44,607 nt of DNA from Deltaproteobacteria bacterium (lineage in GTDB: Bacteria; Desulfobacterota; Dissulfuribacteria; Dissulfuribacterales; UBA5754), in NCBI GenBank assembly GCA_036574075.1, contig JAINCN010000028.1, positions 1 through 44,607 on the forward strand. Reading direction: 5' to 3'. Below, piece after piece: positions 1-44,607 of this stretch. Positions within the stretch are counted from its first letter, which is position 1; each line of letters begins with the position of its first letter. A program made the translations under genes and the position numbers. The notes under the pieces are model-generated. The model saw nothing but the letters and a program-made list of their open reading frames with translations. It did no database searches and was not told the origin of the DNA.

Positions 1-119
1 ATCTCCGAGATCCCAAACGACCCCTGAGGTGCCGAGTTCTTCATTGATCCGTGACAAGGACCCCTCTGTAGTGGTCATTTAGACGCCCTATTCGATGTTC
101 CTCCTTCAGGTCCACTCGA
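1..119. other. Window edge, no gene recognised
   Basis: This stretch lies downstream of the minus-strand methyltransferase. No plausible coding sequence, RNA gene or clear terminator was seen in it. Confidence 0.4.
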
Positions 120-863
120 TCATGTCCGCAGATCCGCCGAGGCCGCAGCCCTTGATATATGGGAAGAAGACGCAAAGGGCTGGGTCTCGCACAGAGACAT
201 CTCCGCCTTGTTGTTCCTGGCTGTCAGCATGGTCCAGTATCCGCAGAGATTCACCCGGGACATCTCCACCACGTCGATGCGGGCCTCCTTCACGAACTGA
301 CAGAGGGAAAAATCGGGGCGGAAACCGAGAAACCGGGAAAGGGGCGAGATCATCCTCTCCATTCCGCAGACAAACGGATGCTCGTGCTGAAAATGGTTTA
401 CGAAGTAGAGTTCGCCGCCCGGACGACAGACCCGGCGCATCTCATCCACAAGCCTGCAGGGATTGGGAACGACCGAGGCGACGTACATGGCCACAACCGC
501 GTCAAAGGAATCGTCCTCGAAGGTCATGTTCTCCGCGTCCATACAGTAGAGGCTGACATGCATGAGCCCTTCACGGCGTCGTCGCTGACGGGCCTTCTCG
601 AGCATCTCCTCGGAGATGTCGATACCGGTGACAGAGATATTCCTAGGGTAAAGCGGGAGGGAAAGACCAGTGCCCACACCCACCTCGAGCACGGAACAAC
701 CGGGCGTGAACTTCATCCTTCTTATAACTGCCTCCCGGCCGGGTTCGAAGATTGATCCGAATGAAAAATCGTAAAAAGAGGCGTAACGCCGATATGCCTT
801 TCGAATGGACTCGATATTGACCGATCCTTCTCTATCATGCCTTTTCAAACGCCTGATTCTCAC
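120..863 (-). CDS. PmtA-like SAM-dependent methyltransferase
   Basis: A 247-residue class I methyltransferase. The SAM-binding motif I (VLEVGVGTGLSLPLYP) lies near residues 59-74, followed by an acidic motif (VTGIDIS) and a DSFDAVV motif. The N-terminal stretch with YRRYASFYD and the late GYWTML segment resemble bacterial phosphatidylethanolamine N-methyltransferases (PmtA type), which make phosphatidylcholine at the membrane. The GTG start at 863 is supported by AGGAGG four bases upstream. The last 30 or so residues run past the usual end of the fold and look unstructured. Related ubiquinone/menaquinone-type methyltransferases cannot be excluded, so the substrate is inferred. It is divergent from hflK, with a MITE between them. 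Confidence 0.7.
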   Translation of the reverse strand: MRIRRLKRHDREGSVNIESIRKAYRRYASFYDFSFGSIFEPGREAVIRRMKFTPGCSVLEVGVGTGLSLPLYPRNISVTGIDISEEMLEKARQRRRREGLMHVSLYCMDAENMTFEDDSFDAVVAMYVASVVPNPCRLVDEMRRVCRPGGELYFVNHFQHEHPFVCGMERMISPLSRFLGFRPDFSLCQFVKEARIDVVEMSRVNLCGYWTMLTARNNKAEMSLCETQPFASSSHISRAAASADLRT

Positions 864-896
864 CTTTCCTCCTGAATAATGCCGATTTCGATAAAA

Positions 897-1047
897 CCTG
901 AATCCGTGAGCCTACGGCCGGGGTATTTGTTTCGTGCGGCAAATAGCCTCCTGTCCATGGGCGCCTCCATGCACAAATACCCCGGCCGTAGGCTTATGCC
1001 TTATGCTGTGAAATCGAAAGGTTGAGTGCATATCTCACGGATTCAGG
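897..1047 (+). repeat. MITE copy R1, internally deleted
   Basis: Begins CCTGAATCCGTGAG and ends with its reverse complement CTCACGGATTCAGG. The inner arms GCCTACGGCCGGGG and CCCCGGCCGTAGGC are intact. It is 151 bp rather than 175 because the part between two GTCCATGGG loop sequences is missing. It also carries a small TTATGCC duplication near the right arm. Flanks are TAAAA and TAAAG, an imperfect target duplication. It sits between a minus-strand methyltransferase and plus-strand hflK. Confidence 0.9.
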
Positions 1048-1195
1048 TAAAGATAGCCAAGGAGCCCACCGAGGTTCGGTTGCCCCAAGTCGTCCAGAAA
1101 GATATTTTACGTGTAATTCTCCGTCAACATCATCCACCTTTACATTCTGTCGCATTTGCAGCTGTAAACCCCCTTTTTACGACATGTGAGGTCCT

Positions 1196-2182
1196 ATGGA
1201 ACGACCACATTTCGGCATTCCCAAGACAGGTGGCATCACAGCCAAACCGCCTGGAATCCGTTCTGTTCTTGCGGTTGTGGGCGGTCTTGCCCTCCTCCTT
1301 GCCGTCTGGAACCTCTGGTTCACGGTGGAACCTGAAGAGGTGGGAATTGTGCTCAGATTTGGCAAGTTTACACGGGAAGTCCCGCCTGGACTCCATTTTA
1401 AGCTGCCCGATCCGCTCGAGACGGTCTTCAAGGTCCCTGTTCAGCGCCAGCTCAAGGAAGAATTCGGGTTCCGCACCGTGGAGGAATTCCGACCGGCTGA
1501 CGCGCAAAAGGTCTACGAGCAGGAGGCCCTCATGCTCACTGGCGACCTGAACGTGGCCTGGGTGGAGTGGTCAACCCAGTACCGCATCAAGGACCCCTAT
1601 CTGTTCCTTTTCAGGATCAAGGACGTCAGGAACACCTTCAGGGACCTGAACGAGGCCGTGATGAAGGCCGTGGTGGGGGACAGGACAGTGAACAACGTCC
1701 TCACCGTTGGAAGGCAGGAGATCTCGGACGAAGTCAAAAAACGCCTCCAGGGCCTCTGCGACCAGTATGAAACAGGCATAACGGTGGATCAGGTAGTCCT
1801 CCAGAACGTCACCCCGCCGGAACCGGTCAAGCCGTCCTTCAACGAGGTCAACCAGGCCCAGCAGGAAAAAGAAAGGCTCATAAACGAGGCATGGTCAGAA
1901 TACAACAAGGCAATCCCCCGTGCCCGCGGAGAGGCATTGCAGCTGATACAGAACGCTGAGGGATACGCCGCTGAGCGCATCAACCGCGCCAAGGGAGACG
2001 CGGCCTTTTTCGAGGCCCTGTACAAGGCCTACCAGAAGGCCCCGGAGGTCACTCGCAAGAGACTCTATATCGAAACCATCGAGGCCGTCTTTCCCCGTGT
2101 GAACCGAACAGTGGTCATGGATGAATCGGCCCGCAATCTTCTCCCCCTACTTAATCTGGACACGGTGGAGGTGAAACCATGA
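1196..2182 (+). CDS. hflK: HflK, membrane SPFH protein of the HflKC complex
   Basis: A 328-residue SPFH/prohibitin-family protein. With HflC it forms a large membrane-anchored assembly around the FtsH protease and modulates it. One N-terminal transmembrane segment lies near residues 25-43 (SVLAVVGGLALLLAVWNLWF). The SPFH core follows (VEPEEVGIVLRFGKF), then a long charged coiled-coil region rich in A, E and R. The start ATG is preceded by GAGG. The stop overlaps the hflC start by 4 nt (ATGA), indicating translational coupling. The family and pairing are clear; FtsH is not encoded in this window. Confidence 0.93.
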   Translation: MERPHFGIPKTGGITAKPPGIRSVLAVVGGLALLLAVWNLWFTVEPEEVGIVLRFGKFTREVPPGLHFKLPDPLETVFKVPVQRQLKEEFGFRTVEEFRPADAQKVYEQEALMLTGDLNVAWVEWSTQYRIKDPYLFLFRIKDVRNTFRDLNEAVMKAVVGDRTVNNVLTVGRQEISDEVKKRLQGLCDQYETGITVDQVVLQNVTPPEPVKPSFNEVNQAQQEKERLINEAWSEYNKAIPRARGEALQLIQNAEGYAAERINRAKGDAAFFEALYKAYQKAPEVTRKRLYIETIEAVFPRVNRTVVMDESARNLLPLLNLDTVEVKP

Positions 2183-3123
2183 AATCCACAATCATCGCCC
2201 TCATCGCCCTCGCCGTCATCGGAATCGCGATCCTGGGAGGTGCCTTTTTCATCGTGGACGAGACCCAACAGGTCGTGATCACCCAGTTCGGAAAACCCGT
2301 CGGCTCCCCCATTACCTCAGCTGGACTCCACGTGAAGGTGCCGTTTCTCCAGAAGGCAAATTATTTCGATAAGAGATTCCTTTCCTGGGACGGAGAGCCG
2401 AACCAGATCCCCACCCAAGACAAGCGCTTCATCTGGGTGGATACGTATGCACGCTGGCGCATCAGCGACCCCTTACTCTTCTTTCAGCGCCTCCGGGATG
2501 AACAGAGGGCCATCACCCGCCTTGACGACATCCTGGACGGAGAGACGAGAAACGTCATCGCCAAATATCCCCTGATCGAGATCGTGAGGTCTTCTGACAT
2601 CGCCATTGCCCAGGCCGCAGGAGACCCGGAAGGGATCAGGTCCCAAGAGGCCATGACATCCATAACCCAAGGCCGGGAGCGTCTCTCCCGCCAGGTCCTG
2701 GAGGCAGGGTCTGCCCGGGTCGCTGACCTTGGCATCGAGCTTCTCGATTTCCAATTCAAACGTATCACCTACGTGGAAGAGGTCAGAAAAGAGGTCTACG
2801 CCCGCATGATCTCCGAAAGGCAGAGGATCGCCGAACAGTACCGTTCCGAGGGTGCGGGCGAGGCAGCCCGAATCGCCGGGGAACGAGAAAGGGAATACAG
2901 GCTCATCACCTCGGATGCCTATCGGAAGGCACAGGAGATCCGCGGTGCGGCAGATGCTGAGGCGGCGAACATATACGCGGCGGCCTATGGGAAGGACCCG
3001 GATTTTTACGCCTTTTACCGCTCTCTTGATGCATACGAAAGGTCCATCGGGGAAAAGACGACGCTTGTCCTCTCGACGGATTCGGATTTTCTCAGGTTTC
3101 TCAAAAAGGAAAAGACCCGCTGA
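2179..3123 (+). CDS. hflC: HflC, partner of HflK
   Basis: A 314-residue SPFH-family protein with an N-terminal transmembrane helix (IIALIALAVIGIAILGGAFF, about residues 5-24). This is followed by the HflC-typical DETQQVVITQFGKP and the SPFH core. The C-terminal half is an amphipathic helix containing AGEAARIAGEREREY and ends with FYAFYRSLDAYE, as in HflC family members. It overlaps hflK by 4 nt and forms one transcription unit with it. Aat follows 11 bases later, so the unit may extend further. Confidence 0.93.
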   Translation: MKSTIIALIALAVIGIAILGGAFFIVDETQQVVITQFGKPVGSPITSAGLHVKVPFLQKANYFDKRFLSWDGEPNQIPTQDKRFIWVDTYARWRISDPLLFFQRLRDEQRAITRLDDILDGETRNVIAKYPLIEIVRSSDIAIAQAAGDPEGIRSQEAMTSITQGRERLSRQVLEAGSARVADLGIELLDFQFKRITYVEEVRKEVYARMISERQRIAEQYRSEGAGEAARIAGEREREYRLITSDAYRKAQEIRGAADAEAANIYAAAYGKDPDFYAFYRSLDAYERSIGEKTTLVLSTDSDFLRFLKKEKTR

Positions 3124-3134
3124 ACCCAAAAACG

Positions 3135-3887
3135 ATGGTCTTTATGCCCATGTTCATCCTGGATCCCAACGACCCCTTTCCACCTCCGGAGCTCGCAGGA
3201 CCGGACGGCCTTCTTGCCGTAGGGGGCGATCTCAGTCCCGAACGCATCATCCGTGCCTACAAAAAGGGGATCTTCCCTTGGTACAACCCAGGCGAACCTG
3301 TACTTTGGTGGTCACCGGACCCCAGATGCGTCCTCGAGCCTGAATGTCTTCACGTCTCCCGTCGCCTGATGCGTACGATCCGGCAAGCAAGATTCACTGT
3401 CACGTTCGACACGGCCTTTGACGAGGTGATCACGTCCTGTGCAGCCATTCGTCTGTCGAACGGCACAGGAACCTGGCTCACCCCGGAGATGATCCTTGCG
3501 TATAAAAGGCTTCACGCCATGGGTCTCGCCCATTCGGTCGAGGCATGGGACAAGGACGTCCTTGCTGGAGGGCTCTACGGCATCGCCCTTGGACAGGTCT
3601 TTTTCGGAGAATCCATGTTCACGCGCATTAAAGACGCCTCGAAGGTCGCCTTCGTCACCCTTGTCCAGGACCTGTCCGCCCATGGATTCAGGCTGATCGA
3701 CTGTCAGGTCCGCTCGGATCACCTCCTTTCCTTCGGGGCCAAAGAGATATCCCGTGAGGATTTCCACGCCCGGCTCAACGATCTCCTGTCCGGGTCAACT
3801 TCCCTCCCGCCTGCCCCTTGGCATCACATCATACATGGAAACGGACAGGATCATCGCCGTCGGCGACATACACGGATGCCGGCTTGA
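3135..3887 (+). CDS. aat: Leucyl/phenylalanyl-tRNA--protein transferase
   Basis: Aat transfers Leu or Phe from charged tRNA to N-terminal Lys/Arg of proteins, creating N-degrons for ClpAP. The family signatures GLLAVGGDLSPERIIRAYKK, GIFPWYNPGEPVLWWSPDPR and a later GLYGIALGQVFFGESMF are all present. At 250 residues it is slightly longer than usual because the last 18 or so codons read into the next gene. In-frame ATGs at 3147 and 3153 are alternative starts. The C-terminal extension is probably not structured. It lies in the hflKC direction with tight spacing. Confidence 0.93.
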   Translation: MVFMPMFILDPNDPFPPPELAGPDGLLAVGGDLSPERIIRAYKKGIFPWYNPGEPVLWWSPDPRCVLEPECLHVSRRLMRTIRQARFTVTFDTAFDEVITSCAAIRLSNGTGTWLTPEMILAYKRLHAMGLAHSVEAWDKDVLAGGLYGIALGQVFFGESMFTRIKDASKVAFVTLVQDLSAHGFRLIDCQVRSDHLLSFGAKEISREDFHARLNDLLSGSTSLPPAPWHHIIHGNGQDHRRRRHTRMPA

Positions 3888-4479
3888 GCTCGAAAGGCTC
3901 CTCGGCATGATCCCATTTGATCCCTCCCGGGACCTCCTCGTCCTTCTCGGTGACTACATCGACAGGGGTCCGGAACCCAGAGGGGTGTTGGAGATCCTTT
4001 CCGGTCTCGTGGATCTGCACCCCGGTCACGTCCGATGCCTCATGGGCAACCACGAGTGGATGTTCCTCAGATACCTGGAGGGCAAGGACACCAATCTATA
4101 TCTCCTGAACGGGGGTGAGACGACGATCGCTGACTATTTCATACAGGGAAAGGGGGTCTCCATCCCGGATCGACACAAGAAGTTTCTTGATTCCCTTGAG
4201 TTCTTTCTTGAAACCGAATCTTATATATTTGTTCACGCTGGGCTCAGGCCTGGAGTGCCTCTGGCCGATCAGACACTGGACGACCTTCTCTGGATCCGTG
4301 ATGAATTCATCTCTTCTTCCTACGATTGGGGCAAACGGGTCGTCTTTGCCCACACGCCGGTGGAAACACCCCTTGTTCAGCCAAACAAGATCGGGATCGA
4401 TACCGGGGCGGTGTACGGAGGACGGCTCACGGCCCTCATCCTTCCTGATCTGACATTCATCTCTGTTGAGAAAAAATAG
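3835..4479 (+). CDS. PPP-family metallophosphatase (Ser/Thr phosphatase/ApaH-like)
   Basis: A 214-residue calcineurin-like phosphoesterase with the complete PPP metal-site signature: GDIHG near residue 11, GDYIDRGPEPRG near residue 39 and GNHEW near residue 67, plus later FVHAG and FAHTP histidine motifs. Bacterial members are protein Ser/Thr phosphatases or diadenosine tetraphosphatases, and the sequence alone does not decide. The ATG at 3835 is chosen because the conserved domain begins there; a longer frame from 3754 would only add residues overlapping aat. It overlaps the aat end by 53 nt. Confidence 0.85.
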   Translation: METDRIIAVGDIHGCRLELERLLGMIPFDPSRDLLVLLGDYIDRGPEPRGVLEILSGLVDLHPGHVRCLMGNHEWMFLRYLEGKDTNLYLLNGGETTIADYFIQGKGVSIPDRHKKFLDSLEFFLETESYIFVHAGLRPGVPLADQTLDDLLWIRDEFISSSYDWGKRVVFAHTPVETPLVQPNKIGIDTGAVYGGRLTALILPDLTFISVEKK

Positions 4480-4488
4480 GGCAAGCAG

Positions 4489-4980
4489 ATGGAAGAACGA
4501 CCCAAAAGAAACTGGCGGGAGATAGATCGCATGCGCGACGGATCCTCACGAGGAAGACGCGCGAGATGCGAGAAAAAGGACACCCTTGAGCGCGCTCTCG
4601 AGGACCCGAGACTCAAGAAAAAATATCTCAGAGAGGCCGAACGGCTCTTTCTGGGGGCCAAGGGGAGACCGGAACACGCCCGTGACATCCGGTCCATCCA
4701 CGAGTCGTACGGGACATCGGGCTTCGGTGCTGCCGTTAAACATTACCTGGAGACATACGGCATGCCGGATGACTGGGCCACGCTCATGCTCCTGCTTGAT
4801 CTCAAGGGAGACGTCCCTACGGTCATCTCGGCCCTCGACGCCCTCGTGGGCCTCGCAGACCAAAAAGGACCGGTGGAGAGAAAAGGCCTTCGCAGCAAGA
4901 TCGACATCATGCGCATCACCGCCAGGGACCCTGAAATCCGGGATGCAGCAGAAGACGCATATAACTCCCTCAAGCCGTGA
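4489..4980 (+). CDS. Uncharacterised charged helical protein upstream of xer
   Basis: I do not recognise this 163-residue protein. The first 60 residues are strongly charged (Arg/Lys/Glu/Asp rich). The remainder looks all-helical, with SGFGAAVKHYLETYG and VPTVISALDALVGLADQKG. No signal peptide, membrane segment or metal motif is visible. It begins 9 nt after the phosphatase stop and its TGA overlaps the GTG of the Xer recombinase (GTGA), so it is probably co-translated with it. A role connected to recombination or chromosome handling is only a guess from context. Confidence 0.75.
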   Translation: MEERPKRNWREIDRMRDGSSRGRRARCEKKDTLERALEDPRLKKKYLREAERLFLGAKGRPEHARDIRSIHESYGTSGFGAAVKHYLETYGMPDDWATLMLLLDLKGDVPTVISALDALVGLADQKGPVERKGLRSKIDIMRITARDPEIRDAAEDAYNSLKP

Positions 4981-5882
4981 AGCAGGTCAGGGACTGGACC
5001 GTCCTCCTCGACGACTATCTCTCCCATCTCACCCTTGACCGGGGGCTTTCCCTCAAGACCGTTGAGGCCTACAGTGCGGACATCATTCGATTCATCTCCT
5101 TCTCGGATCGATCCCGAATAAGCGACCCTGAGACCGTTCGTCCCTCAGACGTGGTCGCCTGGCTCGAAGAGGAACGCGCATCCGGCACCTCCCCCCGCAC
5201 CATGGCCAGGCGCCTTTCCGCCCTTCGGGGCTTTTTCCGTTTCCTCTCCCAGGTCCAGGCCATTGAAACCGATCCACTGACCACCGTAGACACCCCCAGG
5301 ATCGGCCGCACCCTGCCCGGAGTCCTCACAGTGGACATGGTGGAATCCCTCCTCCAGAGACCGGACGTCACAAAACCCGCCGGGCTCAGGGACCGGGCGC
5401 TCCTGGAACTCACCTATGCGAGCGGGCTTCGGGCCTCAGAGGCCGTGGGCCTCAGGCTTCCCGAAATAGATAGACGGCTTTGCTACCTCAGGATCACAGG
5501 CAAAGGAAACAAGGAAAGGATCGTACCCGTGGGAGAGACCGCCATGGAATGGCTCGAAAGATACCTGTCCCAGGCCAGACCGCGTCTCCTCGGAAAGGTG
5601 CAGAGCGACATCGTCTTCGTCGGCAGAGGGGGCAGGCCCCTAACGCGTCAGCGCTTCTGGCAGATATTAAAGGGACATGCAGCAGCAGCCGGTGTCCGCG
5701 GGCCTGTCTCACCCCACACCCTCAGGCACTCCTTCGCCACCCACCTTCTTGCCGGAGGGGCTGATCTTCGCGTAGTCCAGATGCTTCTCGGACACTCGGA
5801 CATAACTACGACCCAGATCTATACACACGTCGATATAAAACGATTGCGGGAGGTCCACAAAAAGTTTCATCCAAGGGGATAA
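4977..5882 (+). CDS. xerD: XerC/XerD-type tyrosine recombinase
   Basis: A 301-residue tyrosine recombinase of the size and layout of chromosome dimer resolution enzymes. The N-terminal SAM-like core-binding domain (residues about 6-100) contains the typical YLSHLTLDRGLSLKTVEAY. Catalytic residues are visible: R152 (ASGLRASE), K176 (TGKGNKER), H247 and R250 (PHTLRHSFATHLL), H273 (LGHSDITTTQ) and nucleophile Y282 (IYTHV). It starts at GTG overlapping the previous stop. XerC and XerD cannot be separated with certainty here, so the symbol is a best guess. Full catalytic set and normal length argue against a phage integrase remnant. Confidence 0.88.
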   Translation: MKQVRDWTVLLDDYLSHLTLDRGLSLKTVEAYSADIIRFISFSDRSRISDPETVRPSDVVAWLEEERASGTSPRTMARRLSALRGFFRFLSQVQAIETDPLTTVDTPRIGRTLPGVLTVDMVESLLQRPDVTKPAGLRDRALLELTYASGLRASEAVGLRLPEIDRRLCYLRITGKGNKERIVPVGETAMEWLERYLSQARPRLLGKVQSDIVFVGRGGRPLTRQRFWQILKGHAAAAGVRGPVSPHTLRHSFATHLLAGGADLRVVQMLLGHSDITTTQIYTHVDIKRLREVHKKFHPRG

Positions 5883-5885
5883 ACA

Positions 5886-6110
5886 TCAAAAAACGCCCAG
5901 AAGCTTCAGCGCGATTTGTGTGCCGAAAAACCACATAATGCAAGCGAAGGCCACCTTGACAAAGCCGGGACCTGCCTTCACCGTCACCTGCGAGCCGATG
6001 GCTGAACCGATGATGCACGCTACGGCTGTAGCCGCAAGAAGCCCCGAAGGTCCACCTGGCCCAAAGCGAAATGCCCGATGGTGCCCACCAAGGAGCTGAC
6101 GGTTACGATT
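5886..6110 (-). pseudogene. TauE/SafE-type permease C-terminal remnant, frameshifted
   Basis: On the minus strand one frame reads GTIGHFALGQVDLRGFL. A second frame continues with ACIIGSAIGSQVTVKAGPG and KVAFACIMWFFGTQIALKLL, ending in TGA at 5886-5888. Together these match the C-terminal part of TauE/SafE (DUF81) anion exporters, with a frameshift near 6040. No start or N-terminal half is present, so this is a decayed fragment. The family assignment is by recognition only. Confidence 0.6.
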
Positions 6111-6131
6111 CAGGAATTGGTATAATGCGCC

Positions 6132-6209
6132 ACGGACCTGCAGATCGACGTCCTGGTCTTCGAGCTCTACAACCTTAAACGCCTTGTCGAAGGAGATCCA
6201 CCACCATGA
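6132..6209 (+). pseudogene. Possible type IIG restriction/methylase C-terminal scrap
   Basis: A short open stretch reads [18 protein letters not shown] before a TGA overlapping the ATG of the next gene. It resembles the IDxLVYELYGL tail of Eco57I-like restriction-modification enzymes. Only about 25 codons remain after an upstream in-frame stop, so the identification is tentative. Confidence 0.35.
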
Positions 6210-7288
6210 ACGACGTATACGATCCGGACGACACAGACCTTGCCGAAATCCCGGCCTTCACCCCCACCGAACTCGCCAACGCCACCGTGGAGGAGCTCCT
6301 TGACTGGGTGGACGAACACGAGGACCGGGTCCCGCGCTCCCTCTTCGACGCCTGCGTTTCGCGCGGGAACGAGATGGTCTCGGCCCTTGCCGCCTATTAC
6401 GACGATATGGAAAGGGCTCTTGACGACCCTGATATCGAGTTACGGTGGACATCCTGGTGGATGTTCATCCATGGCATGTTCATCCTTGGTGCCATCCCAG
6501 GCGAGGAGGCGGGCAAGGTCCTCATAAAGGCGATGCGTTCCACCTCCTTCCGGAAAGACGTGGATATCTTTGACTGGGTGACAGGCCGATCTCCCCATCT
6601 TTTTGCCAACAAGCCCGCGTCAGTGATCCAGCTTGCAAGGGATGCTGCAGAAGACGCGGAAGAGGACCCCTACGTCAGGAGCGAGGCCGTGGACATCGTG
6701 CTCGCCCATGCCATGGCCCAGGGAAAGGATGCCCTGGAGGACGCCCTGGACTGGCTCGCTGGTCTTGTGCAGAAGCCCGGCGACCCCTTTGAAACTTATG
6801 ATTTTCGTTGCATGGCGGCTGAGTCGCTCCTTGATTTCCCGCGAACCAGACACCGAGTCCTGCTCGAACAAATCGCTACGGAACAGGAAGATGAAGATAA
6901 TTATCTCTATTTCTCTACTGACGACATAGAGGAAGCCTTTGCCGCGGAAAAAGACCAGCCGGAATGGCTGAACATGGATGACCCTTTTCGATTCTATGAC
7001 GAAGATGAAATCCGCGCCCGGCAGGAGCGATGGCGGCAGGAGGATGAACTGGATGAGGATGAGATAGAGGATGATCTGGAGGATGAAATAGAGGAGGATG
7101 AAGATAGGTTCCGTCAAGGGGAGCTCTTCCCCTCGGAGGATATACATGCCTACAAGGTCTATGTCAGGAAGTATCCCAAGGTGGGAAGAAACGACCCGTG
7201 CCCATGTGGGAGCGGTAAGAAATACAAGAAGTGCTGCCTTGCAAGGGACGAGGCAGAAGAGTCCGAGCGCCGCAGGAATTTCTCCTGA
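6206..7288 (+). CDS. SEC-C motif protein, DUF1186-like
   Basis: A 360-residue soluble protein. The N-terminal two thirds is helical and repeat-like, with [16 protein letters not shown] and repeated [21 protein letters not shown] segments, resembling DUF1186-type proteins. A very acidic linker (about residues 275-300, Glu/Asp runs) precedes a C-terminal SEC-C zinc motif [18 protein letters not shown] with C332, C334, C343 and C344. SEC-C tails bind zinc and in SecA contact SecB and the ribosome; the role here is unknown. The start has AAGGAGA upstream. The stop TGA lies inside the terminal repeat of MITE R2, so the original C-terminus may have been altered by that insertion. Confidence 0.8.
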
Positions 7289-7458
7289 ATCCGTTAGATA
7301 TGCACTCAACCTTTCGATTTCACAGAATAAGCCGACGGCTGGGGTATTTGTGGAGTGAGGCGCCCATGGACGGGGCTCGAACGGCAAATCTGCCCCCACG
7401 GACGGGGGCTATTTGCCGCACGGAACAAATACCCCGGCCGTCGGCCCACGGATTAAGG
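7284..7458 (-). repeat. MITE copy R2 (reverse orientation)
   Basis: A 175-bp copy in reverse orientation, starting CCTGAATCCGTTAG and ending GGATTAAGG. It is bracketed by an exact 5-bp direct duplication TTTCT at 7279-7283 and 7459-7463. Its inner arms read GCCGACGG and CCGTCGGC, a paired change from the GCCTACGG/CCGTAGGC of most other copies. It supplies the stop codon of the SEC-C gene. Confidence 0.92.
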
Positions 7459-7697
7459 TTTCTGATAGTGCGGAAAAGCCTGCATCCCCGATGTGGTTTG
7501 CTTCTCGCCGCATCCTGCGCAGGGGTACCTTGAAAATGAGGATTTTCGTTCTATGGCAAGGCGCGAAGACTTTGTAGGGGTAACCCTTGTGGTTTCCCGC
7601 TGTATGTGAGTATTTTTGACCGACATGCCTGCCGGCGGGCAGGCGAGCAACACAGACATCGGAAGAAAGGACCATTTCCCAAGGTTCCAATTAGCGG
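7459..7697. other. Intergenic region upstream of trpE
   Basis: No gene was recognised between MITE R2 and trpE. It contains a dispersed repeat (7574-7610) and the short palindrome CCTGCCGGCGGGCAGG around 7628-7643. No trp leader peptide or attenuator was convincingly visible. Confidence 0.5.
7574..7610 (+). repeat. Short dispersed repeat, partner at 40344-40382
   Basis: GTAGGGGTAACCCTTGTGG and the following CCCGCTGTATGTG recur in inverted orientation, nearly identical, between clpX and the second lon gene. GGGGTAACC/GGTT gives it partial hairpin potential. It looks like a REP-type intergenic repeat. Confidence 0.65.
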
Positions 7698-9173
7698 ATG
7701 ACCATGGTCACCCCTGACATTTCCCGTTTCTGCGATCTTTCCCGAGGCGCTACCATCGTGCCGGTCTGGCGCGATATCCCGGTGGATTTCGATACGCCGG
7801 TTTCCCTCTTTGCAAAGCTCGGCCAGGGCACCCACGCATTTCTCCTGGAAAGTCTCGAGGGGGGGGAGAAGTGGGGCCGTTACAGTTTCATTGGGCTCAG
7901 ACCCCTCATCGTCTTCGGCTCAAAGGGCCGCGAGGTCTTCACCGAGTCCAGGGGCGAGAGGCGGACCTTCACGGTCCCGGACCCGATCGCCTTTTTCAAG
8001 GAGGTGATGGCGGGTTTCAGACCGGCCGTGGTGGAGGGGCTTCCGCGCTTCTCGGGAGGCGCCGTGGGGTATCTCGGCTACGACATGGTCCGTTTCATGG
8101 AGCGCCTGCCAGAGACCCTTTCGGACAAGACCGGGTTTTACGACTCGGTCTTCATGGTGCCCGAACTCCTCCTCGTCTTTGACAACCTGAGGCAGAGCCT
8201 CCAGATCATCGCAAGCGTCCTTGTGCAGGAGGGCGACGATCTCGAGGCCTCCTACCACCGGGCCGTTTCCTCCATCGAAAACATCGTCCAGCGTATCCGC
8301 TCCGGGATCGACTATCCCATTCCGCCCGTTGCCCGCGAGCACTGGACCGAGCTTAGGCCCGAGGTCTCCGAGGACCGCTTTACTGCCATGGTGGAGCGGG
8401 CAAAGGAATACATACGGGCCGGAGACGTGATCCAGGTGGTCCTCTCCCAGCGTTTTTCCGGCACGAACCGTATTCCGCCTTTTGACATCTACCGTGCGCT
8501 CCGAAGGATCAACCCCTCGCCCTATCTTTTTTATCTCCGCTTCGGGGACGAGACCCTCGTGGGTTCATCGCCCGAGATACTCGTGAGGCTCACGGGCCGC
8601 GAGATAGAGCTTCGGCCCATCGCCGGGACGAGGCCCAGGGGGCGGGACCCGGAAGAGGACCTGCGTCTTGAGCGGGAGCTTCTCGCAGACGAAAAGGAGA
8701 GGGCAGAGCACCTCATGCTCGTGGATCTGGGAAGAAACGACGTGGGAAGGGTCGCAGAGACAGGGACGGTCCAGGTCAAGGACTTTATGACCGTCGAGCG
8801 GTATTCGCACGTCATGCACATCGTCTCGGGCGTGACAGGTAAGCTTGCGGAGGGGCGGGACATGTTCGACCTTCTCCGGGCCACGTTTCCGGCCGGGACC
8901 GTCACCGGTGCCCCCAAGATCCGGGCCATGGAGATCATCGAGGAGCTGGAGCACGCCCGGCGCGGCCCCTATGCAGGTGCGGTGGGCTACCTTGGCTTCA
9001 ACGGAAACATGGACCTCTGCATCGCCATCCGGACCCTCTTTCAAAAGGGCGACGAGCTCTTTCTCCAGGCGGGCGCAGGTATCGTGGCCGACTCATTTCC
9101 CAAGCGGGAGTGGGAGGAGACCCTGAACAAGGGCCGGGCCCTTATGGCGGCCGTCAAAAAGGCACAGGAGTAA
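7698..9173 (+). CDS. trpE: Anthranilate synthase component I
   Basis: TrpE converts chorismate plus ammonia (from TrpG) to anthranilate in tryptophan synthesis. At 491 residues it has the usual length. The N-terminal tryptophan feedback motif LLES (residues 49-52) is present in FLLESLEGGEKWGRYSFIG. The catalytic chorismate-binding domain contains IQVVLSQRFS, the PSPYLFYLRFGDETLVGSSPE block, PIAGTRPRG, LVDLGRNDVGRVAETG and TVTGAPKIRAMEIIEELE. It stands alone here, with no trpG or other trp genes nearby. An ATG at 7704 is an alternative start, and neither start has a strong Shine-Dalgarno sequence. It is convergent with the glycosyltransferase. Confidence 0.95.
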   Translation: MTMVTPDISRFCDLSRGATIVPVWRDIPVDFDTPVSLFAKLGQGTHAFLLESLEGGEKWGRYSFIGLRPLIVFGSKGREVFTESRGERRTFTVPDPIAFFKEVMAGFRPAVVEGLPRFSGGAVGYLGYDMVRFMERLPETLSDKTGFYDSVFMVPELLLVFDNLRQSLQIIASVLVQEGDDLEASYHRAVSSIENIVQRIRSGIDYPIPPVAREHWTELRPEVSEDRFTAMVERAKEYIRAGDVIQVVLSQRFSGTNRIPPFDIYRALRRINPSPYLFYLRFGDETLVGSSPEILVRLTGREIELRPIAGTRPRGRDPEEDLRLERELLADEKERAEHLMLVDLGRNDVGRVAETGTVQVKDFMTVERYSHVMHIVSGVTGKLAEGRDMFDLLRATFPAGTVTGAPKIRAMEIIEELEHARRGPYAGAVGYLGFNGNMDLCIAIRTLFQKGDELFLQAGAGIVADSFPKREWEETLNKGRALMAAVKKAQE

Positions 9174-9283
9174 GCGGGACGGGGATCTTGCGGGCAAGAC
9201 ACCTCTCCCCGGACATGGTCAATTTTCAAGCTTTCTGCGAGATTTGATAGCGTCAACCCGATCTGCGCAGGAGTCAGCGTCCT

Positions 9284-10045
9284 CTATACAAGGTGCGGCA
9301 GCCCTGGGCGCAGGGCGTGTTTCAGAAAGTACCGTGCCATGCTTGCCGCATGCCAGCGCATGTGCCGTGGATCGCGTCGGCTGGCGCGCCGGGCGGCATG
9401 CACGACGCATGCCTCCGGGCAGAGCATCACCCGCCGCCCGGACCTCCAGAGACGGGCGCACAGGTCCACGTCTTCGTAATAGAGGTAAAAACCCTCGTCA
9501 AAGCCCCGGAGCGAGCCGAAGTCTTTTCCACGCACCAGCATGAACATGCCGGCCACCCAGGGGACCGAAAGCGGCGGATCCCCGAGGGAGAATCGCAGGC
9601 GTCCGTCATGGATCCCGCAGGCCTTCATGGCCAGATCCCGGAGGGACGGAAAGCGCCGCGCGCTGTCTTCCAGGGATCCACTGGGAGACATGACCGCAGG
9701 GGCGCACAGACCGACTCGTTCGTCATTCATGCAGGACAAGAGCACGGGAAAGGGGTTGTTGCAGAGTCTGACATCGGGATTCAGGACCAGGAAAAACGGG
9801 GTGCGCGCACGTTGAAAGGCCGCGTTATGATTGGCGCCGAATCCTTTCGGACGGGTGTTGTCGATCACGGTCAGGCGTTTGGAGAGCACCCTGCCTGGAT
9901 CCGGCTCGGGGATGTTTCGGGTGAGGATGATTTCCGCTATCTCTGGGCAGCGGGAGAGATCCTCCATCAGGCCTGGAAGCAGGGATGTGTGCCCATGGCT
10001 GACGATGGACACGGTGACGGACCTCTCGGAATTTCCTGTCGGCAT
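9284..10045 (-). CDS. Family 2 glycosyltransferase
   Basis: A 253-residue GT-A fold glycosyltransferase of family 2. VTVSIVSHGH begins the nucleotide-binding fold. RPKGFGANHNAAF is followed by the metal-binding region FFLVLNPDVRL, and the later acceptor motif GFDEGFYLYYEDVDLCARLW is complete. Such enzymes usually add rhamnose or another sugar in O-antigen or capsule synthesis. The donor cannot be read from sequence. The ATG at 10045 starts the domain cleanly; the frame is open further upstream but would run into alaS. It follows alaS by 61 nt and may be transcribed with recA-alaS. No other cell-envelope sugar genes are adjacent. Confidence 0.85.
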   Translation of the reverse strand: MPTGNSERSVTVSIVSHGHTSLLPGLMEDLSRCPEIAEIILTRNIPEPDPGRVLSKRLTVIDNTRPKGFGANHNAAFQRARTPFFLVLNPDVRLCNNPFPVLLSCMNDERVGLCAPAVMSPSGSLEDSARRFPSLRDLAMKACGIHDGRLRFSLGDPPLSVPWVAGMFMLVRGKDFGSLRGFDEGFYLYYEDVDLCARLWRSGRRVMLCPEACVVHAARRASRRDPRHMRWHAASMARYFLKHALRPGLPHLV

Positions 10046-10106
10046 GGGCGAGTCGAATTTTTGATCGGCGTCAGGGAGGCAGCAGGGCCCGTTGAGCAGC
10101 AAGGCG

Positions 10107-12767
10107 TCAGCCAGCGAGGATCTCTTCGATGACGGCTGGGACGCAGTCCATGGCTTCTGCAAGTTTTCCCCCTTCCGGCCCTCCAGCCTGGGCAAAGTCA
10201 GGACGGCCTCCGCCGCTTCCCCCCACGATGCGGGCCAGGCGTTTCATGAGCTCGCCCGCATGGATCCTCGAGACGAGATCCTTGCTCACCGAGGCCACGA
10301 GCAGGGCCTTGCCGTCCCCTGCGGCCCCGAGGACCGCGATTCCGGTTCCGAGGCGGTCCCGGACGCGGTCCGCGGTCTCGCGGAGGGTCTTGGGATCACT
10401 TGCATCGAAAGTGCTGGCCACGACCCGGATCCCGCGGACGAGCCTGGCAGAGGTGACTGCGGCCTCGATGTCGAATCGGGCGGTCCGGGTAAGGGCCTTT
10501 TCCAGTTCCTTTTCCAGTTCCTTGACCCGTTCCCTGAGGCGGGCGACTCGGTGCACCACCTCGGAACGCGGGCATTTGAGCCCAGCGGCGAGGTCCGCCC
10601 ATTCCCGATCCTGGGCGTGGAGCGCCTCCAGGGCGACCCGTCCGGTTACAGCCTCTATCCGGCGGACACCTGCCTGGATGCCTGATTCGGCAAGGATGCG
10701 GAAGAGGCCGATCCCGCCTGTCTGTCGCATGTGGGTCCCGCCGCAGAGCTCCATGCTGAGGCCTGGGATCGAGACGACCCGGACGCGTTCGCCGTATTTT
10801 TCCCCGAACAGGGCAATAGCCCCCTTCTTCATGGCCTCGTCGCGGGAGAGGACCTCAGTGACGACCGGGCGGTTGGCCCGGATCCCGCGGTTGACGATCT
10901 CCTCGACCCGGTGGATCTCCTCGGGGCTGAGGGCCGACAGGTGGGTGAAGTCGAAGCGGAGGCGCTGGGGCCCAACAGACGAACCGGCCTGTTTCACATG
11001 GTCGCCAAGGACCTCCCTGAGGGCCGCATGGAGGAGATGTGTGGCAGTGTGGTTGCGGGCGGTGTCGAGCCTCCTGCCTTCAAGGACCCGAAGCTCAGCC
11101 TCTTCGCCCGCTCGGAGTTCGCCCTCCACCACCTCGACGATGTGGACGATGAGATCCCCCCTTTTGATCGTGTCATGGACGACGGCCCTGCCGCCGAAGG
11201 AGACGATCTCCCCAGTGTCCCCAACCTGACCGCCGGATTCGGGGTAAAATGGGGTCCTGGACGCCACCAGCTCCCCTTTCCAGCCAGTGGCCGCCCTGTC
11301 GACAGATCGGCCGGCGTCCGCCACAAGGGCCATGATCTCCGATCGGGCCTGGAGGGTCTCGTAGCCGACGAATTCCGCGCCGCCGCCCCCTTCCGCAAGC
11401 CTCCTGTAGACCTCGGGGATCTCTTCCAGGGTCGTTTGACGGTGCGCGCTCCTCGATCTCGCCTTCTGTTCGGCCATGGCCCTTTCGAATCCATCCCGGT
11501 CGAGGTCCAGGCCTTCCTCCCGGGCCACGTCCTGGACGATATCCACAGGAAATCCATAAGTGTCGTAGAGCCTGAAGGCGAATGCACCGGAGATGACGGG
11601 TGTGGAATTTCCAGGGACCCGGAGGCGGGCGATCTCTTCCTCAAGGAGGCGGAGTCCGAACTCGAGGGTCTCCCCAAAACGGGTCTCCTCATGGGTGACC
11701 ATTTTTTCTATGGCGCCCTGGGAGGCGGCAAGCTCGGGATAGACGTCCGACATGAGACGAACCACCTCTAAGCAGACCTTTGCGAGAAACGGTCTTTCGA
11801 GGCCGAGGACCCGTCCGTACCGCACGGCCCGGCGCATGATCCGTCTCAAAACGTATCCCCTGCCTTCGTTTGAAGGGACTACCCCGTCGGCCACAAGAAA
11901 GGCCGCGGCCCTGGCGTGGTCCGAGATCACCCGCATGGCAACCGCATCCCGGCCGCCCGCTGCGTAAGACCTCCCAGAGAGCCTCTCCACTGCCTCGATC
12001 AGGGGTCTGAATGCGTCGGCGTCGAAGTTGTTGGTCTTTCCCTGGCAGACCGCTGCGATCCGCTCGAGGCCCATGCCGGTGTCGATGCTTTTTCTGGGCA
12101 GGGGGGAGATGTCCCCGCTTTCATTCCGGAAGAACTGCATGAAGACCAGGTTCCAGATCTCGAGGAAACGGTCGCAGTCGCAGCCTACGGCGCAGTCCGG
12201 GGAACCGCAGCCTGTCTCCGGGCCCTGGTCGTAGATGATCTCGGAGCAGGGTCCGCAGGGACCGGTGTCGCCCATGGCCCAGAAATTGTCCTTTTCCCCG
12301 AGCCGGACGATGCGTTCCGGCAGGACGCCTGCTACCTCCCTCCAGAGATCAGCTGCCTCGTCGTCGTCCTGAAAGACCGTGACCCAGAGCCTGTCAGGCG
12401 GTAGTTCGAGGACCCGGGTCAGGAATTCCCATGCGTAGGAGATGGCCTCCCGCTTGAAGTAGTCCCCGAAGGAGAAGTTTCCGAGCATCTCGAAAAAGGT
12501 GTGGTGGCGGGCGGTGTAGCCGACGTTCTCGAGGTCGTTGTGTTTTCCTCCGGCCCGGACGCACTTCTGGCAGGAGGCGGCCCGGGAATAAGGCCGGTGC
12601 TCGTCTCCGAGGAAGACGTGTTTGAACTGGACCATCCCTGCGTTCGTGAAGAGGAGGGTGGGGTCGTCGTGGGGGACAAGGGATGAACTCGGCACGATCT
12701 CGTGCCCTCGCCCGGCGAAGAATTCGAGGAAGAGGCGCCTTATTTCGGAAGATGAGAGGGGTCGCAC
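10107..12767 (-). CDS. alaS: Alanyl-tRNA synthetase
   Basis: AlaS charges tRNA-Ala and edits mischarged Ser/Gly. The 886-residue product has the normal length. The class II catalytic domain is seen with FTNAGMVQFKHVFLG, ARHHTFFEMLGNFSFGDYFK, TGPCGPCSEI and GMGLERIA. The editing domain shows the zinc/editing motif HTATHLLH and a later CGGTH, followed by the C-terminal C-Ala region. GTG at 12767 is taken as the start because conserved sequence (SSEIRRLFLEFFAGRGHEIV) begins there. The frame stays open further into recA, but those residues are not alaS-like. It lies 4 nt downstream of the recA stop, so the two are surely cotranscribed. No recX lies between them. Confidence 0.95.
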   Translation of the reverse strand: MRPLSSSEIRRLFLEFFAGRGHEIVPSSSLVPHDDPTLLFTNAGMVQFKHVFLGDEHRPYSRAASCQKCVRAGGKHNDLENVGYTARHHTFFEMLGNFSFGDYFKREAISYAWEFLTRVLELPPDRLWVTVFQDDDEAADLWREVAGVLPERIVRLGEKDNFWAMGDTGPCGPCSEIIYDQGPETGCGSPDCAVGCDCDRFLEIWNLVFMQFFRNESGDISPLPRKSIDTGMGLERIAAVCQGKTNNFDADAFRPLIEAVERLSGRSYAAGGRDAVAMRVISDHARAAAFLVADGVVPSNEGRGYVLRRIMRRAVRYGRVLGLERPFLAKVCLEVVRLMSDVYPELAASQGAIEKMVTHEETRFGETLEFGLRLLEEEIARLRVPGNSTPVISGAFAFRLYDTYGFPVDIVQDVAREEGLDLDRDGFERAMAEQKARSRSAHRQTTLEEIPEVYRRLAEGGGGAEFVGYETLQARSEIMALVADAGRSVDRAATGWKGELVASRTPFYPESGGQVGDTGEIVSFGGRAVVHDTIKRGDLIVHIVEVVEGELRAGEEAELRVLEGRRLDTARNHTATHLLHAALREVLGDHVKQAGSSVGPQRLRFDFTHLSALSPEEIHRVEEIVNRGIRANRPVVTEVLSRDEAMKKGAIALFGEKYGERVRVVSIPGLSMELCGGTHMRQTGGIGLFRILAESGIQAGVRRIEAVTGRVALEALHAQDREWADLAAGLKCPRSEVVHRVARLRERVKELEKELEKALTRTARFDIEAAVTSARLVRGIRVVASTFDASDPKTLRETADRVRDRLGTGIAVLGAAGDGKALLVASVSKDLVSRIHAGELMKRLARIVGGSGGGRPDFAQAGGPEGGKLAEAMDCVPAVIEEILAG

Positions 12768-12771
12768 TGCC

Positions 12772-13824
12772 TTACGCCTCAGGTTTTTCGTCCGGAGACG
12801 GGGCGGATGCGGCCTTGATCCCGTAAGCGGATCGGATCTCGGAGGCGATGGCTTCGGCGACGTCAGGATGGGTCTTGAGGAAGGCCCGGACGTTTTCCCT
12901 GCCCTGGCCGAGGCGCTCACCCTTGTACGAGTACCAGGCCCCGCTCTTTTCGATGATGTCAACAGCGCTCGCCAGGTCGATGAGGGTGCCCTCCTGGGAG
13001 ATCCCCTCGCCATAATATATGTCGAATTCCGCCTCCTTGAAGGGAGGGGCGATCTTGTTCTTGACGATCTTTACCTTGGTCCGGTTGCCGATCACGTCTG
13101 GTCCCTCCTTGATGGAGGCGACCCGCCGGATGTCCATGCGCATAGTGGAGTAAAACTTGAGGGCGCTGCCGCCCGTCGTGGTCTCCGGGCTTCCGAACAT
13201 GACCCCGATCTTCATGCGGATCTGGTTGATGAAGATGAGGGCGGTCTGGGTCCGGCTGATGTTTCCGGTGAGTTTGCGCAGGGCCTGGGACATGAGCCTG
13301 GCCTGGAGCCCCACGTGCTGGTCCCCCATCTCGCCGTCGATCTCGGCCTTGGGTACGAGGGCCGCAACAGAGTCCACCACTATGATGTCGAGGGCCCCGC
13401 TCCGGACGAGTGAGTCCACGATCTCGAGGGCCTGTTCCCCGAAATCTGGCTGGGAGATGAGAAGCTCGTCCGTGTTCACGCCGAGCTTCCTGGCATAGAC
13501 CGGGTCCAGGGCGTGTTCCGCGTCCACGAAGGCCGCAAGCCCTCCGAGCTTCTGGGCCTCGGCGATCATGTGGAGGGCAAGGGTGGTCTTGCCCGAGGAC
13601 TCGGGGCCGAAGATCTCGATGATCCTCCCACGTGGAATGCCCCCTACACCAGTGGCCATGTCCACTGCAAGGGAACCGGTGGGGATGACGGCGATGTCCT
13701 CCACACCTCCCTTTTCTCCGAGGCGCATGATGGCCCCCTGCCCGAACTGCTTCTGGATCTGGGAGATAGCGATGTCCACCGCCCGCTTCCTGTCTTTTAT
13801 CGTGGGTTCTGCCATGGCGAACAT
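12772..13824 (-). CDS. recA: Recombinase RecA
   Basis: RecA forms filaments on single-stranded DNA, drives strand exchange and triggers LexA self-cleavage. The 350-residue protein has Walker [10 protein letters not shown] at about residues 73-81, the MAW-like region [10 protein letters not shown], Walker [11 protein letters not shown] and loop L2 ([18 protein letters not shown]). The start is ATG at 13824 or ATG at 13815 (MAEPT); AGGAAAGGA upstream could serve either. MITE R3 begins only 28 bp upstream of the first ATG, so the promoter must lie inside or beyond that element. I saw no LexA box that I could name. Confidence 0.96.
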
Positions 13825-13852
13825 TCCTTTCCTGATGGCATCTTAAAAGGTC

Positions 13853-14027
13853 CCTGAATCCGTGAGCCGACGTTCGGGGTATTTGTTTTGTGCGGCAAAT
13901 GGCCCCCCGTCCATGGGGGCAGATTTGCCGTTCGAGCCCCGTCCATGGGCGCCTCCATCCACAAACACCCCGACAGTTGGCTTATTGTGAAAAATTGCCA
14001 AGTTAAGTTCATATCTCACGGATTCAG
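13853..14027 (+). repeat. MITE copy R3 upstream of recA
   Basis: A 175-bp copy with CCTGAATCCGTGAG at the left and CTCACGGATTCAG at the right. It is bracketed by an exact 6-bp duplication AAGGTC (13847-13852 and 14028-14033). Its inner arms have diverged (GCCGACGTTCGGGG versus CCCCGACAGTTGGC), which suggests an older insertion. It separates recA from its upstream region. Confidence 0.92.
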
Positions 14028-14033
14028 AAGGTC

Positions 14034-14339
14034 TTCATCCGCTGCTTTGCACGACGTATCTGATCACTTCGGTTACGTGTTACGTAAAGGTGGGCATCCT
14101 TCCCGGAGATCCACGCGCCTCGCATCCGGGCTCCTGGACAAGCCATTCCCTTTAGGCCTTTTTGGAGACGAAAATGGACTATACTTTAACCCAAAATACA
14201 ATGCGTTCATATATGCGGCTTCATCCAGTCATGACGTAACGATCCATCCGGCTCCAGGTCTTCCGTATCCCCCTGTGTCGTGTTTCGAGTGATCATGCCC
14301 ATTTTCCGCCCCTTTCACTTCCTCCATGAGCGTATTTGT
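14034..14339. promoter_or_regulatory. Divergent recA/serS spacer, candidate control region
   Basis: No gene is seen. The AT-richer part holds GTTACGTGTTACGTAA near 14073-14088, a tandem/palindromic arrangement of TTACGT that could be an operator. Further on there is TATACT near 14176. With recA leftward and serS rightward, both promoters are expected here or within the flanking MITEs. This is inference from position only. Confidence 0.3.
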
Positions 14340-14377
14340 AAAATCAAATGCTTGACTGCATATCTCATGGATTCAGG
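14340..14377 (+). repeat. Fragment of the MITE family (right end)
   Basis: Sequence ending GCATATCTCATGGATTCAGG matches the asymmetric right tail and right terminal repeat of the 175-bp element with several changes. The left part is missing. It lies between copies R3 and R4. Confidence 0.7.
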
Positions 14378-14419
14378 ATCCTGGCAAGCACAAGCAAGAG
14401 AGGATAACTGTTATAATTC

Positions 14420-16558
<2,139 letters not shown>

Positions 16559-16664
16559 GGAGGTCGTAGATGCGGATCCCTGTGTCCGCGATTTCATCCA
16601 TGTAATGGATTTTAACCTATGATCAATGCAGACATCGGGCAAAAGGGTGGTTTTTCAAGGATCC

Positions 16665-17861
16665 CTATAATTTTTTACGTATGTTTCGCATTCTAAATCC
16701 CATGAGCTCTGTATTCGCATCCATCCCTTTGGCCTGTACGAGCACCTTGTGGGTCTCTCCCATTCCCTGGGGAAGGATGAGCATCTTCACCCCGGCAAGC
16801 ATTGGGGAGAAGGGATCGAATTTTCCTCCGCTCATCTCGTAAAAGGTCTTTTCAAAATCCAGGGATGCAAGAAATGACCACTGGGGTGCAAAACCAAGGG
16901 TAACAAGACCCGCCTCCTCCCCCCAGCGGTGAAGATCACTGAAGTTCACATGTGCAGTTATGTCCTGGTCGCCTGGATCGAGGAGCACATTCTCCCGTAC
17001 TGCATGATCCTTGTACGAAAGGAGGGTCCCTCGATTCCTGGCTGGGTGAAAATAGTCCTTGGCTGAAAATCCGTAATCGATTGTAAATATGAATCCTCTA
17101 TGCATGAGGGATGCGATCTTTTGGATCCATGTCTTCATCCTCAAATTCACCTCAGTCCTATACCCGATGGGAAGGTACGTGGGCAATCCAGATACGTAAT
17201 CCTGAAGGGTCTCCTCGGTGATATCTCGAAGGCACTCCTGGAGTTCTCCATTATCGTTGAGGCAGACGTGGACCTCCTGAAAACCTGTGTCCCCTTTTTG
17301 CACCAAATGGACAGGAAATGCGTCTATGAGTTCGTTCGAAAGGAAGCAGTCGGGCGAAAATGTCAATTCGTCCAGCGTTTCTATCCACATAACACGTTCT
17401 GCCATGGGACCCAGGATGCATTTTTGAAATGATCTCACAGTATCGAAGGGCTCCACAATAACATATCTGAAACGGTCCCCTTCCTTCCTGTCGAGATGTT
17501 CCAGAAGATCCCGGGCAAGTATGGCGGATCCAGCTCCCATCTCCACGATCGTCATGTGATCCTTTTCAAGAAGGGAACGAAACTCACGGATCTGATTGGC
17601 AATGAGTGCTCCAAAAAGGGGGGTTGAAGGTCCTGTTACGAAATCCCCCTTTTTCCCGACAGGATGCTCACCTGTGGAGTAGTATCCTGCGTCTTCATCA
17701 TAGAGACATATCTCCATGAATCGAATGAACGGCACAGGTCCTTGTTTCTGGATGATCTTCTTGATGAACTCGGCCTTTTTAATGGTTTTTTTCTCCTGCA
17801 TATGGTATCTTGGCATGTGCTCTTTGTGGAATACCCTCCCGGTCCACAGGGGCGGATTCAC
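16665..17861 (-). CDS. MidA/NDUFAF7-family SAM-dependent methyltransferase
   Basis: A 398-residue protein of the DUF185 (COG1565) family. Early signatures are PFIRFMEICLYDEDAGYYS and KKGDFVTGPSTPLFGALIA. SAM motif I follows as IVEMGAGSAILARDLL near residues 105-120, then SNELIDAFPVHLV and FTIDYGFSAKDYF. The eukaryotic relative NDUFAF7 methylates an arginine of complex I subunit NDUFS2; the bacterial role is not established. The GTG start at 17861 is chosen because GGAGG lies 6 nt upstream; ATGs at 17816 and 17801 are alternatives. Its GC content (about 45% in a sampled line) is lower than the genes to the left, on the approach to the AT-rich dnaN region. Confidence 0.85.
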   Translation of the reverse strand: MNPPLWTGRVFHKEHMPRYHMQEKKTIKKAEFIKKIIQKQGPVPFIRFMEICLYDEDAGYYSTGEHPVGKKGDFVTGPSTPLFGALIANQIREFRSLLEKDHMTIVEMGAGSAILARDLLEHLDRKEGDRFRYVIVEPFDTVRSFQKCILGPMAERVMWIETLDELTFSPDCFLSNELIDAFPVHLVQKGDTGFQEVHVCLNDNGELQECLRDITEETLQDYVSGLPTYLPIGYRTEVNLRMKTWIQKIASLMHRGFIFTIDYGFSAKDYFHPARNRGTLLSYKDHAVRENVLLDPGDQDITAHVNFSDLHRWGEEAGLVTLGFAPQWSFLASLDFEKTFYEMSGGKFDPFSPMLAGVKMLILPQGMGETHKVLVQAKGMDANTELMGFRMRNIRKKL

Positions 17862-18193
17862 CGACAGCCTCCAATCATGGACTCATTGTTTAAATTTAGG
17901 TTGAAATTTTGTTGAATTTTTATCAGTTAAGAAAATGATGACAATGTAAAAAGTGCCTGACTCGTCATGCCTGACTTGCTCCGGCATCCAGAACATATTG
18001 AAAAAACTGGATTCAGGCCTTAGCCAGAATGATGACAATTTGAATTTTTTCGACTTTTTACGACGCCACCAAAAATAAACATGCAACCATTTTTTTTCAA
18101 GATAAATTTCATTTGAAATATTATTTGATTTCAAGAAGCTGAAGAAGTTTTCAACATTATCAAGAATCTATTATTTATTTAAGGTATATACTT
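17862..18193. promoter_or_regulatory. AT-rich divergent spacer upstream of dnaN
   Basis: No gene was recognised. It should contain the divergent promoters of the MidA-like gene and dnaN. It is very AT-rich, with T and A runs near 18045-18125. I looked for DnaA boxes (TTATCCACA) and found only 7/9 matches such as TTTTCAACA near 18149, so an origin is not supported. Confidence 0.4.
17961..18036. repeat. Imperfect palindromic intergenic repeat
   Basis: CTCGTCATGCCTGA...CATCCAG on the left pairs in part with CTGGATTCAGG...GATGAC on the right. This resembles the widespread GTCAT...ATCCAG/CTGGAT...ATGAC repeats of proteobacterial intergenic DNA. It is a GC-richer island inside the AT-rich spacer. 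Confidence 0.5.
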
Positions 18194-19333
18194 ATGTTAA
18201 ACATAGAAATAAAGAAAAATGATATTATAGAAAAACTGGCAAATATTCAAAGTATTGTTGATAAAAAATCAATAGCAACAATATTAAATAATATCTTTCT
18301 TTATACAAATAATGATAATCTATATTTAGAGGTAACTGATTTAGAAATAAATTACAGAACCAAAATAAAATCTATAATTAAGGAACATGGTGAAATAACT
18401 ATTAACGCAAAAAAAATTTATGAACTTATACGTGAATTTCCATGTGAAGATATCTTTTTACAAGAAAATGAAAATTTATGGATAAGGATTACAGATGGTA
18501 ATAATTTAGATTTCAAAATAGGTGGATTACCACCTGATGATTATCCAAGATTCAAAGAATTAAAAAAAAATAATTCAATTAGAATTGATTCTAATATACT
18601 TAATGAAATGATAGAAAAAACTATAATTTCAGTCTCACTGGATGAAACAAAATATAATTTAATAGGTTTATTGTTTGAATATGAAAAAAAGGATGAAAAA
18701 AACATTATAAGAATGGTTGGTTCTGATGGTCATAAATTAAGTTTAGTTGAAAAATATCTGGATGAATTAGATAAAAATGATTTTTATGAAAATATATCTT
18801 TTATAATCCCCAAAAAGGGCGCACAGGAAATAAAAAAAATTACAGAAAAAAATAATAAAGTTATGTTTGGAGTGGATGGAAAATTTTGTTTTGTAGATAC
18901 AGAAGACGAAACACTTTCCATAAGGCTTGTTGATTCAAAATTTCCAAATTACAAATCTATTATTCCAAAAAATAGAGAAACAATAGTAAAATTTGATAAA
19001 AATTCCATGATCAATTCATTAAAAAGAGTTTCGATAGTAATGATGGATTCAAGTTTAAAAAGTGTATTATTACGTATAAAAAATAATAATATGGAAATTG
19101 AAACAATAGAAAAGGAATTTGGTGAAGCACGAGAAAAAATTGAAGTTGATTATATGGGAAATGATATAATAATTGGATTAAATACAAAACTTCTTATCAG
19201 TTTATTATCAGTCATGAAATCACAGGAAGTAGAAATGACTATTAATGGAAAAAATTCTCCAATTCTTTTATCTGGAAAAGATGACAAGGGGTTTCTCGGA
19301 TTGGTTATGCCTCTTACCAATCTGGAAGGCTGA
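18194..19333 (+). CDS. dnaN: DNA polymerase III beta sliding clamp, extremely AT-rich
   Basis: The 379-residue product has the length and three-domain pattern of the replication clamp. Signs include KIYELIREFP, DLDFKIGGLPPDDYPRF-like spacing, a GLLFEYE...RMVGSDGHKLSLVE block, LVDSKFPNYKSIIPKNRE and the C-terminal LVMPL. It loads on DNA and tethers polymerase and other factors. Base composition is remarkable: sampled lines are about 22% GC, with Lys, Asn and Ile codons dominating, against 45-60% in neighbours. Only the last 60 or so bases approach the local norm. AAGG lies 9 nt before the ATG. gyrB follows 7 nt later; no recF lies between and no dnaA lies upstream. Family assignment is firm despite the skew. 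Confidence 0.92.
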   Translation: MLNIEIKKNDIIEKLANIQSIVDKKSIATILNNIFLYTNNDNLYLEVTDLEINYRTKIKSIIKEHGEITINAKKIYELIREFPCEDIFLQENENLWIRITDGNNLDFKIGGLPPDDYPRFKELKKNNSIRIDSNILNEMIEKTIISVSLDETKYNLIGLLFEYEKKDEKNIIRMVGSDGHKLSLVEKYLDELDKNDFYENISFIIPKKGAQEIKKITEKNNKVMFGVDGKFCFVDTEDETLSIRLVDSKFPNYKSIIPKNRETIVKFDKNSMINSLKRVSIVMMDSSLKSVLLRIKNNNMEIETIEKEFGEAREKIEVDYMGNDIIIGLNTKLLISLLSVMKSQEVEMTINGKNSPILLSGKDDKGFLGLVMPLTNLEG

Positions 19334-19340
19334 ATAATTA

Positions 19341-21761
19341 ATGAAAGACGATGACAATATAATGCAAAAGGAACAGTACGGGGCGGGTCAGATCAAGGTC
19401 CTGAGCGGACTTTCCGCAGTAAGAAAGAGACCTGCCATGTACATAGGAAATACCTCGATCGAGGGGTTGCACCATCTTGTGTACGAGGTGGTGGACAACA
19501 GCATAGACGAGGCCCTGGCCGGCTATTGCACGGCCATCGAAATCATTATCCACGAAGACGGATCCATCTCCGTTGAAGACAACGGCAGGGGGATTCCTGT
19601 GGATATACACCCAACCGAGGGGATTTCCGCCCTCGAACTCGTTCTTACCCGTCTTCATGCAGGAGGAAAGTTTGATCACAGTACCTACAAGGTTTCAGGA
19701 GGTCTTCACGGAGTAGGTATATCGGTCGTGAATGCCCTGTCCAGTCACTTCACAGCCGAGGTCTACCGGAACGGGCTCATTTACCGCCAGAGCTACCGGA
19801 AGGGAGATCCTGTGGGTCCCATGGAATGCCTTGGGGAGACGAAAAAAAGAGGAACTAAAATCACCTTTCTTCCTGATCCCGAGATCTTTCAGGAGACGAC
19901 GGATTTTCGGTTCGAGATCCTCCAGGCCCGCATGCGCGAACTTGCCTTTCTCAATCCCGCTGTGAGGATTCATATCTCCGATGAACGATCCGGGGATTCG
20001 GGTAATTTTCATTTTTTAGGCGGAGTCGTTTCCTTTGTGGAGTATTTGAGCAGGAACAAGGAATTAGTTCACGACACCCCTATTTTTATCTCTGGGGAAA
20101 GGGATCAGGTACAGGTGGAGATCGCCTTTCTCTACAACACCGGATACTCGGAAAGGCTCCTGAGCTACGTCAACAATATCAGGACAAAAGAAGGGGGGAC
20201 CCACGAGACTGGTTTTCGTCAGGCCCTGACCAAATGCATAAACAGGTACGCGAGCGATGACATCGTACCGAAAAAATTTCGGGAAAAGATGGAAGGAGAT
20301 GACGTTCGGGAAGGTTTGACAGCCGTAATATCGGTCAGGGTCCCAAACCCGCAGTTTGAGGGACAGACCAAGGCCAAACTCGGAAACAGCGAGGTTCGCT
20401 CCATAGTATCCTCCCTCGTTTACGAATCCCTTTCCACATACCTGGAGGAAAACCCTCAGGTAGCCAAAAAGATCCTTGCAAAGGTTGTGGACGCGGCGCG
20501 TGCGCGTGAGGCCGCCAGAAAGGCAAAGGATCTCGCTCGAAAGACCTCCAGCAGTCAGGAGATGTTCATGGCGGGAAAACTTGCCGAATGCCAGGAAAGG
20601 GACCCTTCGAAACGGGAACTCTTCATAGTCGAAGGGGATTCGGCAGGAGGAAGCGCCAAACAGGGACGAGATCGCCGTTTTCAGGCCATCCTTCCCCTTC
20701 GGGGAAAGATTATGAATGTGGAAAAGGCCCGCTACGACAAGATGCTTGCGAGCGAGGAGATCCGAAACCTCATAGCCGCCCTCGGGACTGGCATAGGCGC
20801 AGAGGATTTCGATATTACGCGGGTGCGGTATCACAAGATCATCATCATGACGGACGCCGACGTGGACGGGGCCCATATCCGGACCCTTCTCCTCACCTTT
20901 TTTTATCGCCAGATGTTCTCCCTTATCGAGCAGGGGATGATCTATGTGGCCCAACCTCCTCTTTATCGCATCTCCCACGGAAAAGGAAAGGAGATGTTTC
21001 TGAAGGATGACAGAGAGTTAGATGAATTCCTTATTCGTAGGGCCACAGCTAATCTCAGTGTGAGACCTCACGGTTGGGATCGTCCCCTTGCTGGAGAAGA
21101 TCTTGAAAAGCTCTTGAAGGATGCGTCCACATACCACGCAACCCTTGAGGAACTCGGTAAGAAAGGGCTATGGCGAAATATATGTGAAGACCTTCTGGTT
21201 GAGGGTCTTGTCAGGGAAGAGGATCTCCTCGATCTTGGATTCATGGAAGGATTGGCGGAGAGAATCAAACATAAAGGATACAGGGTTGGAAGGATCAAAC
21301 CCGCAACTGGCGAACACACCGGCTACGAATTTGACGTAGGCGTGGAGGAACTTGCCTATCTAACCGCTACGATCGGCCCATCGCTTGTCCACATGCCTGA
21401 ATACCGCCGGGCGATAAAGTCATTTTCCCGGTTAAAGGGGCTCGTTCAGTCTGTCATGGACATAACGGATAATTCAGGCGGAACACGAACCGTATCCGGA
21501 ATAGACGAGCTTCTTTCCGTCATCAGAAATGAAGGCCAGAAGGGGATATCCCTTCAGCGGTACAAGGGCCTGGGAGAGATGAACCCGGAGCAGCTCTGGG
21601 AGACCACAATGGATCCCGAAAAAAGGACGCTGCTGCGCGTGACGATCCGTGACGCAGACGACGCGGAAAGCCTCTTCACCACCCTCATGGGAGAAAAGAT
21701 CGAACCGAGGCGGGAGTTCATTTATACCCATGCCCTCGAGGTCAGGGAACTCGATATCTGA
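19341..21761 (+). CDS. gyrB: DNA gyrase subunit B
   Basis: GyrB is the ATPase and TOPRIM subunit of gyrase, which introduces negative supercoils. The 806-residue protein has the GHKL ATPase signatures RPAMYIGNTSIEGLHHLVYE, VEDNGRGIPVD and GGLHGVGISVVNAL. The transducer domain precedes TOPRIM with EGDSAGGSAKQGRDR and DADVDGAHIRTLLLTFFYR. A 160-170 residue insert near 560-730, typical of Gram-negative GyrB, is present before GLGEMNPEQLWETTM. It starts 7 nt after dnaN and is probably cotranscribed with it. Composition returns to about 50-60% GC immediately. Confidence 0.97.
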   Translation: MKDDDNIMQKEQYGAGQIKVLSGLSAVRKRPAMYIGNTSIEGLHHLVYEVVDNSIDEALAGYCTAIEIIIHEDGSISVEDNGRGIPVDIHPTEGISALELVLTRLHAGGKFDHSTYKVSGGLHGVGISVVNALSSHFTAEVYRNGLIYRQSYRKGDPVGPMECLGETKKRGTKITFLPDPEIFQETTDFRFEILQARMRELAFLNPAVRIHISDERSGDSGNFHFLGGVVSFVEYLSRNKELVHDTPIFISGERDQVQVEIAFLYNTGYSERLLSYVNNIRTKEGGTHETGFRQALTKCINRYASDDIVPKKFREKMEGDDVREGLTAVISVRVPNPQFEGQTKAKLGNSEVRSIVSSLVYESLSTYLEENPQVAKKILAKVVDAARAREAARKAKDLARKTSSSQEMFMAGKLAECQERDPSKRELFIVEGDSAGGSAKQGRDRRFQAILPLRGKIMNVEKARYDKMLASEEIRNLIAALGTGIGAEDFDITRVRYHKIIIMTDADVDGAHIRTLLLTFFYRQMFSLIEQGMIYVAQPPLYRISHGKGKEMFLKDDRELDEFLIRRATANLSVRPHGWDRPLAGEDLEKLLKDASTYHATLEELGKKGLWRNICEDLLVEGLVREEDLLDLGFMEGLAERIKHKGYRVGRIKPATGEHTGYEFDVGVEELAYLTATIGPSLVHMPEYRRAIKSFSRLKGLVQSVMDITDNSGGTRTVSGIDELLSVIRNEGQKGISLQRYKGLGEMNPEQLWETTMDPEKRTLLRVTIRDADDAESLFTTLMGEKIEPRREFIYTHALEVRELDI

Positions 21762-21773
21762 AAAGATTTTTAC

Positions 21774-23081
21774 CTAAGTTATGATCTCCCCCACCAGGTC
21801 ATGGACATGTGATTTCGTGATCCTCACCTTGACGATATGGCCGGGTTTGGTGGTCCCTGCCGTTATATAGACCTGACCGTCAATATCCTGGGCCTGAAAG
21901 CGGGTCCTTCCTACGAGAAGTAGGTCCGTTTCTTCGCTAACTCCCTCGATGAGCACATCCTGTACCGTGTGCACGTACCGCCTGTTTCGCTTCTGGGAGA
22001 TCCCTTTCTGCATGGTCATGATATCCCGGACCCGATTTTGAACCGTTCCTGGATCCACCTTTTCCGGAAGGGAAGCTGACAGGCTCTCTTCTTCATCCGA
22101 GTACGGAAAGACCCCCACATGGTCGAACTCGTAAGTCTTGAGAAATTCCATGAGCTCGAGATGGTCTTCCTCGGACTCGCCCGGAAATCCGCTCATGATG
22201 GTAGTACGGATGGAGGCATGGGGTAGCATGGTCCTTATGGTCTGGACGAGGTCCTCAATGTGCTTTCGGGTGTAACCGCGTCTCATGGCCCGGAGTATCC
22301 GGTCGCTTGCATGCTGGATCGGGATGTCAAAATAGGGACAGACCGTGGGAAGACTCCCGATGGTCTCGATGAGATCTGCATGGACTCGTGCGGGATGGAG
22401 ATAGAGGAGCCGAATCCAAGGGATGCCCGATTCGGCGTCAAGCATATGAAGAAGACCTTTCAGGTCGATGGATCCGTCCCGGTAGGCGGTCAGATCCTGG
22501 GCAACGAGGGTCACCTCCTTGACTCCTGAAGCCGCAAGGGATCTGGCCTCACGAAGGATCTCTTCCTGGGGAACCTGGCGCATTTTCCCCCTGAGTTTGG
22601 GTATGATGCAATAGGAACAGCTATTGGAACAACCCTCCGAGATCTTTAAATACGCCCTCCAGGGCGGCGTGGTGAGGATGCGGCCTGATGCGGTCGTTAG
22701 AATCGGGGGAGATGGGATGTGAGCATGTGAAAGGGACAATGTAGAGGCATAATCCGCCACCTTTTCATATTCACCCACTCCGAAAAACGCATCTACTTCA
22801 GGGAGTTCCTTTTTTAGATCCCTGCCATATCGCTCAACGAGACAACCCATGACCACGAGCCGCTGATCCGGTCTCTTGGAATCGGCAATTTCGAGGATCA
22901 CGTCGATGGATTCGGAGACGGCGGACTCTATGAATCCGCATGTATTTACGAGAATGAACTCCGCATCTTCTTGGTTCGATACGGGTAATATCTTGATTTT
23001 ACGTGAAAGAATGGCACCGAGGGTGAACTCGGTATCCACCTGGTTTTTGGGGCAGCCGAGGCTTGCCACATGGATTTTCAT
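21774..23081 (-). CDS. rimO: Ribosomal protein S12 methylthiotransferase
   Basis: RimO is a radical-SAM enzyme that methylthiolates an aspartate of ribosomal protein S12. The 435-residue product has an N-terminal UPF0004 domain (IHVASLGCPKNQVDTE, LVNTCGFIESA, VVMGCLVERYG), whose three cysteines bind the second Fe-S cluster. The radical-SAM cluster motif is CSNSCSYC, followed by IPKLRGKMR. A TRAM domain occupies the C-terminus. The ATG at 23081 starts the conserved region; the frame is open into panD but without homology. It is the last gene of a six-gene minus-strand operon and converges on gyrB with a 12-nt gap. Confidence 0.93.
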   Translation of the reverse strand: MKIHVASLGCPKNQVDTEFTLGAILSRKIKILPVSNQEDAEFILVNTCGFIESAVSESIDVILEIADSKRPDQRLVVMGCLVERYGRDLKKELPEVDAFFGVGEYEKVADYASTLSLSHAHIPSPPILTTASGRILTTPPWRAYLKISEGCSNSCSYCIIPKLRGKMRQVPQEEILREARSLAASGVKEVTLVAQDLTAYRDGSIDLKGLLHMLDAESGIPWIRLLYLHPARVHADLIETIGSLPTVCPYFDIPIQHASDRILRAMRRGYTRKHIEDLVQTIRTMLPHASIRTTIMSGFPGESEEDHLELMEFLKTYEFDHVGVFPYSDEEESLSASLPEKVDPGTVQNRVRDIMTMQKGISQKRNRRYVHTVQDVLIEGVSEETDLLLVGRTRFQAQDIDGQVYITAGTTKPGHIVKVRITKSHVHDLVGEIIT

Positions 23082-23106
23082 AGCAGAGGAGAAAGGATCA
23101 GGGACT

Positions 23107-23484
23107 TTACGCGCGCTTCCAGGGATGGGTCTGGATGGACGAGATACGGTTTGTTTCGTCCACATAGACTGCGATGCTCGAACCGGCCTCGATTTCGTCA
23201 CCTCCGTAAAGGCCGTAGGAGGCGATGATAATGAGATCTCCGACCTCACCCTTACGGGCGGCTGCCCCGTTCAGGCATATAGCCCCAGAACCGGGCGGAC
23301 CCTCGATGAGGTAAGTCTCGAAGCGTTCGCCGTTTGAGATGTTGTAGATCATGACCTGTTCGAACGGACGAAGATCTGCGGCGTCCATGAGCGTCCGGTC
23401 CACGGTGAGGCTCCCCTCGTAGGAGAGGTCCTTGTCAGTGATCCTGGCCCGGTGGATCTTGGATTTCAGGAGTGTGCGAAGCAT
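23107..23484 (-). CDS. panD: Aspartate 1-decarboxylase
   Basis: PanD decarboxylates aspartate to beta-alanine for pantothenate synthesis. The 125-residue proenzyme contains the self-cleavage site YEGS, with cleavage between G24 and S25 that gives the pyruvoyl cofactor. It also contains the conserved NGAAARKGEVGDLIIIASY block. It begins 6 nt after panC, which uses its product in the next step, so the two genes form a metabolic pair. Confidence 0.95.
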   Translation of the reverse strand: MLRTLLKSKIHRARITDKDLSYEGSLTVDRTLMDAADLRPFEQVMIYNISNGERFETYLIEGPPGSGAICLNGAAARKGEVGDLIIIASYGLYGGDEIEAGSSIAVYVDETNRISSIQTHPWKRA

Positions 23485-23490
23485 TCGGAT

Positions 23491-24342
23491 TCAGGCCTTC
23501 TGTTTCAGGATGATGTTGTCTATGAGCCTCGTTTTTCCCACCCAGACCGCCACGGCAAGGAGGGACGGGTCATTGAGGGGATCTTGGGGTTTGAGGTCTT
23601 CAGGGTCGCCAAGGAATATGTAGTCGATGGTTGTGTATGGATGGGAAAGGATTTCATTGGATACCGCCTCAGCTATCCTTTTGGCCGATCTTTCGCCAGA
23701 GGAAAACAGGTGCTCAGCCTTTTTGAGGGACTGGAAAAGGGAGGCGGCCGACAGACGCTCTTTCCCTGAAAGGTACTGGTTGCGCGAACTCATGGCAAGG
23801 CCGTCAGGTTCCCTGACGATGGGGTGCGAGAGGATCCTGACCGGGATATGGAGATCGCTGACCATGCGCCGAATGACAAGGAGCTGCTGGTAGTCCTTCT
23901 CCCCGAAGACGGCAAGGTCGGGCTGGACGATATTAAAGAGCATTGCCACGACTGTTGCCACCCCCTGAAAATGCCCGGGCCTTGATGCGCCACAGAGCCC
24001 TTGGCTCACCCCTTCCACCCGGATCCAGGTCTGAAAATCAGGTGGATACATGTCGGATGCATCCGGTGCGAAGATACAGTCGATCCCTGCTGATCGAGCG
24101 AGTTCCGCGTCTCTTGCCAGGTCCCTCGGATACCTGGCCAGGTCCTCTTGAGGTCCGAACTGGGCGGGATTCACGAAGATGCTCATTACGACACGATCCG
24201 CATGGACCTTAGCGGTCTGTGCGAGTGCGAGATGACCCGCGTGAAGGGCCCCCATGGTGGGGACGAGCGCAACGGTCTGGGTATCCCGTTTCCATTGGCA
24301 TGACACATGATTCATCTTTGAGATGTCCCTAATAATATCCAT
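23491..24342 (-). CDS. panC: Pantothenate synthetase
   Basis: PanC joins pantoate and beta-alanine with ATP to form pantothenate. The 283-residue protein has the nucleotidyl-transferase signature VPTMGALHAGHLAL (HIGH-like motif), SIFVNPAQFGPQEDLARYPR, FQGVATVVAMLFNIVQPD, FGEKDYQQ and the KMSKS-like MSSRNQYLS. It lies 9 nt downstream of the VKOR-like gene and 6 nt upstream of panD. panB is not in this window. Confidence 0.96.
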   Translation of the reverse strand: MDIIRDISKMNHVSCQWKRDTQTVALVPTMGALHAGHLALAQTAKVHADRVVMSIFVNPAQFGPQEDLARYPRDLARDAELARSAGIDCIFAPDASDMYPPDFQTWIRVEGVSQGLCGASRPGHFQGVATVVAMLFNIVQPDLAVFGEKDYQQLLVIRRMVSDLHIPVRILSHPIVREPDGLAMSSRNQYLSGKERLSAASLFQSLKKAEHLFSSGERSAKRIAEAVSNEILSHPYTTIDYIFLGDPEDLKPQDPLNDPSLLAVAVWVGKTRLIDNIILKQKA

Positions 24343-24351
24343 GGCAAATCC

Positions 24352-25296
24352 TCACTCGCAGGGCCTGTCGAAACCGCAGCCGTTTTCGCCCAAAAGGGGA
24401 TCTGGAAAATCGAGGCTTGCTGGCACCTCTTTGGAGCAGACGGTGGTGATAAATGAAAGGATCTCCCGATCACCCCTGATGAAGGAAAATCCATCCGGGT
24501 TTTCCACCACAAGGACGGGGACCGTCTCGATTCCAAGGATCCTGAGCGCCGAGACGTTTATTTCCGGGTGGTATGCGAGGGTTGGTGTGAGACCAGGGAG
24601 GAAATCAGGTGGGATGCGTTCGATGGGGTTGAAGTGGATCTCGCAGGATGTGCACCGTTCGAGGGCCTCGAGGACGACGGTTTGACAATGGGGGCAGTCC
24701 TTGGAAAAGACAAGATAGGCCCTTCGGGTAGGGGCATTGCAGGACCGGACGGCAAAGGTCCCGTTCTCAAGGGTAAGCGGCAACTGCCCTGATGAATGAG
24801 GGGTCCATGTAAGGAGGGGAAATAGGGTGAGAATGGTGCCCATGATTACCCCCCCTGCCATGGTCTGCTGGAGACCGGCAAATATGTTCATGCTGACGAT
24901 GAGAAAAAGGATCAAGAGGCAGTATGCGCAATATTCCCCGGCGTAAAAGGCCTGGTATCCCAGCAGGACGCCCTCGGCGGCAAGCCCCGAAAGTAGCAGG
25001 AGGCGGAGAAGGGCGCTTGGAATGGGGGTTTTTGCCCACCGAAAGGACAGGAGGGCAACTAAAAGAAAATAGAGGACGCCCATGGCGTTGAACGTGTTTT
25101 GGGGTACGGCCGTGAGGCCTTCCACGATCCTGCAGCCTTCGTTCGGACAATAGGGCTCCCCACGGATGAGAAAGAGGCCGATCTGGATGACGGTGACAAA
25201 GGTCCCAAAAAGGGCAAAAATGAAGATCGAAGCCCGCTGGAACCCGCCGGGTGGCCTCAGTGTGTAATGACGTTCACTCGGTTGATAAAGATACAT
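24352..25296 (-). CDS. VKOR-thioredoxin fusion, disulfide-forming membrane protein
   Basis: A 314-residue membrane protein. The N-terminal half is a vitamin K epoxide reductase domain with about four to five transmembrane helices. It shows loop cysteines C50 and C55 (YCPNEGC) and the quinone-proximal CxxC C123-C126 (EYCAYC). The C-terminal part is a thioredoxin-like domain with CPHC at 201-204. In bacteria lacking DsbB, such fusions oxidise periplasmic thiols and pass electrons to quinone. The fused thioredoxin part would act outside the membrane. It sits 10 nt after lon in the operon. No dsbA or dsbB is seen in the window. Confidence 0.85.
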   Translation of the reverse strand: MYLYQPSERHYTLRPPGGFQRASIFIFALFGTFVTVIQIGLFLIRGEPYCPNEGCRIVEGLTAVPQNTFNAMGVLYFLLVALLSFRWAKTPIPSALLRLLLLSGLAAEGVLLGYQAFYAGEYCAYCLLILFLIVSMNIFAGLQQTMAGGVIMGTILTLFPLLTWTPHSSGQLPLTLENGTFAVRSCNAPTRRAYLVFSKDCPHCQTVVLEALERCTSCEIHFNPIERIPPDFLPGLTPTLAYHPEINVSALRILGIETVPVLVVENPDGFSFIRGDREILSFITTVCSKEVPASLDFPDPLLGENGCGFDRPCE

Positions 25297-25306
25297 GCTC
25301 CCTTTA

Positions 25307-27652
25307 TCATCCCCTTTTTCCCGTAAAGAGCAGGCCTATCACCTCATCGAAACGGGATACCCCATGAAATGAGATTTCCTTTTTTACGTTCTCCGGGATA
25401 TCATCCAGATCCGCCAGATTTTTTTTGGGTAATATCACATCCTTGATTCCGGCCCGGCGGGCGGCAAGCACCTTTTCCTTGATCCCGCCCACCTGAAGGA
25501 TCGAACCCCGGAGGGTCACCTCCCCGGTCATGGCAACATGAGGATTTATGGGGTGATCCGTGAAAAGGGATACGATGGCGCATGCAATGGCAATGCCTGC
25601 AGAAGGGCCGTCCTTTGGGACAGCGCCCGCTGGGACGTGTATATGTACGTCCTGATCCGCAAACTTTTCGGCAGGTATGCCAAGATCCCCTGCCTTGGAT
25701 TTCACAAGGCTCAGCGCCGCCTGGGCCGATTCCCGCATGACGTCCCCGAGTTTGCCGGTCAGTATCAGACCTCCCTTGCCGGCCACACGCGTGGCCTCGA
25801 TAAAGAGGATGTCACCACCGGTCGGCGTCCATGCAAGCCCTGTGGACACACCAGGGATCCGGGCCCTCTCCGCCAGCTCGTGGGTGAATCTGGGCCTGCC
25901 CAGGTACTCGGCAAGGGATTTGACCCCGACTGAGACGCCTTTCACCTCGTCCTGAGCGATCTTTCTGGCGACCCCGCGGCAGACGGCGGCGATCTCCCTT
26001 TCCAGATTCCTCACCCCTGATTCCCTCGTGTAGGCCTCGGCGATGCGGATGATGGCGGCCTTGGAGAACCGGAGGTGAGATCCGGTGAGTCCGTGGGCCT
26101 CGAGCTGGCGGGGAATGATGTGGCGCCGGGCGATCTCGTACTTCTCTTCCAGTGTGTAGCCTGAGAGTTCTATGACCTCCATCCTGTCGAGAAGCGGCGC
26201 CGGGATCGTGTCGAGGACATTGGCCGTTGTGATGAATATGGCCTTTGAGAGATCGAAAGGAACGCCCAGGTAGTGATCCGTGAATGTGGAGTTCTGCTCC
26301 GGGTCAAGGACCTCGAGGAGGGCGGACGAGGGGTCTCCACGAAAATCCGTCCCGATTTTGTCGATTTCATCCAGGAGGAACACGGGATTTTTCACCTTTG
26401 TCTTTCTGAGTCCTTGGATAAAGCGGCCCGGGAGGGCGCCGACATAGGTCCTTCGGTGTCCTCGGATCTCGGCCTCGTCCCTCACTCCGCCCAGAGAGAT
26501 CCGGTGAAAGGCCCGCCCCAGGGCCTTTGCTATGGATCTGCCCAGGGAGGTCTTTCCTGTCCCAGGAGGGCCGACAAAGCAAAGGAGCGGGCCCTTGTGT
26601 GAGGGGTTGAGCTTTCGGACGGCCAGATATTCAATTATACGCCTCTTTACCTTGTCGAGGTCGTAGTGATCCGCGTCGAGGATGGTTTGGGCGTAGTCGA
26701 GATCCAGGCGATCTTTTGTCTCCTCGTTCCAGGGAAGATCGACAATCCAGTCAATGAACGTCCTGGCAACGGTATATTCCGAGGAGGACGGGTGCATCCG
26801 GGCAAGTCGCTCGATCTCGCGCAAGCCCTCGTCCCGGACCTCATCAGGAAGGTTCTTGTCCCTGAGTTTCTGTTCGAGTTCCGCAAGTTCCGGCGCCTCT
26901 CCGCCGGTTTCCCCAAGTTCCTCCCTGATGGCCTTGAGCTGCTCACGAAGGAAGAATTCCCTCTGGCTCTTGTCCACCTGATCCTTCACGCGGGACTGGA
27001 TCTTGTGGCCGAGTTCCAGGATCTCTACCTGATGAGTGAGGATCTTGAGGGTATTCCTGAGGCGTTTTCTCACGTCCACGGCATCGAGGATGCCCTGTCT
27101 TTCCTCTTTCGATATGTTCAGGTGGCTGATGGCGATGTCGGCAAGGGCTCCTGGTGAGTCTATGGATGAGATGAGACCGGCGAGCTCGCTCGGCATGTTC
27201 GGCGAGAGCTCCATCATGCGTGAAAAGACCTGTTTTACATTGGCTGCGAGCGCGAGGGTCTCCATATCCGTTTGAGCTATGTCCTCGACCGGCTCCATTC
27301 TGGCCTTGATGTAAGGCCTTTCCTGTGTGACTTCCCGGACCAGGGCGCGGGTGATCCCCTGGATCATGAGCTTGGCATGACCTTCGTCATTCTTGGTCAT
27401 GCGAAGGATGAGGCAGATGGTTCCGGTCTTTGCAAGCGACAATGTATCCGTCACAGGATCCTTCTTTGTCATGACAATGGCGATGGTGCGGTCCGAGGCG
27501 AGGGAATCGTCAATGAGCTTCACGTGGTTGGGGTCATCCACGATCCAGGGAACTACCATGTGGGGAAAGAGGATGAGATTTTCCGTAGGCAAGACGGGAA
27601 GTTCGCGTATGGTTACCGACGTGTTGTTATTTTCAACTGCTGTGTTTTTCAT
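25307..27652 (-). CDS. lon: ATP-dependent protease Lon (first copy)
   Basis: A 781-residue Lon protease that degrades misfolded and regulatory proteins in the cytoplasm. The N-terminal substrate domain begins IRELPVLPTENLILFPHMVVP. The AAA+ module has Walker A GPPGTGKTS, sensor motif [20 protein letters not shown] and VFLLDEIDKIG. The C-terminal protease domain has catalytic Ser in [12 protein letters not shown] and catalytic Lys in GGIKEKVLAARRAG. It follows the small heat-shock protein by 15 nt, a common proteostasis pairing. A second full-length Lon is encoded at 40416-42830, and the two differ throughout, so they are separate paralogues. Confidence 0.96.
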   Translation of the reverse strand: MKNTAVENNNTSVTIRELPVLPTENLILFPHMVVPWIVDDPNHVKLIDDSLASDRTIAIVMTKKDPVTDTLSLAKTGTICLILRMTKNDEGHAKLMIQGITRALVREVTQERPYIKARMEPVEDIAQTDMETLALAANVKQVFSRMMELSPNMPSELAGLISSIDSPGALADIAISHLNISKEERQGILDAVDVRKRLRNTLKILTHQVEILELGHKIQSRVKDQVDKSQREFFLREQLKAIREELGETGGEAPELAELEQKLRDKNLPDEVRDEGLREIERLARMHPSSSEYTVARTFIDWIVDLPWNEETKDRLDLDYAQTILDADHYDLDKVKRRIIEYLAVRKLNPSHKGPLLCFVGPPGTGKTSLGRSIAKALGRAFHRISLGGVRDEAEIRGHRRTYVGALPGRFIQGLRKTKVKNPVFLLDEIDKIGTDFRGDPSSALLEVLDPEQNSTFTDHYLGVPFDLSKAIFITTANVLDTIPAPLLDRMEVIELSGYTLEEKYEIARRHIIPRQLEAHGLTGSHLRFSKAAIIRIAEAYTRESGVRNLEREIAAVCRGVARKIAQDEVKGVSVGVKSLAEYLGRPRFTHELAERARIPGVSTGLAWTPTGGDILFIEATRVAGKGGLILTGKLGDVMRESAQAALSLVKSKAGDLGIPAEKFADQDVHIHVPAGAVPKDGPSAGIAIACAIVSLFTDHPINPHVAMTGEVTLRGSILQVGGIKEKVLAARRAGIKDVILPKKNLADLDDIPENVKKEISFHGVSRFDEVIGLLFTGKRG

Positions 27653-27667
27653 GTAAGTCTCGTGGGA

Positions 27668-28048
27668 TCATTCTACAGTTTCTATGGAGATGCTTCGAGA
27701 GGATGGCGGAGATTTTTTCCCGATCTTTACAACGAGAAGACCGTTTTCATATCTGGCAGACATGTGTTCGGGGTCTGGGGCCCACGGCAGTGCTACCTGA
27801 CGCTCGAATCTCCCGTACTCGATCTCGATCCTGTGAAACAGCTTTCGCTCCTCCCCGCCGGGAATGGATCTGGTACCGGATACGGAAAGATGTCGGCCAT
27901 CAATGACGACCGCGAGGGTCTCAGGGGTGATGCCTGCCGCCTCTACAACAAGAATCATTTCATTTTCGGTCTCGTACAGGTCGATGGAGGGTATCCACTT
28001 CCCGCATGAGGGATCAACAGGTCTCGGGAGGTGGAAGAAGGCATCCAT
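27668..28048 (-). CDS. Small heat-shock protein Hsp20/alpha-crystallin
   Basis: A 126-residue holdase chaperone. The alpha-crystallin domain runs from WIPSIDLYETENEMILVVEAAG through LSVSGTR to the closing motif RYENGLLVVKIGK. The ATG at 28048 is chosen because AAGGGAG lies 7-8 nt upstream; an ATG at 28117 would add 23 residues not typical of the family and lacks such a site. It is the first gene of hsp20-lon-VKOR-panC-panD-rimO. I saw no CIRCE element upstream. A MITE and a dispersed repeat lie in its promoter region. Confidence 0.9.
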   Translation of the reverse strand: MDAFFHLPRPVDPSCGKWIPSIDLYETENEMILVVEAAGITPETLAVVIDGRHLSVSGTRSIPGGEERKLFHRIEIEYGRFERQVALPWAPDPEHMSARYENGLLVVKIGKKSPPSSRSISIETVE

Positions 28049-28137
28049 TATGATCTCCCTTGCATCGTCTCTTCTGGGAACGAATCCGTTTGTAACGGTA
28101 ATCTTGACAATTTTCATGGTGATATCCGAAGCCGGCC

Positions 28138-28159
28138 TTCTCTGTGTCCTCTGTGGTGA
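28138..28159 (+). repeat. Dispersed CTCTGTGTCCTCTGTGG repeat, copy B1
   Basis: A 22-bp match to a sequence that also occurs at 30668-30693, inverted at 31533-31558, with an insertion at 36793-36823, and in part at 44150-44165. All copies are at gene ends or between genes. Confidence 0.75.
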
Positions 28160-28204
28160 AGGATATGCCGTTTTTTAGTGGCCTGTCCCCATTTGGGCAT
28201 CATA

Positions 28205-28379
28205 CCTGAATCCGTGAGATATGCACTCAACCTTTCGATTTCACAGCATAAGCCTACGGCCGGGGTATTTGTGGATGGAGGCGCCCACGGATGGGGCTCG
28301 AACGGCAAATCTGCCCCCATGGACGGGGGCTATTTGTCGCACGAAACAAATACCCCGGCCGCAGGCTCACGGATTCAGG
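28205..28379 (-). repeat. MITE copy R5 (reverse orientation)
   Basis: A 175-bp copy with intact CCTGAATCCGTGAG and CTCACGGATTCAGG ends. It is flanked by an exact 6-bp duplication ATCATA (28199-28204 and 28380-28385). It lies between the hsp20 operon and the tRNA-fMet promoter. Confidence 0.95.
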
Positions 28380-28422
28380 ATCATATAATGATAGGAATTT
28401 TAGCTCGATAAGCAATCCCGAT

Positions 28423-28451
28423 TTGACATAATTCTTCTATTTAGGTATATA
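28423..28451 (+). promoter_or_regulatory. Sigma70-type promoter of tRNA-fMet
   Basis: TTGACA at 28423-28428 is separated by exactly 17 bp from TATATA at 28446-28451. The tRNA begins 15 bp further on. This is a near-consensus housekeeping promoter in the right place. Confidence 0.85.
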
Positions 28452-28466
28452 TACAAAATCTTCCGC

Positions 28467-28543
<77 letters not shown>

Positions 28544-28551
28544 AGAAAATT

Positions 28552-28592
28552 AAGGAGTTACAGGCGATGGCCTGTGACTCCTTTTCTGTTTT
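28552..28592 (+). terminator. Rho-independent terminator after tRNA-fMet
   Basis: AAGGAGTTACAGGC pairs with GCCTGTGACTCCTT across a GATG loop with one mismatch, followed by TTCTGTTTTT. It begins 9 nt after the tRNA. Confidence 0.9.
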
Positions 28593-28678
28593 TCGACCCT
28601 ATTTAGACTAGTGCGGCATGTTGATTTTCGATGCCGGCTTGCCTAAGATTCAAAAAATGGGCCGTGTGAGGGTGTGTT

Positions 28679-28879
28679 ATGAAATACAAGGTAAATCTTC
28701 AAAAAACGGATGAGGGTTATTCTGTTTGGGCACCCGGCTTACCTGGTTGCTGGTCTCAAGGCAAGACAGAAGAAGAGGCATTAGAAAACATTAAGGACGC
28801 AATACAGGCATATTTGGAAACTGTGGAGGAGTTGACGAAGGATAAGGAATCCCGCTACGTAGAAGTCGCCAATGCCTAA
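28679..28879 (+). CDS. hicB: HicB-family antitoxin
   Basis: A 66-residue short HicB. It has the partial RNase H-like fold sequence YKVNLQKTDEGYSVWAPGLP followed by GCWSQGKTEEEALENIKDAI, the hallmark of HicB antitoxins. Such proteins bind and neutralise HicA and repress the operon. It lacks an obvious C-terminal DNA-binding domain. The stop overlaps the hicA start by 8 nt. The order is antitoxin first, opposite to classic hicAB but common. Its lower GC content compared with mobB suggests acquisition. Confidence 0.9.
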   Translation: MKYKVNLQKTDEGYSVWAPGLPGCWSQGKTEEEALENIKDAIQAYLETVEELTKDKESRYVEVANA

Positions 28880-29085
28880 ATTGGCAGGAGTAAATCACCA
28901 GCGGGCTGTCAAGGCTTTTCAGAAAGCGGGCTTCTGGGTAGTTCGTGAAGGCAGGCATATCACCATGACTAATGGTGTGCGTATCATCACAATTCCGAGA
29001 GCAAATCCTGTCGATGCCTTTACGATGGCTGGAATTGTGAAGGATGCCGGCCTTAGTAATGACGAGTTCAAAAAAATTATTATAG
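28872..29085 (+). pseudogene. hicA: HicA toxin with homopolymer frameshift at its end
   Basis: HicA is a small dsRBD-fold mRNA interferase. The product carries AFQKAGFWVVREGRHITMTN with the catalytic histidine in GRHITM, and the family ending GLSNDEFKK. At 29070-29076 there is a run of seven A. With six A the frame would read FKKLL followed by TAG at 29083-29085, the canonical HicA C-terminus. With seven it misses the stop and runs on to 29741. The core toxin could still fold, so loss of function is not certain. Slippage or a sequencing error could also account for the extra A. Confidence 0.75.
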
Positions 29086-29132
29086 TCCCAGAATTACAAA
29101 ACGTAGGCTTTCGAATTGATCCTGCAAGACCA

Positions 29133-29244
29133 ATGAACCTCCATATCGAGAAACTTCCCGAGGGCGTTTATCTCGCCACCAGCGATGAGATCCAGGGTTC
29201 TTGTGGCCCAGGGCCGGACGATTCAAGAGGCCCTGACCTTATGA
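29133..29244 (+). pseudogene. Second HicB-like antitoxin remnant
   Basis: MNLHIEKLPEGVYLATSDE, then, after one extra T near 29199, LVAQGRTIQEAL and a stop TGA at 29242-29244. This resembles the N-terminal half of a DUF1902/HicB-like antitoxin distinct from the one upstream. It is frameshifted, truncated and butted against the znuB start. Codon use is more GC-rich than the hicBA pair. Confidence 0.6.
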
Positions 29245-29741
29245 CCCTTCCCTTTCTCCAGCACGCCTTTTTCGCGGCCCTTCTCGCCTCCCTTGCCTGC
29301 GGAATCGTGGGAAGTTTCGTTACGGTCAACCGGATCACCTACATGGCAGGGGCCATTGCGCACAGCGTCCTGGGCGGCATGGGCATTGCGCGCTATCTCC
29401 AGCATGAGCAAGGGATCCTCTGGATGACCCCTCTCGTGGGGGCGGTACTCGCCGCCCTTGCAGCAGCAGTCGTCATTTCCCTTGTCCGCGAGATCGCAAG
29501 GGAACGGGAGGACACGGTCCTGAGCGCCGTATGGTCCGTCGGGATGGCCACGGGCATCCTCCGGCTTTCGGCCATGATCCTCGTGGCCGTGATCGTGTCC
29601 GGCCTGTGTTCGTCCGGAGGTCTTCTCCTTAGCTATGTGGCGGATACCCCCTCTGGGGCGACCATCATCCTCCTGACCGGCATGGCGTACGGGTCCGTGC
29701 TTGCGGGACGCTGGATCGCCTCGTCTGTGGGCAGGGCATGA
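29241..29741 (+). pseudogene. znuB: ZnuB-like metal ABC permease with internal deletion
   Basis: The frame starts LPFLQHAFFAALLASLACGI, has VTVNRITYMAGAIAHSVLGG (typical of the ABC-3 zinc/manganese permease family) and ends with LLLSYVADTPSGATIILLTG as expected for the last helices. The whole is only 166 residues, about 100 short of the usual 260-270. The join falls after SVGMATGI, where the middle helices and cytoplasmic loop are missing. The deletion is in frame. The frame is also continuous with the run-on of hicA. No znuA or znuC is adjacent, so a working transporter is unlikely. Confidence 0.7.
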
Positions 29742-30256
29742 AAGGGAGAAGACGGCGGCCGGTCCCGATCCTTGCCTTTGTCGGCCGGCACGACAGCGGA
29801 AAGACGACCCTCATCCGCGAGGTGGCGCGGGAACTCCGCTCACGGGGCCACAGGATCGCCGTCATCAAATCCACGAAGCACGACATCCCCCCCTCCGACA
29901 CCCCCGGGACCGACACGGGGCTCTTTCTTGAGGACGGGATCGGGAGCGTGGCCCTGGTCGGGCCGTCCACCATCCGTCTAGTGCAGGAAAACACCAGAGA
30001 GCCCTTGGTTGAACTCGCCGCCCGGCTCTTTCCCGGAAGGGATCTCGTCATCGCCGAGGGCTTCAAGCATTGCCCGGACATCCCCAAGATCGAGGTATGG
30101 AGGGCCGGGCTTCGGGAAAGGCCTTTATTCGGCAGCGTCCCCGGGGTGGTGGCCATTGTGTCTGACGTGGCAATGGAGGAAGGAGGGATTCGGTGTATCA
30201 GCCGTTTTGATGTCACGGCCGTCGTCGAGTTCATTGAGGGATTTATTCGTCTGTAA
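29738..30256 (+). CDS. mobB: MobB, molybdopterin-guanine dinucleotide synthesis GTPase
   Basis: A 172-residue P-loop protein. Walker A is FVGRHDSGKTTLIREV near residues 14-29. The MobB signatures IAVIKSTKHD, DTPGTDTGLF and VIAEGFKHCPDIPKIEV follow. MobB assists MobA in adding GMP to molybdopterin for enzymes such as formate dehydrogenase and DMSO-reductase types. It overlaps the znuB-like end by 4 nt. No mobA is seen nearby. MITE R6 follows 25 bp later. Confidence 0.92.
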   Translation: MKGRRRRPVPILAFVGRHDSGKTTLIREVARELRSRGHRIAVIKSTKHDIPPSDTPGTDTGLFLEDGIGSVALVGPSTIRLVQENTREPLVELAARLFPGRDLVIAEGFKHCPDIPKIEVWRAGLRERPLFGSVPGVVAIVSDVAMEEGGIRCISRFDVTAVVEFIEGFIRL

Positions 30257-30281
30257 AAGGCCTGTCTCACAATCTGGCGTC

Positions 30282-30456
30282 CCTGAATCCGTGAGCCTAC
30301 GGCCGGGGTATTTGTTTCGTGCGGCAAATAGCCTCCTGTCCATGGGGGCAGATTTGCCGTTCGTGCCCCGTCCATGGGCGCCTCCATCCACAAATACACC
30401 GGCCGTAGGCTTATGCTGTGAAATCGAAGGTTGAGTGCATATCTCACGGATTCAGG
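30282..30456 (+). repeat. MITE copy R6
   Basis: A 175-bp copy with perfect terminal repeats. It is flanked by an exact 5-bp duplication GCGTC (30277-30281 and 30457-30461). Inner arms differ by one base. It lies between mobB and the convergent lipoprotein gene. Confidence 0.95.
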
Positions 30457-30540
30457 GCGTCATTCTGGGAGGAGGCCCTGCACTCCGCCCTCTGCCAGAA
30501 CCTGACACTTTAGTTACCCCATTACTCTACAGCATCAACA

Positions 30541-30565
30541 GGCCGGCCTCAGTGCCGGCCTTTTT
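30541..30565 (+). terminator. Probable rho-independent terminator
   Basis: GGCCGGC pairs with GCCGGCC across a six-base loop (CTCAGT), followed by TTTTT. It is on the plus strand beyond mobB and MITE R6 and would stop mobB transcription before the convergent gene. Confidence 0.75.
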
Positions 30566-30593
30566 ACGTCTCCTGCTTCGATCCCGTAAGCCT

Positions 30594-30629
30594 TGTAGGT
30601 CGGGTTACGCTGCGCTAACCCGACCTACA
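30594..30629. repeat. Hairpin repeat between 14-bp direct repeats
   Basis: TGTAGGTCGGGTTA and TAACCCGACCTACA form a perfect 14-bp stem with an 8-nt loop. The unit is bracketed by exact copies of CTTCGATCCCGTAA at 30576-30589 and 30633-30646. The GTAGGTCGGGTTA type of hairpin is widely seen as an intergenic REP-like repeat in other bacteria. Confidence 0.8.
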
Positions 30630-30664
30630 TCTCTTCGATCCCGTAATGGATCGAAGGAAAATTT

Positions 30665-31525
30665 TTATCTTTTCTCTGTGTCCTCTGTGGTGAGGCCTTT
30701 TTTATCTTTTTGCCTTTCCTCCGCCTCCCTGGCCGCATCCACAAGCACGGACAGGGGATAACCTGGCAGGCCCTGAAAGACCTCCGGGTCGAAGACCGGA
30801 TCCCCTGGCCCGGGGACCTTGGGCTCGATCTCCTGGATCCCGACCTCGATGGTGAGGTCGAACCGGTTAAGGTCCACCCGCACTTCCGTGGGGTACGGAA
30901 GTCCATTCACGTCCTTTGTCCTGCCATAGGAGGCGGTCATGCGCGGAAGGGCGAGGCGGAGCGGGGCAAGGGTGGCAGGGTCGAAGGCCGCGGACATCCC
31001 GCCCGTGTCCGCGTTCACGCACAGGACCTGACCAGGCCTGTCAGGGCTGGGGCATGCGCTGGCCGCCACGTCCGGTGCGCGGGCGATTCCCCATGGAGAA
31101 GCCAGAAGGACGGCCTCGGTCCTGAGAGACGAGAAACCTCCCTCTGTCGCAAGATCGGCCCAATAGACGGCCTTGTGCGACGGGATCGAAAGGTAGAGGT
31201 CGGTCCCTGTCACGAGGAGGTCGAAGACGGTCCCGCCGATGAGATGGATCCCTGTCGCCCTGAGGAGGATGCCTTCATCCGTCCGAGTCCAGGCGAGCAT
31301 CCCCTTGATGCGGGGCTGGGCCTCCCCGTGGAGCGTGAGCCTGACCGTCCCCTTGGCCCTCATTCCTTCAGGTTGCGCCGACAGGGCCTCAACGGCCAGG
31401 AGTCGCCCTTCGGGTTCAAAGACCTGAACGGGTGGAGGCGTCAGCGGCGGTTTCCTGGGCGCGCAGCCTGCCGGCAGGCAGGCAAGGAGTGCGGGCATGG
31501 CGAGGATAAGAAGCCATTTTTTCAC
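30665..31525 (-). CDS. Outer-membrane-type lipoprotein, LolB/DUF4292-like
   Basis: A predicted lipoprotein of 286 residues. The N-terminus KKWLLILAMPALLACLPAGC has a lysine-rich start, hydrophobic core and lipobox ending in Cys. The mature part is beta-rich, with GTVRLTLHGEAQPRIKGML and LLVTGTDLYLSIPSHKAVYW, resembling DUF4292/LolA-LolB-fold proteins that carry or receive lipoproteins. The assignment is by pattern only. The GTG at 31525 is taken as the start. Both ends are embedded in copies of a dispersed repeat in inverted orientation: the 3' copy encodes the final TTEDTEKR, and the 5' copy provides GGTGA just upstream of the start. Confidence 0.72.
   Translation of the reverse strand: MKKWLLILAMPALLACLPAGCAPRKPPLTPPPVQVFEPEGRLLAVEALSAQPEGMRAKGTVRLTLHGEAQPRIKGMLAWTRTDEGILLRATGIHLIGGTVFDLLVTGTDLYLSIPSHKAVYWADLATEGGFSSLRTEAVLLASPWGIARAPDVAASACPSPDRPGQVLCVNADTGGMSAAFDPATLAPLRLALPRMTASYGRTKDVNGLPYPTEVRVDLNRFDLTIEVGIQEIEPKVPGPGDPVFDPEVFQGLPGYPLSVLVDAAREAEERQKDKKGLTTEDTEKR
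30668..30693 (+). repeat. Dispersed repeat B2, left arm of a 26-bp perfect inverted repeat
   Basis: Contains CTCTGTGTCCTCTGTGG. Its exact reverse complement over 26 bp lies at 31533-31558, on the other side of the lipoprotein gene. It overlaps the 3' end of that gene. Confidence 0.85.
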
Positions 31526-31532
31526 CACTTTT

Positions 31533-31558
31533 TCACCACAGAGGACACAGAGAAAAGA
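31533..31558 (-). repeat. Dispersed repeat B3, right arm of the inverted repeat
   Basis: The exact 26-bp reverse complement of 30668-30693. A shorter partial copy (AACACAGAGAAAAC) follows at about 31569-31582. It sits just upstream of the lipoprotein start. Confidence 0.85.
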
Positions 31559-31706
31559 TAAAATCCAAAACACAGAGAAAACCCTTTTATGTCGTGCAGG
31601 ATGCGGTTCAACCTCCGCATCCTGCATGTCTTTCTGGCGGGCCGCATGAATTGGTATTATACGAATATATGTATATGATCGCAGTGCAAAAAGGGGATGC
31701 ACCTTC

Positions 31707-32420
31707 ATGGACGACCTCGCCAAGGCCCTTGCCTATCAGGTCAAGAGAGAGATTGCTGAACGCTACTTCGGGGTCCGAAAGGCCATCGAGGAGGACAGAT
31801 CCGTACTTGACGGGCAACTCGAGGACCTTGCCGCATTCCATGAGCAGAAGATCGGCCCTGATCTCCTCCGCATCTATTCCATCCTCGTCTCCCCGGAGCT
31901 CATAAAGAGGTTCCTCGATGCGGTGGGATGGCAGGGGATGCCCTATTACGACGATTACGTGGTCCATTCCCGGACCATCCGGGATCGACTCTTCACGGGC
32001 ATGGAGGACCGGGGTTGGACCGCCTTTCACCGGTTCCGGAACAGGCTCTTCGAGAGCTACGAAAAGCTCTACGGAGATGCTATCGTCTACCATGACATGG
32101 TCGAGGAGGCGCGGGACCAGGCCGCACTCGTGAAAGAGGAGATCGCCAGGTTTTCCAGGGAGTTCTCCCTGGATGACATCATCGCCTTCGTGAAGGACCT
32201 GGAACGCAGGGAGGATCTGGAGTCTGTGCTCGGCGGGAACCTCTCCGGAGGGGCCATCTCTGGACTGGAAGAAAGACTCGGCCTGGAGCCCGTCCAGGAC
32301 ATCGAGGCAAGAATACCTCCGGTCCCGGACCTCCCCTTGCCTGACAGGATCAGGGGACTTTTGACCGAACTTGCAGAGGCGGCATTTGCAGTGTCTCGCC
32401 GCGAGGGAGAGGGGGGATGA
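31707..32420 (+). CDS. Uncharacterised helical protein coupled to aroB
   Basis: I do not recognise this 237-residue protein. It is predicted to be soluble and mostly helical, with long amphipathic stretches such as YQVKREIAERYFGVRKAIEE and MVEEARDQAALVKEEIARF. It is rich in charged residues and has no signal peptide, membrane segment or metal motif. AAGGGGA precedes the ATG. Its TGA overlaps the aroB ATG (ATGATGG), so the two are translationally coupled. A function in aromatic amino-acid synthesis is not implied by anything in the sequence. Confidence 0.78.
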   Translation: MDDLAKALAYQVKREIAERYFGVRKAIEEDRSVLDGQLEDLAAFHEQKIGPDLLRIYSILVSPELIKRFLDAVGWQGMPYYDDYVVHSRTIRDRLFTGMEDRGWTAFHRFRNRLFESYEKLYGDAIVYHDMVEEARDQAALVKEEIARFSREFSLDDIIAFVKDLERREDLESVLGGNLSGGAISGLEERLGLEPVQDIEARIPPVPDLPLPDRIRGLLTELAEAAFAVSRREGEGG

Positions 32421-33526
32421 TGGAGGAGGCCATGGAACTGGTTCGCGCGCGCGTTTCCGTCTCCCTCGGCGAGGATTCATACGAGATACAGATTGGGATC
32501 GGGAACCTGACGGAACTCGGCCGCATCCTGCGTGAGATGCCCATCGGCCACCGTTACTTCATAGTCACGGACGACCACGTGGAGGACCTCCTCGGGCTCG
32601 ACCTCCTCCAGATCCTTCGCTCCGAGGGCCTCTCTGCCGACCTCCTCTCCTTTCCGGCTGGTGAGGGATCCAAGACCATGGAAACGGTCGTCTCTCTTGC
32701 CCGGAGGATGGTCGGGCTCGGCGCCGACAGGAAGGGCGCGGTCATCGCCCTTGGGGGAGGGGTTCCGGGCGATGTGGCGGCCTTTCTCGCCTCCATCTAC
32801 ATGAGGGGCATCCCGTTCATCCAGGTCCCGACCACACTCCTTGCCCAGGTGGACAGCTCTGTGGGAGGCAAGACCGGGGTGGATCTCCCCGAGGGGAAGA
32901 ACCTGCTCGGGACCTTTGCCCAGCCCCGGGCCGTCCATGCGGACGTGGGGGTCCTCGCAACCCTACCCGAGCGCGAGATCAGAAACGGCCTTGCCGAGGT
33001 GGTGAAGTACGGGGTGATTCGGGACCCCGGGCTCTTTTCCCTCCTGGAGGCCAGGGCGGAGGAGATCCTTGGGCTCGATCCAGAGCTCTGTGTCGAGATC
33101 GTCGCCCGCTCCTGCGCCATCAAGGCCCAGGTCGTCTCGGAGGACGAGAAGGAGGGGGGCGTGAGGCGCATCCTCAACTTCGGCCACACCATAGGGCATG
33201 CCATCGAGGCTGCCGCAGGCTATGCCATCACCCACGGCGAGGCCGTCTCTATGGGTATGGTCGCGGTCAGTCGGATCGCAGTATCGAAGGGCCTTATGCC
33301 TCAGGAAGGGTCTGACCGGATTCGGCAGCTTTTGGAGAGACTCGGGCTTCCCGTCACCATCGGGCGCGAGTTCGAGGCGGAGCGGATCCTTGGATTCCTG
33401 CGGCACGACAAGAAGGCACAGGCGGGCAAGGTCCACTTCGTGCTTCCGGTCCGCATCGGTGAGACCCTCATCACGCCCGAGGTGACGGACGCGGAGGTCG
33501 TGGAGGCCATAGAGGCTACCCGATGA
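32417..33526 (+). CDS. aroB: 3-dehydroquinate synthase
   Basis: AroB converts DAHP to 3-dehydroquinate, the second step of the shikimate pathway, using NAD and a divalent metal. The 369-residue protein has the NAD/phosphate-binding VIALGGGVPGDVAAFLASIYMRG, IQVPTTLLAQVDSSVGGKTG and LPEGKNLLGTF. The metal site is seen in RRILNFGHTIGHAIEA and ITHGEAVSMGM. Length is normal. It starts inside the previous stop codon. It is convergent with the coiled-coil gene. Confidence 0.96.
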   Translation: MMEEAMELVRARVSVSLGEDSYEIQIGIGNLTELGRILREMPIGHRYFIVTDDHVEDLLGLDLLQILRSEGLSADLLSFPAGEGSKTMETVVSLARRMVGLGADRKGAVIALGGGVPGDVAAFLASIYMRGIPFIQVPTTLLAQVDSSVGGKTGVDLPEGKNLLGTFAQPRAVHADVGVLATLPEREIRNGLAEVVKYGVIRDPGLFSLLEARAEEILGLDPELCVEIVARSCAIKAQVVSEDEKEGGVRRILNFGHTIGHAIEAAAGYAITHGEAVSMGMVAVSRIAVSKGLMPQEGSDRIRQLLERLGLPVTIGREFEAERILGFLRHDKKAQAGKVHFVLPVRIGETLITPEVTDAEVVEAIEATR

Positions 33527-33561
33527 GGGGCCTAAAGGGTGCGGTAGGCACCGAACCGTGA

Positions 33562-34074
33562 TTACAGCAGGTTGTGTCTCCTGAGGATCTCGGCGAAGTC
33601 CGGTTTTTTCTCGGAATAGGTCCTCAAGGCCCTGAGCCAGTCGTTGATCCTCCACTTGGTCTCGAGCTCCCGCATGGCGGACTCCTTGGCCCTTTCCATG
33701 AAGGTCTTCCTGTCCCAGAGCAGGAGGCCCACGAACACCCCGCAGAGGCTGCCAAAAACGGCGAGCATGGCGATCATGAGGTCCTGCATGAACTCGAGCC
33801 GTTTGTCTACCTGCTCGAATCTCTGGTCTACCTGCTCGAATCTCTTGTCAACGGAGTCTTTGAAGTCCGAAAGGCGCTTGTCCACCTGCTCGAAACGCTT
33901 GTCAACGGAATCCTTGAACTCGCTCAGCGTGGCATCGTGTCTTTCGGTGCGGATGGCGAGATGCCGAAGGAGTTCCCTGTCTTCTTTGGTAAAGCCGTTT
34001 CCGTCCGCAGCCAGGACCGGGGCCTGGGCAAGGAGGACTGTGATAAGGGGCAAGATGCGGATGGCGGTTTTCAT
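33562..34074 (-). CDS. Exported coiled-coil protein with C-terminal membrane anchor
   Basis: A 170-residue protein. It has an N-terminal signal-like segment (TAIRILPLITVLLAQAPVLA) and a central coiled coil made of near-identical units (FKDSVDKRFEQVDKRL, then VDQRFEQVDKRLEF). A hydrophobic helix follows (MIAMLAVFGSLCGVFVGLLLW, about residues 108-128), then a charged tail. The heptad units are also repeated at DNA level around 33800-33920, so unit number may vary. The ATG at 34074 is preceded by AAGG. The function is unknown; similar small anchored coiled-coil proteins are common in deltaproteobacteria. Confidence 0.75.
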   Translation of the reverse strand: MKTAIRILPLITVLLAQAPVLAADGNGFTKEDRELLRHLAIRTERHDATLSEFKDSVDKRFEQVDKRLSDFKDSVDKRFEQVDQRFEQVDKRLEFMQDLMIAMLAVFGSLCGVFVGLLLWDRKTFMERAKESAMRELETKWRINDWLRALRTYSEKKPDFAEILRRHNLL

Positions 34075-34154
34075 GGACGGACCTTTTATCAAGGTTAAGC
34101 CCTTTTTCAGGGGATTGTCAATGGAATCAGCCAGGTTATGGCGCAGCAACCGCC

Positions 34155-34649
34155 TCATGTGACAAGTATCCTCTCCGTTTTCATATCCTCGGTATCGAGG
34201 AGGACCCAACCGGGCTCCTCTTTCCTTCCGAGTAGTTCTCCTGGGTTCAGCACGAGGGCCTTGCCGATCCTCTCCACATGCCAGCGATGGGTGTGCCCGA
34301 ATAGGACGAGCTCAAAGTCCCCGGATCTGGCGAGCGAGGCGACGTGGAAAGGTTCGTGGACCAGGACCGTCGCACGCCCGCCAAGCTCGAAGCGACCTGC
34401 CCAGCCGTGGAGGGTGACCCTGTCTTTTCTCGCGTCGCAGGCCCGGACGAGTAGGGTCTGGTCTCCGGGGTTGTTCCCGAAAATGAGGTGGATCGGACCG
34501 GCAAAGGCGTCGAGTTCCTCCATCATGAAAGGGGAGATGAGGTCCCCGCAGTGGACAAGGACCTCAGCGCCCAGGTCGTTCGCCTGCGCTACGGCACGGC
34601 GGGTGTTGGCCTCGTGGTCGTGGGAATCGGACATGACTGCTACCTTCAT
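34155..34649 (-). CDS. YfcE/MJ0936-type metallophosphodiesterase
   Basis: A 164-residue calcineurin-like phosphoesterase. Metal-site motifs are MSDSHDH at the N-terminus, VHCGDLIS, IFGNNPGD (in place of the more common GNCD), VLVHEPFHVASL and LFGHTHRWHVERIG. Relatives hydrolyse phosphodiesters such as bis-pNPP, and the natural substrate is unknown. AGGAGG lies about 9 nt before the ATG at 34649. It overlaps the ogt stop by 4 nt. NPG replacing N[C/H]D near the metal site may matter for specificity. Confidence 0.85.
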   Translation of the reverse strand: MKVAVMSDSHDHEANTRRAVAQANDLGAEVLVHCGDLISPFMMEELDAFAGPIHLIFGNNPGDQTLLVRACDARKDRVTLHGWAGRFELGGRATVLVHEPFHVASLARSGDFELVLFGHTHRWHVERIGKALVLNPGELLGRKEEPGWVLLDTEDMKTERILVT

Positions 34650-35140
34650 GTTGGCAATCCTCCTTTTTCTGCGGCAAGCAGGAGTCTCTTGATGGCTGCG
34701 CCAAGGGAATATCCTCCCATGTGCCCGTTGTGGGCCACGACTCGGTGACACGGGACGAGGATCGGCCAGGGGTTGGCCTTCAAGGCCTGTCCGACCGCGC
34801 GGGGCGCGCGGCAGCCTACGGCCTGGGCGATCTCCTGGTATGAGGCAGTGCAGCCGCAGGGGATCTTCCCTGTGGCCTCCCAGACCCGCCTTTGAAAGGC
34901 CGTACCTAGAGGAAGCCCGTATGGCATGGGAAGGCCGTCTCCCTTCAGGACGGCCAGAAGATGCGCGGCAAGGGCGCGGGCCTTGGAGTCGCCTGTTTCC
35001 TCCATCCTGTGAGGGTCTCCCTGCGTTTCCAGTGCGAGATGGATGCGGCAGAGGCGGTCCGCCTCCCACGTGGCTGTTACAAGGAGGACATGACCGCACA
35101 CATCAATCGGGAAGGTCTTTGCCTCATGCGACGTGTTCAT
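34646..35140 (-). CDS. ogt: Methylated-DNA--protein-cysteine methyltransferase
   Basis: This suicide repair protein takes the alkyl group from O6-methylguanine. The 164-residue protein has the helix-turn-helix block FQRRVWEATGKIPCGCTASY, the arginine-finger region APRAVGQALKANPWPILV, and the active-site PCHRV with C131. It ends with GGYSLGAAIKRLLLAAE. It overlaps thiL by 17 nt at its start and the phosphodiesterase by 4 nt at its end. The ATG at 35140 is the first sensible start; an open frame extends further upstream within thiL. Confidence 0.93.
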   Translation of the reverse strand: MNTSHEAKTFPIDVCGHVLLVTATWEADRLCRIHLALETQGDPHRMEETGDSKARALAAHLLAVLKGDGLPMPYGLPLGTAFQRRVWEATGKIPCGCTASYQEIAQAVGCRAPRAVGQALKANPWPILVPCHRVVAHNGHMGGYSLGAAIKRLLLAAEKGGLPT

Positions 35141-36119
35141 AACCCTGGTATGTGATCTCGCACGTTCCACGGTGCGATTCGAGATGAACGCCCTTTCTGT
35201 CCGATACGATCCTTCCGATGAGAAAAGGTGGCCGGCCGAGGATGCTGGCCGCAACCGTCGCGGCCTCGCGTGCGTTGCGCTCCGGCACGGTCCAGAGGAG
35301 TTCGTAGTCCTCGCCTCCTGAAAGGGCTGCATCGAGCGGAGAGAGGCCGAGGTGTCTGGCTATGGTACGGGAGGCACGCGAGACAGGGATGGCCCCTGCC
35401 TGCACCACAGCACCCACTCCGCTCTCCTGGCAGATATGGGCGAGATCGGTCGCAAGGCCGTCCGAGAGGTCGATGGCCGTCCTCACGAGGCCGCTTCGGG
35501 CAAGCGCCTGGCCCAGGGTCACCTGTGGGGTCGGGTCCAGGTGGCGGGAGACGACCCTGCGGGATGCAGGATCGCATGGTCTTCCGTTATTCCGGAGCCA
35601 GGCAAGTCCCAGGGCGGACTCGCCGAGATACCCAGAGCAGAAGATCTCGTCTCCGGGCAGGGCGTTTGCCCGGCCGAGCCACCTCTCCGGCTCCACCTCG
35701 CCGATAAGCGTGAGGGTGAGGACGAGATCATGGCGAGAAACCACGGTGTCGCCGCCCACGAGCGAGGCACCCCATTCGGCAAGCCGTTCAGTGACCCCGC
35801 GGCAGAAGGCGTCCCAGAAGGCGTCAGGGATCCCGGGGCGCATGGAGACGTTGAGAAAGGCCCATCTGGGCCCGCCTCCCATGGCCCCGATGTCGCTCAG
35901 GTTCACGGCCGCGGTCTTTCGTCCGAGGAGTCGGGCGTCTGTAAGCGAGAGATCGAAATGCACGGACTCTACGAGTGTGTCCGTGGTGACGACGAGGGCC
36001 GTTTCCGGCCTGGGTGCGAGGACCGCACAGTCGTCCCCGATCCCTCGTATGACTCCCGGTGTCTGCGAGGTCTTGCCGGCGAGTGATTCGATACGGGCGA
36101 TGAGATCCCGCTCGTGCAT
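35124..36119 (-). CDS. thiL: Thiamine-monophosphate kinase
   Basis: ThiL phosphorylates thiamine monophosphate to the active diphosphate. The 331-residue protein of the PurM/ThiL fold has IGDDCAVLAP near the N-terminus, VTTDTLVESVHF, KTAAVNLSDIGAMGGGPRWA and GGDTVV. Later motifs are IDLSDGLATDLAHIC and LSGGEDYELLWTVP. It begins 21 nt after ndk and forms a run with ogt and the phosphodiesterase. No other thiamine gene is adjacent. Confidence 0.95.
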   Translation of the reverse strand: MHERDLIARIESLAGKTSQTPGVIRGIGDDCAVLAPRPETALVVTTDTLVESVHFDLSLTDARLLGRKTAAVNLSDIGAMGGGPRWAFLNVSMRPGIPDAFWDAFCRGVTERLAEWGASLVGGDTVVSRHDLVLTLTLIGEVEPERWLGRANALPGDEIFCSGYLGESALGLAWLRNNGRPCDPASRRVVSRHLDPTPQVTLGQALARSGLVRTAIDLSDGLATDLAHICQESGVGAVVQAGAIPVSRASRTIARHLGLSPLDAALSGGEDYELLWTVPERNAREAATVAASILGRPPFLIGRIVSDRKGVHLESHRGTCEITYQGYEHVA

Positions 36120-36140
36120 GAAAAAAGGCCCAAGGGGGGT

Positions 36141-36554
36141 TCAGGTGATCTCGAGTTCGGAAAAGAAGTAGGCGATCTCGGACTTTGCAGTTTCCGGTGC
36201 ATCCGAACCGTGGACCACGTTTTTTTCGATATCCGTGGCGAAGTCGGCCCTGATGGTCCCGGGCTTTGCCTCCTTGAAGTTCGTGGCCCCCATGAGCTCC
36301 CGGTTGCGCTGGATGACGCCTTCCCCCTCGAGCACCATGACGACAATAGGGCCCGAGGACATGAAATCCGTGAGGCTCTCGAAGAAGGGTTTGGTCCGGT
36401 GGACGGCGTAAAAGCCTTCGGCCTCCTTCTTGCTCATGTGGAGCATCTTCATGGCGGCGATGCGGATACCAGCGGCCTCGAAGCGCCTGATGACCTCGCC
36501 GATGAGACCTCGAGAGACCCCATCCGGTTTTATGATCGAAAGCGTCCTTTCCAT
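36141..36554 (-). CDS. ndk: Nucleoside diphosphate kinase
   Basis: Ndk balances nucleoside triphosphates by phosphate transfer through a histidine. The 137-residue protein starts [19 protein letters not shown], and the catalytic H115 is in NVVHGSD. The [18 protein letters not shown] and [11 protein letters not shown] segments are typical. The ATG at 36554 is preferred because the fold begins there. It is the first gene of a minus-strand run ending with the coiled-coil protein. Confidence 0.97.
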
Positions 36555-36638
36555 ATCTTTTCCGTCCTCCGTGGGATTGATGGTTTGTCCCCTTATATCC
36601 ATCGAACATGCAGGATGCAAGCAATGAAGCCTGTTTTC

Positions 36639-36667
36639 TTGACTTCATTCAGGCCGGCGATTAGATT
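36639..36667 (+). promoter_or_regulatory. Sigma70-type promoter of tRNA-Leu
   Basis: TTGACT at 36639-36644 is followed after 17 bp by TAGATT at 36662-36667. The tRNA starts 15 bp further on, the same geometry as at tRNA-fMet. Confidence 0.75.
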
Positions 36668-36682
36668 TGTCCATGCCCCTGT

Positions 36683-36767
36683 GCGAGAGTGGCGGAATTG
36701 GTAGACGCACTGGACTTAGGATCCAGCGGGGCAACCTGTGCGAGTTCGACTCTCGCCTCTCGCACCA
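36683..36767 (+). tRNA. tRNA-Leu (TAG)
   Basis: An 85-nt class II tRNA. The acceptor GCGAGAG pairs with CTCTCGC, with discriminator A and encoded CCA. The anticodon stem CTGGA/TCCAG encloses CTTAGGA, giving anticodon TAG. A long variable arm (CGGGGCAACCTGTG region) and the T-arm GAGTTCGACTC complete it. Confidence 0.96.
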
Positions 36768-36792
36768 GGCCCGCATATCCGTGATTTATATC

Positions 36793-36823
36793 TCACCACA
36801 AAGAGCACAGAGGACACAGAGAA
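36793..36823 (-). repeat. Dispersed repeat B4
   Basis: TCACCACAAAGAGCACAGAG and the following GACACAGAGAA match the CTCTGTGTCCTCTGTGG family in reverse, with an extra AAGAGCA. MITE R7 is inserted at its right end, duplicating AGAAG. Confidence 0.7.
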
Positions 36824-36824
36824 G

Positions 36825-36998
36825 CCTGAATCCGTGGGCCTACGGCCGGGGTATTTGTTCCGTGCGGCAAATAGCCCCCGTCCATGGGGGCAGATTTGCC
36901 GACGGCGCCCGTCCGTGGGCGCCTCACTCCACAAATACCCCGGCCGTAGGCTTATGCTGTGAAATCGAAAGGTTGAGTGCATATCTCACGGATTAAGG
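36825..36998 (+). repeat. MITE copy R7
   Basis: A 174-bp copy from CCTGAATCCGTGGG to GGATTAAGG. It is flanked by an exact 5-bp duplication AGAAG (36820-36824 and 36999-37003). The inner arms are perfectly complementary. It lies between tRNA-Leu and the tig leader. Confidence 0.95.
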
Positions 36999-37121
36999 AG
37001 AAGATCCAAGGCGCGATGAGTCTCGTAGGGACGGACCTCTGTGTCCGCCATCTTTCCTGTATATGGGCATTTACGTTGTACAGGCACGGCGTGCCGTGCC
37101 CTTTAATTCCAAGAGAGAAGA
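36999..37121 (+). promoter_or_regulatory. Leader region of tig
   Basis: No gene is seen. It contains GTAGGGACGGACCTCTGTG followed by TCCGCC, resembling other dispersed intergenic repeats, and the palindrome GCACGGCGTGCCGTGC near 37084-37099. The tig promoter should be here or within MITE R7, but no clear -35/-10 pair was found. Confidence 0.35.
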
Positions 37122-38456
37122 ATGAACATGGACATGAAGGTCACTGTGGAGGACGTCAGTCCTATTGAAAAACGTTTGTCCGTCGAGATCCCCCCTGATG
37201 TGGTCACGGCCGCCCTGGACAGGGCGTACCGGAAGATCGGCTCTACCGCGAGCATAAAGGGTTTTCGAAAAGGCAAGGCCCCCAGATCCGTGCTCGAGCG
37301 CTACTATGCTCCACGGGCCGAAGAAGATGCCATCAAGGACATCATTGACCAGAGCCTCTCGGAGGCCCTGAAGCAGGTGGACGCCACGCTCATACTGGAA
37401 CCGCTTCTTTCTTCCGTATCTCCGGTGAAAGTCGGTGAACCCTTCACCTATGCCCTTCAACTGGATCTCTGGCCAGAGTTCGAGCTCCCCCGCTACAAAG
37501 GGATCGAGCTTGAGCGGCCTGTGGTGGAGGTGACGGATGCCGAGGTGGACGAACAGCTTGAGGCCTTGAGAAGGCATTTCGGAACGATCGAACCTGTTGA
37601 AGACGGGCACGTCCTTTCCGAGGGTGATATCGCCGTCATCGATTACTCCGGAAAGGTCGAGGGAGAGGACGAGCCGGTCGTCTCCGAGAAGGGATATTAT
37701 TTCGAGCTCGGAAAGGGGTATGTGCATCCTGAATTCGACCGGGAACTCGCCGGCCTTTCTAAAGGGGCGGCAAAGACCTTTGATGTCTCGTACCCGGAGG
37801 ATGCGGTGAACGCCCGGCTTGCGGGCAAGACACTCAGGTATTCGGTCGAGATCAAGGACATACGCCGAAGGGTCCTTCCCGATCTGGACGATGCCTTTGC
37901 CCAGAGGTTTGGAAGCGCCTATCCGACCATGAAAGACCTGAAGGAGAGGATGAGGGGTCAGATCGAGGCCGACAAGAAGAACGCTGCCGATCGGATGATC
38001 CGGAGCCAGATCCTCAAGAAGCTCGCTGCTGCTGTGGATTTTGCGGTTCCCGAGCGTCTCGTCGCCGCCAAGCTCGATCAGATGATCGACAACATCTCCA
38101 GTCATCTCAATGAGAAGGGTCTCGATCTCGATGCCGTAGGGATGTCAGAGGACCGGCTGAAGGAACGTCTCAGGGAGGACGCGATCTTTCAGGTCAAGAC
38201 GGAGATCATCCTCGACAGGATCGCCGAATTGGAGAGGATCTATGTCGAAAACGACGAACTCAAGGTCCTGGCGGGCAAATACGAGATCCCTCAGGACATG
38301 GACGCCGGGCAGGTGGCGGATGCAGTAGTCCGCCACGTGCTTCCTAAGCTAAGGGCCAAGAAGACCCTGGATTTTCTCATAGCCGAGGCCCATATCTCGG
38401 ATGCGCCCCGGGCTGCCGGAGTCACGGAATCGGCCGCGGCTGCCGATCAGAATTAA
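37122..38456 (+). CDS. tig: Trigger factor, ribosome-associated chaperone
   Basis: Trigger factor binds at the ribosome exit tunnel and has peptidyl-prolyl isomerase activity. The 444-residue protein has an N-terminal ribosome-binding domain with the signature [16 protein letters not shown] near residues 47-62 (the GFRxGKxP loop). The FKBP-type PPIase domain lies around 150-240 ([31 protein letters not shown]). A long helical C-terminal chaperone domain follows. ATGs at 37122, 37128 and 37134 are in frame, and AGAGAAG precedes the first. It leads the tig-clpP-clpX-lon cluster. Confidence 0.95.
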
Positions 38457-38476
38457 CAACGGAGGCCCAAAAAATA

Positions 38477-39088
38477 ATGCCGCTCATACCCATAGTCATC
38501 GAGCAGAGCGCCCGGGGAGAACGGGCCTATGACATCTATTCCCGGCTCCTCAGGGAGAGGATCGTATTTCTTGGCGGCGCTATTGACGACGAAATCGCCG
38601 ATCTCGTCATCGCCCAGCTCCTCTTTCTCGAGGCCGAGGACCCCAAGCGCGACATCACTATGTACATCAATTCTCCCGGCGGACTCGTGACAGCAGGTCT
38701 CGCGATCTATGACACCATGCAATACATCAAGCCGGATGTGAGAACGCTGTGCCTTGGCCAGGCGGCCAGCATGGGCGCCCTCCTCCTTGCGGCAGGCGCG
38801 CCGGGAAAGCGCTACAGCCTTCCCAACGCGAGGATCCTCATCCATCAGCCCATGGGAGGGTTCCAGGGCCAGGCGACCGACATCGACATCCATGCCCGTG
38901 AGATCCTTCGGCTGCGCCAGAGGCTCAACGAGATCCTCGCATTCCATACCGGGCAGCCCATGGAAAGGGTCCAGGCGGACACGGAACGTGATTACTTCAT
39001 GGGCAGTGATGAGGCCAAAGAGTACGGGCTCGTGGATGAGGTGATCGTCAAGCGTGCAGCCGGTCAGGAGGAAGGGCCTAATGGCTAA
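38477..39088 (+). CDS. clpP: ATP-dependent Clp protease proteolytic subunit
   Basis: ClpP is the serine protease chamber of ClpXP. The 203-residue protein has the catalytic triad S98 ([10 protein letters not shown]), H123 (ILIHQPMGG) and D172 (TERDYFM). The N-terminal [20 protein letters not shown] is standard. CGGAGG lies upstream of the ATG at good spacing. The end overlaps the clpX start by 8 nt, so the two subunits are made together. Confidence 0.97.
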
Positions 39089-40340
39089 GAAAAAGGATAA
39101 CGAAAACCAGTCGGATCTCCACTGTTCATTCTGCGGAAAGGGGCAGGAGGAGGTCAAGAAGCTCATTGCCGGACCGGGGGTCTATATCTGTGACGAATGC
39201 ATCGAGCTCTGCAACGACATCATCGCTGAGGACTTCGATGCAGATCAGGAGAAGGAAGGCAAGGGAACGAAATCACTCAAGCCCTCTGACATCAAGTCCA
39301 TGCTCGACTCCTTTGTCATCGGGCAGGAGGCCGCGAAAAAGATCCTCGCCGTTGCCGTTTACAACCATTACAAGCGCATCGACGCCCGCGTGGGCCTGGA
39401 GGATGTGGAGATCCAAAAGAGCAACATCCTCCTTATAGGGCCGACAGGGAGCGGAAAGACCCTGCTGGCCCAGACCCTTGCCAGGATCCTCAACGTCCCC
39501 TTTACCATAGCGGATGCCACGACCCTCACCGAGGCCGGGTATGTGGGCGAGGACGTGGAAAACATCATCCTGAGCCTCCTCCAGTCCGCGGACTATGACG
39601 TGGAGCTCGCGAGCCGGGGGATCGTGTACATAGACGAGATCGACAAGCTCGCCCGCAAGACCGACAGCCCATCCATTACGAGGGACGTCTCAGGTGAGGG
39701 CGTCCAGCAGGCCCTTTTGAAGATCATCGAGGGGACGCTTGCTAACGTCCCTCCCAAGGGTGGCCGCAAGCATCCCCAGCAGGACTACGTGAAGGTGGAT
39801 ACTACCAACATCCTCTTTATCTGCGGAGGTGCCTTTGTTGGCCTGGACGCCATCGTCCGCTCCCGCCTCGGAAAATCCTCCATCGGATTCGGTGCCGAGG
39901 TGCAGGGCGCCCGGGATCTCTCCCTCGGGGAGCTCTTTCAGGCCATCCAGCCCGAGGATCTCATCAAGTACGGTCTCATCCCCGAGTTCGTGGGGCGGGT
40001 CCCTGTTGTAGCCGCCCTCGAGGAGCTGGACGAGGAGGCCCTTGTCCGCATCCTGCTTGAGCCCAAAAACGCCCTCATCAAGCAGTATCAGAAGCTCTTT
40101 GCCATGGACGGCATCGATCTCCACTTTACGGACGGGGCCATCAAGGCCATCGCACACGAGGCCATCAAGCGAAAGACAGGCGCCAGGGGGCTGAGATCCA
40201 TCCTGGAGCAGGCCATGCTCGACGTCATGTACGAACTCCCTTCCTGGAACGGGGTCAAGGAGTGCGTGGTCAGCGAGGAGGTCATCCTTCGAAAGGCGGA
40301 GCCCATAATCATCTATGAGAAGCAGGCCAAGGCGTCCTGA
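39081..40340 (+). CDS. clpX: ATP-dependent Clp protease ATP-binding subunit ClpX
   Basis: ClpX unfolds tagged substrates and feeds them to ClpP. The 419-residue protein has the N-terminal zinc-binding domain with C15, C18, C37 and C40 (HCSFCGK and YICDEC). The AAA+ module has Walker [14 protein letters not shown], Walker B IVYIDEID, and [16 protein letters not shown] is the ClpP-contact (IGF) loop. The ATG at 39081 is chosen because MAKKK is standard and GGAGGAAGG lies upstream; the frame starts earlier inside clpP. Confidence 0.97.
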
Positions 40341-40343
40341 TAT

Positions 40344-40382
40344 GCCCACATACAGCGGGCAACCACAAGGGTTGCCCCTACA
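40344..40382 (-). repeat. Short dispersed repeat, partner of 7574-7610
   Basis: CCCACATACAGCGGGCAACC and the following ACAAGGGTTGCCCCTAC are the near-exact reverse complement of the repeat upstream of trpE. GGGCAACC and GGTTGCCC form a hairpin. It lies between clpX and lon and might act as an mRNA stem-loop. Confidence 0.65.
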
Positions 40383-40415
40383 GGTTGACCGGCGGGTCAT
40401 ATACGCGCATCAGCT

Positions 40416-42830
40416 ATGACTGAAGAGACCAAAAAGATCGTGCTCCCGCTCCTTCCCCTTCGGGATATCGTGCTCTTTCCCCACATGGTCTCGCCCCTTT
40501 TCGTGGGGCGGGAGAAGTCCGTCAGGGCCATCGAGGAGGCCATGCAGACCAGGCACGAGATCTTTCTCGCGGCCCAGAAGGATGCAAAGATCGACGATCC
40601 CAGGCCCCAGGACATCTATAAGGTGGGGACACTCGGCGCCATTCTCCAGCTCCTCCGCCTCCCTGACGGGACGGTCAAGGCCCTCATTGAGGGCAAGAGG
40701 CGCGCCCGTGTGCTGGCTTTCATCCCACATGCGGATTACCTCATGGCCGAGGTGGAGATCATTGAGGACGTGGAGGCCACTGGAGCGGAATGTGACGCAC
40801 TCATGCGCCTGACCGTGGAGGCCTTTGAGGAGTACGTCAAGCACAACAAGAAGATCCCGCCGGAGGTGGCCCTTTCTATCGCATCCATCACGGATCCTGC
40901 CCGGCTGACCGACATGATGGCGGCCCACATTCCCTTCAAGGTCTCGGACAAGCAGGCCCTTCTCGAAAAGGCCCATACGCTCAAGCGGCTCGAGCAGCTC
41001 TATAGCATGATGAAATACGAGATCCAGATCATGCAGACGGAGCAGCGCATCAAGGACCGCGTCAAGAAGCAGATGGAGAAGAACCAGAAGGATTATTACC
41101 TGAACGAGCAGATCCGCGCCATCCAGAAGGAGATCGGGCCCAAGGAGGATGCACAGGGGGATTACCTCGAGCTCGAGAGGCGCATCAAGAAAAAGAGGCT
41201 TTCCAAGGAGGCCTCTGCCCGGGCCTGGCAGGAGTTGGCCAAGCTCAAGCTGATGCCTCCCATGTCCGCGGAGGCGACGGTCGTCCGAAACTATCTCGAC
41301 TGGATCCTTTCCCTTCCGTGGTACGAAAAGACCAAGGACAAGTATGACATCCTCGAGGCGGAGCGGATCCTTAACGAGGACCATTACGGCCTTGAAAAGC
41401 CGAAGGAGAGGATCGTGGAGTATCTTGCGGTCCAGGCCCTCGTGAAGAAGCTCAAGGGTCCGATCCTCTGTCTGGTCGGTCCTCCCGGTGTGGGAAAGAC
41501 CTCTCTGGCCAAGTCCGTGGCCCGTGCCATGGGCCGGAATTTCGTTAGGCTCTCCCTCGGGGGCGTCCGGGACGAGGCGGAGATCCGCGGACATCGGCGC
41601 ACCTACATCGGCGCCCTTCCGGGCAAGATCATCCAGTCGCTTCGAAAGGCAAAGGCCAACAATCCCGTATTCTGCCTGGACGAGGTGGACAAGATGAGCG
41701 CGGATTTCCGCGGGGATCCCGCCTCGGCCCTGCTCGAGGTCCTGGATCCTGAGCAGAACTGCGCCTTCAACGACCACTATCTCGATCTCGACTACGACCT
41801 CTCGGACGTCCTTTTCATCACGACCGCCAATTCCCTCCACACGATCCCCCTTCCCCTCCAGGACCGGATGGAGATCATCGAGCTTCCCGGTTACACGGAG
41901 GAGGAAAAGTTCGAGATTGCCAGGAATTTCCTCCTTCCACGCCAGCTTGAGGCCCACGGACTTTCCGGGGAGCAGCTCCAGGTGGGAGACAAGGCGATAC
42001 TCGACATCATCCGTCTCTATACCCGGGAGGCAGGCGTGAGGAGTCTCGAGCGCTCCCTTGCCGCCCTGTGTAGGAAGGTGGCGCGGGAGATCGTAAAGGG
42101 GGACAAGGCCGACCGGGATGTCAGGATCGGTCCGTCCACCCTGGCCCGTTACCTGGGCGTCCCAAGGTATCGTTTGGGACAAGCGGAGGGACAGGACCAG
42201 ATGGGAGTGGCAATCGGACTTGCGTGGACCGAGACCGGCGGCTCTCTCCTCCAGATCGAGGCCACGGTCATGCCGGGCAAGGGGAACCTCATCATAACGG
42301 GCAAGCTCGGGGACGTGATGCAGGAGTCTGTCCAGGCCGCCATGAGCTACGTCCGCTCCCGGGCCCACCAGTTCGAGATCCCGTGGGATTTCTACCAGAA
42401 GATCGACATCCACGTCCATGTACCTGAAGGGGCCATCCCCAAGGACGGGCCATCGGCCGGGATCACCATAGCCACGGCCATCGTCTCCGCGCTCCTGAAG
42501 CTTCCGGTCAGACACTCCGTAGCCATGACCGGGGAGATCACGCTGAGGGGCCGCGTCCTTCCCATCGGTGGGATTCGGGAAAAGCTCCTTGCGGCGCGCA
42601 GGGGTGGAATCGAGACGGTCCTCATACCCAAGGAGAACGAAAAGGACCTGAAGGATGTCTCCCCCAAGGTCCTGAAGAGTCTCGAAATCCGTTGCGTCGA
42701 GCACATGGACGAGGTACTTCGGGATGCCCTCGATCTCAAGGACGCGAAGGTCCTCTTCGAGGCCGAGTCGCCAGCTCCTCCGCCCTGGGCCTTTCATGCA
42801 GGGCCGGCAAGGGAGATCCATGCCCACTGA
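40416..42830 (+). CDS. lon: ATP-dependent protease Lon (second copy)
   Basis: An 804-residue Lon in the classical tig-clpP-clpX-lon position. The N-domain starts [20 protein letters not shown]. The AAA+ module has Walker [37 protein letters not shown] and [10 protein letters not shown]. The protease domain has the catalytic Ser in [14 protein letters not shown] and Lys in [16 protein letters not shown]-terminal extension rich in Ala/Pro follows the last domain. It differs from the Lon at 25307-27652 in many positions, including the linker and C-terminus. Both copies have complete catalytic residues. Confidence 0.97.
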
Positions 42831-42925
42831 CGACAAAAGGGGGGATTTCAGTTTTTTTGCCTCTGTGTCGATGAGTAAGAGAACCAGCCGGTATGCTGGA
42901 ATCTCACATTGATAGGAGGTAAAAG

Positions 42926-43180
42926 ATGTTGAAGAATTTGGTCAGGTCGTTTTTGTTGGCTCTTTTACTTGCCGTCCCCGCCTTTGCCAGGGTGGATATC
43001 AACACCGCTGACCAGGCCACCCTTGAAGCCGTCAAGGGGCTTGGCCCGGCAAAGGCCGCAGCAATCATCGAATATCGCAACGCGCACGGCAAGTTCAAGA
43101 GCGTGGATGAACTTACTAATGTAAAGGGGATCGGTCCCAAGATCCTTGAGAAGATCAAGGACCAGGTCGAGGTCAAGTAA
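42926..43180 (+). CDS. ComEA-like secreted helix-hairpin-helix DNA-binding protein
   Basis: An 84-residue protein. An N-terminal signal peptide (LVRSFLLALLLAVPAFA, likely cut near residue 21) precedes two helix-hairpin-helix motifs (LEAVKGLGPAKAAAIIEYR and LTNVKGIGPKILEKIK). RVDINTADQATLE is the ComEA hallmark. Such proteins bind double-stranded DNA in the periplasm and aid uptake during transformation. Many species carry short versions of unclear role. AGGAGG lies well placed before the ATG. No other competence gene is nearby. Confidence 0.9.
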   Translation: MLKNLVRSFLLALLLAVPAFARVDINTADQATLEAVKGLGPAKAAAIIEYRNAHGKFKSVDELTNVKGIGPKILEKIKDQVEVK

Positions 43181-43299
43181 GCAGACTCCATGAGAGACCC
43201 CTGGAAACAGGAGGCTGAAATGATCTGCCGGTCGTGCCAGGGGTCTGAAAATCTTTGCCAGGGTCCATATCCTCTTCAGGTTGCAAACAGAATCTGCCC

Positions 43300-43400
43300 T
43301 CTTTCAAGATCCCCCATGACATCAATTTTGTGCGCGAGCTCCCCAAGACGGGTACCGGAAAGGTCCAAGTTCCTTCTCGGGAGGCAGGAAAGCGCGTGTT
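43300..43400 (+). pseudogene. Acyl-CoA synthetase C-terminal remnant
   Basis: One frame reads FKIPHDINFVRELPKTGTGK followed by VQ, and after a frame change continues KFLLGR. This matches the C-terminal lid of AMP-binding acyl-CoA synthetases (pattern FKxPxxIxFVxELPKTxTGKxQK), including the catalytic Lys. Nothing of the rest of the gene is present. Confidence 0.65.
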
Positions 43401-43418
43401 GCACGGGCTGAGGCGGTC

Positions 43419-43823
43419 ATGCCGGAAAGGAGTGCAGATTGGCTCTCTCAGGCCCAGCGTGATCTGGAAAGGGCCAGGCTGGATGTGCAGCACGGCTATT
43501 TTGAGTGGGCCTGCTTCACCTCCCAGCAGGCGGCGGAGAAGGCGGTCAAGGCCGTCCATTATTTCGGGAACCGAAGTGTTCGCGGCCACGGTATCCTGAA
43601 ACTCCTCCACCCGCTTGTTGAGGATCTGCCCGATTCCGAACGCCTTCTACACGCGGCCCGCATCCTTGACCGGTATTACATAGAAGCGCGTTATCCCAAC
43701 GGATTTCCTGCGGGAAAACCAGCGGATTATTTCGATCTTTCCTTGGCGAAAGAGGCGGTGGATGCAGCGGAGATCATCATTGGTTTCGCCCTACAGAGGA
43801 TCTCCCGAGATCATTGCGATTGA
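43419..43823 (+). CDS. HEPN-domain protein of a HEPN/MNT toxin-antitoxin pair
   Basis: A 134-residue all-helical HEPN protein. ADWLSQAQRDLERARLD and YFEWACFTSQQAAEKAVKAV are the family's first helices. LDRYYIEARYPNGFP is the conserved turn seen in HEPN partners of minimal nucleotidyltransferases. A classic RX4-6H RNase motif is not clear, so enzymatic activity is uncertain. The downstream nucleotidyltransferase gene starts inside this gene. The pair is expected to act as a toxin-antitoxin or stress module. It lies in a stretch of gene remnants. Confidence 0.85.
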   Translation: MPERSADWLSQAQRDLERARLDVQHGYFEWACFTSQQAAEKAVKAVHYFGNRSVRGHGILKLLHPLVEDLPDSERLLHAARILDRYYIEARYPNGFPAGKPADYFDLSLAKEAVDAAEIIIGFALQRISRDHCD

Positions 43824-44193
43824 TCGCCCCAGGCTTCTGGATGAACTGCGGGAAGTCGCCGCAAGGCTCGTCCAGGATGATCCAGACGTCCTGCAGATAA
43901 TCCTTTATGGTTCTGTGGCAAAAGGGCGTTACACCCCGGAGAGCGACATCGACATCCTGATTGTGGTGAGGGAATCCAACAGCAGGTTTCTCGAGAGGCG
44001 GGACGCCTTTTCCCCCCACTTTCTCCATCTTCCGATGGATGTGGATATAAAGGTGTATACGTTTGGCGAGGTTAAGAAGATGCTCGAGAACGGTAATCCG
44101 TTCATGAAAGAGGTCATGGAAACCGGCATCCCCCTTGGGCAAAAGGCCTTCACCACAGAGGACACGCAAGGCACGCGGTACCGTATCGAATGA
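43762..44193 (+). CDS. MNT-type nucleotidyltransferase, partner of HEPN protein
   Basis: A 143-residue minimal nucleotidyltransferase. The signature IILYGSVAKGRYTPESDIDILIVV contains the GS...DxD active site, and VDIKVYTF holds the third acidic residue region. In HEPN/MNT systems this protein can AMPylate the HEPN partner and so neutralise it. The ATG at 43762, with AGAGG upstream, gives a 62-nt overlap with the HEPN gene; a shorter start near 43780 is possible. The last residues, AFTTEDTQGTRYRIE, come from a copy of the dispersed CTCTGTGTCC repeat, so the original end seems to have been replaced. Confidence 0.85.
   Translation: MQRRSSLVSPYRGSPEIIAIDRPRLLDELREVAARLVQDDPDVLQIILYGSVAKGRYTPESDIDILIVVRESNSRFLERRDAFSPHFLHLPMDVDIKVYTFGEVKKMLENGNPFMKEVMETGIPLGQKAFTTEDTQGTRYRIE
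44150..44165 (-). repeat. Partial dispersed repeat B5
   Basis: TCACCACAGAGGACAC matches the repeat family at 28138, 30668, 31533 and 36793, in reverse. It codes for TTEDT near the end of the MNT gene. Confidence 0.65.
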
Positions 44194-44199
44194 GCATTT

Positions 44200-44223
44200 C
44201 CTGAATCCGTGAGAGAACTTAAC
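44200..44223 (-). repeat. MITE fragment R8 cut by IS481-like element
   Basis: CCTGAATCCGTGAG followed by AGAACTTAAC matches the end and tail of the 175-bp element (reverse orientation, tail close to that of R3) with a short deletion. The match stops exactly where the IS end TGTCGTG begins. Confidence 0.8.
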
Positions 44224-44607
44224 TGTCGTGTCCCGAAAGATCATAGACCGTTTTAGTGAAGAGTTCCGGTTTCATTTTCTGCCATTTTTTGAGTGCCTGT
44301 ACCGGGGTGATATGACCGAGTGCCTTTTGGGGGATCTGGTGGTTATATAGGCGGACATAGCGATAAAGGGTGGCCTTGAGTTCTTTTGAGGATGGAAATC
44401 GTGTATGTGTCACCACTTCTTCCACCCTGCCGTTGAATCTCTCGATCATCCCATTTGTCTGGGGGTGGCGGGGTTTTGTAAGACGGTGCTCAAGGCCGGC
44501 GTCTTTGCAGACCTGATCGAAGGGGTGTCTTCCAGTGGGCTTGCGCTCACCACTTACGTCAAAGCGGTCTGTGAACTCCTTACCGTTGTCTGTCAAGACC
44601 TTCGCAA
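44219..44607 (-). CDS. IS481-family transposase, C-terminal part (runs off the window)
   Basis: The C-terminal part of a DDE (rve-type) transposase, open to the window edge. Visible are KVLTDNGKEFTD (second catalytic Asp region), FDQVCKDAGLEHRLTKPRHP, QTNGMIERFNGRVEEVV (catalytic Glu) and YNHQIPQKALGHITPVQAL, all typical of IS481 transposases. The final codons span the IS end, and the TAA stop lies in the target DNA (GTTAAG of the MITE tail). The N-terminal half lies outside the window. Confidence 0.9.
   Translation of the reverse strand, partial: AKVLTDNGKEFTDRFDVSGERKPTGRHPFDQVCKDAGLEHRLTKPRHPQTNGMIERFNGRVEEVVTHTRFPSSKELKATLYRYVRLYNHQIPQKALGHITPVQALKKWQKMKPELFTKTVYDLSGHDS
44224..44607 (-). 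mobile_element. IS481-like insertion sequence, one end
   Basis: The element end reads TGTCGTGTCCCGAAAG, with the TGT start typical of IS481 termini. It is inserted in a MITE copy. The other end is beyond the window, so neither length nor target duplication can be given. Confidence 0.8.

Follow-up and report, generated by a model that had tools for sequence, protein, structure and literature searches.

The question raised by this locus is why the gene for the β sliding clamp, an essential replication gene, is so much richer in A and T than the genes on either side of it. Composition outliers are routinely taken as foreign genes, and a sequence-only reading of this DNA had offered two accounts: either the native gene had been displaced by an AT-rich dnaN of foreign origin, or the region is subject to a local mutational bias. 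The window, by which we mean the whole stretch of 44,607 nucleotides that was analysed, contains the following genes around the anomaly.

18194–19333, plus strand: dnaN, β sliding clamp, 379 amino acids and stop; deepest section of the AT-rich valley, with Pfam domains PF00712, PF02767 and PF02768
19341–21761, plus strand: gyrB, GC 0.52 and third-position GC (GC3) 0.60; beyond the deep valley, on a mild shoulder (genome mean GC3 0.69)
16665–17861, minus strand: MidA-like methyltransferase (PF02636), GC 0.49; it forms the valley's left shoulder

With a GC content of 0.245 (GC3 0.15; 0.17 at fourfold sites), dnaN is indeed strongly AT-rich, the earlier estimate of about 22% comparing with 24.5% as measured. 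The values first given for gyrB, which starts 7 nt past dnaN (about 50–60%; measured 0.52), and for the MidA-like neighbour (about 45%; measured 49%) were likewise borne out or close. As background we sampled the genome of 1,986,167 bases in stretches totalling 501,634 bases (about 25%), the window included. Among the 300 ORFs of at least 200 amino acids in this sample, dnaN being one of them, dnaN has the lowest GC3; the runner-up stands at 0.49 and the other 299 ORFs average 0.69. Correspondingly, 1.1-kb windows in the sample have a mean GC of 0.577 (sd 0.040), and none beyond the dnaN dip falls below about 0.41. As dnaN has the lowest GC3 by so wide a margin, the outlier is real and unique within the sample.

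The shift is not confined to third positions. GC12 is 0.29 in dnaN versus 0.48 in gyrB; codon positions 1 and 2 are thus shifted as well, and the clamp protein is affected. Compared with the β sliding clamp family (PF00712, PF02767, PF02768), the DnaN chain nevertheless holds the same three domains at full length and above the Pfam cut-offs (E-values 2.7e-20, 7.3e-17 and 7.4e-22, respectively), and its sole oddity is a composition rich in Lys, Asn and Ile, just as the first reading had described it. Moreover, DnaN is under purifying selection, with 89% amino acid identity to the sister species despite 20% fourfold-site divergence, and it is encoded by the sole clamp gene. Judged from its sequence, the clamp is intact.

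The boundaries of the AT-rich stretch are as follows.

18061–18193, plus strand: AT-rich intergenic DNA immediately 5′ of dnaN, strongly conserved in the sister species as judged by alignment; proposed unwinding side of oriC
19282–19333, plus strand: right edge of the valley, where GC3 climbs across the final 16–17 codons of dnaN; same position in the sister species
17935–18062, no strand assigned: dispersed REP/MITE-like repeat within the intergenic DNA at the origin, from repeat comparison within the genome and sister alignment

On the left, the AT-rich stretch extends about 130 bp into the intergenic DNA upstream of dnaN, and the MidA-like gene, some 330 bp away from dnaN, shows no more than a mild shift. 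The repeat has six diverged copies (77–85%) elsewhere in the genome and, in the alignment of both species, no counterpart in the intergenic region of the sister; it looks like a recent insertion beside oriC.

Both the extreme composition and the sharp 3′ edge would fit the replacement of the native gene by an AT-rich foreign dnaN whose 3′ end marked a recombination junction, and horizontally acquired AT-rich genes of genomic islands are likewise outliers in composition. In contrast to such islands, however, dnaN has a vertical phylogeny, is essential and single-copy, lies in a conserved neighbourhood and is common to relatives. In the sister species (G001), a separate contig carries the genes in the same order, including the 89% identical dnaN with a GC of 0.26 and a GC3 of 0.18, so that gene, place and composition are shared and presence is not patchy. 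In the DnaN tree, the family of the source organism (f1) falls together with three others, f6, f7 and f11 (support 76), within a monophyletic order (99.9); the GyrB tree joins f1 to the same three families (support 96), and genome-based kinship, which is independent of DnaN and GyrB, puts these genomes in one order. When f1 was constrained to group with the very AT-rich clamps of two loci outside the order, L031 and L032, the AU test on DnaN rejected this topology (p-AU 1.65e-39). In the protein search, phage and plasmid clamps were at most 30% identical to the source DnaN, compared with 37–49% identity of dnaN within the order. The sequence-only reading had also raised the prospect of another dnaN in the genome; none is present in the source genome.

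Taken together, the congruent trees, the dip and 3′ edge shared with the sister, the single dnaN and the distance of the phage and plasmid clamps exclude a recent foreign replacement, and thereby a recent recombination junction at the 3′ edge as well. The claim of replacement has therefore to be given up, and we consider it very improbable; a very old replacement inside the f1/f6/f7/f11 clade is conceivable but would leave the valley in the remaining phylum unexplained. Of the observation on which it was built, the abrupt rise in GC at the 3′ end of dnaN stands, since it spans the last 16–17 codons from about position 19282 onward and recurs in the sister; its reading as a recent junction does not. 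That the source genome is a 66-contig draft speaks for an assembly chimera, but identical gene order and dip on the sister's independent contig, together with a similar dip in the complete, hybrid-assembled genome of the isolate Dissulfurimicrobium hydrothermale, rule out a mis-join for practical purposes.

We then considered how far the anomaly extends beyond this genus. The order was taken as Dissulfuribacterales, and profiles around dnaN were obtained for 27 of its members. The GC minimum lies in the last few hundred bases 5′ of dnaN and in dnaN itself, with recovery on both sides being usual. In families f1, f6, f7 and f11, the GC of dnaN is 0.22–0.29, while that of gyrB is 0.33–0.52 and that of the locus 0.34–0.58. 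Families f9, f4 and f5 show little or no valley, with an apparently unchanged origin layout, and in the relatives G004, G023 and G041 dnaN is ordinary. Similarly AT-rich relatives, named at the outset as speaking against a foreign gene, were thus found in the nearest families; elsewhere the effect is weaker.

The source organism is probably an uncultured member of the same order as D. hydrothermale Sh68, though of another family; the complete chromosome of strain Sh68 comprises 2,025,450 bases with a GC of 49.66% (order Dissulfuribacterales; PMC8780430). Among 245 ORFs sampled from D. hydrothermale, with a mean GC3 of 0.55, none lies lower than dnaN at 0.12; gyrB stands at 0.21, and the ORFs on the opposite side reach 0.26, 0.28, 0.26, 0.30 and 0.39 going outward. 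A second isolated ORF with low GC3 (0.19; G006:C1:1852132-1853547, in the region L291–L292) was noted far from the origin of this chromosome. Outside the order, a dnaN GC of 0.27 accompanies a gyrB GC of 0.50 in L031 and of 0.52 in L032, where the surroundings are at 0.64 and gyrB rises in GC3 over its length, from about 0.2 to 0.9. Both trees assign L031 and L032 to a different clade, so that the extreme state either dates far back or arose more than once. In the source genus and in L031, the valley stops sharply on the right where dnaN ends; in L032 and D. hydrothermale this edge is gradual.

These results show that an AT-rich valley centred on oriC–dnaN, of varying depth, occurs across much of the order and the phylum. 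In the open-access papers searched, judged by title and abstract, we found no account of an AT-rich dnaN or of a GC valley of kilobase scale around a bacterial origin, nor of a recurrent, inherited valley that brings an entire essential coding gene to a GC3 of 0.15 against a genome mean of 0.69.

The position of the valley points to the replication origin. That origins contain AT-rich unwinding elements is well established; such a DNA unwinding element (DUE), however, comprises tens of bases of mostly non-coding DNA. In the source genome AT-rich DNA likewise lies at the putative place of initiation, but here it includes more than 1 kb of essential coding DNA with a GC of 0.24 in a genome at 0.58, non-synonymous positions included. 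The AT-rich intergenic DNA contains a candidate element that precedes the start of dnaN by about 45 bp.

18148–18178, plus strand: BUS-like element, in which the tandem DnaA-box-like 9-mers TTTTCAACA and TTATCAAGA are followed by ATC-TATTATTTAT; matrix hit and inspection by eye

Its trinucleotides resemble DnaA-trios on the complement and point at dnaN. The corresponding element of the sister reads TTCTCAACA-TTATTAACA-ATC-TATTTATTAT, and many members of the order have similar elements, consisting of two 9-mers and then trinucleotides, 40–90 bp 5′ of dnaN; in L047, L048 and L233 such an element precedes dnaN with dnaA upstream. The element was recognised by eye in many relatives, and a scoring matrix was built from 16 other genomes. 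With this matrix, it is the clear best site on the sister contig (score 20.0 versus 8.2) and the second-best site in the source window (score 8.3), with a marginal P of 0.043 for the intergenic region against Markov sequence. An exact TTATCCACA DnaA box was not found near dnaN, where only one-mismatch matches, which may be due to chance, occur; a recurring match of this kind at dnaN +62 lies in a conserved protein stretch and was not taken as evidence. In Bacillus subtilis, the basal unwinding system (BUS), a pair of DnaA boxes with DnaA-trios, is located on the dnaN side of oriC, between dnaA and dnaN (PMC6669920). The source genome likewise has tandem DnaA-box-like sites followed by trio-like trinucleotides just 5′ of dnaN and directed towards it. 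In contrast to B. subtilis, there is no adjoining dnaA in the order of the source organism, and the AT-rich zone spans the whole clamp gene, whereas the B. subtilis unwinding region is the dnaA–dnaN intergenic DNA.

The GC skew agrees with this placement. In D. hydrothermale, it is mostly negative before 430 kb and positive from 450 kb to 1.4 Mb, dnaN being located at 439–440 kb, and it flips back at about 1.4–1.5 Mb, about half a chromosome from dnaN. On the sister contig the skew also switches at dnaN. The change in the source window is weak (–0.019 to +0.040), and its cumulative minimum, near 18 kb in the profile and at 6.3 kb by raw counts, is not robust, so that the argument for the origin rests on the relatives and the sister contig. 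We infer from these data that oriC of the source organism lies beside dnaN.

In the source genus and the other members of the order that were checked, dnaA lies on a different contig, far from dnaN (G000:C47 near 20558, L142 and L163; G001:C86, L141), which permits a comparison between place and gene. Over 142 loci, the GC of dnaN minus that of its surroundings is –0.052 with dnaA upstream (n = 95) and –0.108 without (n = 47), relatedness being uncorrected. The deepest dips are those of L032, the source genome, the sister and L031, with no dnaA found upstream; as the contig of L032 starts at dnaN, it is uninformative in this respect and does not figure in the totals. A dnaA that flanks oriC is AT-shifted too: at such loci GC3 averages 0.551 for dnaA, 0.533 for dnaN and 0.624 for gyrB (n = 43, again uncorrected for relatedness). 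L233 (G163), with dnaA beside oriC, has GC3 values of 0.17 for dnaA, 0.10 for dnaN and 0.37 for gyrB, the valley covering dnaA, oriC and dnaN. In contrast, relocated dnaA is ordinary, with a GC3 of 0.67 in the source genome and 0.57 in D. hydrothermale. The AT shift thus follows the place and not the gene.

This bears on the possibility that selection acts on the codons, transcript or expression of dnaN wherever the gene lies, an explanation that the near coincidence of the deep valley with the dnaN reading frame in the source genus would favour. It is made improbable by the shift of codon positions 1 and 2, by dnaA being similarly shifted beside oriC and unshifted when moved, by the extension of the valley into gyrB in other lineages, and by the ordinary dnaN of G004, G023 and G041.

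Two further observations concern DnaA itself. The DnaA domain of the source genus scores 114.6 bits against Pfam PF00308, compared with about 137–150 in most relatives, which would fit non-canonical DnaA boxes. In addition, one genome carries a second, divergent, adjacent dnaA–dnaN pair on a separate contig (G002:C81:2991-5308), its dnaN being 32% identical to that of the source, which is either contamination or a second replicon.

As to the process that generates the valley, the rate of A↔T change per A/T fourfold site in close pairs is 0.079 in dnaN and 0.072 in gyrB. Fourfold identity is 0.80 in dnaN and 0.73 in gyrB within the source genus, and 0.735 and 0.698, respectively, in pooled pairs. 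Equal A↔T change and a fourfold identity no lower in dnaN indicate that the locus is not hypermutable, and hypermutation is ruled out. The local mutational bias of the sequence-only reading is therefore upheld as far as a local, origin-centred bias common to relatives is concerned, but not as a raised mutation rate. Moreover, fourfold A approximately equals T and C approximately equals G in most dnaN genes examined, which argues against strand-specific cytosine deamination in exposed single-stranded origin DNA. Finally, ORF-free DNA elsewhere in the source genome has a mean GC of 0.48 (14 stretches) versus 0.17 at the fourfold sites of dnaN; dnaN is thus AT-richer than non-coding DNA and has not merely drifted to that level. 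What remains is a shift of fixation, or a balanced shift of the spectrum, towards A/T near oriC.

The latter would be a mutation spectrum biased to A/T at the origin, for example through early-replication nucleotide pools, a different initiation polymerase or repeated opening, rather than an effect of fixation. The valley being centred on oriC and phylum-wide is what such a spectrum would produce; yet total fourfold divergence is not raised, strand asymmetry is absent and the right edge is sharp at the gene end, and we regard it as unlikely. Somewhat less unlikely, though still doubtful, is that the valley is a refuge from a force that raises GC, be it GC-biased gene conversion or selection for G/C across the whole genome, which would be weak near oriC and let genes relax to an AT-biased mutational equilibrium. 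In line with this, the GC of dnaN stays at 0.22–0.29 in f1, f6, f7 and f11, as would be expected if only the rest of the genome followed the force, and the A↔T rate is unchanged. However, a refuge requires a sharp local loss of the force within 1 kb, and ORF-free DNA elsewhere still has a GC of 0.48.

The explanation we favour is that dnaN is AT-rich because of its place, directly 3′ of the side on which oriC would unwind. Fixation biased towards A/T near oriC would maintain the valley, selection may act for easily opened DNA on the side where DnaA unwinds and loads the helicase, and the clamp coding sequence would double as an extension of the origin. The parts of this explanation differ in strength. 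That dnaN is vertically inherited and the valley an origin-centred position effect is very probable. That the cause is selection for a less stable duplex is tentative and falls somewhat short of an even chance; we nevertheless rank it before a local weakness of the GC-raising force, and the latter before a local mutation spectrum. The full statement, namely a native dnaN in an origin-centred AT valley with fixation bias or selection for easy opening, seems to us evenly balanced between right and wrong. Its most far-reaching form, in which the origin takes in the coding sequence of an essential replication gene, and selection for a kilobase-scale, readily melting zone beside the DnaA unwinding site drove dnaN (and a flanking dnaA) AT-rich at a cost in amino acids, repeatedly in one phylum, is conceivable but rather doubtful.

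Several observations count against the favoured explanation. The sharp right edge at the end of dnaN in the source genus and L031 is not predicted by a smooth distance effect, the left neighbour, some 330 bp away, is affected only mildly, and f9, f4 and f5 have little or no valley with apparently the same layout. DnaA and helicase loading are, moreover, known to need far less than an unwinding zone of more than 1 kb. No explanation offered predicts which lineages reach the extreme AT content.

For this group of bacteria, the finding means that the strongest outlier in composition that the genome sample yields is native and essential, and that proximity to the origin, not ancestry, tracks composition. 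It follows as a caution that GC content alone at origins may mislead calls of horizontal transfer or of binning error. Conversely, the valley may serve as an origin-finding signal for draft genomes with dnaA away from oriC. With one cultured member and its complete genome, the order moreover provides a system in which selection for duplex opening, the absence of GC-biased conversion and a local mutation spectrum could be set against each other.
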